Shown in pieces: positions 1-64,000 of a stretch of DNA of 64,000 bases; position 1 is the stretch's first letter; each line of letters starts with the position of its first letter. This DNA is from Bacteroidaceae bacterium. Its GTDB lineage: Bacteria; Bacteroidota; Bacteroidia; Bacteroidales; Bacteroidaceae. A model generated the notes under the pieces. The model saw only the letters and a program-made list of their open reading frames with translations. It was not told the DNA's origin and did not search any database. The DNA lies in NCBI GenBank assembly GCA_017427065.1, contig JAFRTL010000021.1, positions 49,576-113,575 on the forward strand, written 5' to 3'. The translations under genes were made by a program, and so were the position numbers.

Positions 1-2
1 CT

Positions 3-140
3 TATTCAGAAATCTATCGTTTGAAAGGTTTGACACTTGTTCAGATGAAGCGGAACAATGAAGCCTGTGAGTATTTCAATAAGGCTAAAGAACTGGGAAA
101 TACAGAGGCTCAGGCATTGATAGATAGGTATTGTAATTAG
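3..140 (+). CDS. C-terminal end of a TPR-repeat protein (5' end outside the window)
   Basis: An open frame enters from the left edge and runs 45 codons to TAG at 138-140. The visible peptide contains a helix-turn-helix pattern typical of a tetratricopeptide repeat (LKGLTLVQMKRNNEACEYF followed by NKAKELGNTEAQ). It is therefore probably the last repeat of a TPR scaffold protein. The start and the rest of the protein lie outside the window, so its role cannot be judged. It reads in the same direction as ridA, 32 bases downstream, and the two may be co-transcribed. Confidence 0.6.
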   Translation, partial: YSEIYRLKGLTLVQMKRNNEACEYFNKAKELGNTEAQALIDRYCN

Positions 141-172
141 TTTAGAGTTTAAGGTTTTTTATATAAGTGATT

Positions 173-547
173 ATGAAAGAGGTTATCAGCAGTAAGAAAG
201 CTCCAGGGGCTATAGGTCCATATAGTCAAGGAATCAAGGCCGGTGGATTGGTGTTCGTTTCTGGGCAGTTGCCCATCGATGCTGCTACAGGCATCATGGC
301 AGAGGGTATTGAACAGCAGACAAGGCAATCTCTGACTAATATCCAACACATTTTAGCGGAGGCTGGCCTTACGATGAATGATGTCGTAAAGACGACGGTT
401 TTTCTGGCAGATATGTCTCTGTTCGGTGATATGAACAAAGTGTATGCCACTTTCTTCGAGAATGATTGTCCAGCACGCTCTGCGGTTGCTGTAAAGGCAT
501 TACCGAAGGATGCGCTTGTCGAGATTGAGTGCATCGCCTCCTGCTAA
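173..547 (+). CDS. ridA: RidA family 2-iminobutanoate/2-iminopropanoate deaminase
   Basis: Predicted cytosolic enamine/imine deaminase that hydrolyses reactive intermediates released by PLP-dependent dehydratases. The 124-residue length is normal for the family. The N-terminal signature AIGPYSQGIKAG (13-24) and VSGQLP (29-34) are present. Arg102 in CPARSAV and Glu119 in VEIE match the family's substrate-binding Arg and Glu. The frame is also open from a GTG at 167, but the ATG at 173 gives the usual MKEVISSKKAP start. The last 48 bases overlap the 3' end of folC on the other strand. Confidence 0.93.
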   Translation: MKEVISSKKAPGAIGPYSQGIKAGGLVFVSGQLPIDAATGIMAEGIEQQTRQSLTNIQHILAEAGLTMNDVVKTTVFLADMSLFGDMNKVYATFFENDCPARSAVAVKALPKDALVEIECIASC

Positions 548-1768
548 GAGATCGGCAACGATGAAGTTACTGCCTCCTACGAAGATAAAATCTTCTGGGA
601 GGCTGTTTTTTTGTGCAGCCTTTACGGCACTGACCACATCTGGATATACCTCTCCGTGTAAGCCCACTTCTTCGGCGACTGATTGTAGCTCCCTTTCGTT
701 TAGAGCACGCTTAACACTGGCTTTGGTGAAATAATATACAGCCTCTTGAGGCAAGAGTGCCAGCATACCTTTCACGTCTTTGTCGCTCACTACCCCGATA
801 ACGATGTGCAGTTTACGGCAGTGTTGTGCTTTCAGCTGGGCTGCGATGTACTGATAACCACCCACATTATGTCCAGTATCACACACCAATGTAGGAGATT
901 GGCCTAATGTCTGCCAGCGTCCCATCAATCCTGTCAGTTCTGTGACATGAGCAAAACCTTGACGAACCATCGGACCATCGAATCGATAGCCTAGATCTCG
1001 TAAAATAGTTAGCGCAGTGACGATGGTTCGCGTGTTCTTTTGTTGGTAGTTGCCTTGCAACTCTGGAGAAATGCCCTCAAAGTCCGCTCTTCCATTTTCC
1101 TCAGCGAAATAGATAGGTGCTTTCATCGCCTGAGCTTTCTGTAGGAATACCGGTTTTGTTTCAGGAGTAGTTTCTCCGATCACCACAGGCACCCCTTGTT
1201 TGATGATGCCCGCCTTCTCACCCGCTATCTTTGCCAACGTGTTCCCAAGAAATTGGGTATGTTCCAAACTGATGTTTGTGATGATGCTTAGGTCTGGAGT
1301 AATGATATTGGTGCAATCCAAACGTCCACCAAGTCCCACTTCAATGATGGCCACATCCACCTTTTGTTCGGCGAAATAGTTGAATGCCATTGCAGTGGTC
1401 AGTTCAAAGAAAGAAGGATACAGAGGTTCGAAGAAGGCTTTCTCTTGCTTCACAAAGTCGATGACGTATTGCTCTGTAATCTTTTCTCCATTGATACGGA
1501 TACGTTCACGGAAATCAAGTAAATGAGGGGAAGTGAAGAGGCCAACCTTATAACCAGCCGTTTGTAGGATAGCAGCCAATGTGTGCGACACAGAGCCTTT
1601 ACCGTTGGTTCCTGCCACATGGATGGTGTGAAACTTTTTGTGTGGATGACCGAAATGCACATCTAGCGCATACGTATTATCCAATCCTGGTTTATACGCA
1701 GAAGAACCCACGCGTTGGAACATAGGCACACTGTCGTAAAGGTATTGTATAGTCTCTTGGTAGTTCAT
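500..1768 (-). CDS. folC: Bifunctional folylpolyglutamate synthase/dihydrofolate synthase
   Basis: A 422-residue cytosolic Mur-ligase-like enzyme that adds glutamate to dihydropteroate or folates using ATP. The P-loop GTNGKGS lies at residues 53-59, with HVA before it as in FolC. A central Mur-ligase domain (GLGGRLDCTN) and a C-terminal domain with DTGHNVGG follow. It is the last gene of the minus-strand run from glnS; its ATG is one base beyond the yggS stop, indicating translational coupling. Its final 48 bases overlap the ridA 3' end tail to tail, so the C-terminal residues are read from the antisense of ridA. Confidence 0.93.
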   Translation of the reverse strand: MNYQETIQYLYDSVPMFQRVGSSAYKPGLDNTYALDVHFGHPHKKFHTIHVAGTNGKGSVSHTLAAILQTAGYKVGLFTSPHLLDFRERIRINGEKITEQYVIDFVKQEKAFFEPLYPSFFELTTAMAFNYFAEQKVDVAIIEVGLGGRLDCTNIITPDLSIITNISLEHTQFLGNTLAKIAGEKAGIIKQGVPVVIGETTPETKPVFLQKAQAMKAPIYFAEENGRADFEGISPELQGNYQQKNTRTIVTALTILRDLGYRFDGPMVRQGFAHVTELTGLMGRWQTLGQSPTLVCDTGHNVGGYQYIAAQLKAQHCRKLHIVIGVVSDKDVKGMLALLPQEAVYYFTKASVKRALNERELQSVAEEVGLHGEVYPDVVSAVKAAQKNSLPEDFIFVGGSNFIVADLLAGGDALNLDKRILR

Positions 1769-1769
1769 C

Positions 1770-2444
1770 TTATTTCTTGCTGTAATCCCGTTCTCCGAAA
1801 ATCTTTGTTCCCACCCTGATTAGCGTACTGCCTTCCTCAATGGCGATGGGGTAGTCATCGCTCATGCCCATGGATAGTTCCTTGAAAGTTGGGGCATCCT
1901 TGAAATACGACTCTTTCAGTTCCTCGAAGAGGGAATGCAGCGTGTGGAACTCCTCCCTGATTTGGGCTTCATCATTCGTGTTGGTCGCCATACCCATCAG
2001 ACCACAAATCTGCACATGTTGTAGTTCGGAGATGATGCCCGACGAAAGCATTTCCAGACATTCTTCCCTACTGAAGCCAAACTTCGTTTCTTCGGTAGCA
2101 ATGTGTATTTGGAGCAGGCAAGGAATCACGCGTCCTACTTTCGCTCCTTCTTTGTCCACCACCTTCAGTAGCTTTGGCGTATCTATCCCATGAATCAGTG
2201 AGACAAAGGGGGCAATATATTTTACCTTATTGGTTTGCAGATGCCCGATAAAATGCCATTTTATGTCACTAGGAAGGCTTTCATGCTTCGCAGTGAGCTC
2301 TTGGACATGATTCTCCCCGAAAAGGCGCTGGCCGGCCTTGTAGGCCTCTAAAATGGCCTCGTTGGGGTGGAATTTAGACACCGCAATCAGTCTGACGCCT
2401 TCAGGCAAACTTCCTTGGATGTATTTTATCTGCTCACTTATCAT
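1770..2444 (-). CDS. yggS: YggS family PLP homeostasis protein
   Basis: A 224-residue single-domain PLP-binding protein of the YggS/PLPBP family, which buffers pyridoxal phosphate in the cytosol and has no known catalytic reaction. The PLP lysine is K24 in LIAVSKFHP. The conserved FGENHVQEL (about 42-50) and HFIGHLQTNK (about 64-73) blocks follow, and the C-terminal MGMSDDYPIAIEEGSTLIRVGT phosphate-binding region is seen in part as SMGMSDD and GSTLIRVG. It lies 11 bases after DUF4494 and one base before folC in the same operon. Confidence 0.93.
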   Translation of the reverse strand: MISEQIKYIQGSLPEGVRLIAVSKFHPNEAILEAYKAGQRLFGENHVQELTAKHESLPSDIKWHFIGHLQTNKVKYIAPFVSLIHGIDTPKLLKVVDKEGAKVGRVIPCLLQIHIATEETKFGFSREECLEMLSSGIISELQHVQICGLMGMATNTNDEAQIREEFHTLHSLFEELKESYFKDAPTFKELSMGMSDDYPIAIEEGSTLIRVGTKIFGERDYSKK

Positions 2445-2455
2445 GTTTACACTTA

Positions 2456-2905
2456 CTATTTCGGTAGTTCTTTGTAGAAGTACACGTCCACAATGGCGGT
2501 TTCTGCTACTTGAGTCACTTCGAAATCGGCCAACGAACCTTTCATTCCTTCATCCAATTTCTTGATGGCATCTTTGAGGTTGGCAGCTTGAACCAACTTC
2601 CATGTGGTGACCTTCTTTTCCACTTGCTTCTTTTCATCGATGATGACGGTAGCCAATTTTATCTTATACCAACGGTCGGCAGTCTCTTCCTCACAAGGGA
2701 AAAGCTCTGAGAAATTGGCACGCTTGATGTCAGCCACACTCCATTCTCCACTCATAAACGGACTCATTTCCTTAATGATACGCGCCTCTGCTTCCGTAAA
2801 GCTCATCGCATCTACCAAATAAGGTTCCGTTACTTTCTTTATTGTTCCGTTTTCTAATGTTTTATCGTATCGAACTTTACATTCGAACCAGTATCCCATT
2901 GCCAT
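2456..2905 (-). CDS. DUF4494 domain protein
   Basis: A 149-residue soluble protein recognised as DUF4494, a family largely confined to Bacteroidetes whose function is unknown. Features seen are an N-terminal GYWFECKVRYDK, the segment VDAMSFTEAEARI and a C-terminal VYFYKELPK. No signal peptide or membrane segment is visible. The start could be M1 at 2905 or M3 at 2899; the downstream ATG would leave a slightly more usual leader. It sits between dedA, with a 103-base gap holding a palindromic repeat, and yggS. The gap may separate it from the upstream part of the operon. Confidence 0.8.
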   Translation of the reverse strand: MAMGYWFECKVRYDKTLENGTIKKVTEPYLVDAMSFTEAEARIIKEMSPFMSGEWSVADIKRANFSELFPCEEETADRWYKIKLATVIIDEKKQVEKKVTTWKLVQAANLKDAIKKLDEGMKGSLADFEVTQVAETAIVDVYFYKELPK

Positions 2906-2960
2906 AGTATATATATTTTAATTCACAATTAAAGCTTCGCTTTGATTTTGCTCATTCTCG

Positions 2961-2987
2961 GCAAAGCTGATGCAAGCATCGCTTTGC
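2961..2987. repeat. Palindromic hairpin repeat (GCAAAGC...GCTTTGC family)
   Basis: The 7-base arms GCAAAGC and GCTTTGC enclose a second short stem (GATGC/GCATC) with an AA loop. The same design recurs at 58794-58820 and 59376-59402, and in degraded form at 15262-15289. It lies in the gap between dedA and DUF4494 and could form a hairpin in the operon transcript. Confidence 0.7.
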
Positions 2988-3008
2988 TCTCGCTTAATCG
3001 CAAAATTC

Positions 3009-3647
3009 TCAATTTCTTTTAGTTCCCTTATATATCAAATACCCCACAATCAAGACACCTATGGCTAAAAAGCAATAGCCTATTTCGTGGCTGTATTTCG
3101 TTACTTGTTGTAATAATTGCTCTTCCGTCTCTATGCCTGGAACCTTGGACAAATAGTAACCAAGAAAAGCCAGAATGGTATTCCAGAGTCCAGATCCAAG
3201 GGTTGTATAGAGAATGAACTTCCCCAGATTCATCTGTGCCAATCCAGCAGGGATGGAGATCAACTGGCGCACTGCAGGGATTAGTCTGCCAATAAAGGTG
3301 GACATGGCACCGTGTGCGTCGAAATATTCCTCTGCATGACGTACCTTCTCCTCCGTAATGAGGCACACATGGCCGATGCGACTGTTGGCAAATCGATAGA
3401 TGATCGGACGACCCAGCCACTTCGCCAGAAAATAATTGATCAGTGCTCCAATATTGGCGCCTAAGGTGGCAAAGAAAACCACCAGCACCACGTTCATCTC
3501 ACTGCTTGAAGCAGCTTTCCATGCTGCAGGCGGTACCACCACCTCAGAAGGGAAGGGGATAAACGAACTTTCTATGGCCATCAGCAGAGTGATGGTCCAG
3601 TAGTTCAGATTGTCCAGACACCATTGGATAAAGGCTACAGATTCCAT
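3009..3647 (-). CDS. DedA family membrane protein
   Basis: A 212-residue inner-membrane protein of the DedA/VTT superfamily, whose members are linked to lipid carrier or phospholipid scrambling and proton-dependent membrane homeostasis. The early motif ESSFIPFPSE (26-35) and the amphipathic GRLIPAVRQLISIPAG (120-135), with Arg121, Pro124 and Arg127, match the family's re-entrant loop signatures. Several hydrophobic segments flank these. It follows the TPR gene by 14 bases in the glnS operon. The substrate cannot be told from sequence. Confidence 0.88.
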   Translation of the reverse strand: MESVAFIQWCLDNLNYWTITLLMAIESSFIPFPSEVVVPPAAWKAASSSEMNVVLVVFFATLGANIGALINYFLAKWLGRPIIYRFANSRIGHVCLITEEKVRHAEEYFDAHGAMSTFIGRLIPAVRQLISIPAGLAQMNLGKFILYTTLGSGLWNTILAFLGYYLSKVPGIETEEQLLQQVTKYSHEIGYCFLAIGVLIVGYLIYKGTKRN

Positions 3648-3661
3648 GTCATTACCTTAGT

Positions 3662-5083
3662 TTATTCGTCCTTATCAACGTTTTCTTTCAATATGTTCGT
3701 GAAAGCTTCCGTCAGTTGTTCATCACTTACTCTCGACAAAATCTTCTTATACTCCCTGGCTTGTTGCTCAGAAAGTGGATGATTGCAGACTCTGTTATAC
3801 TGATGGAATTTCTCGTCATTCCCTAAGACTAGGTTCAGAAGCGCCAAGATCAAGTCCACTTGCTTGTCTTCTGGCCTGATCATCTTCACTTTCTCGAAGC
3901 AAAGCTCCATATAGTCGAATCGTTGAAGTGCCAGACACTGGTTGGCGATATGCTCCCAAGTCGTATCAAAAGGCTCCAGTCTCAGAGCTTTCTTCCACTT
4001 GTCTACAGCTGTCATCTCGTCGCCTTTCTCAAAAAAGAGTCGTCCTTGCAACACATAGGCGCTGGCATTCTTCTCATCCAATTCGATGGATTTTTCCAAC
4101 CAGTCCATGGCTTCATCATTTTCTCCCATATAGGTCAGACACAGGGCATACTGAATCATGGCCTCTGCGCGGTATGCATCGGCTTTGGAGAAGTCGTTCA
4201 CCTCACTAGAGAGGATGAATGCCGCTTCTTCCCATCGGCTTTCGTTCATCAGGTCTTCCAGATTGAAGACTTTCATGAAATCCTCACTCAATGCTTTCAG
4301 TTGAAGTGCTTTCTGATAGTTCTCACGCGCTTTTTCGCGATTGCCTAAATGCTGGAACAGATCCCCTCTCAAGGCATAGGCATTGCCGAATTCCTCATCA
4401 CTCACAATCGCATAGTCCACCGCATCCATCGCCTTGTCGAAATGCTCCTGCTGATAATAGCACATCGCCAGTCCGTACCAGTAATGAGCGGAGTAGGGGT
4501 CTAGGTCTATCAGCTTATTCACAATGACGATGGCCTCGTCATACCTCTTCAGCGCCTGTAGGCAGTCGCCAAGGGCAGCCAGGTAAGATTCGTCTTTCGT
4601 TTCTTTCTCCATCTTGCCCTTCCGAAGCCATACCATCGCCTCTTCAGGGAGGTTGGTTTCTAGGTACATATAAGCCACTCCAACGATGTCAATCTCTCGC
4701 TCGTTGAGTTGAAGTAATTCTCTAGCTTCCTCCTTCTGTCCTTTCATTACCAGCAACTTAGACCTTAGAATAATAGCCTCCATATCGTCGGTCTCAAGGA
4801 TACAGTCAGAGATGCGTGAAGCTTCTTCTATCTCGTTGGTTTCCAGCAGCAGGTTGGCTTTTTCCACCAGCAATACGGTATTGTCCGGATGCATCAGCAG
4901 ACCATGATCCAGTACTTCCCATGCCTCATCAGGTTGATGATTCGTGAAATACCAGTCGGCCAGGTCGGCCAATTCATCGGCATCGAAATAGAGGTCCTCA
5001 CCATTCAACAACGACAGTTCATACTTGCGAGCCAAGTTGTTTATTTCCTGTTCATGAACGGAATAAGGATTTTTTTTGCTCAT
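3662..5083 (-). CDS. Tetratricopeptide repeat protein
   Basis: A 473-residue protein made largely of TPR helical pairs, for example YDEAIVIVNKLIDLDPYSAHYW, which can be recognised only from its repeat pattern, and HFDKAMDAVDYAIVSDEEFG. No signal peptide or membrane helix is visible, so it is probably a cytosolic scaffold. The C-terminus is acidic and lysine-rich (ENVDKDE). It starts 14 bases after the glnS stop and ends 14 bases before dedA, so it is co-transcribed. Its partner and precise role are unknown. Confidence 0.85.
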   Translation of the reverse strand: MSKKNPYSVHEQEINNLARKYELSLLNGEDLYFDADELADLADWYFTNHQPDEAWEVLDHGLLMHPDNTVLLVEKANLLLETNEIEEASRISDCILETDDMEAIILRSKLLVMKGQKEEARELLQLNEREIDIVGVAYMYLETNLPEEAMVWLRKGKMEKETKDESYLAALGDCLQALKRYDEAIVIVNKLIDLDPYSAHYWYGLAMCYYQQEHFDKAMDAVDYAIVSDEEFGNAYALRGDLFQHLGNREKARENYQKALQLKALSEDFMKVFNLEDLMNESRWEEAAFILSSEVNDFSKADAYRAEAMIQYALCLTYMGENDEAMDWLEKSIELDEKNASAYVLQGRLFFEKGDEMTAVDKWKKALRLEPFDTTWEHIANQCLALQRFDYMELCFEKVKMIRPEDKQVDLILALLNLVLGNDEKFHQYNRVCNHPLSEQQAREYKKILSRVSDEQLTEAFTNILKENVDKDE

Positions 5084-5097
5084 GTACTTTTAGTGGC

Positions 5098-6837
5098 TTA
5101 TTTGTTGATTTTTCCCCACGTGTCCTTCAGACCTACGGTACGGTTGAAGACCATCTTCTCAGGGGTAGAGTCCTTGTCCACATTGAAATAGCCGATGCGC
5201 TGGAATTGCAGATAAGTCAGTGGCTTCATGCCCGCGGTGAACTTCTCCACATAGCAGTGCTCCAGGATGTTCAGTGAGTCAGGATTGATCATTTCCTTCA
5301 TGGCCGTCAGTGAGTCGCACTGCTTGGCTTCTTTGATGGCCTCCAGCGCATCGCGTGGGTTCTCTTCCTTCCACAGACGGTCGTAGAGGCGCACTTCGCA
5401 CTCCATACAGTCGTGCGTGCTCAGCCAGTGGATGGTACCCTTCACCTTACGGTTAGCCCCAGGCATACCGCTCTTTGACTCAGGATCATACTCACAGTAC
5501 ACCTCCAGCACGTTGCCCTGCTCATCTTTCTTACAGCCAGTGCATTTCACGATGTAGGCATTCTTTAGGCGCACCTCCTGTCCAGGTGTCATACGGAAAT
5601 ATTTCTTAGGCGCATCCTCCATGAAGTCGTCTTGCTCTATCCAAAGTTCGCGACTGAATTCTATCTGGTGGGTGCCCTCTTCGGGATGCTCCGGATTGTT
5701 GATCGCTTCCATCTGCTCTATTTGACCTTCAGGGTAGTTGGTGATGACCAACTTCACGGGATGCAGCACTGCAGAGACGCGTGTAGAGCGGTCGTTCAGA
5801 TCTTCTCGCACGGCACTCTCCAGCAAGGCGAAATCGTTCAGTGCATCGTAGGTGGTATAGCCTATCTTATCCACGAACTTGCGGATAGATTCAGGCGAAT
5901 AGCCACGACGGCGGAAACCGCACAGAGTCGGCATACGTGGATCGTCCCAACCATTCACCAAGCCCTCTTTCACCAGAATCAGCAGGTTGCGCTTACTCAG
6001 CAGCACGTAGTTCAGATTCAGCTTGTTGAACTCATACTGGTGTGGGCGATTGTCGTCCAGATCCTTGCCCTCTTTCACCCAGTCCACAAAGAGATCGTAG
6101 AGTGGGCGGTGAGGCACGAACTCCAGTGTACACAGCGAGTGCGTTACCCCCTCGAAATAATCACTCTGTCCGTGCGCAAAGTCGTACATCGGATAAGCTT
6201 TCCATTTCGTACCCGTATGCGGATGTGGATGATTCACCACACGGTAGATGATCGGATCGCGGAAGTGCATGTTAGGACTGGCCATATCTATCTTGGCACG
6301 CAGTACCATGGCGCCTTCAGGAATCTCGCCCGTATTCATCTTCTGGAACAGTGCCAGACTCTCTTCCATCGGACGGTTGCGGTAAGGGCTCTCCACACCC
6401 GGTTGGGTAGGGGTTCCCTTCTGTTGGGCTATCTGCTCGCTGGTCTGTTCGTCTATATAAGCTTTCCCCTCCTTAATAAGATTAATAGCAAAGTCCCAGA
6501 GTTGCTGGAAGTAGTCAGAGGCATTATACACATTGGCCCACTTGAAGCCCAGCCATTGGATATCCTCCTTGATGGCGTCTATGTATTCCATATCCTCCTT
6601 GGTGGGGTTCGTATCATCAAATCTAAGGTTGCACACACCTCCATACTTGGCGGCGATGCCAAAGTCCATGCAGATGGCCTTCGCATGACCGATGTGCAGG
6701 TACCCATTAGGCTCGGGTGGGAAGCGCGTCTGTACTCTACCACCGTTCTTACCCTCTGCCAAGTCTTTCTCAACTATTTGTTCAATGAAGTTCAGGCTTT
6801 TCTTCTCGGCCAGTTCTTCGTTCTTAATCTCTGCCAT
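5098..6837 (-). CDS. glnS: Glutaminyl-tRNA synthetase
   Basis: A 579-residue class I synthetase that charges tRNA-Gln with glutamine. The ATP-binding HIGH motif lies at residues 48-51 (PEPNGYLHIGHAKAI), and the KMSKS-equivalent loop appears as VLLSKRN. The catalytic core is followed by the two C-terminal anticodon-binding beta-barrels expected for GlnRS. The length is close to the usual 550-580. It is first in a six-gene minus-strand operon. A near-consensus promoter lies just upstream at 6865-6892. Confidence 0.95.
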   Translation of the reverse strand: MAEIKNEELAEKKSLNFIEQIVEKDLAEGKNGGRVQTRFPPEPNGYLHIGHAKAICMDFGIAAKYGGVCNLRFDDTNPTKEDMEYIDAIKEDIQWLGFKWANVYNASDYFQQLWDFAINLIKEGKAYIDEQTSEQIAQQKGTPTQPGVESPYRNRPMEESLALFQKMNTGEIPEGAMVLRAKIDMASPNMHFRDPIIYRVVNHPHPHTGTKWKAYPMYDFAHGQSDYFEGVTHSLCTLEFVPHRPLYDLFVDWVKEGKDLDDNRPHQYEFNKLNLNYVLLSKRNLLILVKEGLVNGWDDPRMPTLCGFRRRGYSPESIRKFVDKIGYTTYDALNDFALLESAVREDLNDRSTRVSAVLHPVKLVITNYPEGQIEQMEAINNPEHPEEGTHQIEFSRELWIEQDDFMEDAPKKYFRMTPGQEVRLKNAYIVKCTGCKKDEQGNVLEVYCEYDPESKSGMPGANRKVKGTIHWLSTHDCMECEVRLYDRLWKEENPRDALEAIKEAKQCDSLTAMKEMINPDSLNILEHCYVEKFTAGMKPLTYLQFQRIGYFNVDKDSTPEKMVFNRTVGLKDTWGKINK

Positions 6838-6864
6838 AATGCTTAAAAGGTTAAAATGAGGTTA

Positions 6865-6892
6865 CAAAAATACGCAATTTCTATCACCTAAA
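6865..6892 (-). promoter_or_regulatory. Putative promoter of the glnS operon
   Basis: Read on the minus strand, TATTTTTG (6865-6872) fits the Bacteroidetes -7 box TAnnTTTG. The expected -33 TTTG is replaced by TTTA (6889-6892) with a spacer of only 16 bases, so support is moderate. Confidence 0.4.
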
Positions 6893-7047
6893 GAAATTTT
6901 CTGAACTTCTTATGAAAAAAAAAGCGTAGTCTCTCAAAAAAATGCTTATCTTTGAAAAGTTTATGGAAATGGCCGTAAGTAAGAAACAATTTTTTGCATC
7001 TTTTTTTGAAAAAAGTTGAAAATATGTTATATGACATACTTTTATAT

Positions 7048-7078
7048 TTTGCTGTCCATAAAAAAAACCTTTACTTTG
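7048..7078 (+). promoter_or_regulatory. Putative promoter of a short transcript
   Basis: TTTG at 7048-7051 and TTACTTTG at 7071-7078 (seven of eight positions of TAnnTTTG) are separated by 19 bases. No gene follows directly; a terminator lies about 60 bases downstream. Confidence 0.5.
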
Positions 7079-7082
7079 CAGC

Positions 7083-7168
7083 GTTATCCTGAAAACAATC
7101 TTTTTACCTTAAAAACTAATACCTATTGAAAAATGAAAAAAGGGGCTTTGTGAAAAGCTCCTTTTTTT
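7083..7168 (+). ncRNA. Candidate short RNA, about 85 nt, unassigned
   Basis: This stretch is defined only by a promoter-like pair at 7048-7078 and a rho-independent terminator ending at about 7168. The only reading frame is a six-codon one (MKKGAL) that runs into the terminator stem. It could be a small RNA, an attenuator peptide leader or a relic leader of a lost gene. I do not recognise a family. Confidence 0.35.
7142..7168 (+). terminator. Rho-independent terminator
   Basis: Stem GGGGCTT/AAGCTCC (one G-T pair) followed by seven T. An A run precedes it, so it could work in both directions. Confidence 0.65.
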
Positions 7169-7273
7169 GTGTATATAAATGACCTTGAAAGGCCGATTCA
7201 GAGGGCGTTTCCGTCGTTTTTCGGACTAAAATTGGACTAACTATCACTTTTTTCTAAAAAAATGCCCTAAATA

Positions 7274-7305
7274 TTTGTGATTTCTAAAATCGCTTTCTAT
7301 TTTTG
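7274..7305 (+). promoter_or_regulatory. Near-consensus promoter of candidate RNA
   Basis: TTTG at 7274-7277 is followed after 21 bases by TATTTTG at 7299-7305, one base shorter than the TAnnTTTG consensus. It precedes a gene-free stretch that ends in a strong terminator. Confidence 0.4.
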
Positions 7306-7310
7306 TGGTA

Positions 7311-7580
7311 AATCACAAGTTTATGTATCACATAATATAACCAATTAATAATTAAGGAAAGGGGCATTAATACTAAAAAAAGGGAATCGGCTATTAGGAG
7401 ATGGAGGTTCTTGTGATTTTCTCCACGCTGGCAAAAGGCCAGTTACAAGGGGTACTGATAAGTACGTCTTGAATCACTATAAATTAAAATTTTATTAACT
7501 CTGCTTTATTAGTTATAATAAGGTGGGTCTATAAAATAAGGGTTATAAAAAGGTACAGATTTCGGTCTGTGCCTTTTTCT
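7311..7580 (+). ncRNA. Candidate structured RNA, about 270 nt, unassigned
   Basis: Bounded by a promoter-like element (7274-7305) and a strong terminator (7547-7580), with no credible reading frame. Visible structure: AAATCACAAG at 7311-7320 is exactly complementary to CTTGTGATTT near 7410-7419, and a CTGGC/GCCAG hairpin and a GTAC/GTAC hairpin follow. It might be a 6S-like or Bacteroidales-specific small RNA, or the long leader of the gene at 7994. No rnpB, tmRNA or SRP RNA signature was seen. Confidence 0.4.
7547..7580 (+). terminator. Rho-independent terminator
   Basis: GGTACAGA pairs with TCTGTGCC around a TTTCGG loop, extended by A/T pairs and followed by a T run. Confidence 0.7.
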
Positions 7581-7585
7581 TTAGT

Positions 7586-7993
7586 AAAAAAAATAAAAAA
7601 AAATAGGGTAGAAGTGATACAACATTCAAACATAATCTCTATATTAGCACTCGATATAGTCATGACGGGGTATTCCGTTCGCGAGAATCGTATGCCCAAA
7701 AGTTAGTAATGGTTTATTTATGAGATTTTGCATTTCATAGTTTTGAAATGAACTTCGCAGCTGTCATCGTGATGAAGGCAGCTGTTTTCATATTATACCC
7801 TTCGAAAAGTTAAAATCTGTCATTCCGATACATCTTTCATTATTTTGTCGTAGATTTGTAGTGTAGAAAAAACTTTGCATGCCGATGCAGTATTTTAAAG
7901 ATTCTGCATTCTACTTATAGAAAAGGTATAGAAAAAGATTTTCTATTGCAAATTAAACGTATTGGTAAACCTCAATTAAATAAAAGAACGAGT
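7586..7993. other. Gene-free stretch upstream of the aromatic-rich protein gene
   Basis: No reading frame is supported here. A hairpin formed by CAGCTG arms around TCATC/GATGA at about 7758-7785 is followed by a short T run and may be a weak terminator. A TAGATTTG box near 7851 fits TAnnTTTG but lacks a clear -33 element; it could be the promoter of the next gene. Confidence 0.4.
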
Positions 7994-9406
7994 ATGAAAA
8001 AGATTGTTTTGTTGACGCTAATGGCGCTGGGCATTCCGCTGGTGCTGAGTGCTCAAAATGTAAATGACGACCTTTATTACGTTCCTTCAAGCAAGAAAGA
8101 GGTAAAAACTCAGGAAAAGAAAGAAGTGTTGGTAAAGGACAAGAATAGTGTTCCATCTTCCATCATCGTGAAGTCTTCTACGCCCGAAGTGAGCAATGAG
8201 GCTGCAGTGATCGACGAGACGGAATACCGCACCGATGAAGTGACTGCTGTGGCTCCTATCGATGACATCGACGCATACAACCGTCGTTCGTCCACCTATG
8301 GGAACGCAGAAAGCACTAAGAACAAGAGTGTGGCCACCACCACTACTACCCGTAAGAAGGTAGTTGATGATGACCTGGACGGCGAGTGGATCGGCGGTTT
8401 CAATGGTACAGTGAGCGACTATGAGTATGCTACCCGTATCATCCGCTTCCGCAATCCTCGCTTTGCCATCAGCATCAGCAGCCCGCTTTACTGGGATGTA
8501 GTCTATGGCCTGACTTCTTGGGACTGGAATGTGTATGTTGACGGGCTCTACGCCTATGCTTTCCCAACCTTCTCCAACCGTCTGTGGTGGGATTGGCGCT
8601 GGAACAGCATCGGTCTGGGCTGGGGCTACGGCTGGCCTTACTACGGTTTCAATTGGGGCTGGGGCTGGTACGGAAGCTACTATCCTTGGTATAATTCTTG
8701 GTATTATCCTTGGCACTACAGCTCTTGGGGTTGGTATGGCCCATACTACTCTTGGGGCTGGCACTCTGGCTGGGGCTGGGGTGGTGGATACTATACCTAT
8801 GGTCATCATCACTACGGTGGCTACTGGGGTGCACCTTACTCCTACAACTATCGCAGAAACGACCTGGGTGTAGGTACAGCAGGACGCAGCGTGTTCGGAC
8901 GCAGTACGCGCACTGTGACTACTGGTACTCGCGATAACAACGGACGCACTGGCGGACGTGTTGTAAGCAGCAGCGGCAATGGTGTGAATACCCGTACCTC
9001 TAGCACCGCCTCCTCACGCGTAGCTCGTCGTGCCGACACCGGCACGGTAGGTGGCGCAAGCGGCAGCACTGGTACCACTATCAATACACGCAGTGCAACG
9101 ACCCGTCGTTCTACGGGTACCAGCTCTGCATCTCGCAGTAGCAGCAGCACGGGCGTGAATCGCACCTACAGCACTTCTTCTTCACGTATGAACAGTCGTA
9201 CGGGCAGCAGCAGCTCTTCTGTAGGTACTCGCGGCACCACTACCACGACGCGTAGCTATGGAGGCACTAGCACTCGCAGTTATAGCAGCGGTGGCGGCGG
9301 TTTCAGCGGAGGCGGTAGCGTAAGCTCTGGCGGTGGCGCATCAACTCGCAGCTCTGGCGGTGGCGTAAGCTCTGGCGGTGGTGGCGGTGGCGCACGCAGA
9401 AGATGA
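7994..9406 (+). CDS. Secreted protein with aromatic/Gly and Ser/Thr/Gly low-complexity regions
   Basis: A 470-residue exported protein of unknown function. ATG 7994 is preferred over the TTG at 7946 because it begins a clear signal peptide (MKKIVLLTLMALG to LSA, cleavage before Gln21). Residues about 22-165 are an ordinary polar segment containing DGEWIGGF. Residues about 165-290 are extraordinarily rich in Trp, Tyr and Gly (WGWGWYG, SWYYPWHYSSWGWYG). Residues about 300-470 are Ser/Thr/Arg/Gly-rich and end in Gly/Ser runs and ARRR. The N-terminal third looks folded and the rest probably disordered or sticky. It precedes a FadL-like gene on the same strand, separated by an inverted repeat. Confidence 0.8.
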   Translation: MKKIVLLTLMALGIPLVLSAQNVNDDLYYVPSSKKEVKTQEKKEVLVKDKNSVPSSIIVKSSTPEVSNEAAVIDETEYRTDEVTAVAPIDDIDAYNRRSSTYGNAESTKNKSVATTTTTRKKVVDDDLDGEWIGGFNGTVSDYEYATRIIRFRNPRFAISISSPLYWDVVYGLTSWDWNVYVDGLYAYAFPTFSNRLWWDWRWNSIGLGWGYGWPYYGFNWGWGWYGSYYPWYNSWYYPWHYSSWGWYGPYYSWGWHSGWGWGGGYYTYGHHHYGGYWGAPYSYNYRRNDLGVGTAGRSVFGRSTRTVTTGTRDNNGRTGGRVVSSSGNGVNTRTSSTASSRVARRADTGTVGGASGSTGTTINTRSATTRRSTGTSSASRSSSSTGVNRTYSTSSSRMNSRTGSSSSSVGTRGTTTTTRSYGGTSTRSYSSGGGGFSGGGSVSSGGGASTRSSGGGVSSGGGGGGARRR

Positions 9407-9426
9407 TAGCATATTGAGAATTGAAC

Positions 9427-9517
9427 ATTGAACATTGAGCATTAGGGCTGCGCCATGAATTTCAGCAGCGCAGCTTTAGCCCATCCGGATGGAAATGTTC
9501 AATGCTCAATGTTCAAT
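9427..9517. repeat. Nested inverted repeat between two genes
   Basis: The 17-base arms at 9427-9443 and 9501-9517 (ATTGAACATTGAGCATT and its exact complement) enclose a second hairpin, GCTGCGC at 9447-9453 with GCGCAGC at 9468-9474. The arms are themselves built from repeats of TTGAACA. It lies in the 142-base gap before the FadL-like gene. Confidence 0.85.
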
Positions 9518-9548
9518 TATAACATAACCTTTTTATAAAGTTACGACG

Positions 9549-11105
9549 ATGAAGATCAAATTCTTTGGGGCTTTGGCTTGCTTCACCCTGATCAGCGCAG
9601 GCGCAATGGCCCAGACTCAATATGAGACTGCACGTCTCACGGGTTCTGAACTCAACGGAACTGCACGTTTTGTAGGCATGGGTGGAGCCATGGGTGCCCT
9701 GGGTGCCGATATCTCAACCATGAACACTAACCCTGCAGGTGTGGGACTCTATCGCAGTAGCGAGATTTCCACCTCCTTCGGGTTCAACAACACGCAGACC
9801 AAGAGCGGGACTTACGATAGCGACCGTACACGTTGGTCGTGGGATCAGTTGGGCTTTGTCTATTCCTATAAGATTGGCAACCAGACCGACCTGCGCTATG
9901 TGAACTTCGGTTTCAACTATCATAAGTCAAAGAACTTCAACCGCGCCTTTGCGGCTGAACAGGGACTGAACGGCCTGTCGCAGACACAGCAGATGGCCAA
10001 CATGGTGAACCATCTCACTGCAGCCGAGATAGACGATGTCTATAACTACGGTGATGTCGAGGGACTCAACAATCCTTACAATGTCTATAACTACCCTTAT
10101 CTGGGTGTGATGGGTATCCGTACCGAATTGGTAGGTATTGATGCCAACGACCGTCCTATCGGCTGGTTTGGCGATACCAACGGCTATATGGGCCGTGAGA
10201 TTGGCGGACTGGAGTCTTACGACATGAACCTGGCGTTCAACATTAAAGACCGTGTTTACCTCGGCCTCACACTGGGTATCAACAATGTGAATTATAAGCA
10301 GAGTACCTATTATACCGAGGATATTTACGACGGTCCTCACGGTGGCTACTATGAGTTGGAGAACTACTACAAGCTGCAAGGCGCAGGCGTGGACCTCAAG
10401 TTGGGTGCTATTTTCCGCCCCATAGAGGATTCTCCTTTCCGCATTGGTGCAGCCATCCATACACCGATGTGGTACACCCTCACCGAGAAGTACACTGCAC
10501 AGATCACCTCCGAGCTGGACTATGACGACGGTGCTGAGCACTTCTCAGCTGTAGAGGCTGTGGAAGACTATGTCGATGGCCTTACCTTGCGTGACTATGA
10601 GATGATTACCCCTTGGAAGCTCAACCTAAGCGTTGGTACCACCATTGCCAATATGGTGGCCATCGGAGCCGAGTATGAGTTCCAGGACTATAGCACCGCC
10701 AAGTTGCGTTACGATGACGGCGCCAAGAACCGCGAGCAGACGCTCAACGTGAAGGAAGACCTCAAGAGTGTGCATACCTTCCGCGTGGGTATGGAAGCCC
10801 GTCTGGCACCACAGTTCAGCGTACGTGCCGGCTATAACTATACCTCCGCACCGTTCCGTAACACTGCCTACAAGGCATTGGACTACAACGATATGCGCAC
10901 CGATGTAGATTATACCAACAACCTGCAGCGTCACACCGTTTCTTGTGGCTTAGGCTATAGTGGTGAAGTCTTCTTCGCAGACCTGGCCTATAAGTACGAC
11001 ACCTACAAGAGCGACTTCTACGCCTTCAGTGCCGATGCCCTGCATCCAGTGAAGACCGACACCAATCGCCATCAGGTGCTCCTCACCATGGGGGTACGTT
11101 TCTGA
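9549..11105 (+). CDS. OmpP1/FadL/TodX-like outer-membrane transport protein
   Basis: A 518-residue outer-membrane beta-barrel. The signal peptide ends at about AMA-Q (residues 1-21). The following GMGGAMGALGADISTMNTNPA (about 43-63) is the FadL-type N-terminal hatch signature with the NPA motif. Alternating strands fill the remainder and the protein ends in VRF, a terminal aromatic expected of barrels inserted by the BAM machinery. FadL proteins carry long-chain fatty acids or other hydrophobic compounds; the substrate here is unknown. A UUCG-loop terminator follows directly. Confidence 0.85.
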   Translation: MKIKFFGALACFTLISAGAMAQTQYETARLTGSELNGTARFVGMGGAMGALGADISTMNTNPAGVGLYRSSEISTSFGFNNTQTKSGTYDSDRTRWSWDQLGFVYSYKIGNQTDLRYVNFGFNYHKSKNFNRAFAAEQGLNGLSQTQQMANMVNHLTAAEIDDVYNYGDVEGLNNPYNVYNYPYLGVMGIRTELVGIDANDRPIGWFGDTNGYMGREIGGLESYDMNLAFNIKDRVYLGLTLGINNVNYKQSTYYTEDIYDGPHGGYYELENYYKLQGAGVDLKLGAIFRPIEDSPFRIGAAIHTPMWYTLTEKYTAQITSELDYDDGAEHFSAVEAVEDYVDGLTLRDYEMITPWKLNLSVGTTIANMVAIGAEYEFQDYSTAKLRYDDGAKNREQTLNVKEDLKSVHTFRVGMEARLAPQFSVRAGYNYTSAPFRNTAYKALDYNDMRTDVDYTNNLQRHTVSCGLGYSGEVFFADLAYKYDTYKSDFYAFSADALHPVKTDTNRHQVLLTMGVRF

Positions 11106-11128
11106 TAGATTTGTTTTTTAATGATAAT

Positions 11129-11160
11129 AAAGGCTGTTCTTCGGAGCAGCCTTTATTGTT
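11129..11160 (+). terminator. Rho-independent terminator of the FadL-like gene
   Basis: AAAGGCTG and CAGCCTTT form a stem closed by a TTCG-type loop; a T-rich tail follows. Confidence 0.75.
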
Positions 11161-11168
11161 TTACCTAA

Positions 11169-11271
11169 TTATTTGATTAGCAACTCGTGGAGGCGTGTAG
11201 TGGCTTTCTGTAACTGAGCATCTACAGTGTTCTCGCTGATGTTCAGCCTCTCTGCGACTTCAGCCTGCTGT
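11169..11271 (-). pseudogene. Relic of an ECF sigma factor (region 4 only)
   Basis: On the minus strand a short open stretch ending in TAA at 11169-11171 encodes AEVAERLNISENTVDAQLQ and then KATTRLHELLIK. This is the DNA-binding helix-turn-helix of sigma-70 region 4 as found in ECF sigma factors. It is preceded in frame by a stop at about 11269-11271, and no region 2 sequence is visible upstream, so only the last 33 codons survive. It is probably a decayed gene; the palindrome-rich island begins on its truncated side. Confidence 0.6.
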
Positions 11272-11315
11272 TATAGAAGAGTCGTCCCTCAATTTCTGCT
11301 CAATTTTCAAAATAC

Positions 11316-11347
11316 AATAAGGCAGAGCGAAAGCTCTGCCTTATTTT
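11316..11347. terminator. Strong hairpin terminator
   Basis: AATAAGGCAGAGC and GCTCTGCCTTATT form a perfect stem with a GAAA loop, followed by a T run on the plus strand. It may be bidirectional. It marks the border between the sigma relic and the repeat island. Confidence 0.7.
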
Positions 11348-11385
11348 TCCCCTCCGCGCTTCATTTAGTAAACTACAATTATTTT

Positions 11386-11678
11386 TAGTCTTCACACTTC
11401 ACATGAAATTCGAAAACGTATGAATATTAACTAGTTAAGACAGAATTTCTGCTAAAGAGACTTCACAAGACTTCACATAGACTTCACGCTTATTTTGATG
11501 GAATAAACTGATAATCATAAGTTATTATACTTCAAAATAGATATTTGATTGATTAATAGATTTCACCTTTTCAGGTGTGAAGTCTGTGTGAAGTCTTGTG
11601 AAGTCTCAATTTTGGATTTGCTTTAGAAATGCCATACGGAACATGTACTTTTATTATCAGCGTGAAGTGTGAAGTCTA
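11386..11678. repeat. Nested long inverted repeats built from GTGAAGTCT units
   Basis: An outer pair at 11386-11402 and 11662-11678 (16 of 17 bases) encloses an inner pair at 11457-11487 and 11577-11607. The inner arms are 31 bases long and match at 30 positions, with an 89-base AT-rich loop. All arms are made of repeated GTGAAGTCT units or their complement. No gene lies inside. Confidence 0.85.
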
Positions 11679-11700
11679 TTTTTAAAAATGAATTTTCAAG

Positions 11701-11918
11701 AAAACACCTCACACCTCACCTTTGGCATTTAAAATGTTGAATATCAATGCAATGTAGCGGTGAGGTGTTTAGAGCACTCCTCACCACACCTCACCTTCAT
11801 GAAGATCTTTCAATAATAATAAGGGTGATGTGTGGTGAGATGTCATTTCAACACCTCACCCTTGAGAATGTATGTAGATTATTAGTTAATTCGAAAAAGG
11901 TGAGGTGTGAGGTGTTTT
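11701..11918. repeat. Second nested inverted repeat built from GGTGAGGTGT units
   Basis: Exact 23-base arms lie at 11701-11723 and 11896-11918. Inside are further partial inverted copies of the same unit (GGTGAGGTGTT at about 11759 against AACACCTCACC at about 11847, and CTCACCACACCTCACC against an imperfect partner). Only a spurious 62-codon frame crosses it. Confidence 0.85.
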
Positions 11919-11990
11919 TGGCATATTTCGTTTGAAGAATAGGGATCTTTCAATAATTAGTATTAATACCTTCATACTCAGTCACACTGA

Positions 11991-12078
11991 TGACTGAGCT
12001 AAGTCCTGCCGTTGACTGAGCTAAATCCTAACGATGACTGAGCTAAATCCCACCGTTGACTGAGCAGAGAGATAACGT
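11991..12078 (+). repeat. Four tandem copies of a 22 bp repeat
   Basis: Units at 11991, 12013, 12035 and 12057, each 22 bases, begin TGACTGAGC. The first three continue TAARTCC and end in a C-rich stretch plus CGT or CGA; the fourth has diverged in the middle. There are no spacers, so this is not a CRISPR array. Confidence 0.85.
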
Positions 12079-12304
12079 ATCAATAGGCAACTTCTTCTAG
12101 AAACATCAAAGTAATGCTTGGTATTACTACGGAAATGTCCAGTGTTATCACAAAAATGCTTCAATAATACTTACTATAATGCTGGATTTTTCCGCGACAA
12201 CTCCTTGCATTTCTGAAAAGTCCATTTACTTTTGGTAAAATATAAGATAGTCTCACTGCCATTGGCACAAATCTTGGAGTGACTTCTTGTATGAGTATGC
12301 TGTG
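12079..12304. other. Gene-free remainder of the repeat island
   Basis: AT-rich sequence with no supported reading frame. GATCTTTCAATAAT occurs twice just to the left (about 11804 and 11944), and AATGCT motifs recur here. I see no promoter or gene. Confidence 0.5.
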
Positions 12305-12346
12305 AAAAGAACTCCCGCTGCAAGATTGTAAATCATGTAGCGGGAG
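12305..12346 (-). terminator. Terminator of the metallophosphoesterase gene
   Basis: CTCCCGCT (12312-12319) pairs with AGCGGGAG (12339-12346); on the minus strand a TTCTTTTC tail follows. It lies 32 bases beyond the stop codon. Confidence 0.6.
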
Positions 12347-12377
12347 GCTTAATATATTTATCTTTGTGAAAAATAAA

Positions 12378-13337
12378 TCAGATGAAAATCACCTCACGGG
12401 CATGGAACAGGAAGCTACCGCCCACCACGTATTCACGGCAGGTAGCAGAGAACTGATCTTCTACAGTGATGTGCAAGTGTCCTGCCAGAATGCACTTCAG
12501 CAGAGGCTGTCGCTTCAGGTAGGTGATGAAGTCGCGCGTCACAGAGTCTTCCAACTGTGCTTTATAGTCGCCCGTAGGCTCAGCCAGTCCGTCGCCCTGA
12601 ATCTTACCCTTATCTACCCAGAAACGTGTATCGGCCCGCCAGATATTGTCTGTGAAGAACGGCACGTGCATGCAGAGCACCATAGGGAGGCGTCGGGATG
12701 CCTCTTCTTTGAAACGGCGTACTTGCTCCTCAGTGACTGTGCCATAGACATTGTCCAGCGTTATGAAATTGACGCCATTTACTACCTGGGCTTGGAAACG
12801 GGTGTCGAAGGGATAGGCTTCTTCCAACAAGGCACGGGTGCGTTCCTTGAAGGCCTCGGTACGATCCTCAGGAGGGTCACTAAGCCACATTTCAGGAGTG
12901 AATTCGTGGTTGCCCATACTTCCCATCATTCCCGCGCCGAAGTACTTCCGCACCAAGTCGAAATTAGCTTCGCTCTGCCAGTCGATGAGGTCGCCCGTAT
13001 GTAGCACATAGTCCACATGCTGCTTGGCATAGTCCAACGCATCGCGTAATGCTTCTTCCTGCCTGCCTCCGAAGGTCACCGTACGTCTGCGGTTCAGTTC
13101 CTGTTTCTTCTCATTCTCATTCGCATAGGCAGCGGTGAGGTGCGAGTCGGATATGTGTAGTATGGAGAATGGCTTTTCCAGTCCTATCTCTACGGTGGCA
13201 TAGCTCAGTGAGAGGCGCTCGGTGCCGCCACGCTCGGGGAATACCTCTGGGCGGTCTTGGCTCCAGGAAGGGAGCTGTGAGGTGGCGATGAGCACTCCTG
13301 TGCCTGCCAACCGCTTCATAAAGTTTCTTCTATCCAT
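12378..13337 (-). CDS. Exported calcineurin-like metallophosphoesterase
   Basis: A 319-residue phosphoesterase with all five metal-binding blocks: D64 and H66 in HISDSH, GD at 115-116, GNHE at 142-145, H224 in CMHVPF and GHLH at 286-289. The arrangement resembles CpdA-like cyclic-nucleotide phosphodiesterases, but the substrate is not known. The N-terminus DRRNFMKRL followed by a hydrophobic stretch is a plausible signal peptide with a twin-arginine look. It has its own promoter (13372-13403) and terminator. It is a single-gene unit. Confidence 0.85.
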   Translation of the reverse strand: MDRRNFMKRLAGTGVLIATSQLPSWSQDRPEVFPERGGTERLSLSYATVEIGLEKPFSILHISDSHLTAAYANENEKKQELNRRRTVTFGGRQEEALRDALDYAKQHVDYVLHTGDLIDWQSEANFDLVRKYFGAGMMGSMGNHEFTPEMWLSDPPEDRTEAFKERTRALLEEAYPFDTRFQAQVVNGVNFITLDNVYGTVTEEQVRRFKEEASRRLPMVLCMHVPFFTDNIWRADTRFWVDKGKIQGDGLAEPTGDYKAQLEDSVTRDFITYLKRQPLLKCILAGHLHITVEDQFSATCREYVVGGSFLFHAREVIFI

Positions 13338-13371
13338 AGCCCTGTGTTTTTAGTTTCTATTCTACTAACAA

Positions 13372-13403
13372 CAAAGTTACAACGTTTTTTGTAGGTTTGC
13401 AAA
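13372..13403 (-). promoter_or_regulatory. Promoter of the metallophosphoesterase gene
   Basis: Minus-strand TTTG (13400-13403) and TAACTTTG (13372-13379) with a 20-base spacer match the Bacteroidetes consensus exactly. Confidence 0.75.
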
Positions 13404-13415
13404 TGGGTGGCTAGA

Positions 13416-13447
13416 AAAGGTGAGGGCTGCCCTTATGGACAGCCCTT
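13416..13447 (-). terminator. Terminator of the rubrerythrin gene
   Basis: AGGGCTG (13423-13429) pairs with CAGCCCT (13440-13446); on the minus strand the stem is followed by a CCTTTTC tail. Confidence 0.6.
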
Positions 13448-13505
13448 GTTAACCTTAAAACACTTTTTGGAACCTTTTCAACTATCTTTAGGACTATCGA
13501 AAAGT

Positions 13506-14063
13506 CTATTTCTTAAAGTAGCGGTTCCAGAGTCCCTCGAAGCCCTTGCCGTGGCGAGCCTCGTCCTTGCACATCTCATGCACGGTGTCATGGATGGCAT
13601 CGAGGTTCAGCTTCTTTGCCAGCACTGCCAGGTCTTTCTTGCCCTGAGTAGCACCGTGCTCAGCGAGCATACGCTTATAGACGTTGGTCTTGGTGTCCCA
13701 AACCACTTCGCCCAATAGCTCTGCAAACTTGGCTGCGTGCTCTGCCTCTTCCCATGCATAGCGCTTGAATGCCTCTGCCACTTCTGGATAGCCCTCACGG
13801 TCGGCCTGACGACTCATGGCCAGATACATACCTACCTCGGTGCACTCACCAGCGAAGTTCTCCTGCAAGCCCTTGATCACTTCTGGATCCACACCCTTGG
13901 CGATGCCAATCACATGCTCATCGGCAAACTGCAGTGGTCCATCGGCGTCGGTCTCAACGATCTCTACGAATTTCTCTCTTGGAACTTTGCACTGTGGACA
14001 ACGTTCGGGGGCCTCATCTCCTTCGTGGATGTAGCCGCATACTGTACATCTGAATTTTTTCAT
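13506..14063 (-). CDS. Reverse rubrerythrin (NADH peroxidase type)
   Basis: A 185-residue oxidative-stress protein that reduces hydrogen peroxide (and oxygen in some homologues). An N-terminal rubredoxin domain has CxxC pairs at 6/9 and 22/25, and the ferritin-like di-iron domain follows: E73 and E76 in GECTE, EEAEH at 105-109 and a late DEARH. This domain order, rubredoxin first, defines reverse rubrerythrin rather than classical rubrerythrin. The presence suits an anaerobe. A consensus promoter lies 50 bases upstream and a terminator downstream, so it is transcribed alone. Confidence 0.92.
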
Positions 14064-14112
14064 TATTGTAAGAATTTTTAGTTAGTTATTCAAAATAATT
14101 ACTGCTAGTTGA

Positions 14113-14142
14113 CAAAGATAACAATTTTTACTTTCATTCAAA
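14113..14142 (-). promoter_or_regulatory. Promoter of the rubrerythrin gene
   Basis: Minus-strand TTTG (14139-14142), 18-base spacer, TATCTTTG (14113-14120): full match to the Bacteroidetes promoter. Confidence 0.75.
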
Positions 14143-14201
14143 ATATTTTCGAGGACAATTTTTTGTAAAATAAGATTTCTTCACAATTGAGGGAGACTTC
14201 C

Positions 14202-15086
14202 TTATTTCTGAGTGCTCAGGAAGGCATGGGTGTTGCGATAGGCGGTCTCTAAGTCGCTGCGCATCTGACGGGAGCCGAAGATCTCCACAGTGTACCATCC
14301 GTCATAATCTGCATCCTCCATCTTCTGCAGCACCGTCTGAATCTTAGAGCATCCTGTACCTGCAGGCACGGGCGTCATATCGTCAAGGCTGGCACGGTCT
14401 TTCAGGTGCACGTGGCGCACACGGTCTTTAAGCGTTTCATAGGCCTCTAAGGGATCTTCATGGGCGAAGGTAAAGTTGCCGATGTCGAACGCCACGCCCA
14501 GGCTCTTAGAACGGCTCAGAAGGGCTTGCAGGCGCTCGGTGCCATAGCAAAGAGAGGCCTCGTTGTCGAAACTCTCTACCACCAGATCGATGCCCTCAGT
14601 CACACAGCGGTCGGCAAAGGCGGTGACATGACGGCGTATGGTCTCCGCATCCTCGGGTGTTGCATTCTTAGGGAGCGTGTTGGGCACTAGCATGAGGTGC
14701 GGATAGTTGTGGCGCTTGGTGAAGCTGATGGCCGCTTCTTCCAGATCGGCCCATCCGCCCCGGTTAAAGCCTCGTGGGGTGTTGACGTCTATGCTGTCTA
14801 CATGCTCCGCGCCAAGGTAATTGATATGAACGATGGCGCAGGAGTGGCCAAAGCCCAGACTGTCGAGCACAGGGATAATCGCCTCTTGATAAGGGTAAAC
14901 ATCGGCACCCGAATAGCCCATCTGTCTGACCAGTGTAGCTGCCTCTGTAAAAGAAATGTTCTCTTGTTGGGCGATGCTGTTGATATGCACAGCGAATACG
15001 GAAATTCTGTCTACGGCAGGTATCTTTTTGTCTGAACATGCCAGTAGTGTAAGTGAGGTAATGATGAGTAGTGATATTTTTCTCAT
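14202..15086 (-). CDS. Lipoprotein of the sugar phosphate isomerase/epimerase (TIM barrel) family
   Basis: A 294-residue lipoprotein. The start at 15086 is preferred over 15149 because it gives MRKISLLIITSLTLLACSD, a signal peptide with a lipobox ending at Cys. The remainder resembles xylose-isomerase-like TIM barrels: VVESFDNE, FDIGNFTF and HVHLKD contain the Glu, Asp and His expected to bind a divalent metal. A secreted or periplasmic sugar isomerase or epimerase is likely but the substrate is unknown. A TATCTTTG promoter box (15121-15128) lies 34 bases upstream with a weak -33. Confidence 0.8.
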   Translation of the reverse strand: MRKISLLIITSLTLLACSDKKIPAVDRISVFAVHINSIAQQENISFTEAATLVRQMGYSGADVYPYQEAIIPVLDSLGFGHSCAIVHINYLGAEHVDSIDVNTPRGFNRGGWADLEEAAISFTKRHNYPHLMLVPNTLPKNATPEDAETIRRHVTAFADRCVTEGIDLVVESFDNEASLCYGTERLQALLSRSKSLGVAFDIGNFTFAHEDPLEAYETLKDRVRHVHLKDRASLDDMTPVPAGTGCSKIQTVLQKMEDADYDGWYTVEIFGSRQMRSDLETAYRNTHAFLSTQK

Positions 15087-15120
15087 ATCTTTTAGGTTTT
15101 TATTGATTAATATGTTTTTG

Positions 15121-15151
15121 CAAAGATATTTATTATTATTCAAATTCACAA
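15121..15151 (-). promoter_or_regulatory. Putative promoter of the TIM-barrel lipoprotein gene
   Basis: Minus-strand TATCTTTG at 15121-15128; TTG at 15149-15151 after 20 bases serves as a partial -33. The -33 part lies inside the AATTCACA repeat tract. Confidence 0.5.
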
Positions 15152-15174
15152 TTCACAATTGACAATTCACAATT
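15141..15174. repeat. Short tandem AATTCACA-type repeat
   Basis: Four near-identical units of AATTCACA/AATTGACA follow each other. Similar single units appear at 2921-2935, so this is probably a widespread intergenic motif in this genome. Confidence 0.7.
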
Positions 15175-15261
15175 TATTATTCATTCTTTTCCGCAGGGAA
15201 AAGAACGAATCAAGAAAAGCTGCCGACTGCACTTTTTTACAAGAATACAGGCTGCACCTCA

Positions 15262-15289
15262 GCATAGCTCAAACAAGTTTGACTCTGCC
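15262..15289. repeat. Degraded copy of the palindromic hairpin repeat
   Basis: GCATAGCTCAAACAAGTTTG followed by ACTCTGC resembles the perfect hairpin at 59376-59402, with the central CAAAC/GTTTG stem kept and the outer arms decayed. It is followed by TTTGCAC and TTCCGCA, as in the tRNA-linked copies. It is absent from the second nadE-flanking copy. Confidence 0.55.
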
Positions 15290-15306
15290 TTCGGTTTGCA
15301 CTGTAT

Positions 15307-15638
15307 TTCCGCAGCTAAGCTTGCTTCGCTTTTACCTAAGCGCTGCAAGACGACCGCTTCGCGCTCTAATTTGTGCAGCGCTTTTAACGGTAAAACCTCG
15401 CAATCTTTTCACGCTGCTCCAGTGAGGTCGGAGATTTGGCTGCGCAGCCCTTTCCGTCCTCACATCTGGAGCGTTAATAAAATCGGGAAAGTTTTTGGAA
15501 AAGAGGGGTGCACCAATAAGAGCCCCGAAGGGGGTCGTCTTGCGCCCCTCCCAAAAACGTGAGCGATTTTTAGCGGAAGATGTGCAGACGGCGTGTTTTC
15601 TTTGGTTCGTTTCTTTTGCACGAGCAAAAGAAATGAAT
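15307..15638. repeat. Structured non-coding repeat, copy 1 (left of nadE)
   Basis: A 332 bp element repeated at 17699-18079 in the same direction, with about three substitutions over the shared 320 bases. It consists of three successive imperfect hairpins: 15330-15395, 15412-15473 and 15479-15570. A small palindrome, TTCTTTTGC-ACGA-GCAAAAGAA (about 15610-15632), marks its right edge. It has no credible gene, although several frames of 80-120 codons cross it. Similarity starts again weakly at 15222 (GCCGACTGCACTT). Confidence 0.9.
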
Positions 15639-15699
15639 GAGAAAATGATAGAAAAAAAAATATTTGCTTTATCTTTGTCAAAACGAAAAAGCAAATACT

Positions 15700-17625
15700 A
15701 TGAATTACGGATATGTGAAGGTGGCGGCTGCCGTTCCAAGCGTAAAGGTGGCCGACTGCTTCTATAACGCCAGCAGCATTATAGAGCAGGTAAAGAAAGC
15801 AGAGGAGATGGGCGTGGAGATCGTTTGTTTCCCTGAGTTGTGTATCACGGCCTATAGCTGTGGCGACCTCTTCAATCAGCAACTGTTACTGGATCAGGCG
15901 GAAATGGCACTGCTGCAACTGCTCGACGAGACTAGGCAGCTTAATGTGGCAGCCATCGTGGGTATGCCCGTACCACTACATGGAATGTTGCTGAATGCAG
16001 CGGTGGTGGTGCATCACGGCAAGATTCTAGGTGTGGTGGCTAAGACTTATCTGCCTAATTATAAGGAGTTCTATGAGAAGCGTTGGTTTACCAGTGCAAC
16101 GGAGCTGCGTGAGACCAGCATCCGACTCTGTGGACAGAGTGTGCCTTTGGGAGCTGATATCCTCTTCGAGACGCCTACTGCCACCTTCGGTATCGAATTG
16201 TGTGAGGATGTCTGGGCACCGATCCCACCTAGCACGTATCACACCCTTCATGGGGCTGACATCATCTTTAACCTTTCTGCCAGTGATGAGGTAATAGGCA
16301 AGAATGCTTACCTGCGCCAGTTACTTTGTCAGCAGAGTGCTCGATGCATCAGTGGCTATGTGTATAGCTCCTGTGGCTTTGGAGAGTCGAGTACCGACGT
16401 GGTGTATGCAGGCAACGGATTGATTTATGAGAACGGCAGGCTACTGGCTGGTAATGAGCGCTTCTGTCTGGAGCCACAACTGGTGGTGAGCGAGATAGAT
16501 GTGGAGTATTTGCGTACTGAGCGTCGCACCAATACCACCTTCTCTACCTGTCATGCGTTCTATGCTGCCGATGTGCCACCTCATGTGCAGGTGCCTCAGG
16601 TAGTTTCTGGCGAAACGGTGCTGACGCGCCGCTATGATCCGCATCCTTTCGTGCCACATGGACCAACGCTGGATGAGCGTTGCGAGGAGATCTTCGCCAT
16701 TCAGGTGGCGGGATTGGCTAAGCGACTGACGCACATCAATGCCCAGAACGTGGTGGTGGGCATCTCGGGTGGATTGGATTCCACACTGGCTTTGTTGGTG
16801 TGTGTGCGCACATTCGATAAGTTGGGCTGGTCGCGCAAGGGCATTACGGGCATCACCATGCCAGGCTTCGGAACGACCGACCGTACTCACGACAATGCTG
16901 TGGCGTTGATGAATGAACTGGGTATCACGACGCGTGAAATCAGCATCAAGGCGGCTTGTGAACAGCATTTCAAGGATATTGGGCACGATCCTGCCATACA
17001 TGATGTGACTTATGAGAATACACAGGCGCGTGAGCGCACACAGATATTGATGGATGTGGCCAATCAGGTGAACGGCTTGGTAGTGGGCACGGGTGATCTC
17101 TCAGAACTGGCATTAGGATGGGCTACTTACAATGGTGATCACATGTCAATGTATGGCGTGAATGCCAGTGTGCCTAAGACGCTGGTGAAGCATCTAGTGA
17201 AGTGGGTGGCACTGAACGATCTGGACGGTGCTTCCAGATTCACGTTGCTTGATATCGTAGATACGCCGATCAGTCCGGAACTGATTCCTGCCGATGAGAA
17301 CGGGAACATCAAACAGATTACGGAGGACTTGGTAGGGCCGTATGAATTGCACGATTTCTTCATGTACTACTTCATGCGCTGCGGCTTCCGTCCTGCGAAG
17401 ATCTTCTTCATCGCACAACAGACGTTTGCAGGAGTATATGATGCGGAAACCATCAAAAAGTGGCTTCGCACTTTCTGTTGGCGTTTCTTTGCCCAGCAAT
17501 ACAAGCGTTCCTGTCTGCCTGATGGTCCGAAGGTGGGTAGTGTGGCCATCAGTCCGCGTGGCGATTGGCGTATGCCTAGCGATGCTTCTTCTGCAGGGTG
17601 GATTGAGGAGGTGAAGGCCCTTTAA
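15700..17625 (+). CDS. nadE: Glutamine-dependent NAD+ synthetase
   Basis: A 641-residue two-domain enzyme that makes NAD+ from deamido-NAD+, ATP and glutamine. The N-terminal nitrilase-type glutaminase carries the triad E46 (FPEL), K115 (VAKTYLPN) and C168 (IELCEDVW). The C-terminal synthetase has the pyrophosphatase P-loop SGGLDS at 356-361 and later GTGDLSELALGW. The start at ATG 15700 gives the usual MNYGYVKVAAA; the frame upstream to 15664 runs through a TATCTTTG promoter box (15670-15677), so it is not translated. The gene lies alone between two copies of the non-coding repeat. Confidence 0.95.
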   Translation: MNYGYVKVAAAVPSVKVADCFYNASSIIEQVKKAEEMGVEIVCFPELCITAYSCGDLFNQQLLLDQAEMALLQLLDETRQLNVAAIVGMPVPLHGMLLNAAVVVHHGKILGVVAKTYLPNYKEFYEKRWFTSATELRETSIRLCGQSVPLGADILFETPTATFGIELCEDVWAPIPPSTYHTLHGADIIFNLSASDEVIGKNAYLRQLLCQQSARCISGYVYSSCGFGESSTDVVYAGNGLIYENGRLLAGNERFCLEPQLVVSEIDVEYLRTERRTNTTFSTCHAFYAADVPPHVQVPQVVSGETVLTRRYDPHPFVPHGPTLDERCEEIFAIQVAGLAKRLTHINAQNVVVGISGGLDSTLALLVCVRTFDKLGWSRKGITGITMPGFGTTDRTHDNAVALMNELGITTREISIKAACEQHFKDIGHDPAIHDVTYENTQARERTQILMDVANQVNGLVVGTGDLSELALGWATYNGDHMSMYGVNASVPKTLVKHLVKWVALNDLDGASRFTLLDIVDTPISPELIPADENGNIKQITEDLVGPYELHDFFMYYFMRCGFRPAKIFFIAQQTFAGVYDAETIKKWLRTFCWRFFAQQYKRSCLPDGPKVGSVAISPRGDWRMPSDASSAGWIEEVKAL

Positions 17626-17698
17626 GATTCATAATTTATTATTCTTTTCTTCGCTGCAGCTCGAAGAAAAGAACCAAAAGAAGCGCCGCCGACTGCAC

Positions 17699-18079
17699 TT
17701 CCGCAGCTAAGCTTGCTTCGCTTTTACCTAAGCGCTGCAAGACGACCGCTTCGCGCTCTAATTGGTGCAGCGCTTTTAACGGTAAAACCTCGCAATCTTT
17801 TCACGCTGCTCCAGTGAGGTCGGAATCCCCCCACTTTATCTCCCCCCCCCCATTGGGGGAGACTAAGAGAGGGAGAGGACTTGCGCAGCCCTTTCCGTCC
17901 TCACATCTGGAGCGTTAATAAAATCGGGAAAGTTTTTGGAAAAGAGGGGTGCACAAATAAGAGCCCCGAAGGGGGTCGTCTTGCGCCCCTCCCAAAAACG
18001 TGAGCGATTTTTAGCGAAAGATGTGCAGACGGCGTGTTTTCTTTGGTTCGTTTCTTTTGCACGAGCAAAAGAAATGAAT
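17699..18079. repeat. Structured non-coding repeat, copy 2 (right of nadE)
   Basis: Same orientation and near-identical sequence to 15307-15638. It differs by an insertion of roughly 50 bases in the loop of the second hairpin (about 17825-17880), which contains a run of ten C (17842-17851) and the short hairpin TCCCCC...GGGGGA. The left border contains TTCTTTTCTTCG and its complement (17643-17673). It ends four bases before the stop codon of the next gene, so its hairpins may also terminate that gene. Confidence 0.9.
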
Positions 18080-18083
18080 AGAA

Positions 18084-18899
18084 TTAAAAATACTTTTTTA
18101 GCAAAGCACGATATTCCCTGCTCTTCATATAACTATCCAACCAAACGTTGATGGTGTCTAGGAGGGCAGGGGATTTCTTATTCAGTCCCCAACTGTAGAA
18201 CTGGGTGAAGCCGATGGGGAGGTGAATGTCGATCTGTGGGAGGCTGTCGGCAGCGATGGTGGCGATGTTCTCCTCACATACCACATAGTCGATATCCCCA
18301 TGTGCCACAAGAGAAATGAGTTGCTCATTGCCATAGAGTGTTTCCTCTTCTACGAGGATGGTGTCGCCAATCTCTTCGCTGAGATGTCTCAGACGCATAA
18401 GGACGGAAGGCCCTGAGGCTGAATGGACGGTCTTGCCTGCCAGATCCAACTGACTGTCGATGTACTTCATTGTATCTGCTAAAGTGACTGGACGGCGTTG
18501 TACCAGGATCAGTCGGTTCAGTAGGATGGGGGTGGTAAGGAGTAAGGTATCCTTCAACTCACTGGTGGTAGGAATGCCGTGTGCCACGATATCGAACCGT
18601 CCGCTACCAATACCTTCCATGCGCTTTTCCAAGCTCATCTCGGGACTGATAGCCACCTGAAGGCCGTGATCACGTGCGAAGGCCTCGATCATCTCATAAT
18701 AGAAACCTGCGACAGTGTCGTACTTAGCGTGCATATCAATGGCACCATACTCCATTGTAGCCCGCAAGATACCTTCTTGGGCAATCTCCGCATAGTCGCG
18801 TGGATGATATTCTGGAGCCTTAGGTCTATGGGAATACCAAATGTAAGCGAGGCAGACACCCAACAATACAAGTAGAAATATGCGCCCGATCTTCTTCAT
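18084..18899 (-). CDS. Periplasmic solute-binding protein, family 3 type
   Basis: A 271-residue protein with an N-terminal hydrophobic anchor or signal (about 5-22) and an amino-acid-type substrate-binding fold: GILRATMEYG near the start, FYYEMIEAFARDHGL, GRFDIVAHGI, and the hinge-crossing strands DLAGKTVHSASG and GDIDYVVCEE. No permease or ATPase lies next to it. Similar proteins in Bacteroidales are also related to the N-terminal domain of MltF. It starts four bases after the porin stop and is the last gene of that unit. Confidence 0.8.
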   Translation of the reverse strand: MKKIGRIFLLVLLGVCLAYIWYSHRPKAPEYHPRDYAEIAQEGILRATMEYGAIDMHAKYDTVAGFYYEMIEAFARDHGLQVAISPEMSLEKRMEGIGSGRFDIVAHGIPTTSELKDTLLLTTPILLNRLILVQRRPVTLADTMKYIDSQLDLAGKTVHSASGPSVLMRLRHLSEEIGDTILVEEETLYGNEQLISLVAHGDIDYVVCEENIATIAADSLPQIDIHLPIGFTQFYSWGLNKKSPALLDTINVWLDSYMKSREYRALLKKYF

Positions 18900-18903
18900 A
18901 AGA

Positions 18904-21183
18904 TTAATCGTAGAAATTCCAGGACAGGCCGAACTTCAGGATGTTCTGATTGATGGGGTAATGGGGTGTCAGGAAGAAATTCTTGTTGCCCTTTCCTGCA
19001 TTGATATGATGCATCATGATGAAGAAACGGGTACGTTTCAACTGGAAGTTGGCATAGACATTCACGATAGGGTAGGCACCGATGGAAACGGCGTTCTCCT
19101 CATTTTGCAGGTTAAACTGCTGAATCGCTGGTGTGTAGGTAGGGGCGTTATACTTCGAGAAGATGCGTACATCGGCACCAAATTGCAAGGTGAGCACCTC
19201 TTTGGCAATCTTCGTGAGGATGTAGAGATTATGGTAGAAGTTGAACGTAGGCAGTGGAAGCACTGTCTGATCACTGCTTTTCTGCCACGTGATTTCATTG
19301 TCTAAATGCAAGATGCCCAGACGGAAGTTCTGCGAAAGGGTGGCATCAACCACCTTGATGTTCTCGCCAAACTGTGTGGGGAGGGCTGAAGCATTGAAAT
19401 AGGTATAGTTCTTTACTGTCTCCACACCTGCACGGAGGTTGGTGCCCGTTCCTGGATTATCGATCTCTGCCTCGAAGCGTACGCGGAACTCTTTGTCCAT
19501 CTCGTCATTGTCCCACATGAAGTGGTTGCTGTGGTAATGACGCATAAAGAAGGTAGGTACGGTGTTGGTGACACGGGCACGTGCATAGACACGAAGCGTA
19601 TCACGCATAAACGGCACGTTGAGGTCGGTATTGGCATTGAAGCGGAACTGTCCAGTGGCTTGTTCCATGATACCTACCTCGCCATTGATATTGTAATGCA
19701 GCGTCTGTCCGGCTCGTTTAGCAAGCTCTCCACCCACGAAGACTTCCTGCTCTTTGTAAGTCATGTTATGCAACGTGGTGTCTGGATTCATCAGCGTATA
19801 GCGGTCCATTTTGTGGGAGATATAGGCGGTGAGTCCGGCTTTGGCATATTTGTTGAACCCTTCGAGCAGCGCCACACCCAGCACGTTCTTCACACTGAAA
19901 GCCACCGATTTGTCATCGGAGAATGTCGGGTCGAAGTAGTTTTGTTCATAAGGTATCCTGCTCTCATCTTGTGAGTGGAACGTATGACGGGAACGCTCGA
20001 TCTTTAACGTATGGATAAAGCTGGTCACGGGCACATACTCATAAATAGTATCCATAGGTACGTTGGAAGGTGCAGGTGCCTGAACCTCAGGTTCTTCGGC
20101 CTTTTCAGGCTCTTCAGCAATTTCCGTATCTGCCAGTGACAGACTGTCGGTTGGAAGTTGCACGTCGGGTAAAGCCAAGCTATCTGTTGGAAATTCTGCC
20201 GTCAGACTATCGACTGGGGCTTTAGCCTCTTCTGCTGCAGCACGCCCCGCTCTTCTAGGCGTGCGTGGAGTATCTTGTATGATGGTGGTTCCCTCTTCAC
20301 CGTCCTTCGGACGAATGATGCGTCGCTCGAAACCGATCTTATAGCGATGGGAGAGGAAGATGGTAGCATTATGATTACGGTTGGCAGAGCTTTCCATATT
20401 CACGGGAATATTGTTGCTCTCATACTCCTTCTTGCCTTCTGCCATGTTTTCAGGGTGACGGATATACTCATCGTTGGTGATTCCACCGTTCTCGTTCTCC
20501 TTCAGGTAGAAGTTGTTGTACATGGCATGTAGGTCGTACCTGTTTCCGCGGTAGCTGGCAAAGATGCCTCCGTTGTAGTAGGCCGTTCCTTGATTGGCAT
20601 AATAGCCACGCCCATAGAGGTAATCGAAGTTGAACCCAAAAGCCATGCGCTTGTTCACATTGGCTGAGAAGTAGGCCTTGAAGCGGTCCTCACCGATGAC
20701 CTTATCGCCTGCCTTGTTGTATGTAAGGTTGGTGTAAGGGATGTTGCTGTTGGTGAAATTCATCTCACTGGGTCGCTTGAAGAAGAAACTCGCATAAGGC
20801 TGCAGGAAGAGCTGCGTGTCAGAACCATAGTCGCGCTCACGGAACAAGCGGGAGAGTCGGGGAGAGCCCAAGTTTCCCAGATGGTTGTAATGACCGTTAA
20901 TGCCTTCGGTGAGGTGATTCAGATTTTGATAGTTCAGTGCGATGGTATCCACGGGGATGCGGCGGACATTTCCCAATGTCTCGTCAATGCGCCACATGAA
21001 GAGTTTGGGTGCCAAACTCTCTATCTCCACGCTGTCGTTGTCAAACGAGTTGAGCTGACGGCTCGGATCCATCTGATTACCATACTGATCCATATTGGAT
21101 GTGGTATTCAGTCGGCGCTGGGCAAAAAGCGTAGAGGTGCTGACGAGCGCCAGCAACAAAATCACCGTGAATAGTCTCTTCAT
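18904..21183 (-). CDS. Putative porin (Porin_10 type)
   Basis: A 759-residue outer-membrane protein. The start at 21183 is chosen over 21237 because it yields a signal peptide, MKRLFTVILLLALVS to LFA-Q. Family features seen are the early VDTIALNYQN, LGNLGSPRLSRL and LYGRGYYANQG blocks and a C-terminal GLSWNFYD ending in aromatic residues. An acidic, Pro/Ala/Glu-rich insert (about residues 315-375, with repeated LPTDSL) is probably a surface loop or disordered linker. The substrate is unknown. It lies 22 bases downstream of a small membrane-protein gene and four bases before the solute-binding protein. Confidence 0.85.
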   Translation of the reverse strand: MKRLFTVILLLALVSTSTLFAQRRLNTTSNMDQYGNQMDPSRQLNSFDNDSVEIESLAPKLFMWRIDETLGNVRRIPVDTIALNYQNLNHLTEGINGHYNHLGNLGSPRLSRLFRERDYGSDTQLFLQPYASFFFKRPSEMNFTNSNIPYTNLTYNKAGDKVIGEDRFKAYFSANVNKRMAFGFNFDYLYGRGYYANQGTAYYNGGIFASYRGNRYDLHAMYNNFYLKENENGGITNDEYIRHPENMAEGKKEYESNNIPVNMESSANRNHNATIFLSHRYKIGFERRIIRPKDGEEGTTIIQDTPRTPRRAGRAAAEEAKAPVDSLTAEFPTDSLALPDVQLPTDSLSLADTEIAEEPEKAEEPEVQAPAPSNVPMDTIYEYVPVTSFIHTLKIERSRHTFHSQDESRIPYEQNYFDPTFSDDKSVAFSVKNVLGVALLEGFNKYAKAGLTAYISHKMDRYTLMNPDTTLHNMTYKEQEVFVGGELAKRAGQTLHYNINGEVGIMEQATGQFRFNANTDLNVPFMRDTLRVYARARVTNTVPTFFMRHYHSNHFMWDNDEMDKEFRVRFEAEIDNPGTGTNLRAGVETVKNYTYFNASALPTQFGENIKVVDATLSQNFRLGILHLDNEITWQKSSDQTVLPLPTFNFYHNLYILTKIAKEVLTLQFGADVRIFSKYNAPTYTPAIQQFNLQNEENAVSIGAYPIVNVYANFQLKRTRFFIMMHHINAGKGNKNFFLTPHYPINQNILKFGLSWNFYD

Positions 21184-21205
21184 GATGCCGTGAACACTTG
21201 CTTTT

Positions 21206-21370
21206 TCAGAACAGGAAGCGAATGATAAATTCCACAACCTTTACAAATATGGCTACGCAAGCCACATACATAAACGTCTGAAAATCTGATACAAAGTAAA
21301 TGACTACGGCAGCGATGGCCAGAATCATGAAGACCATGTTCAGAATGTTTCTAATCTTAATAAAGTTCAT
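21206..21370 (-). CDS. Small membrane protein, 54 residues
   Basis: This short frame starts at ATG 21370 and ends at TGA 21206-21208. The product starts MNFIKIRNILNMVFM and has two hydrophobic stretches (about 8-27 and 33-50) joined by SDFQTF, so it is a likely two-helix inner-membrane protein. It lies 22 bases before the porin start and shares its strand. A TATCTTCG box at 21391-21398 may be the shared promoter. I do not recognise the family. Confidence 0.65.
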   Translation of the reverse strand: MNFIKIRNILNMVFMILAIAAVVIYFVSDFQTFMYVACVAIFVKVVEFIIRFLF

Positions 21371-21445
21371 ACGCGTATAGTTTTACGTTGCGAAGATACG
21401 ATATTTATTTGAAAAACGTGAGTCTGTTAACTTTTTTCCGCATTT

Positions 21446-21799
21446 TTATGAGGAAGACGTGTCTGTTGCTGGTTTAGGGTAGTGTTTGAAGATATGCTCC
21501 TTCATCTCCTTGAAATCATTGATCGCATCCCAGATGCCATCTTCGGAGAGTACCCCGCGCTTGAGGTCCTTCGGCAGTCGTCCGGCTTCATCGTCGGCAA
21601 AGTCTTTTTGCCACGTCTTGCTGTGGTAATATTCTTCCAGAGCTGCTATATCATGTTCTATTTCATCCCAATCTGAATAATAATCATAGATTTTACTTAA
21701 TGTCTTCTCTGAATTTTCCATCTCCTTAGTCGTGTTTATTACTAAGTCGAGTAAGTCTTCCATGTGTCTGATCCTTAATGTCTGTTTGGTTTCTTCCAT
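21446..21799 (-). CDS. DUF4298 domain protein
   Basis: A 117-residue soluble, acidic, helical protein recognised as DUF4298 from the pattern LEEYYHSKTWQKDF, ADDEAGRLPKDLKRGVLSED. The function of the family is unknown. The frame extends upstream to 22006, but ATG 21799 fits the family length and follows a TACCTTTG promoter box (21826-21833) by 26 bases. It is divergent from the TPR gene at 21925. Confidence 0.8.
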   Translation of the reverse strand: MEETKQTLRIRHMEDLLDLVINTTKEMENSEKTLSKIYDYYSDWDEIEHDIAALEEYYHSKTWQKDFADDEAGRLPKDLKRGVLSEDGIWDAINDFKEMKEHIFKHYPKPATDTSSS

Positions 21800-21825
21800 A
21801 GTTGTATAAATTGATGATTTTGCCG

Positions 21826-21833
21826 CAAAGGTA
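21826..21833 (-). promoter_or_regulatory. Putative -7 box of the DUF4298 gene
   Basis: Minus-strand TACCTTTG matches TAnnTTTG; no clear -33 TTTG was found at the expected distance. Confidence 0.45.
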
Positions 21834-21924
21834 CGATGTTTTTTGTTAATAATCATTATCACAGTATGATAGTTTCCTGTGTTTTTTGCATTTTTGCAAA
21901 ATCGTATTTTTAATGTACTGCAAG

Positions 21925-23091
21925 ATGAAGAAAGTGTCCCTATTGATATTACTGACCTCCTTGATGCTCTGGCCACTGATGGCGCAAGAGAAAGGAGGGA
22001 TGACAAGTAAAACCCAACTGGCTTTGATGCAAGACAGTCTGACTGCCGATTCGACCAATTGGCAACTGATGCTCAGACTGGCGGATGCCTATCAGGAAAA
22101 GAACCGTACGAAACGGGCACAGGAACTCTATGAACGTGCCATACAGTTACACGTGAGTGATACCTTGCAACGGGCATTGGCAAAGTGTTATTATTCACGA
22201 GGTTACTATCGTAAGAGTATCGATTTATGCAACAATCTGCTCCAGAAGGATACAATCGATGAAGACTTGGTGCTGGTGGCGCGTTGCTATGAACGTATGG
22301 GGGATGTGGACTCCACCATCGCTTATCGTGAACTGATTGCAGAACGCGACATAGAGGACTATGGCAATGTGCAGAGTCTGGCGCGTATCTACAATCAGGT
22401 GGGTATGAACGAGATGGCACTTTACTATCTGGATCTGTATTACAATGTGGATTCTACCAACCTGACCGTGAATAATCTTCGGGCTTATATCCTGCATGAA
22501 TTGCGCCAATTTGATGAGGAGATCGAGGAATATCGAAAGTTGAGGGAAGCTGGTTTCCGTGATGCTACCTCTCTTTATTATGCAGGGGTGGCCAATGCAC
22601 GTATTGGTCGGAGAAAGGAAGCATTCGAACTTCTGGACGAAGCCCGTGAGCGCAGTATCATTCCTAATGGCTACATCTATGCAGAACTGAGTATGGTGTG
22701 TGACATCGTAGGAGAGTATGAAGATGGTATCAAGCATGCAGAAACAGCCATCGACTTATTGTTGCCCGACACGTCGTTGATGTATTCTGTCTATGATCAG
22801 AAGGCGATGAATGAGGTGGCGAAGTTCAAGTACCGTGATGCGATAGAAAGCTATAAACGCTCACTGGATTACCAGAAAAACCTGACTAACATCTGCCAAT
22901 TGGCTTATCTGTATGGAGCCCTGAGAGATGAACGTAACGAACAGAGATATTATGAATTGTTCCTGAAAGAGTTAGAGACCGTCAACAGGCCTGAGCGCTA
23001 TGCTTCTTTGAAGCAACGAGCAGAGCGGCGTTTACGTCGTATGAAGGAAGAGCAATTTTTCCGTGACGGAGTACCGCAGCAAAATAATTAG
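21925..23091 (+). CDS. Exported TPR-repeat protein
   Basis: A 388-residue protein with a signal peptide (MKKVSLLILLTSLMLWPLMA-Q) and many TPR-like helix pairs, such as KRAQELYERAIQLHV, RKSIDLCNNLLQKD and KYRDAIESYKRSLDYQ. It is probably a periplasmic scaffold with an unknown partner. ATG 21925 is chosen because it starts the signal peptide; an ATG at 21913 would add four residues. Its stop lies inside the region used by the tRNA-Val promoter. Confidence 0.82.
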   Translation: MKKVSLLILLTSLMLWPLMAQEKGGMTSKTQLALMQDSLTADSTNWQLMLRLADAYQEKNRTKRAQELYERAIQLHVSDTLQRALAKCYYSRGYYRKSIDLCNNLLQKDTIDEDLVLVARCYERMGDVDSTIAYRELIAERDIEDYGNVQSLARIYNQVGMNEMALYYLDLYYNVDSTNLTVNNLRAYILHELRQFDEEIEEYRKLREAGFRDATSLYYAGVANARIGRRKEAFELLDEARERSIIPNGYIYAELSMVCDIVGEYEDGIKHAETAIDLLLPDTSLMYSVYDQKAMNEVAKFKYRDAIESYKRSLDYQKNLTNICQLAYLYGALRDERNEQRYYELFLKELETVNRPERYASLKQRAERRLRRMKEEQFFRDGVPQQNN

Positions 23092-23109
23092 GAAAAAATG
23101 CCTAGAAAG

Positions 23110-23140
23110 TTTGCAGAATAAATAAAACCTTGTAATTTTG
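23110..23140 (+). promoter_or_regulatory. Promoter of tRNA-Val
   Basis: TTTG (23110-23113), 19-base spacer and TAATTTTG (23133-23140): full consensus, 18 bases before the mature tRNA. Confidence 0.75.
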
Positions 23141-23157
23141 CATCCGCAAACAAAGAT

Positions 23158-23232
23158 AGGAGCGTAGCTCAGTTGGTTTAGAGCGCTTCAGTCACATTGA
23201 AGAGGTCATCGGTTCGAGCCCGATCGTTCCTA
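23158..23232 (+). tRNA. tRNA-Val (CAC)
   Basis: A complete cloverleaf of 75 nt. The acceptor AGGAGCG/CGTTCCT pairs with one G-T. The anticodon stem CTTCA/TGAAG holds loop GTCACAT, giving anticodon CAC for valine GTG codons. The T-loop is TTCGAGC. The CCA end is not encoded. Confidence 0.9.
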
Positions 23233-23307
23233 CTAAGTAGATTTTCTAATTTTTTCTAGTGAGATGGATGGTTCGTGAGAATCGTCCTTTCTTGTTTTAT
23301 ATAAGGT

Positions 23308-23347
23308 ATAAAAAAGGGTGCATCCTCATAGACACACCCTTCTATTT
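23308..23347. terminator. Bidirectional terminator between tRNA-Val and rpiB
   Basis: AAGGGTG (23314-23320) pairs with CACCCTT (23335-23341), with an A run before and a T-rich tail after. It can end the tRNA transcript and, read on the other strand, the arabinose operon. Confidence 0.6.
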
Positions 23348-23369
23348 TACTCTAATTTACTCTAAACTC

Positions 23370-23822
23370 TCAACCCTGAACCCCACTAACAGGAATCTTG
23401 TTGATGCGGCGTTCATGCCTTCCGCCTTCAAATTCGGCGGTGAAGAACACTTCCAAGATGGCATCAGCCTCTACGTTGGTGAGATGGCGACCAGGGAGTA
23501 CCAGTACATTGGCATCATTGTGCTTGCGTGCCAATTCACAAATCTCTGGTTTCCAACAAAGTGCTGCACGGATGCCTTGGTGCTTGTTGAGTGTCATAGC
23601 AATACCATTGCCCGTACCACAGATGGCAATGCCTGGATAGACTTCACCTCTCTCAATAGCTTCAGCCATAGGGTGGGCATAGTCGGGATAGTCGCAACTT
23701 TGTGAGCTGAACGTTCCAAAGTCCACAAATCCCCAACCACGGGCAGAAAGCCATGATTTCACATATTCTTTCAAGGCAAAGCCCGCATGATCTGAACAAA
23801 GTCCGATAGTCTTTACTTCCAT
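23370..23822 (-). CDS. rpiB: Ribose 5-phosphate isomerase B
   Basis: A 150-residue RpiB/LacAB-type isomerase interconverting ribulose 5-phosphate and ribose 5-phosphate. Seen are CSDHAGF near the N-terminus, the CGTGNGIAM loop with the catalytic Cys, and PGRHL with the conserved His. The length is typical. It is the last gene of the arabinose operon, one base after the transketolase stop, which places it in the feed of arabinose-derived pentose phosphates into central metabolism. Confidence 0.93.
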   Translation of the reverse strand: MEVKTIGLCSDHAGFALKEYVKSWLSARGWGFVDFGTFSSQSCDYPDYAHPMAEAIERGEVYPGIAICGTGNGIAMTLNKHQGIRAALCWKPEICELARKHNDANVLVLPGRHLTNVEADAILEVFFTAEFEGGRHERRINKIPVSGVQG

Positions 23823-23823
23823 A

Positions 23824-25836
23824 TTATTTCAACATTGCTTTAACTTGTTTGTACACATTCTCGGCAGTGAAGCCCAACTTCTCATCCAATACTTTGTAAG
23901 GTGCAGAGAAGCCGAACATATCCATGCCCCAAATCTTTCCGTAAGGACCTACCAAACCCCGCATAGCAAAAGAAAGACCTGCGGTGAGGGCAAACTTCTT
24001 CTTGCGGAGAGGCAGCACCTTGAGTTGATAGCCAGGAGACTGATTGCGGAAGAGTCCTTCTGATGGCACGGACACGATACGTACACGCACGCCATCTTCG
24101 CGGAGCAACTTAGCACCTGCTACCAAGGTAGAAACCTCTGATCCTGAAGCGATGAGAATGACATCTGGATTATCGTCGGAACCAGCCACGATGTAGCCAC
24201 CGCGAGCCACCTGTGAATAGTCATTGCCTTCAGGCAGATTCTCTATATTCTGACGGGAGAAGATAAGGCCTGTAGGACCATTGGTATTTTCGATGGCAAG
24301 TTTCCATGCCTGTGTGGTTTCTTCTACATCGGCAGGACGGAGCACTAACATCGCATTATGATTGCTGTGGTTCTTCACCTTCTCTAAGAGACGGAGCTGT
24401 GCTTCCTGTTCGATAGGTTGGTGGGTAGGTCCATCTTCACCTACACGGAAAGCATCGTGGCTCCAGAAGAAGATCATAGGAATCTCCATCAGTGCTGCCA
24501 TGCGGAGGGCTGGCTTCATGTAGTCTGAGAATACGAAGAAGGTAGCACATGCTGGCAATACACCACCATGCAGTGCCATACCGATACAAACACAAGCCAT
24601 GGTCAGCTCACTGACACCTGCCTGGAAGAAAGCGCCCGTGAAGTCGCCTTTCTTAAAGGCATGCGTCTGTTTGAGGAAGCCTTCGCTCTTATCTGAATTA
24701 CTAAGATCGGCACTGGCCACTACCATGTTGCCCACTTGCTTTGCTAAGGCGCTAAGCACTGTTGCAGAAGCGTTACGAGTTGGTTGATTTGGCTTCTGCT
24801 GGATGACACTCCAATCTACCTTTGGTGCCTTACCAGAGAAGTATTCCTTCAGCAAAGCAGCTTTCTCTGGCTCTGCCTTTTCCCAAGCCTTACGAGCTGC
24901 ATAACGCTCTTTCAGAATCTTCTTCAATTCTGCCTTACGATTGTCGTAGAGTTTCTTCACTTCTGGCCAAACAACGAAAGGATTATCTACGTCGCCGCCC
25001 AGATTTTTCACTGTATTGATGTAGGCATCGCCACCAAGAGGAGCACCGTGGGTAGCTGTGCAATTCTCATAGCTGGTACCATCGGCACGACGAGCACCCT
25101 TGCCCATCACGGTATGTCCGATAATGAGGGTAGGGCGTTCCTTCTCTGCCTTTGCTTCATCGAGTGCCTGACGAATTTGGGTTGGGTCGTTACCATCGAT
25201 GGAGATAACCTTCCAACCCCATGCCTCGTACTTCTTGGCCGTATCTTCTGAAGTGACCTCAGCTACTGTCGTAGAGAGCTGAATATCATTGGCATCATAG
25301 AACATGATAAGGTTGTCAAGTCCCAACGTTCCTGCTACACGACCAGCACCTTGTGAGATTTCTTCCTGAATGCCACCATCACTGATGTAGGCATAGATGG
25401 TTTGGTTCATCACATCGCCAAAGCGGGCCTTGAGGAACTTAGCTGCCATGGCGGCACCCACTGCATAGGTGTGTCCCTGTCCAAGAGGTCCTGACGTGTT
25501 TTCGATGCCATGTTTCAAGTCGCGCTCTGGGTGTCCTGTGGTGGGACTGTACCACTGACGGAAGTTCTTAAGGTCGTCCATCGTGTACAAATCGAAGAGA
25601 TGAAGCTGTGCGTAGAGCATAGGTGACATGTGTCCAGGATCAAGGAAGAAACGGTCACGACCATCCCAGAATGGATTTCCTGGATCGAATACCATATACT
25701 CAGAAAAAAGCACATTGATGAAGTCTGCTCCGCCCATGGCGCCACCAGGATGTCCTGACTTAGCCTTTTCAACCATCGAAACAGCCAACAGACGGATATT
25801 GTCGGCTGCACGAGTCATAAGTTTGTTATCGTTCAT
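23824..25836 (-). CDS. tkt: Transketolase
   Basis: A 670-residue thiamine diphosphate enzyme that transfers two-carbon units between xylulose 5-phosphate and aldose phosphates. The N-terminal GHPGGAMGGAD block, the TPP-binding ISDGGIQEEISQG and the central THDAFRVGEDGPTHQP region are all present, followed by the C-terminal domain. It sits between the GH51 gene (82-base gap) and rpiB. A TATCTTTG box at 25863-25870 in the gap suggests an additional internal promoter. Its position in an arabinose operon links it to the pathway's end product. Confidence 0.95.
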   Translation of the reverse strand: MNDNKLMTRAADNIRLLAVSMVEKAKSGHPGGAMGGADFINVLFSEYMVFDPGNPFWDGRDRFFLDPGHMSPMLYAQLHLFDLYTMDDLKNFRQWYSPTTGHPERDLKHGIENTSGPLGQGHTYAVGAAMAAKFLKARFGDVMNQTIYAYISDGGIQEEISQGAGRVAGTLGLDNLIMFYDANDIQLSTTVAEVTSEDTAKKYEAWGWKVISIDGNDPTQIRQALDEAKAEKERPTLIIGHTVMGKGARRADGTSYENCTATHGAPLGGDAYINTVKNLGGDVDNPFVVWPEVKKLYDNRKAELKKILKERYAARKAWEKAEPEKAALLKEYFSGKAPKVDWSVIQQKPNQPTRNASATVLSALAKQVGNMVVASADLSNSDKSEGFLKQTHAFKKGDFTGAFFQAGVSELTMACVCIGMALHGGVLPACATFFVFSDYMKPALRMAALMEIPMIFFWSHDAFRVGEDGPTHQPIEQEAQLRLLEKVKNHSNHNAMLVLRPADVEETTQAWKLAIENTNGPTGLIFSRQNIENLPEGNDYSQVARGGYIVAGSDDNPDVILIASGSEVSTLVAGAKLLREDGVRVRIVSVPSEGLFRNQSPGYQLKVLPLRKKKFALTAGLSFAMRGLVGPYGKIWGMDMFGFSAPYKVLDEKLGFTAENVYKQVKAMLK

Positions 25837-25862
25837 GATGACTTGTTTTTATTTCAATGCTA

Positions 25863-25870
25863 CAAAGATA
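25863..25870 (-). promoter_or_regulatory. Possible internal promoter box before tkt
   Basis: Minus-strand TATCTTTG fits TAnnTTTG in the 82-base gap between the GH51 gene and tkt; no TTTG at the proper distance. Confidence 0.35.
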
Positions 25871-25918
25871 CGGCAAATAATAATTCTTTCCTATCTTTCC
25901 GAGAATAATTTCAGACGC

Positions 25919-27457
25919 TTATTGCAGTTCCAAAGTGACGATGCTTTTGGCAGGTAATTCCACCGTAAGTACGCCATTTTGAATCTTCGCACCGTTGAAT
26001 GCCTGTGGATGAACCACTTCGGCCTTACCAAAATCATTATAATCGGTCAGGTGTGCAGAGGTCAGCATCTCACCGCTCACACGATTGGCTTTCAATCCTC
26101 CAAGGCTGATGGTCACTGTCTGCTTTTGATTTGGATCCACATTGCTCAGAGAGATGTGTGTCTTTCCATCTTTCTGTGAGGCTGTGGCACTGAGCATAGG
26201 TACCGTACGATTACCACGCACTTGCACTTGGTCGCTTATGATTTGCAGAGGTAGATAGGTAGCATCTTGATGCACATTATACATCTTGAACACATAGTAA
26301 GTAGGTGTGAGCACCATCTGGTCGCCTTTGGTGAGTATCATACTCTGCAGTACGTTTACAATCTGAGCGATGTTGGCCATTTTCAGACGGTCGGTATACT
26401 TATGGAAGATGTCGAACGTGAGGGAAGCCACGAAAGCATCTCGCAGGGTGTTCTGCTGGAACAAGTGTCCAGGATTGGTTCCTTCTTCTACATCCCACCA
26501 AGTGCCCCATTCGTCGAGCATCAAGGCGACACGCTTCTGACGGTCGTACTGATCCATAATTTGGCAGTGGCGCTTGATGACATCCTCTATCTCACGGCAT
26601 TTGCCTAAGGTGAAGAAGTAGTCGTCATCGGTAAAGCTTGTGGCTTTGCCCTTGCTGCCAGTCCATCCTGCTACAGTGTAGTAGTGCAATGAGAGGCCGT
26701 TCATGCGGGTGCCTACTTGTTGCATCAGCACATCCGTCCAATTATAGTCATAGTCACTGGCACCGCTGGCTACTTTGAAGAGCACGTTTCCGTCATAGTT
26801 GCGGCAGTAGGTGGAGTAACGGCGATAGAGGTCGCTATAGAACTCAGGGCGCATGTTGCCACCACATCCCCAACTTTCGTTGCCCACACCTAAGTATTTC
26901 ACTTTCCAAGCATGATCACGTCCATTCTGACGACGCAGACGAGCCATTGGAGAGTCTCCTTCGCTAGTCATGTATTCCACCCATTTCGCTAATTCTTCCA
27001 CAGTACCACTGCCCACATTGCCACTAATGTAAGGTTCTGCACCTAACATCTCACAAAGGTTGAGGAATTCGTGCGTACCAAAGCTGTTGTCTTCGATGGT
27101 ACCACCCCAGTTGTTGTTCACCATCTTGGGGCGATTCTCTCGTGGTCCGATACCATCCATCCAGTGGTATTCATCGGCGAAACAGCCACCCGGCCAACGA
27201 AGAACAGGTACTTTCAGCTCCTTCAGAGCATTGAACACATCCGTACGATAGCCTTGTATGTTGGGGATGGAAGAGTTTTCACCTACCCAGAGTCCTCCAT
27301 AGATACAGCTGCCCAGATGCTCTGCAAACTGGCCGTAGATTTCCTTCGGAATGATTTGTGTTCCTTCTGGTGATAGGCTGATCGTGGCCGTACGTTGGGC
27401 GTAAAGACTCATCGTCGCCGCCAAGCAGATCGTTGTAAAAATTGTTTTGGTTTTCAT
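25919..27457 (-). CDS. GH51 alpha-L-arabinofuranosidase
   Basis: A 512-residue exported glycoside hydrolase that releases arabinose from arabinan, arabinoxylan or their oligosaccharides. The start at 27457 gives a signal peptide ([21 protein letters not shown]); the frame upstream is spurious. Acid/base E194 is in GNESWG, and nucleophile E316 is in MLDEWGTW, both typical of GH51. The [13 protein letters not shown] block precedes them. It is in the arabinose operon between araB (19-base gap) and tkt, so it is presumably induced with the catabolic genes. Confidence 0.93.
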
Positions 27458-27476
27458 GATATCGTTCTGCAATAAA

Positions 27477-29150
27477 TCAAACATTCGCTTCAGTGAAAGC
27501 CCCAAGTTTCTGATACTCTTTATAGAGTTCTGCATACTTGGCCGTGTTCTCTGGATTAGGCTGATACTCAATGGCAAAACCAGAGTTCATGGCCTTCTGA
27601 GCATCTTCCACCTTATTATATAATCCAGCAGCAGTGGCAGCAAACATCGCTGCTCCCAAGGCACAGGCTTGATACTCACGACAAACCTTGATAGGCATAC
27701 CCAAGACATCGCTCAGTGTCTGCATCACGAACTTATCCTTCATGGCGATGCCGCCTATACCGATAACTTGATCTATCTTTACGCCTTGATTGAGGAAGCA
27801 ATCAACGATGGCTTTAGAGCCAAAGGCGGTGGCTTCTACCAGTGCTCGATAGATGCGGGGTGCATCGCTGCCAAGTGTCAGTCCGCTGATGCTACCCGTC
27901 AAGCGTTGATTGGCATTAGGTGTACGACGACCGTTCATCCAGTCGGTAGCGATGATGCCACTCTCTCCGATAGGTATCTTTTCTGCTTCTGCATTGAGGG
28001 CAGGGAAGATGCTGTCTACGGTCTCCTTGATGAGCATATTCTTAGTCTCTTCATCTATCAGTCCGGTATTGGCTATGATTTTCTTCAGAGGATATGCCAA
28101 GAGGCGACGGAACCAGGCATAGATATCTCCAAAACCTGATTGACCAGCTTCCAAGCCCACCATACCAGGAATCACAGAACCATCTACCTGTCCGCAGATA
28201 CCTTGAATCTGTTTGCCGCCTATCTCTTCATAGCTGGATACCATGATGTCGCAAGTTGATGTACCTATTACACGCACGAAGGTATGAGGAGTGATATTGG
28301 CTCCAACGGCACCCATGTGGCAATCGAACGCTCCTCCTGCAACAACCACCTTTGTAGATAATCCCAGACGCTCTGCCCATTCTTCGGTGAGGTGTCCCAC
28401 AGGCTTGTCGGCTGTTTCGGTGTGTGTGAAGAGTCGATCACGGAAGCCTTTCAGTAATGGAGAGAGGGTAGTAAGGAACTCTTCCTCTGGCAGTCCGCCC
28501 CATTGAGGATGCCACATGGTCTTATGGCCACAAGCACAGCGGCTACGAACGATGTCGCTGCTCTTCTTTACTCCAGTGAGGATGGCTGGAAGCCATTCGC
28601 AATGCTCCACGATGCTATAAGCCTTGGCTCTCACTGCTTCGTCCTCACGGAGCACATGGAGGGCTTTAGCCCAATACCATTCAGAGCTATAGATACCGCC
28701 TTCATAAGCCGTATAGTCGGTGTGCCAACGCTTGCAAAGCTCGTTGATTTCTGCAGCTTCCTTTACCGCCGTGTGGTCTTTCCAAAGCACGAACATGGCA
28801 TTGGGGTTTTCTGCAAACTCTGGTAGCATGGCGAGGGGAGTTCCTGTCTCGTCTGTAAAACATGGCGTACTGCCAGTGGTATCGAAAGCGATGCCAACCA
28901 CCTTCTGAGCCACATCAGGGTCGCATTGAGCCAAGGCCTCCTTGATGGTAGCCTCCAATACCTCCAGATAGTCCAGCGGATGCTGGCGGTATTGATTCTT
29001 GGAAGGGACGCAATACAGTCCTTTCGTCCAGCGAGGATAGTATTTCACGCTGGTGGCGAGTGTCTCGCCCGTATAAGCGTTCACGACTAAGGCTCGTGCT
29101 GAATCACTGCCATAGTCTAGTCCTATTACATATCTATCGTCTTGAGTCAT
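27477..29150 (-). CDS. araB: Ribulokinase
   Basis: A 557-residue FGGY-family sugar kinase, phosphorylating L-ribulose with ATP. The N-terminal [14 protein letters not shown] is the ATPase-fold phosphate 1 motif, and [10 protein letters not shown] near the C-terminus is the FGGY phosphate-2 type motif. GTSTCDIMV, also typical of AraB, lies in the middle. The ATG at 29150 is preferred over an upstream TTG at 29159. It lies 11 bases after araA. Confidence 0.93.
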
Positions 29151-29161
29151 AATAATCAATT

Positions 29162-30703
29162 TTATTTCAGTGCCTTATTCAGCATGTAGTACACTTCGTT
29201 GTTCTTTAGCTGCTGCTTGAAGTCCACGAGGTTCGTCTGCTTATTGATACGTACATATTCTATGCCAAGCATTTCTGCAAAGTCATCCCAATACTCCTCG
29301 GTGATGTCGTAAGAGAAAGCACTGTGGTGGGTACCTCCAGCAAGGATCCAAGCGCCTGCACCTATCTCGAAAGTAGGCTGTGGCACCCACAATGCCGAAG
29401 CTACTGGCAGGTGTGGCATTGGCTTAGGCTCGATGCACTCCACCTCTTGTGAGATCAGACGGAAGCGATTGCCGAGATCTACCACGGTGGCCTTGATGCC
29501 ATGTCCCACCTTGGAGGTGAAGACCAGACGGGCTGTCTGCTGCTTGCGGATGCCGATGCCGAGGAAGTGTACTTCCAACTTTGGCTTGTCTGTAGCGATG
29601 AGCGGACAGATTTCCAGCATGTGGCTCTGCAGGCAAGAAGAGCGATCGCCAGCAAAGTTGAGCGTATAGTCCTCAAGGAAAGAACAACCCTTTGGCAATC
29701 CCTGCTGAATGATCCAGAGCGTGCGATAGAGACAAGCGGTCTTCCAGTCTCCCTCTGCTCCGAAGCCGTAGCCTTCCTGCATCAGACGCTGAGAGGCCAG
29801 ACCTGGAATCTGGTCGAAACCGCAGAAGTCGGGAGCATCGATGTCAGCATCGCCTAAGTCGTCAAAGTTGGTGGTGAAAGCTGTCGCATTCTCGTCCTTC
29901 AGTACTCTACGAAGGGCGATTTCTGCCTTTGCACTGTTCTTCACCTTCTCCCAATAAACTTCCTCGCCACTCTCGTCTATCTTGATGGTATAGAGTTTCT
30001 TGTATTCCTCAACCAGTGCGTCAGCTTCTGCATCAGTCACTTTCTTATAATAATCCATCAGTGAGCTGACTGGATAGTAATCCACGTGGTAGCCCAGGCG
30101 CTGTTCGAACTCCACACGGTCGCCATCTGTCACAGCCACGTTGTTCATGTTCATACCGAACATCAAGCAGCGTGTGTTCTTGGCATCTGCCACACCTGCA
30201 GCTACACGAGCCCAAACGGCAATTTTCTGCTGAACGTCTTCATTCTTCCAATAGCCGCAAACCACCTTTCTTGGCACACGCATACGGGTGCAGATATGTC
30301 CGAACTCAATGTCGCCATGAGCGCTCTGGTTCAGGTTCATGAAGTCCATGTCGATCTCGCTCCAAGGAATCTCTGCATTATACTGTGTGTGGAAATGGAG
30401 CAGTGGTTTCTGAAGTGCCTGAAGTCCTTTGATCCACATCTTGGCAGGAGAGAAGGTATGCATCCAGGTGATGATACCCACACAATGTTCATCATTATTG
30501 GCAGCTTTCATCACAGCTTCCACTTCTTTACTGCTATTGGCTGTGCCTTTATAAACAATCTTCACTGGGATGTTGCCAGAGGCGTTCAAGCCTTCTACCA
30601 TCTCCTTTGAGTGTCCGTCTACTGCAACCACTGCGTCACCTCCGTACAGAAGTTGTGCGCCAGTTACCCACCAAATTTCAAAATTTTCAAAAATGTTTTT
30701 CAT
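29162..30703 (-). CDS. araA: L-arabinose isomerase
   Basis: A 513-residue Mn-dependent isomerase converting L-arabinose to L-ribulose. The N-terminus EIWWVTGAQLLYG is characteristic of the family, as are MHTFSPAKMWI, GFGAEGDWKTA (a metal-ligand Glu region) and the late GGTHHSAFS with the conserved His. The length is normal (about 500). It starts 25 bases after the araD stop and precedes araB. Confidence 0.95.
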   Translation of the reverse strand: MKNIFENFEIWWVTGAQLLYGGDAVVAVDGHSKEMVEGLNASGNIPVKIVYKGTANSSKEVEAVMKAANNDEHCVGIITWMHTFSPAKMWIKGLQALQKPLLHFHTQYNAEIPWSEIDMDFMNLNQSAHGDIEFGHICTRMRVPRKVVCGYWKNEDVQQKIAVWARVAAGVADAKNTRCLMFGMNMNNVAVTDGDRVEFEQRLGYHVDYYPVSSLMDYYKKVTDAEADALVEEYKKLYTIKIDESGEEVYWEKVKNSAKAEIALRRVLKDENATAFTTNFDDLGDADIDAPDFCGFDQIPGLASQRLMQEGYGFGAEGDWKTACLYRTLWIIQQGLPKGCSFLEDYTLNFAGDRSSCLQSHMLEICPLIATDKPKLEVHFLGIGIRKQQTARLVFTSKVGHGIKATVVDLGNRFRLISQEVECIEPKPMPHLPVASALWVPQPTFEIGAGAWILAGGTHHSAFSYDITEEYWDDFAEMLGIEYVRINKQTNLVDFKQQLKNNEVYYMLNKALK

Positions 30704-30728
30704 GTCTTTATGTTTTTATTATTAATTA

Positions 30729-31415
30729 TCATTTTTGTCCGTAATAAGCATTTGGACCATGCTTACGGCTGTAGTGCTTTTCTATCAGGAGCGGATTCAT
30801 GGTGAGGTTTGGATTCACGCTTTTGGCAATGAATGCCATCTTGGCCACTTGTTCCAGCACCACGGCATTATGCACCGCTTCAGCGGCATCCTTGCCCCAA
30901 GTGAAGGGACCATGATTTTTCACCAGTACCCCAGGGGTGTCGTTTGGATTCATGCCCTCAAAACGCTTCACGATGACGTTGCCCGTCTCCCATTCATAGT
31001 TGCCCTTCACTTCTGCTTCGGTCATGTCTGCCGTACAGGGGATGTCGTGGTGGAAGTAGTCTGCATGGGTGGTTCCGATGTTCGGAATATCCAAGCCTGC
31101 CTGAGCCCAAGCAGTGGCATAGGTGGAGTGGGTGTGTACCACGCCTCCTATCTCAGGGAAAGCCCGATAGAGCACCACATGGGTAGGAGTGTCTGAAGAA
31201 GGTCTCAACGTACCTTCTACTACCTTACCGTCAAGGTCCACTACCACCATGTCCGATGGTTTCATGTTATCATAGCTCACTCCGCTGGGCTTGATCACTA
31301 CCAATCTCGTAGCACGGTCGATGGCCGAGACATTGCCCCACGTAAAGATGACTAAGCCGTGCTTTACCAACTCCAGATTGGCCTCGCACACTTTTTCTTT
31401 CAATAACTCTAGCAT
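30729..31415 (-). CDS. araD: L-ribulose-5-phosphate 4-epimerase
   Basis: A 228-residue class II aldolase-fold epimerase producing D-xylulose 5-phosphate. The zinc-binding [12 protein letters not shown] is present, as are GNVSAID near the N-terminus, KPSGVSYD for phosphate binding and [10 protein letters not shown] in the middle. The C-terminal [10 protein letters not shown] is typical of AraD. It starts three bases beyond the transporter stop, suggesting coupled translation. Confidence 0.95.
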
Positions 31416-31418
31416 ATA

Positions 31419-33356
31419 TTACCACAACAAAACGTACAATACTATCGTAATGATGCCGATGCCCAAAGTGCCATAGGTATAGCCACGTGTCGTAGAGAAC
31501 AACTGCAGGTCTATTGGCAGCGCCTTCGGGTCACGTACGGTATCTTTCGAATTGGAGTAGAGCCAGACGGCCGATGAGCCCGTCAGCACTCCAAAGAAGA
31601 AGAAGGCTTGGAACCCGATGTCGTTTAGGTAGAAGAAGGTAGGATTCTCTGGTGCTACCCATCCTCCGATGATCACGATGACAGCTGCTACCATCATCAG
31701 CACGCCTGCTCCACCCAGGATATGGGCCCAATAGAGCATCTGGTGCTGGTCTTTCTCGCTTGGGAGCTCGCACTGCACGTATTTCTTATCCATGTAGGTC
31801 ATTACCACGAAGAAGACAAACAGCAGGATGAAGATATAGCCTGCACGGAACTGGAAGGGTACGTCTGGCATCAAACCCTTGAACAGCACTCCCATCGGAA
31901 TGGTGAGGATGGCCGTCCATACAGCTGCCAGTGAAGAGGCACGCTTCCAAAGCAAGCCCAAGCCGAACACGATGATGATGCCTGGATAGATGAAACCAGA
32001 ATACTCCTGAATGTATTGGAACGCCTGATCCAGTCCGCCGAGCAGTGGTCTTACGGCTATCAGGGCAATGACCAGTGAACAGAGTGCTACCAAACGGCCT
32101 ACACCTACCAACTGGCGATCTCCTGCGTTCTTATTGATGTATTTCTTGTAGATATCCATCGTGAAGAGGGTGGAGGTGGAGTTGAACATAGAGGCCAGGG
32201 AAGATATCACTGCAGCGGTCAGGGCAGCAAAGGAGAGACCCTTGATGCCCGTAGGCGTGAAGTTTCTAATCAGCCAAGGATAAGCATCATCGGCCACGTT
32301 GATCTGTCCTTGCAAGCCACTCATCATAGCAGCATTCTCATGCATATAGTAAGCACAGATACCTGGCAGCACCACGATGAACGGGATCAATATCTTCAGG
32401 AAACCAGCGAAGATAAGACCTTTCTTGGCCTCGTCCACGCTCTTGGCAGCCAAACCCTTCTGGATGATGTATTGATTGAAACCCCAATAACCTAAGTTGG
32501 TCAGCCATACACCGCCTACCACGGCAGCGATACCTGGTACGTTGGCAAAGGCGCTAGCATTATGGCTCTGCTGTATCACCAGATGGAAGTGTACGTCGGT
32601 CTCATGAGGCCCCGTCGTCAAGTAGGTATAGACCTTCTGGAAGCCATCGATGAAGCTCCCTCCGTCGGCTGCAGCCACAAGAGCGAAGTAGGCCGTAATC
32701 AGACCACCGCCAACGAGGAAGGTTACCTGCAGCACATCGGTCCATGCCACAGACGACAATCCGCCATAGATGGAGTAGATACCTGCGATGATATACAGTC
32801 CTAAGATGATGAACATACGAATGGGGACCTCCATGCCTCCGATGCTCACCGCCACGCCTTGCAAGCCCAGTATCTGCTCTATGGCCAGTGCACCTAGCCA
32901 TGCCACAGAGGTGAGGTTCACGAAGATGTAGAGAAACAGCCAGAGGATGGAGAACGCCAGTCCCACGCCATCGTTGTAGCGCTCGCGGAGGAACTGCGGT
33001 ATGGTCATGATCTTCTGGTTGAGCATCAATGGAAGGAGGAACTTGCCTATCACTACCAGCGTGATGGCTGCCATTACCTCGTAGGCAGCGATGGCTATAC
33101 CGTCGCGGTAGCCTGTGCCCGACATACCGATGAACTGCTCTGCGGAGATGTTCGCTGCGATGAGTGAGGCACCTACCGCCCACCATGTCAAGGTGTTACC
33201 CGCTAAAAAGTAATCGTTGGCACTGCGTTCCTTCCCGTCTTTCTTCCGACTGAGGAACAATCCGAGGCTGACCAATATAATAAGGTAGATAATCAGGATG
33301 ATAAAGTCAATGGAATGGAATCCCGATTGTGCAATGGCTTGACTGATGCTATTCAT
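31419..33356 (-). CDS. Sodium/sugar symporter (SSS family), probably for arabinose
   Basis: A 645-residue inner-membrane transporter with about 14 hydrophobic helices. It carries the SSS hallmarks near the start (NDYFLAGNTLTWWAVGASLIAA seen as its pieces DYFLAG and WWAVGASL), AEQFIGMSG and a central VAWLGALAIEQI. Start 33356 (MNSISQAIAQSG) is preferred over a TTG at 33383. Its place between galM and araD argues for L-arabinose uptake driven by sodium; this is inference from context. Confidence 0.87.
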   Translation of the reverse strand: MNSISQAIAQSGFHSIDFIILIIYLIILVSLGLFLSRKKDGKERSANDYFLAGNTLTWWAVGASLIAANISAEQFIGMSGTGYRDGIAIAAYEVMAAITLVVIGKFLLPLMLNQKIMTIPQFLRERYNDGVGLAFSILWLFLYIFVNLTSVAWLGALAIEQILGLQGVAVSIGGMEVPIRMFIILGLYIIAGIYSIYGGLSSVAWTDVLQVTFLVGGGLITAYFALVAAADGGSFIDGFQKVYTYLTTGPHETDVHFHLVIQQSHNASAFANVPGIAAVVGGVWLTNLGYWGFNQYIIQKGLAAKSVDEAKKGLIFAGFLKILIPFIVVLPGICAYYMHENAAMMSGLQGQINVADDAYPWLIRNFTPTGIKGLSFAALTAAVISSLASMFNSTSTLFTMDIYKKYINKNAGDRQLVGVGRLVALCSLVIALIAVRPLLGGLDQAFQYIQEYSGFIYPGIIIVFGLGLLWKRASSLAAVWTAILTIPMGVLFKGLMPDVPFQFRAGYIFILLFVFFVVMTYMDKKYVQCELPSEKDQHQMLYWAHILGGAGVLMMVAAVIVIIGGWVAPENPTFFYLNDIGFQAFFFFGVLTGSSAVWLYSNSKDTVRDPKALPIDLQLFSTTRGYTYGTLGIGIITIVLYVLLW

Positions 33357-33379
33357 TTTCAGATTATAAATTATGATTC

Positions 33380-34528
33380 TCAATTCTCAATGGAGAACTT
33401 GTAAATACACTCGCTATGATACGTCTGTCCTGGCTCCAGGAAGGCACTGGGCCATTCTGGATGATTAGGGGTGTTAGGGAACTTCTGCGTCTCCAGACAG
33501 GTGGCGTTTCTGCGCTGATAGGCGATGCCCTTCTTGCCCTTCACACGACCATTCAGGAAGTTGCCCGTATACACCTGAATGCCAGGCTCGTTTGTATAGA
33601 CATCCAACTTGATGCCCGTCTCTGGGCAGTAGAGGCTGGCAGCCTTCTGACTGATATCGCCTGCCGTATTCAGCACAAAGTTGTGGTCTATGCCGTTGGC
33701 GAACTTAATCTGTTCATCATCCTTATTGATTTCTTCTGCCATGGCATGAGCCGTGCGGAAGTCGAATGGGGTGCCGTCCACCTTACGTACCTCACCCGTT
33801 ACGCCTACGGTGCTATCGATAGGCGTCATCTGGTCGGCATTCACGTAGAGCAGATGGTTCACGGTGCTCTGTGTAGGGTCGCCGCTCAGGTTGAAGTAAG
33901 AGTGGTTGGTCATGTTGATCACCGTCTTCTTGTCGGTGGTGGCGTAGTAGTTGATGTCTATGGCATTGTCGGCAGTCAGCTTGAAGGTTACCTCCACGCT
34001 CACCGTGCCAGGGAAGTTCATGTCGCCGTCAGGGGAGGTCAGAGAGAGGGTGAGGGTAGAGCTGTTTTTCTGCTCGGCATCGAACACCTTGTATTGCCAG
34101 CCCTGCGGACCGCCATGCAGACAGTGCGGACCATTGTTGGCTATCAGCTGAATGGTCTCCCCATCCAGAGTGAACTGGGCGTTACCGATACGGTTGGCAT
34201 AGCGCCCAATGGTAGCACCGAAGTCGCTGCTCTGGCTCAGATAGTCCTGGATGTTGTCGAACGCCAGCACCACGTCACGCTCTGTTCCTTGACGGTCGGG
34301 CACCATCACGGAGACGATGCGACCTCCGAAGTTGGTGATGCACACCTCCATGCCGTTCTGGTTGGTCAGGGTGAAGAGTTTCGTTTCTTTACCTTCGATA
34401 GTGGTTTCAAACTGAGCTGGATTCAGTCCGCTCTTTGTCAGCACTGGCGTGGCATTCTCCTGTTTTTGTTGGGAGCAGGCAGTCAGCATCAATGCGGCTA
34501 CACCTGCTAAAAGTAGTGTCTTCCTCAT
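33380..34528 (-). CDS. galM: Aldose 1-epimerase lipoprotein
   Basis: A 382-residue mutarotase interconverting alpha and beta anomers of aldoses. The signal peptide MRKTLLLAGVAALMLTAC ends in a lipobox, so it is a lipoprotein of the periplasm or outer membrane. GalM motifs seen: TNFGGRIVS, the NRIGNAQF region, MTNHSYFNLSG with catalytic His, and late HLLYVNADQ. It is the first gene of the arabinose operon; anomerisation outside the cytosol would present arabinose in the form the symporter prefers. Confidence 0.9.
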   Translation of the reverse strand: MRKTLLLAGVAALMLTACSQQKQENATPVLTKSGLNPAQFETTIEGKETKLFTLTNQNGMEVCITNFGGRIVSVMVPDRQGTERDVVLAFDNIQDYLSQSSDFGATIGRYANRIGNAQFTLDGETIQLIANNGPHCLHGGPQGWQYKVFDAEQKNSSTLTLSLTSPDGDMNFPGTVSVEVTFKLTADNAIDINYYATTDKKTVINMTNHSYFNLSGDPTQSTVNHLLYVNADQMTPIDSTVGVTGEVRKVDGTPFDFRTAHAMAEEINKDDEQIKFANGIDHNFVLNTAGDISQKAASLYCPETGIKLDVYTNEPGIQVYTGNFLNGRVKGKKGIAYQRRNATCLETQKFPNTPNHPEWPSAFLEPGQTYHSECIYKFSIEN

Positions 34529-34531
34529 AGT

Positions 34532-34575
34532 ATATCAAATTTAATTGTAGCAAATGTAGTGCATTTCTTTGATAT
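34532..34575. promoter_or_regulatory. Candidate operator over the arabinose-operon promoter
   Basis: ATATCAAA (34532-34539) and TTTGATAT (34568-34575) form a perfect 8-base inverted repeat flanking the -7 box. A second palindrome, AAATG-N5-CATTT (34552-34566), overlaps the box itself. Either could bind an arabinose-responsive repressor such as AraR; no such regulator is in the window. Confidence 0.4.
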
Positions 34576-34582
34576 GTCCAAA
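34551..34582 (-). promoter_or_regulatory. Promoter of the arabinose operon
   Basis: Minus-strand TTTG (34579-34582), 20-base spacer and TACATTTG (34551-34558) match the Bacteroidetes promoter; the galM start codon is 22 bases below the -7 box. Confidence 0.7.
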
Positions 34583-34623
34583 TTTGTGAGCAATCTGTTT
34601 TTTTACTTATTTCGGAATGATAA

Positions 34624-34658
34624 AAAAACCGGCGCAGTTAAGCGCCGGCTTTCTCTTA
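34624..34658 (-). terminator. Terminator of ald
   Basis: CCGGCGC and GCGCCGG form a strong stem with an AGTTAA loop; on the minus strand seven T follow. It separates ald from the arabinose operon. Confidence 0.75.
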
Positions 34659-34696
34659 GTTTATTATGAAATATAGTGATTGAAATGGATAGCATA

Positions 34697-35812
34697 TCAC
34701 ACTACCATCACCTCTGCGGGGGTGAAAGGTAGGTCGAAGCAGTGAGCCACTGCCTCATAGGTCACTTTGCCCTGTGCTATGTTCAATCCCTTCAGCAGGG
34801 CAGGATCGTCCTTGCAAGCACGTTTCCAACCTTTGTCGGCCAGAGCCACGGTATAAGGCTGGGTGGCATTGGTCAGGGCGAAGGTAGAGGTACGACTCAC
34901 GGCACCAGGTATGTTGGCCACGGCATAGTGCACGATGCCGTCGAGGATATAGACTGGGTCGCTGTGCGTGGTAGGACGACTGGTCTCGAAGCAGCCGCCT
35001 TGGTCGATGGCCACATCCACCAGCACAGTGCCAGGCTGCATCAGCTTCAGCATGTCGCGTGTGATGAGGTGAGGCGTCTTGTCGCCAGGAATCAGGGCAG
35101 CACCGATCACCAAGTCGGCATCGGGCAGCTCACGCTCTATCTGCGGACGAGAAGCATAGATGGTACGCACGTTGGCAGGCATGACGGTATCCAGATGGCG
35201 CAAACAGTCCAGACTCACATCGGCCATCACCACATCGGCACCCATACCGGCAGCTACATATGCGGCATTACGCCCTACGCGTCCACCACCCAAGATAAGC
35301 ACCTTGCCAGGCTTCACTCCAGGTACACCACCCAGCAGCACGCCCTTGCCGCCATGAATTTTCTTCAGGTAGGTGGCACCCTCCTGGACGGCCATCTTAC
35401 CAGCTACCTCACTCATAGGCACCAGCAGAGGCAGACTATGGTCGGCGCGTTCAACTGTCTCGTAGGCGATGCAGACAGCGCCACTCTTTAGCATGGCATG
35501 CGTCAGCTCCTCATCGGCAGCAAAGTGGAAGTAGGTAAACACCACTTGGTCTTTCCTAACCAATGGATACTCAGAAGCGATAGGTTCCTTAACCTTCACG
35601 ATCATTTCTGCAGTGGCATACACCTCCTCGATGGTAGGCAAAATGTGGGCACCTGCCTGGACGTACTCCTCATCGCTGAAGCCACTGTTCTCACCAGCCG
35701 TATGCTGCACCACCACGGTGTGTCCGTGATGCACCAGTTCTGCCACGCCTATAGGGGTCATGCCCACGCGGTTCTCATTGTTCTTGATTTCTTTTGGTAC
35801 TCCGATAATCAT
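34697..35812 (-). CDS. ald: Alanine dehydrogenase
   Basis: A 371-residue NAD-dependent enzyme that interconverts L-alanine and pyruvate plus ammonia. The N-terminal MIIGVPKEIKNNENRVGMTP is the family signature containing the catalytic Lys/Arg positions; the Rossmann loop appears as LILGGGRVGRNAA, and DVAIDQGGCFETSRPTTH follows. ATG 35812 fits the family length; the frame upstream is untranslated leader. It is divergent from the Crp/Fnr gene with 138 bases between, and has its own promoter and terminator. Confidence 0.94.
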   Translation of the reverse strand: MIIGVPKEIKNNENRVGMTPIGVAELVHHGHTVVVQHTAGENSGFSDEEYVQAGAHILPTIEEVYATAEMIVKVKEPIASEYPLVRKDQVVFTYFHFAADEELTHAMLKSGAVCIAYETVERADHSLPLLVPMSEVAGKMAVQEGATYLKKIHGGKGVLLGGVPGVKPGKVLILGGGRVGRNAAYVAAGMGADVVMADVSLDCLRHLDTVMPANVRTIYASRPQIERELPDADLVIGAALIPGDKTPHLITRDMLKLMQPGTVLVDVAIDQGGCFETSRPTTHSDPVYILDGIVHYAVANIPGAVSRTSTFALTNATQPYTVALADKGWKRACKDDPALLKGLNIAQGKVTYEAVAHCFDLPFTPAEVMVV

Positions 35813-35850
35813 AGTTATTAGTCTTTTAAGGTTATACTTTAAGGTTGTAG

Positions 35851-35882
35851 CAAAGTTAATGAACGCTGAATAAATATGCAAG
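35851..35882 (-). promoter_or_regulatory. Promoter of ald
   Basis: Minus-strand TAACTTTG (35851-35858), 20-base spacer and a CTTG -33 (35879-35882). Confidence 0.6.
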
Positions 35883-35893
35883 CGTTATGCAAG
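35876..35893. promoter_or_regulatory. Direct repeat at the ald -33 region
   Basis: ATGCAAG occurs twice (35876-35882 and 35887-35893), 11 bases apart, one DNA turn. The first copy overlaps the ald -33 box. It could be an operator in the divergent ald/Crp-Fnr region. Confidence 0.3.
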
Positions 35894-35950
35894 TTTTTTT
35901 TATTCAGAAAACTTTCCTTATCTTTACTGCCAGAAATGATAACGAAACAG

Positions 35951-36562
35951 ATGAATACATCTCCTATAGATACCTTGAGGTCTTTTTTCTGCCAGATGAT
36001 GCCACTGAATGCCAATGAGGTGGCGCTGGTGGAGCAATGCTTTAATCCCAGTACCTACAAGCGCCGTGAACTGCTGCTTAGGGCTGGAGAGCATTGCAGG
36101 CATTATATGTTCGTGGTGCAGGGTTGCCTTCGAATGTACAGCGAAGACGACAAGGGAGACCGCCACATCATCAAGTTTGCCCCAGAAGGGACATGGATGA
36201 CAGATATAGACAGTTTCTTCCACAGAAAACCCTCACGTCTTTTCATTGATGCGCTGGAGCCTACTACAGTGATGCAGACGGAATTGGAGCCTTTGGTTTC
36301 TTCGTTCACACACTCATGGAGGCTGTCTAACATTTTCCGCGTGTTGGCAGAGAATGAACTGGCATTGCTGCAACAGCGCCACTTGGAGACACTCAGTTCC
36401 ACAGCAGAAGAGCGCTATCAGACGTTCTGTGATACCTATCCACAACTGATGAATCGCATCTCGCAGTCGCAGATAGCAGCCTACTTGGGTGTAAGCCCAG
36501 AGTTCCTGAGTCGTATGAAAAGTAAATTACTAAGACATCCGAAGGATGTTTTCTTGACATAG
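35951..36562 (+). CDS. Crp/Fnr family transcriptional regulator
   Basis: A 203-residue regulator with an N-terminal cyclic-nucleotide-binding-type beta-roll (YKRRELLLRAGEHCRHYMFV, then KFAPEGTWMTD) and a C-terminal winged helix. The recognition helix SPEFLSRMKS has the E184-x-x-S187-R188 pattern that in Fnr reads TTGA half sites. Start choice: an ATG at 35936 lies only about ten bases below the likely -7 box TATCTTTA (35919-35926), so 35951 is preferred. No clear iron-sulphur cysteine cluster is visible. A TTGAC-N4-GTCAA palindrome overlaps its stop codon, upstream of the next gene. The ligand is unknown. Confidence 0.82.
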   Translation: MNTSPIDTLRSFFCQMMPLNANEVALVEQCFNPSTYKRRELLLRAGEHCRHYMFVVQGCLRMYSEDDKGDRHIIKFAPEGTWMTDIDSFFHRKPSRLFIDALEPTTVMQTELEPLVSSFTHSWRLSNIFRVLAENELALLQQRHLETLSSTAEERYQTFCDTYPQLMNRISQSQIAAYLGVSPEFLSRMKSKLLRHPKDVFLT

Positions 36563-36568
36563 GTCAAG
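36553..36568. promoter_or_regulatory. Fnr-like palindrome (candidate Crp/Fnr operator)
   Basis: CTTGAC-ATAG-GTCAAG is a perfect 6-4-6 inverted repeat; its core has the same 5-4-5 geometry as the Fnr box TTGAT-N4-ATCAA. Its centre lies about 43 bases before the likely transcription start of the phosphatase gene, the usual distance for a class II activator. Confidence 0.55.
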
Positions 36569-36590
36569 GGTAGGAGTGAACAATTCGCAC

Positions 36591-36598
36591 TACCTTTG
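36591..36598 (+). promoter_or_regulatory. -7 box of the phosphatase-like gene
   Basis: TACCTTTG matches TAnnTTTG exactly. There is no TTTG about 20 bases upstream, which would fit a promoter dependent on an activator bound at 36553-36568. Confidence 0.6.
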
Positions 36599-36620
36599 CA
36601 GAAAAAATAATCAACAGACT

Positions 36621-37865
36621 ATGAACAGAAGAGATACCTTGAAATTACTGGGTAGCCTGCCTTTGATGGCTTTTGGTGCTACTCGCGTGAATGCAAGTGA
36701 GCATCAGATCACCAAGACTGGTGCTCAGAACCCAAAGAACATCGTGCTGATATCGGCTGATGGTATGGGTGTGTGCCAATGGCAGGCTGGTATGGTAGCC
36801 GCCAAGGGAAAGATGAACCTAAGTCGTATGCAGAGCGCTGGATTGCTGACGACAAATCCTCTCGATGTGTTCTGCGGAGATGCACCTTCACACAGCACGG
36901 CACTGGCTACAGGCGTGAACAGCCATAAGGGTGCCGTGAGCGTGGACATGGATAATAAGCCTCTGAAGACTATCACGGAGCTGGTGAAGGAGAAGGGATT
37001 AGCCATGGGCATCGTCTCTGCCAATTCGCTGGTGGAGGGTAGCATAGTGCCCTTCGTGGGGCATGCTCAGAATCGAATGGCTGTAGAGGCGCTGACGGCT
37101 GGATATGTGGATACAAACATCGACGTGTTCATCGGTGCTGGCAGCGACTACTTCACTAAGAGCATTCAAGGAGGCTTCGGCCCTGGTCCAGGTGCTGGCG
37201 GTGGCCAGGGTGGTCCTGGTGCTGCTGCAGGCGGACAGCGTCCAGCTGGTGGTCAAGGCGGTCCTGGTGCTGGCGGAGCGGTGCAGATGGGAGAGCGTAC
37301 GGACAAGCGTAACCTCATCAACGAATTGAAGGCCAAGGGGTATCAGGTCTGCAACTCCATTGATGAAATCAAGCAAGTGAAGGGTGGCAAGTTGGCAGGG
37401 TTCACTGGAGCACAATCGAATCCCAACATACAGGAGGGTCGAGGTGATATGTTCCCTGCTTCTGTGGAAACGGCATTGAATGTACTGAATAGCGGCTCCA
37501 AGGGCTTCTTCCTCATGGTGGGCGACATGTACGTGGACCGTGCCTCTCACAACGGTAGGTTGGAGCTGCTCTGTGATGAAACAAAGGACTTGGATCGTGC
37601 CATCGGTAAGGCACTCGACTTTGCAGAGCATGACGGACAGACATTGGTCTTGGTGGTAGGCAGTCCAGAAGCCTCTGGCATGAGCATCGTGGGTGGCAAT
37701 ATGGCTGAGGGTACGGTGGAAGCCAAGTGGTCGATGCCAGGCATGGCCAACCACTCGGGTACTCAAGTCCCCATGTTCGCCTATGGTCCAGGTGCAGAGC
37801 AATTCATGGGTGTGATGGAAAATACCGAAATATTCACCGTCGTGAAACAGATGATGATTGGCTGA
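36621..37865 (+). CDS. Alkaline phosphatase superfamily protein, probably catalytically inactive
   Basis: A 414-residue exported protein (NRRDTLKLLGSLPLMAFGA leader) with the alkaline phosphatase fold pattern: SADGMG (D47), a DAPSHSTALATG block (87-98), VDRASH (305-310) and NHSGTQVPMFAYGPGA (377-392). Aligned by eye to E. coli PhoA, the nucleophile Ser102 is Ala88, and metal ligands Glu322, Asp369 and His370 are Gly301, Ser348 and Pro349. Asp51, Asp327, His331 and His412 equivalents remain. A Gly/Pro/Gln-rich insert fills residues 184-222. ATG 36621 follows a TACCTTTG box by 22 bases. It may be a binding protein or an enzyme with altered chemistry. Confidence 0.8.
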   Translation: MNRRDTLKLLGSLPLMAFGATRVNASEHQITKTGAQNPKNIVLISADGMGVCQWQAGMVAAKGKMNLSRMQSAGLLTTNPLDVFCGDAPSHSTALATGVNSHKGAVSVDMDNKPLKTITELVKEKGLAMGIVSANSLVEGSIVPFVGHAQNRMAVEALTAGYVDTNIDVFIGAGSDYFTKSIQGGFGPGPGAGGGQGGPGAAAGGQRPAGGQGGPGAGGAVQMGERTDKRNLINELKAKGYQVCNSIDEIKQVKGGKLAGFTGAQSNPNIQEGRGDMFPASVETALNVLNSGSKGFFLMVGDMYVDRASHNGRLELLCDETKDLDRAIGKALDFAEHDGQTLVLVVGSPEASGMSIVGGNMAEGTVEAKWSMPGMANHSGTQVPMFAYGPGAEQFMGVMENTEIFTVVKQMMIG

Positions 37866-37885
37866 AAGAAAACTCATATAGATAT

Positions 37886-37920
37886 CAAGGGAGCACGTGA
37901 AGTGCCCCCTTGTTTTTTTT
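37886..37920 (+). terminator. Terminator of the phosphatase-like gene
   Basis: CAAGGGAGCAC and GTGCCCCCTTG form an imperfect stem followed by nine or more T. Confidence 0.75.
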
Positions 37921-37963
37921 TGTAACTCCTAAGCATTTTTAAATCAATTGCTATATCCCTTCT

Positions 37964-37994
37964 TTTGGTAATTCATAGATTTGTCTTACCTTTG
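37964..37994 (+). promoter_or_regulatory. Promoter of the hydrolase/peptidase pair
   Basis: TTTG (37964-37967), 19-base spacer, TACCTTTG (37987-37994): full consensus, 26 bases before the chosen start codon. Confidence 0.75.
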
Positions 37995-38020
37995 TGACAT
38001 TAAATATATTAGATTGTAAG

Positions 38021-39793
38021 ATGAAAAGACTGATCGTGCTATTAGGGATATGCTTAGGATTATGTGCCAATGTTGGCGCACAACAGCCACAACGCTTCTC
38101 GTCGGCTTCCTCGGTAGTGGATTCAACGAAGGTTTCCATCCCTGCCACTTACGACTACACCTATGAGGAGCAGATGGTGGAAGGCGGTGACGGTTATAAG
38201 CTCATGACCTGTATCTACAAGCCCGTGGGAGAGGGACCATGGCCAGTGGTCATCCTGCGTACGCCTTATGTATATGGTACAGGCGACAATAATGCCAATG
38301 CCCGTTTCTACGCCCGTCGTGGCATCGTTTACATCGTACAGCATTGCCGTGGCAAAGGTGGTTCAGAGGGGCCTTATGAACCTAATGTCAACGAGCGGGT
38401 AGATGGATTGGCGTTGGTCAACTGGGTGGCCAATCAACCTTGGTGTAAGAACATCGGTCTTTTCGGAGAGTCATATACCGCTTTGACTTGCTGGATCATT
38501 GCCGATGCCGTACCAGAGAAAGTGAAAGGTATCTACATCCATCACTATGGTGTGGACCGTCACCTTTCGGCTTATAGCAACGGACTCTTCAGACAGGATA
38601 TCCTCACCGCGTGGAGCATTGACAATGCCGTGGAAATCCCAAAGAAACCAGAGCGTAAAGACCCGCAACGCATCTATTTCGAGCAGATGAAGTATATGCC
38701 TCAGTTGGAGATGGACCGTCACTTCTTCGGGGTGATGCTGCCATGGTATCGCGACTGGATCAGTTATACCGACTATACCGACCCTTACTGGCATCAGGGC
38801 GTATGGGAGACCTTGCGACAGATTCCTGCCAAAATCAAGGTACCTATCGTGGTGGTGGCAGGGCATTTCGACCATCATCAGGAAGGTACGATTCTGGGAT
38901 ACAACTTGCTTCCAGAAGAAACCAAGGCAAAGAGCCGACTGATCGTTGGAGCTTGGAACCACTCGCACATCATTACGCCGCAGATAGGCAAGTTCGACCA
39001 TGCCACTGACATCAACCTCACAACGGATCAGTTCCTCTGGTTCTACGACCTCTTGGTGCGTGAACAGACTCCGAAGCCCGATGTACAGGTCTATGCCATC
39101 GGAGAGGACAAGTGGCATCAGTTGGACGAATGGCCTTTGAACCATCCATCGGCCACTCAGACATACTTCTTGAGCAGTCAGCGTGAGGGTAAGGGCTATC
39201 ACCTTTCTGCTACTCCCGAAGCACAGACAGGTACCATCCGTTATGCCTACGACCCTCAGAATCCTGTAGAGTCCATCGGAGGCGAGACACTCTTCAATTC
39301 CGGAACCCGTCGAGGGAGTCAGCTGCAACCAGAAGTAGGCTATCGTGATGATGTCATCAGCTTTGTTTCAGAACCGCTGGAGGCACCATTGCTCTTAGCA
39401 GGTAAGGTGAAGGTGACGTTGCATGTTAGCTCCGACTGCGATGATACGGCTTTCAGCTACAAGATAAGCGAAGAGATGGCAGATGGTAAGACCTACAACA
39501 TCCGTACGGGAATCACTTCGCTGAGCTTCAGGAACAATCCTTTGGGTGACAGACAGTCTTATACGCCAGGTGAAGTGGTGGAGGTGACAGTAGAGGCACT
39601 CCCTATCATGTGGCAACTGAGCACTGGCAGTCGTATCAGAGTGGATATCTCTTCCTCTGATTTTCCTCAGTACAGCGTGCATAGCAACTATGCTGGCGTA
39701 TGGTCACGTCAGACGAAGACACGGGTGGCTCATCAGACGCTTTATACAGGCGATGAGTATGGTAGTCGCATAGAAATACCTTTGATCAGATGA
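38021..39793 (+). CDS. Exported CocE/NonD family hydrolase (X-Pro dipeptidyl-peptidase S15-like)
   Basis: A 590-residue serine hydrolase with signal peptide MKRLIVLLGICLGLCANVGA-Q. The alpha/beta-hydrolase core has the nucleophile S151 in GESYT, an oxyanion-type HCRGKGGSEG (108-117), a later GHFDHH with the likely catalytic Asp, and GAWNHSH with the His. The C-terminal third is a jelly-roll domain typical of the S15/CocE group (LLLAGKVKVTLHVSSD). It could act on peptides or esters. Start 38021 begins the signal peptide. It overlaps the next gene by four bases (ATGA), indicating coupled translation. Confidence 0.85.
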   Translation: MKRLIVLLGICLGLCANVGAQQPQRFSSASSVVDSTKVSIPATYDYTYEEQMVEGGDGYKLMTCIYKPVGEGPWPVVILRTPYVYGTGDNNANARFYARRGIVYIVQHCRGKGGSEGPYEPNVNERVDGLALVNWVANQPWCKNIGLFGESYTALTCWIIADAVPEKVKGIYIHHYGVDRHLSAYSNGLFRQDILTAWSIDNAVEIPKKPERKDPQRIYFEQMKYMPQLEMDRHFFGVMLPWYRDWISYTDYTDPYWHQGVWETLRQIPAKIKVPIVVVAGHFDHHQEGTILGYNLLPEETKAKSRLIVGAWNHSHIITPQIGKFDHATDINLTTDQFLWFYDLLVREQTPKPDVQVYAIGEDKWHQLDEWPLNHPSATQTYFLSSQREGKGYHLSATPEAQTGTIRYAYDPQNPVESIGGETLFNSGTRRGSQLQPEVGYRDDVISFVSEPLEAPLLLAGKVKVTLHVSSDCDDTAFSYKISEEMADGKTYNIRTGITSLSFRNNPLGDRQSYTPGEVVEVTVEALPIMWQLSTGSRIRVDISSSDFPQYSVHSNYAGVWSRQTKTRVAHQTLYTGDEYGSRIEIPLIR

Positions 39794-41442
39794 AAAGAAC
39801 AAATACCAAAATAGGAGGGGTGCTGGTTTTATTGCTTTTCCCCTTAATTCTCCAAGCACAACGTTTCCGTCCACCGATGGATCATGAGATAACCTTCTCT
39901 GGAAACTATGGAGAGATACGTGCCGACCATTATCATGGCGGATTGGATTTCAAGACGGGTGGGACAGAAGGCAAGGTGGTACGTGCCATCGCCGATGGCT
40001 ACATCTCTCGCATACAGGTCAATAGCAGTTCGGGCTTGGTGCTCACGGTAACTTTCCCCGACGGATGGTCAGCTGCTTACAGGCACCTCAGTAGCTTCAT
40101 GGAGCCCATTGCCAGCAGAGTAAAAGCATGGCAATATGAGCATCAGTCGTGGGAAATGGAGCTCCGTCCTTCACCAGAGGAATATCCCGTAAAGGCTGGT
40201 CAGCAGATAGCTCGTAGTGGCAATACGGGTTACTCCCTCGGTCCGCATCTGCACCTCGACCTCTTCAATGCAGAAGACGAATACGTGGATCCGTTGCCTT
40301 TCTATCTGGATAAAGTGAAAGACCACACGGCCCCGAAACCCGAAGGTTTCATGCTCTTTCCACAACCAGGTCAAGGAGTGGTAGATGGCAGTCAGGCACA
40401 GAAGACCGTTCCGCTGAATCCGCAAAAGCCTATCCAAGTTTGGGGCTTGGTTGGCGTAGGCATCAAGGCATACGACTATATGGATGCCGTACACAATAAA
40501 TACGGGGTGAAGTTCGTCACCCTTACCGTAGATGGTGACACCGTGTTCTGTAGCACCGTGGACCACTTCGCTTACGAGGAGAATCGTTACATCAACTCCT
40601 GGTGTGAGGGACAGTACATGAAATCGTTCATAGAGCCTGGCAATAAGCTTCGGATGCTGGAGGCTCTCAATGAACATAACGGACTCTTGGAGATCAACGA
40701 AGAAAGGCCTTACAAGTTGCAATACACTCTGACTGATGCCTTTGGCAATACTACGAAGGTAAACCTCACGCTGCAGGGAAAACGTCAGGAGATAGCCCCC
40801 TTGGCTTATGGTGCAGAGGAAACGCTGCACTACGACCAAGTGAACGTGATTCAGAAACCAGGTCTGCACTTGGTCATCCCTCGTGGCGCTCTCTACAAAG
40901 ATGCTCACTTGAACTATCAGCAACGTTCATCCGACTCTACGGCCATAGCCTCTGTCTATCGTATTACTGATGACGTGATTAAACTGCATACAGGTGCTGA
41001 GCTCCAGATAGGCATCCGCAATGACAAGTTGGCCGACAAGACGAAATACTACATCGCTCGTGTGGGGCGTAACGGTCAGAAGAGTAGTGTGGGGGGCAGC
41101 TATGCTGACGGTTTTATGAAAGCCCGTATCCTTCAGCTTGGTACCTTCACTGTGGCTATCGACACTGTGGCTCCCACCATCAAGCCAGTCAGTCAGAATA
41201 CGTGGGTAAGGACAGGAAAGGTGACTTTGAAGCCCGAGGACAAGGAGACAGGTATCGGTCGTTATGAAGCCACGATAGATGGTGAATGGGCCCTCCTTGG
41301 TCGCCCGAATTCAGCCAACAATAATCTAGTGTTGGTGCTGGATCCAGAGCATGTAAAGAAGGGACAGGCTCATGTCCTCCGTGTCACCGTCACCGATGGT
41401 TGTGGTAATCAAACGACGGAAGAGTATAAGTTTACGTGGTGA
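39790..41442 (+). CDS. M23 family metallopeptidase
   Basis: A 550-residue exported protein whose N-terminal half is a LytM/M23 zinc peptidase domain. After the signal peptide (to QAQ, about 24), H49 and D53 in HGGLDF and H153/H155 in HLHLD are the expected zinc ligands and catalytic His. M23 enzymes cut peptide bridges in peptidoglycan or other glycine-rich peptides. The C-terminal half (about 200-550) has no motif I recognise, but its repeated beta-rich pattern suggests an accessory domain. It overlaps the S15-like gene by four bases. Confidence 0.88.
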   Translation: MKRTNTKIGGVLVLLLFPLILQAQRFRPPMDHEITFSGNYGEIRADHYHGGLDFKTGGTEGKVVRAIADGYISRIQVNSSSGLVLTVTFPDGWSAAYRHLSSFMEPIASRVKAWQYEHQSWEMELRPSPEEYPVKAGQQIARSGNTGYSLGPHLHLDLFNAEDEYVDPLPFYLDKVKDHTAPKPEGFMLFPQPGQGVVDGSQAQKTVPLNPQKPIQVWGLVGVGIKAYDYMDAVHNKYGVKFVTLTVDGDTVFCSTVDHFAYEENRYINSWCEGQYMKSFIEPGNKLRMLEALNEHNGLLEINEERPYKLQYTLTDAFGNTTKVNLTLQGKRQEIAPLAYGAEETLHYDQVNVIQKPGLHLVIPRGALYKDAHLNYQQRSSDSTAIASVYRITDDVIKLHTGAELQIGIRNDKLADKTKYYIARVGRNGQKSSVGGSYADGFMKARILQLGTFTVAIDTVAPTIKPVSQNTWVRTGKVTLKPEDKETGIGRYEATIDGEWALLGRPNSANNNLVLVLDPEHVKKGQAHVLRVTVTDGCGNQTTEEYKFTW

Positions 41443-41475
41443 TGGTTAATGAAAATAATATAAAACAAAGATAAT

Positions 41476-43125
41476 ATGAAAGTAAAGAAGATTCTATTGG
41501 CAGCGCTGATAGCGCTGATGGCAGTGGGCAACGCTCCTGCTTGCACTAACCTTATCGTGGGAAAGAAAGCATCGGTAGATGGATCGACCATCATTTCTTA
41601 TTCTGCCGACTCCTATGGCATGTATGGTTTCCTCTATCATGCTGAGGCAGGTATGCATGAGAAAGACGAGATGGTGAAGATTTACGAGTGGGATACTGGA
41701 AAGTATCTGGGAGAAATACCACAGGCTCGCCAGACATACAACGTTATCGGTAACATGAACGAGTACCAAGTGGCTATCGGAGAAACCACTTTTGGCGGTC
41801 GTGAGGAACTGGTAGACCCAACTGCTCTTATCGACTACGGAAGTTTGATTTATTTAGCTTTGCAGCGTGCCCGTACGGCTCGTGAAGCCATTAAGGTGAT
41901 GACCGACTTAGTCAAAGAATATGGTTACTATAGTGAAGGTGAATCCTTTACCATTGCCGATCCTAATGAGGTGTGGATCATGGAAATGATAGGTAAGGGA
42001 CCTGGAGTGACTGGTGCCGTTTGGGTGGCAGTCCGCATTCCTGATGATTGCATAGCCGCACATGCCAATCAGAGTCGTATCCATCAGTTTGATTTAAATG
42101 ACAAGGAGAATGTGATGTACTCTCCTGATGTGATTTCTTTTGCTCGTGAGAAAGGCTACTTCGATGGATTGAATAAGGATTTTAGCTTTGCTGATGCATA
42201 CAATCCACTAGACTTCAGCGGATTACGCTTCTGTGAGGCCCGTGTGTGGAGCTACTATAACATGTTTACCGACCGTGGAAATGAGTTTTTACCTTATATT
42301 CAGGGTGAAACTAAGACTCCGATGCCACTCTATGTAAAGCCAAACCGCAAGATATCTGTACAAGATATCCAGAATGCCATGCGTGACCATTACGAAGGCA
42401 CTCCTTTGGATATCAGTCAGGATTTCGGAGCTGGTGCATATCATACGCCTTATCGAATCACTCCACTGAGTTTCGAAGTGAATGGAGAAAAATACTTCAA
42501 TGAGCGGCCTATCTCTACACAGCAGTCGGCATGGGTCTTCGTGGCACAGATGCGTGAGAATTTGCCCGATGCTATCGGTGGTGTATTTTGGTTTGGTACA
42601 GACGATGCCAATATGACCGTCTTTGTTCCTATCTACTGCTGCACAGACTTAGTTCCTCCTTGCTTCGATGAACATATCGATGGAGCAGGGGCTGAGTCCT
42701 TTTCATTCAACTCCTCTTTTTGGGTTAATAACTGGATTGCCAATATGGTCTATCCACGTTATGATCTGATGATAGATGACGTAAGGGCTACCCAGACTGA
42801 ACTGGAGAACTCTTTCCGTGATGCTCAAGCAGGTATTGAGGCGACAGCTAGCCGATTGGCAGAGACAGACCTTGCGCAGGCTAAGACGTTCCTGACCAAT
42901 TACTCTAACATGTCTGCACAGAGTTATATCAGCACATGGCAGAAGTTGGGCCAGTACTTGGTTGTGAAGTATAACGATACAGCGGTGAAGCGTATGGGTA
43001 AGCGTGGCATGGTAGGTAAAGATGTGGATGAAAGTAAGATCGTGTTCCGTCCTGGCTATCCAAAAGAGTGGGCTGAAGAGTATGTGAAGCAGACAGGAAA
43101 CCGGTATAAGTATCCTGCTGAATAG
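41476..43125 (+). CDS. C69 family dipeptidase, copy 1
   Basis: A 549-residue Ntn-type dipeptidase. The signal-like N-terminus (1-22) is followed directly by Cys23 in ACTNLIVGKKASVDGS, the processed nucleophile of family C69 (PepD). The TFGGREE, GESFTIADPNEVWIMEM and VAVRIPDDCIAAHANQSRI blocks also match. It probably releases amino acids from dipeptides in the periplasm. It lies 33 bases after the M23 gene and 29 bases before a close paralogue, so the three may form one operon devoted to peptide breakdown. Confidence 0.9.
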   Translation: MKVKKILLAALIALMAVGNAPACTNLIVGKKASVDGSTIISYSADSYGMYGFLYHAEAGMHEKDEMVKIYEWDTGKYLGEIPQARQTYNVIGNMNEYQVAIGETTFGGREELVDPTALIDYGSLIYLALQRARTAREAIKVMTDLVKEYGYYSEGESFTIADPNEVWIMEMIGKGPGVTGAVWVAVRIPDDCIAAHANQSRIHQFDLNDKENVMYSPDVISFAREKGYFDGLNKDFSFADAYNPLDFSGLRFCEARVWSYYNMFTDRGNEFLPYIQGETKTPMPLYVKPNRKISVQDIQNAMRDHYEGTPLDISQDFGAGAYHTPYRITPLSFEVNGEKYFNERPISTQQSAWVFVAQMRENLPDAIGGVFWFGTDDANMTVFVPIYCCTDLVPPCFDEHIDGAGAESFSFNSSFWVNNWIANMVYPRYDLMIDDVRATQTELENSFRDAQAGIEATASRLAETDLAQAKTFLTNYSNMSAQSYISTWQKLGQYLVVKYNDTAVKRMGKRGMVGKDVDESKIVFRPGYPKEWAEEYVKQTGNRYKYPAE

Positions 43126-43154
43126 AAATCCGCTTATTTAATAACAGAAATACA

Positions 43155-44807
43155 ATGAAAGCAAAAGTAATGATTCTTGTTGCTACGATGCTTATGGCAA
43201 CTGTAGCACCCGCATTGGCTTGCACGGACTTGCTGGTGGGTAAGAAAGCCTCTGTAGATGGCTCTGTGTTTGTATCTTATTCCTGCGATGGCTATGGTGG
43301 CTTTGGCACCTTGTTCCATCAACCAAGAGGTATGCATCAGGCTGGCGATCAAGCTATGCTGATGGGTTTCGGCTCTGGTAGTCGTGGAAACCGCAGTATA
43401 CCACAGGTGGCAGAGACCTATAACGTGGTGGGTAATATGAATGAGTACCAACTCACCATCACGGAGAGTACATTCGACGGACGTACCGAACTGGTAAACC
43501 GTGAGGGACTCTTCGACTATGCCAGTTTGATTTACCTCACTTTGGCACGTACTAAGACGGCTCGTGAAGCTATCAAGACGATGACAGACTTGGTGGCAGA
43601 GTATGGCTATAACAGTACGGGTGAGTCTTTCTTCATCTGCGACCCTAATGAGGCATGGATCATGGAGATGATAGGCAAGGGACCAGATAAAAAGGGGGCT
43701 GTTTGGGTAGCGGTACGTATTCCAGACGATTGCATCTCTGCCCATGCTAATCAGAGTCGTATTCACAAGTTTGCCCTTAATGATCCGCAGAACTGTCTCT
43801 ATGCGTCAGATGTGATTTCTCTGGCTCGTGAGAAGGGTTACTATACTGGCAAGGATGAGGATTTCAGTTTCTCAAAGGCATACAATCCTATCGACTTCAG
43901 TGGCCGTCGTTTCTGCGAGGCTCGTGTATGGAGTTTCTACAACAAGTACACGGACATTGGTGACCAATACTTGAAGTATGTGTTGGGTGAGAGCGACGAA
44001 CCTCTGCCTTTGTATGTGAAGCCAAATCGTAAGCTCTCTGTACAGGATGTGAAGGATGCCATGCGCGATCATTATGAGGGCACTCCATTGGATCCATCCC
44101 TTGACGTCAGCGCTGGTCCTTATCATACACCATATCGTCCTGTGCCATTGACCTATGAGGTAGATGGTCAGACTTACTTCAATGAGCGTATGATAGGCAC
44201 GCCGCAGTCGGCTTGGGTATTTGTGGCACAGATGCGTAGCTGGTTGCCAAATGCCATTGGTGGCGTGAACTGGTGGGGCACTGACGATGCTACCATGACC
44301 GTCTTCGTACCTCTCTATTGCTGTATGGACATTGTTCCAGAATGCTTCCGCAGTGGTACTGGTGGAGCTAATATCCGCTCTTTTTCATGGGATTCTTCTT
44401 TCTGGGTGAACAACTGGGTGGCCAACATGGTGTATCCTCGCTACGGATTGATGATAGGTGATGTGAAGGCTGTGCAGCATGACATTGAGAATGGTTTCAA
44501 CGAAGCACAAGCGGGTATCGATGCTGCTGCAGCAGAAATGTTGAAGACGGATGAGGCTAAGGCTCGCGAATTCCTAACCAACTATTCCAACATGGCTGCT
44601 AAGATGTACATGGATACGTGGAAGCAATTGGGCGAATACTTGGTGGTGAAGTACAACGACATGGTAGTACAGCGTATGGACAATACCCACTATGTGGGCC
44701 ACTCCATCAGCAACGAGGGCTATGTGAATCGTCCGGGTATTCCTGCCGACTTTGCTAAGGAAATGGCGAAGCTCACAGGCGATCGCTATAAACAACCTTC
44801 TGAATAA
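43155..44807 (+). CDS. C69 family dipeptidase, copy 2
   Basis: A 550-residue paralogue of the upstream gene, nearly identical in length and colinear throughout. Cys23 in ACTDLLVGKKASVDGS is conserved, as are GESFFICDPNEAWIMEM, VAVRIPDDCISAHANQSRI and the C-terminal NYSNM-A repeat region. The early part differs most (SCDGYGGFGTLFHQPRGMH), which may alter substrate choice. Tandem duplication is the simplest origin. No terminator lies between the two copies. Confidence 0.9.
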   Translation: MKAKVMILVATMLMATVAPALACTDLLVGKKASVDGSVFVSYSCDGYGGFGTLFHQPRGMHQAGDQAMLMGFGSGSRGNRSIPQVAETYNVVGNMNEYQLTITESTFDGRTELVNREGLFDYASLIYLTLARTKTAREAIKTMTDLVAEYGYNSTGESFFICDPNEAWIMEMIGKGPDKKGAVWVAVRIPDDCISAHANQSRIHKFALNDPQNCLYASDVISLAREKGYYTGKDEDFSFSKAYNPIDFSGRRFCEARVWSFYNKYTDIGDQYLKYVLGESDEPLPLYVKPNRKLSVQDVKDAMRDHYEGTPLDPSLDVSAGPYHTPYRPVPLTYEVDGQTYFNERMIGTPQSAWVFVAQMRSWLPNAIGGVNWWGTDDATMTVFVPLYCCMDIVPECFRSGTGGANIRSFSWDSSFWVNNWVANMVYPRYGLMIGDVKAVQHDIENGFNEAQAGIDAAAAEMLKTDEAKAREFLTNYSNMAAKMYMDTWKQLGEYLVVKYNDMVVQRMDNTHYVGHSISNEGYVNRPGIPADFAKEMAKLTGDRYKQPSE

Positions 44808-44839
44808 TTTGGAAGTTTCAATTGCATTCTTTATCTTTG
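44808..44839 (+). promoter_or_regulatory. Promoter of the mutase gene
   Basis: TTTG (44808-44811) directly after the upstream stop codon, 20-base spacer, TATCTTTG (44832-44839). The leader to the start codon would be about 200 bases and contains the inverted repeat at 44858-45007. Confidence 0.6.
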
Positions 44840-44857
44840 CTTTTTGAAGAATATGAA

Positions 44858-45007
44858 CAACGGATTTTACGGATTTAGACGGATTATTCGGATTTAATTT
44901 AAGATTATTAGTATATTATTCTTAATTGAAAAGAATCCCTTTAATCCTTATTATCGTGTAGATATTCAATAATCTTTGAAATCCATCATAATCCGTATAA
45001 TCCGTTG
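44858..45007. repeat. Imperfect inverted repeat of CGGATT units
   Basis: The 28-base arms 44858-44885 and 44980-45007 match at about 24 positions and are built from repeats of ACGGATT. They enclose an AT-rich loop of 94 bases in the leader of the mutase gene. Confidence 0.8.
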
Positions 45008-45043
45008 TTTAGAGATAGAATTAAACCGTAAAACTAATATTAT

Positions 45044-46786
45044 ATGGAAAATCAGGAATTGATTAAACAGGTCACAGAGAAAGCTCAAGAGTGGCTGACT
45101 CCAGCTTACGATGCCCAAACCAAAAAGGAAGTGAAACGTATGCTTAAGAATGAAGATAAGACAGAACTTATCGACAGTTTCTATCGTGTACTTGAATTTG
45201 GAACAGGCGGTCTGCGTGGCATTATGGGTGCAGGTACTAATCGAATGAATATCTATACCGTAGGTGCAGCTACACAGGGCTTTGCCAACTACCTAAACAA
45301 GAACTTCAAGGACTTGGATCAGATTTCAGTAGTGGTTGGGCACGACTGTCGTAATAATAGCCGTCTCTTTGCTGAAAAGAGTGCTGACATTTTCTCTGCA
45401 AATGGCATTAAGGTATATCTCTTCGATGGTATGCGTCCTACTCCTGAGATGAGTTTCGCTATCCGTCATCTAGGTTGCCAGGCAGGTATTAATATAACTG
45501 CCAGTCACAATCCTCGTGAGTATAACGGCTATAAGGCTTATTGGGATGATGGTGCTCAAGTTTTGGCTCCACACGACAAAGGTATCATTGATGAAGTGGC
45601 TAAGGTTAAGACGGAAGATATCAAGTTTAAAGGTAATCCTAAATTGATTCAGATAGTAGGCAAGGATATTGATGACGTTTATTTGGAGAAAGTTCATAGC
45701 ATTTGTATTGATCCTGATGTTATCAAGCGCCAAAAAGACCTGTGTATCGTCTATACCCCACTACATGGTACAGGTATGATGGGTATTCCTCAGTCTTTGA
45801 AACTTTGGGGCTTCGAGAATGTGCATTGCGTTGCAGAGCAGATGGTAAAGAGTGGCGACTTTCCAACTGTGGTTAGTCCAAATCCTGAGAATGCAGAAGC
45901 ACTGACTTTGGCTATCAAACTGGGTAAGAGCCTCGACGCTGATATAGTGATGGCAAGCGATCCAGATGCCGACCGTGTAGGTATGGCTTGCAAGAACGAT
46001 AAGGGCGAGTGGGTACTTATCAACGGTAACCAGACGTGTTTGTTATTCCTCTATTATATCATCACCAATCGTAAGAAGTTGGGCAAGATGAAGGGTAACG
46101 AGTTCATCGTGAAGACCATCGTAACTACCGAGGTTATTCGTCAGATTGCTGAGAAGAATAACATCGAGATGCGCGATTGTTACACTGGCTTCAAGTGGAT
46201 TGCTCGTGAGATCCGTCTCTCTGAAGGTGTGAAGCAGTACATCGGTGGTGGCGAGGAGAGCTATGGCTTCTTAGCACAGGACTTCGTTCGTGATAAAGAT
46301 GCCGTGTCTGCTTGTTCACTCTTGGCTGAGATCTGCGCTTGGGCTAAGGATCAAGGCAAGACCCTCTACGAAGTATTGATGGGCATTTATCTGGAGTATG
46401 GCTTCTCTAAGGAGTTTACTGTGAATGTGGTGAAACCTGGTAAGAGTGGTGCCGATGAGATTCAGCAGATGATGGCCAACTTCCGTCAGGATCCTCCAAA
46501 GGAGATTGCTGGTTCTAGGGTGGTTTGCACTAAGGATTACAAGACTTTGAAGATGACAGATGGCGATGGTAAGGTATTCGATCTGGATATGCCAGAGTCT
46601 AGCAATGTATTGCAGTACTTCACTGCCGATGGTACTAAGATCAGCGTTCGTCCATCCGGAACAGAGCCTAAGATTAAGTTCTACATTGAGGTAAAGGGTA
46701 AGATGGAATCTGCTGCTGATTATCTGGCTGCCGATGCCGCTGCTACGAAGAAGATAGAGGATGTGCGTAAGTCATTAGGTATTTAA
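45044..46786 (+). CDS. Phospho-sugar mutase (phosphoglucomutase/phosphomannomutase)
   Basis: A 580-residue alpha-D-phosphohexomutase. The phosphoserine loop is ITASHNPREYNGYK with S154, the metal loop is SDPDADRVG, the sugar loop GGGEESYGF, and the C-terminal phosphate-binding loop RPSGTEPKIKFY. All four signature loops are intact. It probably interconverts glucose 1- and 6-phosphate, or acts on related sugars. The length of about 580 is that of the larger PGM group, common in Bacteroidetes. It is followed after four bases by ribE. Confidence 0.93.
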   Translation: MENQELIKQVTEKAQEWLTPAYDAQTKKEVKRMLKNEDKTELIDSFYRVLEFGTGGLRGIMGAGTNRMNIYTVGAATQGFANYLNKNFKDLDQISVVVGHDCRNNSRLFAEKSADIFSANGIKVYLFDGMRPTPEMSFAIRHLGCQAGINITASHNPREYNGYKAYWDDGAQVLAPHDKGIIDEVAKVKTEDIKFKGNPKLIQIVGKDIDDVYLEKVHSICIDPDVIKRQKDLCIVYTPLHGTGMMGIPQSLKLWGFENVHCVAEQMVKSGDFPTVVSPNPENAEALTLAIKLGKSLDADIVMASDPDADRVGMACKNDKGEWVLINGNQTCLLFLYYIITNRKKLGKMKGNEFIVKTIVTTEVIRQIAEKNNIEMRDCYTGFKWIAREIRLSEGVKQYIGGGEESYGFLAQDFVRDKDAVSACSLLAEICAWAKDQGKTLYEVLMGIYLEYGFSKEFTVNVVKPGKSGADEIQQMMANFRQDPPKEIAGSRVVCTKDYKTLKMTDGDGKVFDLDMPESSNVLQYFTADGTKISVRPSGTEPKIKFYIEVKGKMESAADYLAADAAATKKIEDVRKSLGI

Positions 46787-46790
46787 TAAG

Positions 46791-47393
46791 ATGTTTTCTG
46801 GAATAGTTGAATCCACAGCAAAGTTGGTAGCGCTAAAGCGTGACAGAGAGAATATCGACTTTACGTTCACTTGTCCCTTTGTGAATGAACTGAAGATAGA
46901 CCAGAGTGTGTCACACAACGGTGTGTGCCTCACGGTAGTAAGTATCGAAGGTGATACCTATGTAGTTACTGCCATGAAGGAGACGCTGGATCGCTCCAAT
47001 CTTGGCTTGCTGGAAGTGGGAGATGAAGTGAACGTGGAGCGTAGCATGTTGCTGAATGCCCGTCTGGATGGACATATCGTTCAGGGGCATGTAGATGAAA
47101 CAGCGACTTGTATCGCAGTGGAAGATGCAGATGGAAGCTACTACTTTACGTTCAAATACCCTTTCGACAAGGAAATGGCAAAGTTGGGTTATATGACTGT
47201 TGATAAGGGCTCTGTTGCTGTTAATGGTGTGAGTCTTACGGTTTGTAACCCTATGGAAGATACCTTCCAGGTTGCTATTATCCCCTATACTTGGGAAAAC
47301 ACTAACTTCCATGACATCAAGGTTGGTACCAAGGTCAATTTGGAGTTCGATATCGTAGGAAAGTACATCAGTCGACTGATGCAGTGGAAATAA
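46791..47393 (+). CDS. ribE: Riboflavin synthase, alpha subunit
   Basis: A 200-residue enzyme that dismutates two 6,7-dimethyl-8-ribityllumazine molecules to riboflavin. Two lumazine-binding repeats are visible: MFSGIVE with VSHNGVCLTV in the first half, and LDGHIVQGHVD with VAVNGVSLTV in the second. It starts four bases after the mutase stop, so the two are co-transcribed although functionally unrelated. No FMN riboswitch was seen upstream. Confidence 0.94.
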   Translation: MFSGIVESTAKLVALKRDRENIDFTFTCPFVNELKIDQSVSHNGVCLTVVSIEGDTYVVTAMKETLDRSNLGLLEVGDEVNVERSMLLNARLDGHIVQGHVDETATCIAVEDADGSYYFTFKYPFDKEMAKLGYMTVDKGSVAVNGVSLTVCNPMEDTFQVAIIPYTWENTNFHDIKVGTKVNLEFDIVGKYISRLMQWK

Positions 47394-47410
47394 TAGGTTT
47401 CATGTCTATA

Positions 47411-47452
47411 AAAGAAAAGCCTCTTCTGTTTAGGAGAGGCTTTTCTGTTTTT
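47411..47452. terminator. Bidirectional terminator between ribE and nudC
   Basis: AGAAAAGCCTCT (47413-47424) pairs with AGAGGCTTTTCT (47435-47446), with T runs on both strands. The last codons of nudC are inside the right arm and beyond. Confidence 0.8.
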
Positions 47453-48212
47453 TGATCCACCAATCTATCAATTGGCGGGCGATGCTTAATTTTTGAGGAA
47501 GCAGTGGAAGGTTGTCTACAGAGAACCAATCCGCATGGTTCAGTTCTTCTTCTTGTAGCTTTATCTCACCACTCTCGTATTCCGCAGTGAAACCTACCAT
47601 CAGACCACTGGGGTAGGGCCATGGCTGACTCTTGAAATAGCGGATGTTCTTGATATGCAGTCCAACTTCTTCCTTCACCTCACGACGCACACACTCTTCC
47701 AAGGTTTCTCCAGCTTCTAAGAAACCAGCCACCAATCCATGAAACTCTGTCTTCCAATAACGGTTGTGTACCAAAAGGACTTTGTCGCCACGCATGATGA
47801 GAACAATAATGGCAGTGCTCACAGTGGGGAACATTTCATTGCCGCACTTTGGGCATTTCTTCATGATAGGCGTGTGTTGTACCATGGTGCTTCCACATAC
47901 AGGACAGTACTGGCTATGTTTGTCCCACCAGATGATCTCGTAAGCCTTACCAGCAGCCAGATAGTCGCCAAATGGTAATAGATAATAGGTCGAACGCAGT
48001 GGGCGCATTTCCCATTCGTCTGTTGATTCTACAGGTTCAGAGAGATTCAGTGCTAAGACTTCGCGCCCATCATCCATAAAAACATGATGGGGATTCTGAC
48101 GGATGCCTAGCATCAATGGAGCCTCCTCCCCATGAGGAATGCTCATCCTTCCATCTTCTTCCTTATGAAGTAAGATTTTATCTTCGCAGAATATAAACCA
48201 ACTATAATTCAT
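47430..48212 (-). CDS. nudC: NADH pyrophosphatase (Nudix hydrolase, NudC type)
   Basis: A 260-residue Nudix hydrolase that cleaves NAD(H) and may remove NAD caps from RNA. A four-cysteine zinc ribbon (YCPVCG and KKCPKCG) precedes the Nudix box, which begins GFLEAGETLEE and ends REVKEEVG. The C-terminal YPSGLMVGF and SQPWPYPS segment is the NudC-specific SQPWPFPxS motif. It is two bases downstream of mltG on the minus strand. It is not the AraR-type regulator that shares the Nudix fold: it has no winged helix. Confidence 0.93.
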   Translation of the reverse strand: MNYSWFIFCEDKILLHKEEDGRMSIPHGEEAPLMLGIRQNPHHVFMDDGREVLALNLSEPVESTDEWEMRPLRSTYYLLPFGDYLAAGKAYEIIWWDKHSQYCPVCGSTMVQHTPIMKKCPKCGNEMFPTVSTAIIVLIMRGDKVLLVHNRYWKTEFHGLVAGFLEAGETLEECVRREVKEEVGLHIKNIRYFKSQPWPYPSGLMVGFTAEYESGEIKLQEEELNHADWFSVDNLPLLPQKLSIARQLIDWWIKKQKSLS

Positions 48213-48214
48213 AA

Positions 48215-49252
48215 TTAGCGTCTAATGTTTCTTGCATTCAGTGCCGCTTGGTATCGACGGGCATTCTGCATGTGCTGTGCCAATGTAACGGCAAAGTTGT
48301 GCGTACCACTGAAGTCTTCCTTAGCGCACATAAAAATAAAGTCATGGTGAGCATAATTCAGCACGGCTTCAATGCCTATTTTGCTGGGCACACGGATAGG
48401 ACCAGGAGGCAATCCTGCATAAAGGTAAGTATTATATGGTGAATCTACCTTCAAGTCGGAGTTCAGTATACGACGGCGACCAGCATCCTGCAGCGCAAAC
48501 TTTACGGTGGGGTCGGCTTGCAGTAACATCTTCTTATGCAGACGGTTCATATAGAGTCCAGCCACCATGGGCTTCTCACCATCATTAGCAGTTTCTTCCT
48601 CTACAATAGAGGCTAGTGTAACTACTTCCTCAGGAGTCAGTCCGATGGATTGTGCTTGATTCTTTCGCTGTGAGTTCCAATAGGTATCATGCTCTTTCTG
48701 TAGGCGCTCCATCAAGGCTTCTGGAGTGATGTTCCAATACATCTCATACGTGTCAGGCACGATGAGGCAGGGAAGAGAGATTTTATCATAACCCATTCGA
48801 CGGATCAATACAGAGTCGGCTAATATCTGAGCCACTTCCACAGAGTCGATCATCAGTTGTCTTCCTAAACTACCTGCCAGACGGTCAAAGGTTCTTACAC
48901 TTGGCACTGTGACATTCAGCGGTTCCTGATACCCACGAAGCAATCTGCTCAGTAAGTGATAGGCATCATCTTCAGGAAGGATTGCATAACGTCCAGTGTG
49001 GATATTAGATGCATAGTCCTTATAGTCGGCCATCCACCTGTAGCCCCATGTATGAGAAGGATTGCCAGCAATTTCCACTTTGTGGAAGACAGAGTCGGCC
49101 GTATCGTCACGATCGATATAGACAAAGCTCTTCTCTGCTGGATGAAACTGTGGCGTGAATACTAGCCAATAGAAAGTTCCTGCGGCACCAGCTGCCAAAG
49201 CCAGCACTAACAGGAAAAAGCCAATGATGATATGTATCTTTTTCTTCGTCAT
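48215..49252 (-). CDS. mltG: Endolytic transglycosylase MltG
   Basis: A 345-residue YceG-like protein that cuts nascent peptidoglycan glycan strands. One N-terminal membrane helix (about 5-30) anchors it to the inner membrane. The catalytic region shows TLASIVEEETAN with the conserved Glu, VAGLYMNRL, LQADPTVKFAL and YNTYLYAGLPPGPI, all diagnostic. It begins 55 bases after tRNA-Thr, with a terminator between, and precedes nudC by two bases. Confidence 0.93.
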   Translation of the reverse strand: MTKKKIHIIIGFFLLVLALAAGAAGTFYWLVFTPQFHPAEKSFVYIDRDDTADSVFHKVEIAGNPSHTWGYRWMADYKDYASNIHTGRYAILPEDDAYHLLSRLLRGYQEPLNVTVPSVRTFDRLAGSLGRQLMIDSVEVAQILADSVLIRRMGYDKISLPCLIVPDTYEMYWNITPEALMERLQKEHDTYWNSQRKNQAQSIGLTPEEVVTLASIVEEETANDGEKPMVAGLYMNRLHKKMLLQADPTVKFALQDAGRRRILNSDLKVDSPYNTYLYAGLPPGPIRVPSKIGIEAVLNYAHHDFIFMCAKEDFSGTHNFAVTLAQHMQNARRYQAALNARNIRR

Positions 49253-49270
49253 ATAAATATATGTGTGGAC

Positions 49271-49300
49271 AAAAAAACCGCCTGTTTGTTGAGGCGGTTA
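49271..49300 (-). terminator. Terminator of tRNA-Thr
   Basis: AACCGCCT (49276-49283) pairs with AGGCGGTT (49292-49299); on the minus strand seven T follow. Confidence 0.75.
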
Positions 49301-49307
49301 TTCGTTG

Positions 49308-49380
49308 AGCCACTTGCCAGACTTGAACTGGCGACCTACGCGTTACGAATGCGTTGCTCTACCGACTGAGCTAAAGTGGC
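49308..49380 (-). tRNA. tRNA-Thr (CGT)
   Basis: A 73-nt cloverleaf on the minus strand: acceptor GCCACTT/AAGTGGC, D-loop AGTCGGTAGA, anticodon loop TTCGTAA giving CGT for ACG codons, T-loop TTCAAGT. One A-C mismatch closes the anticodon stem. CCA is not encoded. Confidence 0.88.
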
Positions 49381-49408
49381 AAGGCCGTTTCCTTCTCAGA
49401 AAGCCGTG

Positions 49409-49440
49409 CAAAGGTAAGCTATTTTTTTCAATCAAACAAA
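49409..49440 (-). promoter_or_regulatory. Promoter of tRNA-Thr
   Basis: Minus-strand TTTG (49437-49440), 20-base spacer, TACCTTTG (49409-49416). It overlaps the dnaJ stop codon. Confidence 0.7.
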
Positions 49441-50603
49441 CTTTTGAACTTTTTAAATATCTTTTCCTTTACTGAGGAGTTGGGCTTGAAGTTGTCAGAG
49501 TTCTGCATCTGCTCAAGTGCCTTCTTCTCCTCCCGACTTAGTGTCTCTGGAACATAGATGCTTACATTCACTATTTCGTCGCCTTTGCCATAACCATTCA
49601 CATCGGGCAATCCTTTACCGCGTAGACGGAGCACCTTACCTGGTTGAGTGCCTGGGTCGATGTTTACCTTAGCCTTTCCGTCAATGGTAGGTATCTCTAC
49701 TTTGCCACCTAGAGCGGCAGTAGGGAAGTCAAGCAATAAGTTGTATACTAAGTCGTTGCCGTCACGGAGCAATTGGTTGTCTTTTTCTTCTTCTATCACG
49801 ATAAGCAGGTCGCCTGCAATGCCATTATGCTTACCGGCATTACCCTTACCGTTCATTACCAATTGCATTCCTTCAGCCACACCGGCAGGAATCTTCACTG
49901 TCACCACTTCCTCGCCATAGACGATACCTTCACCGGCACATTCCTTACACTTGTTCTTGATGATGCGTCCTTCACCGCCACAGGTAGGACAGGTAGAGCG
50001 TGTCTGCATAGTGCCAAGGATGGTCTGCTGACTCTTAATCACCGTACCAGTTCCCTTACAGTTCGGACAGGTATCTGTACCAGCATTGCCTTCAGCTCCA
50101 GAGCCATGGCAATGAGGACAAGGCACATATTTTTTCAGTTTGAATTTCTTCTCCACACCCGTAGCGATTTCCTGTAAAGAAAGACGGGCACGTACACGCA
50201 GATCGGCACCACGATGCTTACGCACGTTGGTACCGCCACCATAACTGCTACTGAAACCACCGAAGCCACCTCCAAAGCCCGTGTGACCTCCAAAGATGTC
50301 ACCGAACATTGAGAAGATATCATCCATAGACATACCGCCTCCGAACCCGCCGAATGGTCCTCCATTGCCAGCTGCTCCGCTCACTCCAGCACGACCGAAT
50401 TGATCATAACGCTGACGTTTTTCCGGATCGCTCAGCACACCATACGCCTCGGCAGCCTCCTTGAATTTCTCTTCAGCCTCCTTGTCACCCTGATTTCGGT
50501 CAGGATGATACTGGATGGCCTTCTTGCGGTAGGCCTTCTTGATTTCCTCAGCAGTGGCTTTCTTGTCCACTCCTAATATTTCATAATAGTCTCTCTCTTC
50601 CAT
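49428..50603 (-). CDS. dnaJ: Molecular chaperone DnaJ
   Basis: A 391-residue Hsp40 co-chaperone that stimulates DnaK ATPase. The J domain has HPD at 33-35, followed by a Gly/Phe-rich linker, then four CxxCxGxG zinc-binding repeats ([32 protein letters not shown]) and the two substrate-binding beta domains. It starts nine bases after grpE. dnaK is not in the window. Confidence 0.95.
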
Positions 50604-50612
50604 AATCTGTCA

Positions 50613-51215
50613 TTATTTTCCAATCACCACTTTCGCATGGCGAATCACTTTGTCGTTCAGCGTATAACCCTTCTGCACACAGTCCAGTATCTTGCCTTTC
50701 TGTTCCTCAGTAGGAGCATCAATTAGGGCAATGGCTTCGTGGAAATCCGTATCGAGGTTCTGGCCTTCAGTAGGGATGGGCTTCACACCATTCTGCTCCA
50801 AGGTTTGTAAGAACTTGGTATAGATTAATTCTACGCCTTCGCGTACAGCAGCCACATCCGTTGCTTTCTCCATAGTCTGCATGGCACGTTCCATGTCGTC
50901 CAAAACAGGTAGGATGCTGGTAAATGCTTTCTCACTACCATTCAGAATGAGCTCAGTCTTCTCCTTCAGTGTACGCTTGCGATAGTTATCGAACTCTGCA
51001 GATAGACGCAGGTAGCGGTCGTTCAACTCTGTGGCTTTCTCCTCAGCCTCTTTCAGCTTTGATTCCAACTCGTTGGCCACTACTTCCTCAGTCTCCTCTT
51101 CAGGAGTTTCTACAGGTTCCTCCCCAGATTGTTCTGTAGGTTCAGCTTGGGATAACTCCTCATTCACTTCCTCTTCCAACTCCTTTTCCTTATTCTCTTC
51201 TACGTTTGGATTCAT
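50613..51215 (-). CDS. grpE: Nucleotide exchange factor GrpE
   Basis: A 200-residue exchange factor for DnaK. An acidic, Glu-rich N-terminus (about 1-60) leads into the long coiled-coil helix (SKLKEAEEKATELNDRYLR, then FDNYRKRT), and the beta-wing domain ends in VQKGYTLNDKVIRHAKVVIG, whose segments are typical. ATG 51215 (MNPNVEENK) is preferred over 51257. It forms an operon with dnaJ. No promoter of the standard TTTG/TAnnTTTG type was found upstream. Confidence 0.92.
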   Translation of the reverse strand: MNPNVEENKEKELEEEVNEELSQAEPTEQSGEEPVETPEEETEEVVANELESKLKEAEEKATELNDRYLRLSAEFDNYRKRTLKEKTELILNGSEKAFTSILPVLDDMERAMQTMEKATDVAAVREGVELIYTKFLQTLEQNGVKPIPTEGQNLDTDFHEAIALIDAPTEEQKGKILDCVQKGYTLNDKVIRHAKVVIGK

Positions 51216-51429
51216 CTTTTTATATCTGTTTTTAAATAGTCTATTACTCTTTTTCATAGTTTCTCATATTTTGGTCACTAGTTAAGCAGCAAAAAGTTTG
51301 CCAAAATGACGCTTTAGGAAGCTCTGGCAGTAAATCATGCGATAAAATGAAATAATGGCAGAACCATGAGGGTTAGTTTCCAAAAACTTTCTTATCTTTG
51401 CTGAACGTAAAATAATAAAAACAGATGAT

Positions 51430-52284
51430 ATGAAAAAATACTTGGTCCTAATTCTTCAGATTGTAGCGTTCCTCATTCTGATGGGTTTGTTCATGATGAT
51501 AGGCTCTGCCTTGATGTTATTAGCAGGAGTGAGTCCCACCAGTATTGGCCGTGCAAGTGCTGGATCTTTTTTGGTCGTAGTGCAGGAAGTTATATTATTT
51601 GTTTCCATCCTGTTGGCAGCCTATGTCATCGTGTGTTTCTGGGAAAAGAAACCCTTCAGTGACCTTGGCTTTTCCTTTGTGAGAAGAGGCAAGGACATTT
51701 GGTGGGGTTTTCTTGTTGCTTTAATGATCTATGCCATCGGCTTTGCTGTGTCTCTGCTTTTCGGATGGGTGAAGATTGTGGATGTGGGATTTTCTGCCCA
51801 CGATTTCTTCTTCTACCTGTTGCTGATGCTCTTTGTGGGTATGGCAGAGGAATTGATGTGTCGTGGATTCTTGCTGGGACGCATGCTCAATGTGGGGATG
51901 CATCCCCTATTGGCTTTGGTACTTTCTTCGCTGGTTTTCGCTGCCATGCATTTAGGAAATGATGGAATAACATGGTTCGCTTTTGTCAACCTTGTTTTGG
52001 CAGGTATCTTGTTGGGAGCCACCTATCTATATACACGCAATCTGGCTTTCCCCATCATCCTCCATTGTTTTTGGAATTTCATTCAGGGAGCCGTATGTGG
52101 CTATGCCGTCAGTGGAAGCGAGAAGATCAATTCTGTCTTTAGTATCGCATTGGACGAACATACTTTGATGAACGGAGGAGAGTTTGGGTTCGAAGGTTCT
52201 TTGGTATGCACCATCCTCATGCTGGTATTTATAGTGATACTGCTGCGTTATATAGGACCGAAACTTGAGGTTTCTAGGCATTAA
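51430..52284 (+). CDS. CPBP family intramembrane protease
   Basis: A 284-residue membrane protein with about eight hydrophobic helices. The catalytic signature of CPBP/Rce1-type glutamic proteases is seen: E140-E141 with Arg145 in EELMCRG, then H174 in AAMHLGN and a late HCFWNF. Bacterial members are often bacteriocin self-immunity or processing proteins; no peptide gene lies beside it. A TATCTTTG box at 51393-51400 lies 30 bases upstream without a good -33. It is 21 bases before the nucleotidase gene and probably co-transcribed with it. Confidence 0.88.
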   Translation: MKKYLVLILQIVAFLILMGLFMMIGSALMLLAGVSPTSIGRASAGSFLVVVQEVILFVSILLAAYVIVCFWEKKPFSDLGFSFVRRGKDIWWGFLVALMIYAIGFAVSLLFGWVKIVDVGFSAHDFFFYLLLMLFVGMAEELMCRGFLLGRMLNVGMHPLLALVLSSLVFAAMHLGNDGITWFAFVNLVLAGILLGATYLYTRNLAFPIILHCFWNFIQGAVCGYAVSGSEKINSVFSIALDEHTLMNGGEFGFEGSLVCTILMLVFIVILLRYIGPKLEVSRH

Positions 52285-52305
52285 ATAGCGTTTAAATAAA
52301 CATTT

Positions 52306-54048
52306 ATGAAAAAGAGTATATTAGCACTGATAGCCTTGTTGCTGCTCCCTTTGATGGTACAAGCACAAGACCGCACCGTGAAGCTAAAGATTATCGAGAC
52401 CACTGATGTACACGGTTGTTTTTTCCCTTACGATTTTATCACCCGTCGGGCAGTAGGTGGGAGCATGGCGCGTGTGCATACTTATGTACAGCAACAACGC
52501 GAGCTCTATAAAGAAGATCTTATCCTGGTGGACAATGGTGATATTTTACAAGGTCAGCCTACGGCGTACTACTACAATTTCGTGGATACCACTTCTGTGC
52601 ATCTGGCATCGGATATGCTCAACTTCATGGGGTACAATGTCGGCAACTTTGGTAATCATGACATAGAAGTTGGCAATGCCGTATTCGAGCGTTGGGTACA
52701 TGATTGTGCCTTCCCTGTATTAGGAGCCAACATCATTGATACCAAGACTGGACAGCCTCATTTCAAACCATATGAAGTCATCGTTCGCGATGGAATTAAG
52801 GTGGTGGTGCTGGGTATGATTACTCCAGCCATTCCTGTATGGCTCTCAGAGAATTTGTGGAAAGGACTACGTTTCGAGGATATGGAACAGACCGCCCGCA
52901 AGTGGATTCCTATCATTCAGGCAGAGGAACATCCCGATATCATTGTGGGGCTCTTCCATGCTGGGAAGGATGCCGAGTGGCTGGGTAATGGCAAGTATCG
53001 TGAGCAGGCTTCCGTAGAGGTGGCAGAGCGTGTGCCAGGCTTCGATGTGGTGCTTATGGGACACGATCATGCCCGTGAATGTCGTAAGGTGACCAACGTG
53101 GAAGGTAAGGAAGTACTGGTTATCAATCCTGCCAATCGTGCCTTTAATGTGGCAGATGTGGAAATCACCTGTACATTGCGTGACGGTAGAGTAGTGGACA
53201 AGCAGGTAGAAGGGCAGTTGGTCTCTGTATCTGATCTGGCTGTGAGCCAATCTTTCATGGACCGTTTCGCTCAGCAATATAAGGACGTAGAGACCTTCGT
53301 AAGCAAGAAGATAGGTACGTTTACAGAGGACATCACTACGCGTCCTGCTTATTTTGGACCTTCGGCCTTCATTGATCTTATCCATACTTTGCAACTGGAA
53401 CTTACAGGTGCAGAAATCTCTTTTGCTGCCCCGCTTTCTTTCGATGCTCGAATTGCTCAGGGCGATGTCTATGTGAGCGATATGTTTAATCTTTACCGCT
53501 TCGAGAACATGCTATATACTATGAGTTTTACGGGTAAGGAAATCCTTGGGGCTTTGGAGATGAGCTATGACAACTGGATTAATGTGATGAAATCGCCTAA
53601 TGACCATGTGCTGTTAGTTCGCGAGCCTGCCAAGGCGGGAGATCGTATTCAGTTCATTGAGCCATCCTATAATTTCGACTCTGCAGCTGGCATCATCTAT
53701 ACTGTAGATGTTCGTAAGCCGAAGGGACAGAAGGTGACCATCGTCAGCATGGCTGATGGTACACCATTTAGTTTGGATAAGACTTATAAGGTGGCTGTGA
53801 ATTCTTACCGTGGCAATGGCGGAGGCTCACAGTTGATAGACGGTGCAGGTATCCCATCCGATAAGCTGAAAGACCGCATTATCCAATCCACCGATGTGGA
53901 CTTACGTTATTATCTGATGAAGTACATCGAAGAGCATCATACCATCAGTCCGAAAGCTCTTGGACAGTGGAAACTTGTTCCTGAGAAATGGGTAGCTCCC
54001 GCTATTAAGCGCGATTATAAGTTGCTCTTTGGTGAGGATATGAAGTGA
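52306..54048 (+). CDS. Exported bifunctional metallophosphatase/5'-nucleotidase
   Basis: A 580-residue periplasmic UshA-like enzyme. After the signal peptide (to QA-Q, about 21), the metallophosphatase domain shows D34/H36 in TTDVHG, D79 in VDNGDILQG, GNHD at 116-119 and GHDHAR. The C-terminal 5'-nucleotidase domain contains YRFENMLYTMSFTG and VAVNSYRGNGGG, which bind the nucleoside. It probably releases nucleosides and phosphate from nucleotides. It follows the CPBP gene by 21 bases. Confidence 0.92.
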   Translation: MKKSILALIALLLLPLMVQAQDRTVKLKIIETTDVHGCFFPYDFITRRAVGGSMARVHTYVQQQRELYKEDLILVDNGDILQGQPTAYYYNFVDTTSVHLASDMLNFMGYNVGNFGNHDIEVGNAVFERWVHDCAFPVLGANIIDTKTGQPHFKPYEVIVRDGIKVVVLGMITPAIPVWLSENLWKGLRFEDMEQTARKWIPIIQAEEHPDIIVGLFHAGKDAEWLGNGKYREQASVEVAERVPGFDVVLMGHDHARECRKVTNVEGKEVLVINPANRAFNVADVEITCTLRDGRVVDKQVEGQLVSVSDLAVSQSFMDRFAQQYKDVETFVSKKIGTFTEDITTRPAYFGPSAFIDLIHTLQLELTGAEISFAAPLSFDARIAQGDVYVSDMFNLYRFENMLYTMSFTGKEILGALEMSYDNWINVMKSPNDHVLLVREPAKAGDRIQFIEPSYNFDSAAGIIYTVDVRKPKGQKVTIVSMADGTPFSLDKTYKVAVNSYRGNGGGSQLIDGAGIPSDKLKDRIIQSTDVDLRYYLMKYIEEHHTISPKALGQWKLVPEKWVAPAIKRDYKLLFGEDMK

Positions 54049-54082
54049 AAAGCGGAAGCAGAGTAAAAAAAATCTCCGAAAG

Positions 54083-54114
54083 GTTTGCATAGAATAAAAC
54101 TTTGCCTTACCTTT
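54083..54114 (+). promoter_or_regulatory. Promoter of tRNA-Ser
   Basis: TTTG (54083-54086), 20-base spacer, TACCTTTG (54107-54114). Confidence 0.75.
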
Positions 54115-54151
54115 GCCCCCGCATTTGAGAAGATGCTTGTTCAGTCATTAA

Positions 54152-54238
54152 GGAAGTTTGGGTGAGTGGCTGAAACCAGCAGTTTGCTAAACTGCCGTAC
54201 GGGTAACCGTACCGGGGGTTCGAATCCCCCAGCTTCCG
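54152..54238 (+). tRNA. tRNA-Ser (GCT)
   Basis: An 87-nt type II tRNA with acceptor GGAAGTT/AGCTTCC, anticodon stem GCAGT/ACTGC with loop TTGCTAA (anticodon GCT for AGC/AGT), a long variable arm (GTACGG/CCGTAC) and T-loop TTCGAAT. The CCA end is not fully encoded. Confidence 0.92.
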
Positions 54239-54274
54239 CAATGATAAATGGATTTTTTAAGGGTTAATAAAGTG

Positions 54275-54310
54275 AACATTGCAGCTCGTTAGAGTTGCAA
54301 TGTTTTTTTT
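54275..54310 (+). terminator. Terminator of tRNA-Ser
   Basis: AACATTGCA pairs with TGCAATGTT, followed by eight T. Confidence 0.75.
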
Positions 54311-54498
54311 ATATCTTAGTTTTCATCTCTAGCATTTCTTAGTGGAACTATTTAATTTTTATTATAAATTCATTATCTTCGCAGAAACGTTAGGAGGCAT
54401 TACTTATATGAAACACATTAGAGTAGTGCCGAGGTGAAAGATGGATAGATAGTGGTAGAATGTCGCAAGAATGTATATAAAGCAGAATACAGAATGCT
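54311..54498. other. Leader region of the GH43 gene
   Basis: No gene. A TATCTTCG box at 54374-54381 may be the -7 of the GH43 promoter; the -33 region is only T-rich. The leader would be about 110 bases and shows no riboswitch I recognise. Confidence 0.4.
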
Positions 54499-56277
54499 AT
54501 GAAAAATATATTGACCATACTGGCTTTGGCCATCATCACGCTGGCATCATGCACTACGGAGCAGGAACGGGTGCCAGTTACTTATTGTAATCCTATAGAC
54601 TTGGATTATACGTACATGATCTATAACTCCGACAGGAACCTGTCTTACCGCTCGGGGGCGGATCCTGCCGTGGTGTGCTTTAAGGGGGAGTATTACATGT
54701 TTGTGACGCGTTCCATGGGCTACTGGCACTCCACGGACTTGCAGCATTGGGAGTTCTTGACTTCGAAGAGTACATGGTATCCGCAGGGAAGCAACGCACC
54801 TGCTGCACACAACTATAAGGACTCACTGCTGTATGTGACTGGTGACCCTTCGGGGAACATGAGCATTCTCTATACGGAGGACCCGAAGGAGGGCAAGTGG
54901 AAGACTGTGCCTGCCATTCTATCTAATCTGCAAGACCCGGACCTCTTTATAGATGATGACGGACAGGCGTATATGTTCTGGGGTTCATCGAACGACTTGC
55001 CCATCAGGGGTATGAAACTGAATAGGGAGGACCGCTTCTTGATAGATGGTCCGGTGGTGCCACTGTTCCAGACAGACAGTACCCGACATGGTTGGGAGCG
55101 TTTCGGTGAGAATCACAGTGACCACCTCATCGGGGCTTACATAGAGGGGGCTTGGCTTACCAAGAACCGTGGGAAGTATTACATGCTTTATGGGGCTCCG
55201 GGAACGGAATTCAATGTTTATGGCGACGGCGTGTTTGTAGCGGATGCTCCGCTAGGTCCTTATACGTATCAGACGCATAATCCAGTGTTCTATAAACCAG
55301 GTGGGTTTATCAACGGTGCTGGACATGGGAGCATAGTTCCTTTCACTGAGGATACTTGGTGGCACTTTGGCACCATGTCGCTCTCTGCCACGGTGAACTG
55401 GGAGAGACGCATCTGCATGATGCCGGCATTCTTCGATGAGGAGGGCACGCTGTACAGCGATAATTCCTATGGCGACTATCCGCACTATGCACCTTCTGAG
55501 AAAGACCGTAAGGGGGCTTTCACGGGATGGATGTTACTTTCTTACCACAAGCCTGTGACGGTTTCTTCTGCGCAGGAAGGGCAGGCTGCTTCTGCTGAGG
55601 GTTTCGATGAATGGAACAGACCAGAGACCTCACCGCACTTCCATGCAGAGAACCTTACGGACGAGAATTGCAAGACTTACTGGCTGGCTGCATCGAACAC
55701 GGAGAGGGAATGGGTGATGATAGACTTGGAAGATGTGGCTACGGTAAATACCATACAACTGAATTACTATGATCATCAGGCGGGGCTTTATGGCAGGATA
55801 CCGGGTCTTTATCACAGGTTTGTCTTGGAGGTTTCTTCCGATGGCAAGGAGTGGCAGGTAGTGGAGGATCGCAGTAGGAGTAACATTGATGCACCGAATG
55901 CTTACATCCAACTGGCGAGCCCTGTGAAGGCGCGTTATGTGCGCTACCGCAATGTGAAGGTGCCATCCGATAATCTGGCTATCTCAGAAATCAGGGTGTT
56001 TGGAAAGGGTAGTGGAAGTGCACCGGCAGCTGTTACGGGGTTCCGTGCGGTGATGGCTCTAGACGGTAAGGAGGCGATGCTGACATGGGACAAGGTGCCT
56101 GACGCGCAAGGATATAATGTACGTTGGGGCACGGCACCTGATAAGCTCTACAATGCTTGGCTAGTATATGACAAGACGGATTTGCAGCTGCGATGCCTGA
56201 ATACCGGGACCAAGTATTATTTCAGCGTAGAGGCGTTTAATGCCAATGGGATTTCTCCAGCCACGAGTGCTGAATAA
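54499..56277 (+). CDS. GH43 family glycoside hydrolase lipoprotein with F5/8-type and FN3 domains
   Basis: A 592-residue surface or periplasmic lipoprotein (lipobox LASC, Cys18). The five-blade propeller has base D55 in RSGADPAV, D148 in QDPDLF and acid E216 in AYIEGAWL, as in GH43 enzymes active on arabinan or xylan side chains. Residues about 370-490 form an F5/8 (discoidin) carbohydrate-binding domain (WVMIDLEDVATVNTIQLNY in parts; ISEIRVFG). Residues about 495-590 are a fibronectin type III domain. It is a single gene with its own terminator. A link to the arabinose operon is inferred, not shown. Confidence 0.87.
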   Translation: MKNILTILALAIITLASCTTEQERVPVTYCNPIDLDYTYMIYNSDRNLSYRSGADPAVVCFKGEYYMFVTRSMGYWHSTDLQHWEFLTSKSTWYPQGSNAPAAHNYKDSLLYVTGDPSGNMSILYTEDPKEGKWKTVPAILSNLQDPDLFIDDDGQAYMFWGSSNDLPIRGMKLNREDRFLIDGPVVPLFQTDSTRHGWERFGENHSDHLIGAYIEGAWLTKNRGKYYMLYGAPGTEFNVYGDGVFVADAPLGPYTYQTHNPVFYKPGGFINGAGHGSIVPFTEDTWWHFGTMSLSATVNWERRICMMPAFFDEEGTLYSDNSYGDYPHYAPSEKDRKGAFTGWMLLSYHKPVTVSSAQEGQAASAEGFDEWNRPETSPHFHAENLTDENCKTYWLAASNTEREWVMIDLEDVATVNTIQLNYYDHQAGLYGRIPGLYHRFVLEVSSDGKEWQVVEDRSRSNIDAPNAYIQLASPVKARYVRYRNVKVPSDNLAISEIRVFGKGSGSAPAAVTGFRAVMALDGKEAMLTWDKVPDAQGYNVRWGTAPDKLYNAWLVYDKTDLQLRCLNTGTKYYFSVEAFNANGISPATSAE

Positions 56278-56299
56278 GATAGGGGAAGTGATATAAAAA

Positions 56300-56330
56300 A
56301 GAAAGTCCTGAAACTGTTTCAGGACTTTTT
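56300..56330. terminator. Bidirectional terminator between GH43 gene and tRNA-Asp
   Basis: AAAGTCCTGAAAC pairs with GTTTCAGGACTTT (56302-56328), T tails on both strands. Confidence 0.8.
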
Positions 56331-56334
56331 CTTG

Positions 56335-56408
56335 CGGTGCGTACGAGACTCGAACTCGTGACCCCATGCGTGACAGGCATGTATTCTAACCAACTGAACT
56401 AACGCACC
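56335..56408 (-). tRNA. tRNA-Asp (GTC)
   Basis: A 74-nt cloverleaf on the minus strand: acceptor GGTGCGT/ACGCACC, anticodon stem CATGC/GCATG with loop CTGTCAC (anticodon GTC), T-loop TTCGAGT, discriminator G. CCA is not encoded. Confidence 0.92.
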
Positions 56409-56421
56409 AGTTTTGTGGATG

Positions 56422-56452
56422 CAAAGATAGTGCTATTTTTATATTCTGCAAA
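56422..56452 (-). promoter_or_regulatory. Promoter of tRNA-Asp
   Basis: Minus-strand TTTG (56449-56452), 19-base spacer, TATCTTTG (56422-56429): full consensus. Confidence 0.75.
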
Positions 56453-56456
56453 ATTT

Positions 56457-57461
56457 TTAGCGATTTAGTTTTCTGATTCCCTCAAAAAATTCATCGTTGA
56501 GTTGCTTGATACCATTGAGAACCACTTCTTGTGTACGCTCAAGCATGCTCTCATCGTGTTCTGGTGATTCTGGTTCCTCTGGAGTGATGACACGGAGTCC
56601 TGCTGGCACGATGTTTACATAGATGTCTTCCCCCATCATGATAGGGTCACCGTCGTAATGTGCCACTCCGGGTTTTTCGCGATGGATATGCAGTGACTTA
56701 CAACGGAAAGTCTTGATATGACTGTTCTGATCGATGGTCTTATTAAACAGCTGAAAAGTTAGAGAAGGAATATCCAGCAAGGTAAAAGGCTGTAGCACAG
56801 TGATGTCAAGCAATCCATCTGTCAGTGAGGCACTTGGAGCAATAAAGGCATTGTTGCCATATTGAGCAGCATTGCCACAGGCGATGACGAAAGCCTGATA
56901 ATGTTCAGTGTTCCCTTCAATGTCGAGCTCATAGGTCTCAGGTTTATAACTGAGGTTCTCGCGCAGGGTTTGTTCTACATAAGAAAAAGGACCGCGTTTG
57001 CCAGATTCTGCAAACTTCAGACTAATAAAAGCATCGAAACCAACGCCACAAGTACAGAAGAAGAGCTGTCCGTTGATCTTTCCGTAGTCTATGGTTTCTA
57101 TATGTCCTTGATTCAATATGTCGATGGCTTTTCGGGCATTGGTAGAGATGTGTAGATGTCGTGCCAATCCGTTGCCAGAACCACAAGGGATAATGCCTAA
57201 TGCTGTCTGTGTATGTACCAAAGAACGTGCAATTTCATTCACCGTCCCATCGCCTCCAATGGCTATAACAGCATCATCTTTTCTCTCTGCACACTCATTG
57301 GCTATCACGATGGCATGTCCGGCATATTCGGTCTTGATTACCTCATAGTCGTATTTTTCCAAATCCAGTCGTTCGCTGATGAGCTTTAGAATCTGCTCTT
57401 TCCCTTGAGTTCCAGAGATAGGGTTTACGATGAATGTTATTTTCTTCTTTCTATTAGTCAT
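56457..57461 (-). CDS. Diacylglycerol kinase family lipid kinase
   Basis: A 334-residue YegS/DgkB-like lipid kinase. The N-terminal KKITFIVNPISGTQGK is the first nucleotide-contact block, and AIGGDGTVNEIARSL holds the GGDGT catalytic-nucleotide motif; GSGNGLARHL follows. The C-terminal domain contains YDGDPIMMG. The protein lacks membrane helices. It would phosphorylate diacylglycerol or a related lipid. It follows the deiminase gene by 15 bases on the minus strand. Its C-terminal tail (about 290-334) is acidic and has no motif I know. Confidence 0.9.
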   Translation of the reverse strand: MTNRKKKITFIVNPISGTQGKEQILKLISERLDLEKYDYEVIKTEYAGHAIVIANECAERKDDAVIAIGGDGTVNEIARSLVHTQTALGIIPCGSGNGLARHLHISTNARKAIDILNQGHIETIDYGKINGQLFFCTCGVGFDAFISLKFAESGKRGPFSYVEQTLRENLSYKPETYELDIEGNTEHYQAFVIACGNAAQYGNNAFIAPSASLTDGLLDITVLQPFTLLDIPSLTFQLFNKTIDQNSHIKTFRCKSLHIHREKPGVAHYDGDPIMMGEDIYVNIVPAGLRVITPEEPESPEHDESMLERTQEVVLNGIKQLNDEFFEGIRKLNR

Positions 57462-57476
57462 AGGCAGGTGAAGGCT

Positions 57477-58589
57477 TTATTTCAGTACTCCAATAGGGTA
57501 TTGCATGGTAATGCAGTGCAGGGAGCCGTGCTGACAAATCAATGGTCGGCAATCTATCCCAACAATCTCTTTCTTTGGGAAGGCAGCTTGAAGTACTTCC
57601 TTAGCTTGCTCATCGGCCAATTGTTGGTAAGTGGGGTAGAGCACTGCTTCGTTAAGGATGAGGAAGTTGGCATAGGTCGCAGGCAGTTGTTCACCGTCTT
57701 CCCAAACAGGTGCGGCCATAGGCAAAGGGAACAGATGGTATGGTGTGCCATCCACCTGACGGAAAGCCTTCAGTTCTTGTTCCATCAGTTGCAGTTCCTC
57801 ATAGTGCTCATCATCTGGGTCATTGCATTGTACATAAGCAATGGAAGAAGGAGAGCAAAAGCGAGCCAACGTGTCTATATGACTATCTGTATCATCGCCA
57901 CGTAAGTAGCCATGATGCAGCCAGAGGATACGTTCCAGATGCAGCGATGCCTTCAGCTCTTCCTCAATCTCCACCGCATTCAAACGAGGGTTGCGATTAG
58001 GATTCAGCAGGCATTGCGAAGTGGTAAGCAAGGTGCCACGTCCGTCACTCTCTATCGAACCGCCTTCAAGCACGAAGTCTAAGTGATTCTCGTAGGTACC
58101 TTTCAACATCTTTGCATCGTAGAGCTGACGAGTAATGGCATTGTCGAGGTCGGCAGGGAACTTACTTCCCCAACCATTGAAACAGAAGTCCAGGATATGA
58201 GGACTTACGCTGTCTATGAGACAGATGGCCCCATGATCACGAGCCCAGGTATCGTTGGTAGGACATTGGAAGAAACGTACATTCTTCATGTTCACGTTGT
58301 CGGCTATCTGAGCCTTTACCACTTCGGGCTCTGGGGTGACAATAAGCAGCAGTTCGCGCGCAGCAATCTCTTGCGCCACCGCTTTGAAGCATGCCTGTAC
58401 CTCATCCAACATGTAGGCCCAGTCGGTATCCTTATGTGGCCAAGTCAGTTGCACACCGCTTTGCGGATACCATTCGGCAGGGAGTATAGGGGAACTCTGC
58501 TCCACCATTACATCTCTGAAAAGTGAAGCATCCAATTGCAGTTCGTCGTCCCTGCGATCGAAGAATGGATTATGTACCTTGAATGCCAT
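57477..58589 (-). CDS. Agmatine deiminase family protein
   Basis: A 370-residue member of the guanidino-group-modifying family (agmatine or peptidyl-arginine deiminase fold). Seen are TWPHKDTDW near the N-terminus, ARDHGAICLID, VLEGGSIESDG with the conserved Glu, DDTDSHID with His and Asp, and Cys359 in GSLHC as the nucleophile. In typical agmatine deiminases the last motif reads GGGNIHC; here it is QHGSLHC. ATG 58589 is chosen since the longer frame to 58832 runs through tRNA-Gly. A TATCTTCG box at 58615-58622, with TTTG after 19 bases, may be its promoter. Confidence 0.87.
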   Translation of the reverse strand: MAFKVHNPFFDRRDDELQLDASLFRDVMVEQSSPILPAEWYPQSGVQLTWPHKDTDWAYMLDEVQACFKAVAQEIAARELLLIVTPEPEVVKAQIADNVNMKNVRFFQCPTNDTWARDHGAICLIDSVSPHILDFCFNGWGSKFPADLDNAITRQLYDAKMLKGTYENHLDFVLEGGSIESDGRGTLLTTSQCLLNPNRNPRLNAVEIEEELKASLHLERILWLHHGYLRGDDTDSHIDTLARFCSPSSIAYVQCNDPDDEHYEELQLMEQELKAFRQVDGTPYHLFPLPMAAPVWEDGEQLPATYANFLILNEAVLYPTYQQLADEQAKEVLQAAFPKKEIVGIDCRPLICQHGSLHCITMQYPIGVLK

Positions 58590-58646
58590 ATTTCCCTGTC
58601 CTTTAATTCTGCTGCGAAGATACACAAAAAGGGGATAAAAGCAAAA

Positions 58647-58674
58647 AGAGATTGCCAATTTCTTGACAATCTCT
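58647..58674 (-). terminator. Terminator of the tRNA array
   Basis: AGAGATTG (58647-58654) pairs with CAATCTCT (58667-58674); on the minus strand a TTTTTGC tail follows. Confidence 0.7.
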
Positions 58675-58681
58675 CTTGTGG

Positions 58682-58754
58682 AGCGGAAAACGAGACTCGG
58701 ACTCGCGACCCCAACCTTGGCAAGGTTGTGCTCTACCAACTGAGCTATTTCCGC
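58682..58754 (-). tRNA. tRNA-Gly (GCC), copy 2
   Basis: A 73-nt cloverleaf: acceptor GCGGAAA/TTTCCGC, anticodon stem CAACC/GGTTG with loop TTGCCAA (anticodon GCC), T-loop TCCGAGT. It is identical to the copy at 59260-59332. It is the last gene of the minus-strand array. Confidence 0.92.
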
Positions 58755-58793
58755 AAAAATCGAAGATTTTTGTGAGATTCTCGGCTGCACTCG

Positions 58794-58820
58794 GCAAAGC
58801 TCAAACAAATTTGGATTTGT
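58794..58820. repeat. Palindromic hairpin repeat, partly degraded
   Basis: GCAAAGCTCAAACAAATTTG and following bases resemble the perfect copy at 59376-59402. The flanks (CTCGGCTGCACTCG before; TTTGCACGAGAATTCCGCA after) are shared with that copy, and both lie just upstream of a tRNA-Gly. Confidence 0.7.
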
Positions 58821-58909
58821 TCTTATTTGCACGAGAATTCCGCAAAATATACCTTCTACAATATTTCATAGAAATGTTCTTTGAATAAGACTAACTATCA
58901 GTAACTCTG

Positions 58910-58991
58910 TGCCCAAGAAAGGACTCGAACCTTCACGCCTCGCGGCACACGCACCTGAAACGTGCGCGTCTACCAATTCCGCCACTTGGGC
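58910..58991 (-). tRNA. tRNA-Leu (CAG), copy 2
   Basis: An 82-nt type II tRNA: acceptor GCCCAAG/CTTGGGC with one mismatch region tolerated, anticodon loop TTCAGGT (CAG), variable arm TGCCGCGAGGCG, T-loop TTCGAGT. Identical to the copy at 59153-59234. Confidence 0.9.
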
Positions 58992-59022
58992 TTCTTTATA
59001 ACCACATCCAGTATCAGAAAAG

Positions 59023-59106
59023 TGAAGAGAATGAGACTCGAACTCACACGACACAATTGTCACTACCCCCTCAAAGTAGCGCGTCTACCAATTCCGCCAT
59101 CTCTCC
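59023..59106 (-). tRNA. tRNA-Leu (GAG)
   Basis: An 84-nt type II tRNA: acceptor GGAGAGA/TCTCTTC with one G-T pair, anticodon stem CTACT/GGTAG with loop TTGAGGG (GAG), variable arm with GACA/TGTC, T-loop TTCGAGT. Confidence 0.88.
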
Positions 59107-59152
59107 ATTGTTTCATTTCTTATTCAAAGAACGTCGTATTGTCTGTTGTCTG

Positions 59153-59234
59153 TGCCCAAGAAAGGACTCGAACCTTCACGCCTCGCGGCACACGCACCTG
59201 AAACGTGCGCGTCTACCAATTCCGCCACTTGGGC
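59153..59234 (-). tRNA. tRNA-Leu (CAG), copy 1
   Basis: An 82-nt type II tRNA with anticodon CAG, identical in sequence to the copy at 58910-58991. It is second in the array, 25 bases downstream of tRNA-Gly copy 1. Confidence 0.9.
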
Positions 59235-59259
59235 TTCTTGACAATCTTTCAATACTTGG

Positions 59260-59332
59260 AGCGGAAAACGAGACTCGGACTCGCGACCCCAACCTTGGCA
59301 AGGTTGTGCTCTACCAACTGAGCTATTTCCGC
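59260..59332 (-). tRNA. tRNA-Gly (GCC), copy 1
   Basis: A 73-nt cloverleaf with anticodon GCC, identical to 58682-58754. It is first in the array. Confidence 0.92.
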
Positions 59333-59375
59333 GTAAAAATCTTTGATTTTTACGCAGGATTCTCGGCTGCACTCG

Positions 59376-59402
59376 GCAAAGCTCAAACAAGTTTGGCTTT
59401 GC
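59376..59402. repeat. Palindromic hairpin repeat, best copy
   Basis: GCAAAGC and GCTTTGC arms with a CAAAC-AA-GTTTG centre form an almost perfect hairpin. It lies between the array promoter and tRNA-Gly copy 1, so it would be in the precursor transcript. Confidence 0.75.
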
Positions 59403-59467
59403 TCTCATTTGCACGAGAATTCCGCAAATAATTTCAAAGATCCTTCATTTGCTTCGTTAAGCGGATG

Positions 59468-59498
59468 CAAAGGTAAGCAATAATTTTAAACCTGCAAG
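59468..59498 (-). promoter_or_regulatory. Promoter of the tRNA array
   Basis: Minus-strand TACCTTTG (59468-59475), 19-base spacer, CTTG as -33 (59495-59498). Confidence 0.65.
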
Positions 59499-59518
59499 CA
59501 ATATTTCAAAAAAAAGTT

Positions 59519-60658
59519 TTAGCACATCCTCTCTCGATAATCCTCATATGAGAAATTTCGATATACTACAGCTTGCTGATCTGACGTCCACAACCCAATG
59601 GAAGGATGGTGGATACCGTTGAACATTGTGGTTTTCACAGTGGTATAGTGGATCATGTCTTCAAACACAATGAGCTCACCAATTTGCAGCGGATGATCAA
59701 AACTCCAGTTGCCAATAAAATCGCCACTCAGACAGGAGTTGCCTCCCATGCGATAGACATAGGGTCCTTCTTCGCCAAATGTGGCACCCGTAATGACGGG
59801 TTGGTATGGCATTTCCAGACAGTCGGGCATGTGGCAGGTAAAACTGACATTAAGGATGGCGGTTTGGATTCCACGATTCTCTACGATGTCCACCACCTTG
59901 GCAGTGAGCACGCCCGTTTGCCATGCAAAGGCGGAACCTGGTTCCAAAATAATCTGTAATTTGGGATAGCGTACGTGCAACAACTGTAATATACGTATAA
60001 GGTGTACTACATCATAGTCCTTGCGCGTCATCAGATGTCCCCCTCCAAGGTTCAGCCACTTCAGTTTAGGAAGCCAGTGAGCGAACTTCTCTTCCAAGTG
60101 TACCAACGTATGTTCCAGTGCGTAAGAGGATGATTCACAGTGGCAATGGCAATGGAAGCCCTCGATACCTTCAGGCAGCTCTTCGGGCAGTTGCTCTGCC
60201 AACAAACCGAAACGCGTTCCTGGAGCGCAAGGATTGTAAAGGTCTGTCTCAATCTCCGAGTATTCTGGATTGATGCGCACACCACACGAGATGGGGTGGT
60301 CGGCCTTCTTTGTTAAGGGATAGAAACGCTCGTACTGAGAGAGCGAGTTGAAAGTGATATGACTGCTACAACGCATGATTTCCCCAAAGTCCTCCTCTGT
60401 ATAAGCCGGAGAGTAGGTGTGAGCCCTGCTACCAAACTCTTCGTATGCCAAGCGTGCTTCATAAAGGGAGCTTGCCGTCGTATGACGGATGAATTCCCTA
60501 AAGATAGGGAACGACTTCCACAAGGCGAACGCTTTGAAAGCAAGGATGATTTCCACATCTGCTCTATATGCCACATCCTTTATCAACGTAAGGTTCTTAC
60601 GCAGGAGGTCTTCCTCCATGATGTAGCAGGGATTGGGGAATTTACTGTAGTCTATCAT
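59519..60658 (-). CDS. nspC: Carboxynorspermidine decarboxylase
   Basis: A 379-residue PLP-dependent decarboxylase of the alanine-racemase-fold group (NspC), which makes norspermidine or spermidine from the carboxylated precursor. The PLP lysine is K42 in ILAFKAFALW. The signature FHCHCHCESS and NLGGGHLMT, and a late MGGNSCLSGDF with the catalytic Cys, are present. It starts two bases after the small lipoprotein. The deiminase on the far side of the tRNA array could supply putrescine by the agmatine route; the dehydrogenase partner (Lys1/CANSDH) is not in the window. Confidence 0.93.
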   Translation of the reverse strand: MIDYSKFPNPCYIMEEDLLRKNLTLIKDVAYRADVEIILAFKAFALWKSFPIFREFIRHTTASSLYEARLAYEEFGSRAHTYSPAYTEEDFGEIMRCSSHITFNSLSQYERFYPLTKKADHPISCGVRINPEYSEIETDLYNPCAPGTRFGLLAEQLPEELPEGIEGFHCHCHCESSSYALEHTLVHLEEKFAHWLPKLKWLNLGGGHLMTRKDYDVVHLIRILQLLHVRYPKLQIILEPGSAFAWQTGVLTAKVVDIVENRGIQTAILNVSFTCHMPDCLEMPYQPVITGATFGEEGPYVYRMGGNSCLSGDFIGNWSFDHPLQIGELIVFEDMIHYTTVKTTMFNGIHHPSIGLWTSDQQAVVYRNFSYEDYRERMC

Positions 60659-60660
60659 AA

Positions 60661-61068
60661 TTAGTCTATTTCTACTCTTATCAATTTATGCATGAGACGA
60701 GTGCCTCCAGATTCAGGCATTTCTTGCCAAAGTATTTCACCTTTACTCAATTTTCCGGTACTGAAGTAAATCGTATGGCCTTCGCTGGTGGTCAGTTGCA
60801 CCCTCAAGCCATGATTTTGCAACTGGTAGGTGTAGCTCACAGTGATTCCACGCTCTCCTACAAAGCAGGTACACGTATTATCTGCACTGAAAATCCAAAT
60901 AGACGCATCTGTCATCGTGGCATTCTTGTCTATAGGAGCCACTTCCCATGCACCTAACAGCTCTTTCTGACTGATGCCTGTAAGTGCATCGTCATCGTCA
61001 CTGCAAGCAGTAAAATTCATTGTCAATAAGAGGGTTGCAAGTAACCCTAAAAATCTAAGTGCCTTCAT
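60661..61068 (-). CDS. Small lipoprotein, 135 residues
   Basis: The start at 61068 gives MKALRFLGLLATLLLTMNFTAC, a signal peptide with a lipobox; the frame upstream to 61170 overlaps uvrD and is not likely translated. The acidic SDDDDALTG after the Cys may be an export signal to the surface, as often in Bacteroidales. The rest (LLGAWEVAP, WIFSADNTCTCFV, YQLQNHGLRVQL) is beta-rich like lipocalin-type small lipoproteins, but I do not assign a family. It is cotranscribed with nspC. Confidence 0.75.
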   Translation of the reverse strand: MKALRFLGLLATLLLTMNFTACSDDDDALTGISQKELLGAWEVAPIDKNATMTDASIWIFSADNTCTCFVGERGITVSYTYQLQNHGLRVQLTTSEGHTIYFSTGKLSKGEILWQEMPESGGTRLMHKLIRVEID

Positions 61069-61107
61069 AATGCTAAGTTTTAATTGTAAGTATTTGTATT
61101 GTAAATG

Positions 61108-61138
61108 CAAAAATACAAAAACCTTGCATGCGTACAAG
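61108..61138 (-). promoter_or_regulatory. Promoter of the lipoprotein-nspC unit
   Basis: Minus-strand TATTTTTG (61108-61115), 19-base spacer, CTTG (61135-61138). Confidence 0.6.
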
Positions 61139-61144
61139 AACTTT

Positions 61145-63502
61145 TTAGCTAATAACCTTAAATCTGGCAAATCTCAGCAACAACTGTTTGGTACCTGCAT
61201 TGCGGAACTCGATGGTCGCTTTGGCATTGTCGCCGCTGCCTTCTACCTTTTTCACTTCACCGATGCCGAAGCGGTCGTGCTGTATAAGTTGTCCCACTTG
61301 AAGCGCTGCAGCGGTGCTACTACTGCTTCCTGCTGATGGCGCCACACTTGATACACGCTTCAGATTTCGTGTAACAGGCGTTATCGTTGGACGTGGCGTA
61401 GGTTTGTCCTCCGTTGGGAAGAAACTCCTGCGTGGTTGACTGTAGTCGCTGCTGCGTGACGTAAAGCGCGGAGCACTGCTTTCGCCCCATTGTCCGCCAA
61501 AAGAAGGCTTACTTTGCCGTGGCACATAGTCATCGTTTTGCTGAGGCTTCAGATACTTCACATCAATGTCGCGCAAGAAACGGCTCGGTTGCGAGAACTC
61601 CATCTTGCCGTAGCGGAAACGCATCTTCGCAAAGGTGAGGTAGCAATGCTTCTCGGCACGTGTGATGGCCACATAAAACAGACGACGCTCTTCTTCCAGT
61701 GCCCGCATGGATTCTCCCGACATAGCACTTGGGAAGAGGTTCTCCTCCAATCCTACCACGAAGACCGTACCAAATTCCAGTCCTTTGGCCGAATGCACCG
61801 TCATGATGGTGATGCGTGCGCCATCGTCATCAGTATCAGAGTCTTGGTCGGTCAATAGAGAAATCTCAGAGAGGTAGTCAGACAGTGAGATATGCTCATA
61901 GCCTTCTTCCAAACGGCCGTCGGTGAAGTCCTTCAATCCGTTGGTAAGTTCTTCGATGTTCTCCTTCTTGCTCATGCCCTCAGGGGTACTGTCGGCCATC
62001 ACATCTGCGATGATACCACTGGCCTTAATGATGTCGAATCCCAGTTCGTAGGCATTGCGATCCGGAGTTTGGGAGATAAAGCCCACAATCAGTTCGCGGA
62101 AGGCCTGGAGCATGGAAAGCGTCCCTTTCGAGACCGCCAATCCATAGGTATCTGGAGCGCTGATAACCTCCCAAAGACTGACGTGATGCTCTGATGCCTG
62201 CTGTGCAATTCTTCCCACAGTAGTGTCGCCAATCCCTCGTGCAGGATAGTTGATGATACGCTTGAAGGCTTCCTCATCGTGAGGATTCACCACCACTCGG
62301 AAGTAAGCGATGATGTCCTTGATTTCCTTGCGCTGATAGAAAGAGAGTCCGCCATAGACACGGTAAGGCATATTGCGCTTACGGAACACTTCCTCGAACA
62401 CGCGACTCTGTGCATTGGTGCGGTAAAGGATGGCAAAGTCGGAGTAGGAGAGCCCTTCCTTTCGTCGCAGTTCTGCAATCTTGTTGGCCACGATTTCTGC
62501 CTCTTCTGCATCACTGTAAGCTTGATAGAGACCGATGCTTTCGCCTTCCTCGTTCTTCGAGAATACATCCTTTGGGATGCGACTCATGTTCTTCTCTATT
62601 AAGCTGTTGGCCGCTTGAACGATGGTCTGTGTAGAGCGGTAGTTCTGTTCCAGTTTGAAGATCTTGGCTCCATTAAACACCTTCGTAAAGTTGAGGATAT
62701 TGTCGATCTCTGCACCGCGGAAAGAGTAGATACTCTGGGCATCGTCACCCACCACGCATACCTTGCCGTGATGAATCCCCAGTTGCATCACGATGCAGTG
62801 CTGCGCGTAGTTGGTATCTTGGTACTCGTCCACGAGGATGAACTTGAACTGGTCTTGATACTTTGCCAGCACTTCGGGATGTTCCTTAAACAGGATATAA
62901 GTGTAGAGAAGCAGGTCGTCAAAGTCCATCGCATCCGCTTGCTTCAGTCGATTCCAGTAGTGCTGGTAGATATCGCATACCTGTGGGATGTGCGCCTTGC
63001 AGTCAGACTCATACACTTCTGGATTGGCACCATAGCGGGCGGGAGTCACCAGACGGTTCTTGGCATTGCTAATGCGGTTCTGTACGGTGGCAGGCTTATA
63101 CACCTTCTCGTCCAATCCCATCTCCTTGATGATGGTGCGGATGAGACTCTTACTGTCGGCAGTGTCATACACGGTGAAATTGTGTGAGAAGCCCAAGCAG
63201 TCGCTTTCTGTATGTAGGATGCGGAGGAAGATGCTATGGAACGTACCCATCCAGAGGTAATGTGCCCGACGTTCACCCACCAGTCGGCCAATGCGCTCCT
63301 TCATTTCGCGGGCAGCCTTGTTCGTAAAGGTCAGTGCTAGGATGTTCCAGGGATCCAAGCCTTGTTCCAGCAAGTAGGCTATCTTGTAAGTCAGCACACG
63401 GGTCTTGCCAGAGCCTGCTCCAGCAATCACCAGCGACGGTCCATCGCAATAGAGCACAGCTTTCTGTTGTCCTTCATTCAGTTCGTTCAAGTAATCCTGC
63501 AT
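61145..63502 (-). CDS. uvrD: UvrD/PcrA-type ATP-dependent DNA helicase
   Basis: A 785-residue superfamily 1A helicase moving 3' to 5', used in repair and clearing of replication blocks. Walker A GAGSGKT lies at 28-34; the Walker B region VDEYQDTNYAQ, GDDAQSIYSFRGA, LEQNYRSTQ, TVHSAKGLEF and VAITRAEK are all present. The C-terminal part has a Ser/Pro-rich linker (about 665-720) and a terminal domain with LIQHDRFGIGEVKKVEG, a PcrA-type Tudor-like end that contacts RNA polymerase. It is transcribed alone from the promoter at 63549-63580. Confidence 0.94.
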   Translation of the reverse strand: MQDYLNELNEGQQKAVLYCDGPSLVIAGAGSGKTRVLTYKIAYLLEQGLDPWNILALTFTNKAAREMKERIGRLVGERRAHYLWMGTFHSIFLRILHTESDCLGFSHNFTVYDTADSKSLIRTIIKEMGLDEKVYKPATVQNRISNAKNRLVTPARYGANPEVYESDCKAHIPQVCDIYQHYWNRLKQADAMDFDDLLLYTYILFKEHPEVLAKYQDQFKFILVDEYQDTNYAQHCIVMQLGIHHGKVCVVGDDAQSIYSFRGAEIDNILNFTKVFNGAKIFKLEQNYRSTQTIVQAANSLIEKNMSRIPKDVFSKNEEGESIGLYQAYSDAEEAEIVANKIAELRRKEGLSYSDFAILYRTNAQSRVFEEVFRKRNMPYRVYGGLSFYQRKEIKDIIAYFRVVVNPHDEEAFKRIINYPARGIGDTTVGRIAQQASEHHVSLWEVISAPDTYGLAVSKGTLSMLQAFRELIVGFISQTPDRNAYELGFDIIKASGIIADVMADSTPEGMSKKENIEELTNGLKDFTDGRLEEGYEHISLSDYLSEISLLTDQDSDTDDDGARITIMTVHSAKGLEFGTVFVVGLEENLFPSAMSGESMRALEEERRLFYVAITRAEKHCYLTFAKMRFRYGKMEFSQPSRFLRDIDVKYLKPQQNDDYVPRQSKPSFGGQWGESSAPRFTSRSSDYSQPRRSFFPTEDKPTPRPTITPVTRNLKRVSSVAPSAGSSSSTAAALQVGQLIQHDRFGIGEVKKVEGSGDNAKATIEFRNAGTKQLLLRFARFKVIS

Positions 63503-63548
63503 ATCTATTTGTTTCTTTATCCTAGCTCTTTTTGGCCTAAAGAGAAGA

Positions 63549-63580
63549 CAAAGTTACTCATTCTTCCCTATCTTTCCAAA
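63549..63580 (-). promoter_or_regulatory. Promoter of uvrD
   Basis: Minus-strand TTTG (63577-63580), 20-base spacer, TAACTTTG (63549-63556): full consensus. Confidence 0.75.
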
Positions 63581-64000
63581 CAGATGCGCATATATTGTTC
63601 TCAAAAAGTCAAAGGTCGCTGCTATTTCCGGATTAGCGATGACGAAATTACAACACGCGAACACGTGTCGCCAAATTTTTAACACTTTTTCGAGGGTTGG
63701 AATCTTAAAAAGTATTAATTATTTTACGCTTTCTAATGTATTAAAATATGTCAATAACACGAAAAATGGCCGAAGTAGTCGGGGCGGCGAAAGCGTCCAT
63801 TTGATTTTCCTAACTAGGGAAATTATTTTTGCTAGTTAGAAAGGCAATTTTTACGTAGTTTAGGAAGCAAAATTGACTTGCGAAAATTATCTCGGTATCT
63901 CGGTATCTCGGTTATTTTTTTGCCTATCATTTCTGCTTCCTCCGCTCTGAAATTTACATATATTATACTATTTATATTATATATAAATATATAATATAAA
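63581..64000. other. Gene-free right edge of the window
   Basis: No supported gene; a 32-codon frame at 63584-63682 (MRIYCSQKVKGRCYFRISDD) has no recognisable family. An 8-base inverted repeat CTAACTAG/CTAGTTAG lies at 63810-63839, a triple 8 bp repeat at 63888-63911, and the last 45 bases are almost pure A/T with palindromic TATATAA tracts. It may be the regulatory region of a gene beyond the window. Confidence 0.5.
63888..63911 (+). repeat. Three tandem copies of TATCTCGG
   Basis: Perfect units at 63888, 63896 and 63904, 8 bases each, followed by T-rich sequence. Possibly a slippage-prone tract or stacked operator half sites. Confidence 0.8.

Follow-up and report, generated by a model that had tools for sequence, protein, structure and literature searches.

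A conserved Bacteroidales family of alkaline phosphatase homologues without the catalytic nucleophile

Introduction

What can an alkaline phosphatase (AP) still do once its nucleophile is gone? The question is raised by a gene in a 64,000-nucleotide stretch of Bacteroidaceae DNA (contig JAFRTL010000021.1; 'the window'), which encodes an AP-family protein that has neither the nucleophile nor the Mg glutamate and has lost two of the Zn2 ligands. AP is a textbook enzyme, and a lineage in which selection keeps one functional part of the site and replaces the other would show, by an experiment of nature, which parts bind and which catalyse. We asked whether these losses are shared by other proteins, whether they are under selection, and what function would fit them.

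The gene and its product

The gene occupies 36621..37865 on the plus strand as an intact 414-codon frame opening with ATG at 36621, just as an earlier note made from the sequence had read it. Its 414-aa product is an AP-family member by homology, matching Pfam Alk_phosphatase (PF00245) with an E-value of 9.4e-41 and 140.6 bits against a curated cut-off of 24.4. In a phmmer search the best solved relatives were structures of TAB5 AP (2w5x, E 8.8e-46), which was again the nearest solved relative when we searched with a profile of the 11 full-length proteins of the same kind described below (1.1e-59). The sole NCBIfam model matched was PhoA, whose cut-off is 540 bits; the protein scored 103.7. 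A terminator-like hairpin followed by a T run (37886..37921, plus strand, z -5.06) lies 3' of the gene, which therefore probably forms a single-gene transcription unit. This hairpin was missed, probably owing to an internal mismatch, by a simple scan for sigma-70 promoters and terminators, whose counts were at chance level.

The active site lacks the nucleophile, two Zn2 ligands and the Mg glutamate

To place the active-site residues we used three alignments, which agreed: phmmer to TAB5 AP, MAFFT of the 11 variant proteins with 63 AP homologues, and hhalign of the variant profile against 16 of those 63 (E 4.6e-91). The 63 are top-scoring matches freed of duplicates and of rows shorter than 300 aa, not a random sample. 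The hhalign result was free of gaps over residues 31-179 and from the end of a Gly-rich insert to about residue 372, with a three-residue insertion just ahead of His378. E. coli PhoA residue numbers are tied to columns through the alignments.

Ala88 falls at PhoA Ser102, Gly301 at Glu322, Ser348 at Asp369 and Pro349 at His370 in all three, so the placements that the note had made by eye hold. The substituted nucleophile loop reads D87-A-P-S-H91 (36879..36893), with His91 where APs mostly have Gly; G301-D-M-Y-V-D306-R-A-S-H310 (37521..37550) has lost the Mg Glu and retains the Zn1 Asp and His; S348-P349-E350 (37662..37670) has lost the Zn2 Asp and His; and His378 (37752..37754), all on the plus strand, is a retained Zn1 ligand. 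The window protein thus keeps Asp47 (PhoA Asp51), Asp87 (Asp101), Arg152 (Arg166), Asp306 (Asp327), His310 (His331) and His378 (His412), and has Ser141 at Thr155 and Glu139 at Asp153.

The earlier note had proposed looking for the same substitutions in homologues, and they recur in all 11 full-length members. The nucleophile column is Ala in 11/11 and Ser in 63/63 APs; the Glu322 column is Gly in six and Ser in five; the Asp369 column is Ser in ten and Thr in one; and the His370 column is Pro throughout. Ser102, Glu322, Asp369 and His370 are present in every one of the 63 APs, among which the exceptions were one with Glu at the His331 column (L082) and one truncated ahead of Asp51 (L028). Asp51, Asp101, Arg166, Asp327, His331 and His412 are retained in all 11 variants, which carry Ser at Thr155 and Glu at Asp153. 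Compared with an AP enzyme, then, the variants have no Ser or Thr at the nucleophile position, retain Asp51 alone of the Zn2 ligands (Asp51, Asp369, His370), have an incomplete Mg site (Asp51, Thr155, Glu322), and by sequence have the full set of Zn1 ligands (Asp327, His331, His412), as the note had described for the one protein. Because Ala88, Ser or Thr348 and Pro349 recur together in all 11, the set of losses is not a chance one. A twelfth member, split in two, has GDAPSH in its N-terminal piece and SPE, as in the rest of the clade, in its C-terminal piece.

A structure-based alignment with Ser90 or Ser92 at the nucleophile position and compensating metal ligands was among the findings that, according to the note, would overturn its reading. 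Sequence does not support such a placement, and on that basis we rejected it: the block around the site is gapless in both MAFFT and hhalign, Ser90 falls at nucleophile +2, and the Ser92 column has Cys both in the sister clade and in the homologue from another genus (L038).

A conserved family in a small group of Bacteroidales

The variant protein is a conserved family in a small group of Bacteroidales rather than a one-off. In the same genus, 155 of 158 genomes gave a match at E<=0.001, and 11 of the 158 hold the variant: the window's own genome, four relatives with 74-84% identity, another five with 59-60% identity, and a genome in which it is split across two contigs. The remaining same-genus matches were weaker and belonged to the AP family; 19 were fetched, and their sites were intact where compared. 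Among 399 genomes of the family, 20 matched at E<=1e-40, and with all 20 loci fetched the variant type was found only in the own genome and in one of another genus (G227, locus L038, 49% identity), where it occurs in one of six genomes. At the level of the order, 76 of 393 genomes matched, and 29/29 loci fetched besides that of the own genome show the residues typical of APs wherever the variants have lost them (four positions). The motif pattern was found among 247 class-level genomes in the own genome only, no match at E<=1e-50 appeared in 378 genomes of a large genus of the family (a search run without a positive control), and the variant was not found in viral contigs. Matches were present in 100 plasmid records, each below 60% identity and matched by overall similarity, not by active-site residues. 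At least one carrier comes from sheep rumen, and the window's own genome also encodes an AP with an intact site.

Selection on the altered site

In a tree of the 11 variant rows and 62 APs, built by a quick method with SH-aLRT as its only support, the variants formed one clade (support 100) on a stem 1.37 changes per column long; its sister group is unsure because the branches leading to L038 and to the outgroup are long. We estimated dN/dS for nine pairs, all within sub-clades and with signal and insert excluded, and obtained 0.038-0.085 in eight, with dS large and often saturated; the ninth gave no dS. All four Ala codons are in use at position 88 and all four Pro codons at 349, while Ser348 uses both Ser codon families and is Thr in one row. 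The single clade, the low dN/dS and this synonymous drift at the substituted residues fit what the note had suggested, either a pseudoenzyme that is being maintained or an enzyme whose chemistry is new. That the gene is a decaying pseudogene or an assembly artefact has a negligible chance of being right, given eleven intact full-length frames from separate assemblies and dN/dS below 0.1; we found no point in its favour.

Constraint extends to the replaced positions. Seventy columns are fixed (>=95%) in APs; the variants retain the AP residue in 46 of these, 37 being invariant among the variants, and differ in 24. Of these 24, 12 are invariant for the new residue, against 69/259 other columns (Fisher p 0.017). 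In segments hand-chosen around the catalytic motifs, 50/83 columns are invariant, against 68/246 outside (p 1.3e-7). Since the 11 rows are related, both p values are indicative only. Residues fixed in 11/11 variants and present in fewer than 6% of the 63 APs are G86, A88, P89, S90, H91, N135, E139, G140, S141, M303, R307, S309, G347, P349, A351, S352 and W370. Conservation thus reaches even the replaced columns of the active site, the pattern of a site that is rebuilt rather than abandoned or decaying.

Such strong constraint on substituted columns (17 fixed residues; 50 of the 83 motif columns) favours our main rival explanation, new chemistry, in which the protein would be a hydrolase, lyase or transferase with one zinc or with a newly built pair of metals, with attack by metal-bound water or by the newly fixed His91, Ser90 or Glu139 in place of Ser102. 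The single constant new His is suggestive. However, position 302 is Asp or Ser depending on sub-clade, no new His, Asp or Glu has appeared at 301, 348 or 349, and Ala in place of the nucleophile is not known to us from any enzyme of the AP superfamily. On balance we think new chemistry unlikely, although it deserves more weight than any other rival.

The same data bear on a pseudoenzyme with a structural or partner-binding role, whose metal and pocket would do no more than stabilise the fold. Retention of the Zn1 ligands fits that idea, as does a low-complexity Gly/Pro/Gln-rich loop (about residues 181-224; 37161..37292, plus strand) present in 10/10 full-length members of the genus; but this insert is absent from L038, from the other genus, and the constraint is concentrated at the former active site. 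We consider this role improbable.

Predicted Tat export

The window protein begins with a twin-arginine type signal of about 26 aa, MNRRDTLK... (36621..36698, plus strand). The motif RRx[ST]LK is found in all 11 full-length variants, and even a looser RR motif is absent from all 67 AP rows, which include a few duplicates. A cruder count of any RR within the first 12 residues gave 10/11 variants and 2/63 APs, the one failing variant having an over-long called start. TatC is encoded in the own genome, and with motif and translocase both present we infer that the family is exported by Tat. The Tat route usually carries proteins already folded with their metal, so the retained Zn1 site fits with such export.

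A Crp/Fnr-type neighbour and a palindrome over its stop codon

Two sub-clades are distinguished, A (with the window) and B. In 5/5 clade-A genomes the gene directly upstream encodes a Crp/Fnr-family regulator with a cNMP_binding domain (in the window 35951..36562, plus strand, with the start set by comparison with relatives; the listed frame opens at 35876), and among 157 genomes searched at E<=1e-30 the regulator was found in exactly those five. Over its stop codon lies the palindrome TTGACATAGGTCAA (36554..36567, plus strand), presumably Fnr/Crp-like, of which the left half-site is coding and the right half is not. A palindrome of the form TTGAC(A/C)TAGGTCAA lies across the regulator stop codon in all five genomes. 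The Bacteroidales -7 consensus is TAnnTTTG, and an element of this type, TACCTTTG (36591..36598, plus strand), follows 23 bp after the palindrome. The distance from palindrome to TAnnTTTG is exactly 23 bp in 5/5 clade-A genomes, so that each has what is expected of a Crp/Fnr promoter, a palindrome at a fixed promoter distance beside the regulator gene. It is the length of this spacer that is kept and not its letters, just 11-12 of 23 being identical between L001/L005 and the other three; because the L001 and L005 spacers are identical, these are fewer than five independent cases of the spacing. We take the centre of the palindrome to lie about 42 bp before the likely transcription start, an arrangement that would resemble a class-II Crp/Fnr promoter.

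The 64-kb window contains a single exact match to TTGAC-N4-GTCAA (0.07 expected; a match arose in 7 of 100 shuffles), and so does the own genome (83% complete), compared with two sites there for a reversed control pattern; the argument is its position and not its rarity. Four relatives have 3, 9, 4 and 3 sites, against 0, 2, 2 and 0 for the control; from these counts in the own genome and four relatives a wider regulon is not evident. In clade B the regulator was not found in the search of 157 genomes, nor was the palindrome within 260 bases upstream at the five loci looked at. The earlier note had suggested that the neighbouring regulator may control the gene. This idea gains indirect support from the co-occurrence in 5 of 157 genomes, the adjacency in all five and the fixed distance from palindrome to promoter, and we regard the regulator as a putative activator of the AP-like gene.

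Between the window and one clade-A relative (L088) the rates of change differ sharply, the regulators being 97% identical, the AP-like proteins 78% and the products of the next gene (an S15 peptidase) 76%.

Neighbouring genes

Beyond the regulator, the neighbours hint at uptake, and in one case at phosphate, and are inconsistent across the family. In clade A, the genes flanking L088 are common to the window, and the other three loci match none of eight other window proteins tested. One of the five clade-A genomes has a Na/Pi cotransporter gene beside the regulator/AP pair. This gene (L090:364-2322, minus strand) encodes a Na+/Pi cotransporter with a PhoU domain and a C-terminal OmpR-type Trans_reg_C domain (5.6e-22), to our eye an unusual fusion of transporter and regulator. 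Among the six clade-B genomes, the AP-like gene is followed by a SusC/SusD-type gene pair (TonB-dependent receptor) in 4/6 and preceded by an M13 peptidase gene in 5/6, with domain searches run on L095 and the other loci judged by listed protein ends. A TonB-dependent receptor is also encoded two genes after L038. The SusC-like gene at L091:3233-5938 (minus strand) is apparently in two frames, and is in a single frame in L092, L094 and L095. A CobW-type GTPase gene (L093:7294-8379, minus strand), of a family that includes metal chaperones, lies directly upstream of the AP-like gene at this locus and at no other clade-B locus read. Further along the window, 41476-44807 holds a tandem pair of homologous genes, each of about 550 aa, which we take to be C69-type dipeptidases.

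Discussion

What does a site do with its nucleophile, two Zn2 ligands and Mg glutamate replaced and the remainder under selection? In the accessible part of PMC3699461, PhoA S102A and S102G bind Pi so tightly that no significant release occurs in 100 h (limit 2e-7 per second), and the title of a supplement ascribes their activity to likely wild-type contamination. As far as the accessible part of PMC4438272 goes, removal of Glu322 and Mg from PhoA lowers activity 88,000-fold, and Asp101, Arg166 and Asp153 form a separate functional unit. The variants have lost Ser102 and Glu322 and kept the Zn1 ligands and the Asp101/Arg166/Asp153 unit (with Glu for Asp153), which is why we favour a binder. 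To the proposal that the family consists of Tat-exported, mono-zinc, non-catalytic proteins binding an oxyanion or phosphoester in a Zn-dependent manner we give about an even chance.

The protein would be an envelope protein derived from AP and exported by Tat. It has lost the machinery for forming and activating the nucleophile (Ser102 with two Zn2 ligands and the Mg glutamate) and has kept the part that holds the phosphoryl group and the leaving oxygen, namely the Zn1 site Asp306/His310/His378, with the Asp101-Arg166-Asp153 unit kept as Asp87-Arg152-Glu139. It may bind a phosphate ester, phosphate or a similar oxyanion through zinc, without turnover, so as to capture it, sense it or pass it on to an uptake system. 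In sub-clade A, the Crp/Fnr-type neighbour would bind TTGAC-N4-GTCAA and switch the AP-like gene on. The sequence with its losses, the clade, the selection, the export motif, the co-occurrence and the site spacing are observed; export, metal content, ligand, absence of turnover and activation are the parts of this account that we infer.

Several points weigh on it. The tight Pi binding of S102A PhoA was determined on protein that had both its zinc sites; with two Zn2 ligands lost, the variants need not share the extreme affinity of such mutants, and theirs could be far lower. A catalytic site could include newly fixed residues such as His91 and Arg307. Neighbouring genes vary by sub-clade, the regulator and box are absent in clade B, and a phosphate-transport neighbour is a single case. 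The retained Arg166 unit and Zn1 ligands would also suit a slow phosphomonoesterase using water at Zn1. Loss of Glu322 and Mg alone costs PhoA 88,000-fold (PMC4438272, accessible part), and here the nucleophile and two Zn2 ligands are gone as well, so that we judge such an enzyme very unlikely.

The binding proposal can be taken further, to a natural 'phosphate trap': an AP that evolution has deprived of its nucleophile, like the S102A PhoA mutant with its extreme Pi affinity, and that acts as an exported binder or sensor, paired in one branch with a one-gene Crp/Fnr-type activator. This fuller version is doubtful; if true, it would be an undescribed system for oxyanion or phosphoester capture in Bacteroidales. 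In that branch, regulator, palindrome and target gene make up a small, directly testable genetic unit. Since profile annotation scores the variants as alkaline phosphatase, surveys of phosphate cycling would miscount them.

Among known systems, DUF1501 (PF07394) comprises AP-clan proteins with twin-arginine signals, possibly exported and of unclear activity; three variants gave no PF07394 match at E<=10, which places them outside it. No natural AP-family pseudoenzyme was recognised from titles and the beginnings of abstracts among the open-access matches listed, and the words 'inactive', 'lacks' and 'Bacteroid' are absent from the accessible part of PMC11677397. The APs of about 380 aa in the same genus (e.g., L020 and L023) share the Pfam family with the variants and join their clade in the tree (support 89, on long branches), but have intact nucleophile and metal positions and no twin-arginine motif. 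TAB5 AP (PDB 2iuc, 2w5v, 2w5x; PF00245) has in common with the variants the family by sequence, the Zn1 ligands and the Arg166 unit; unlike it, the variants have neither the nucleophile nor the Mg Glu, have lost two Zn2 ligands, and carry a twin-arginine signal and the Gly-rich insert. The E. coli PhoA mutants S102A and S102G, as described in the accessible part of PMC3699461, resemble the variants in the Ala at the nucleophile position and the kept Arg166, but retain the Zn2 and Mg ligands that in the variants have been replaced.
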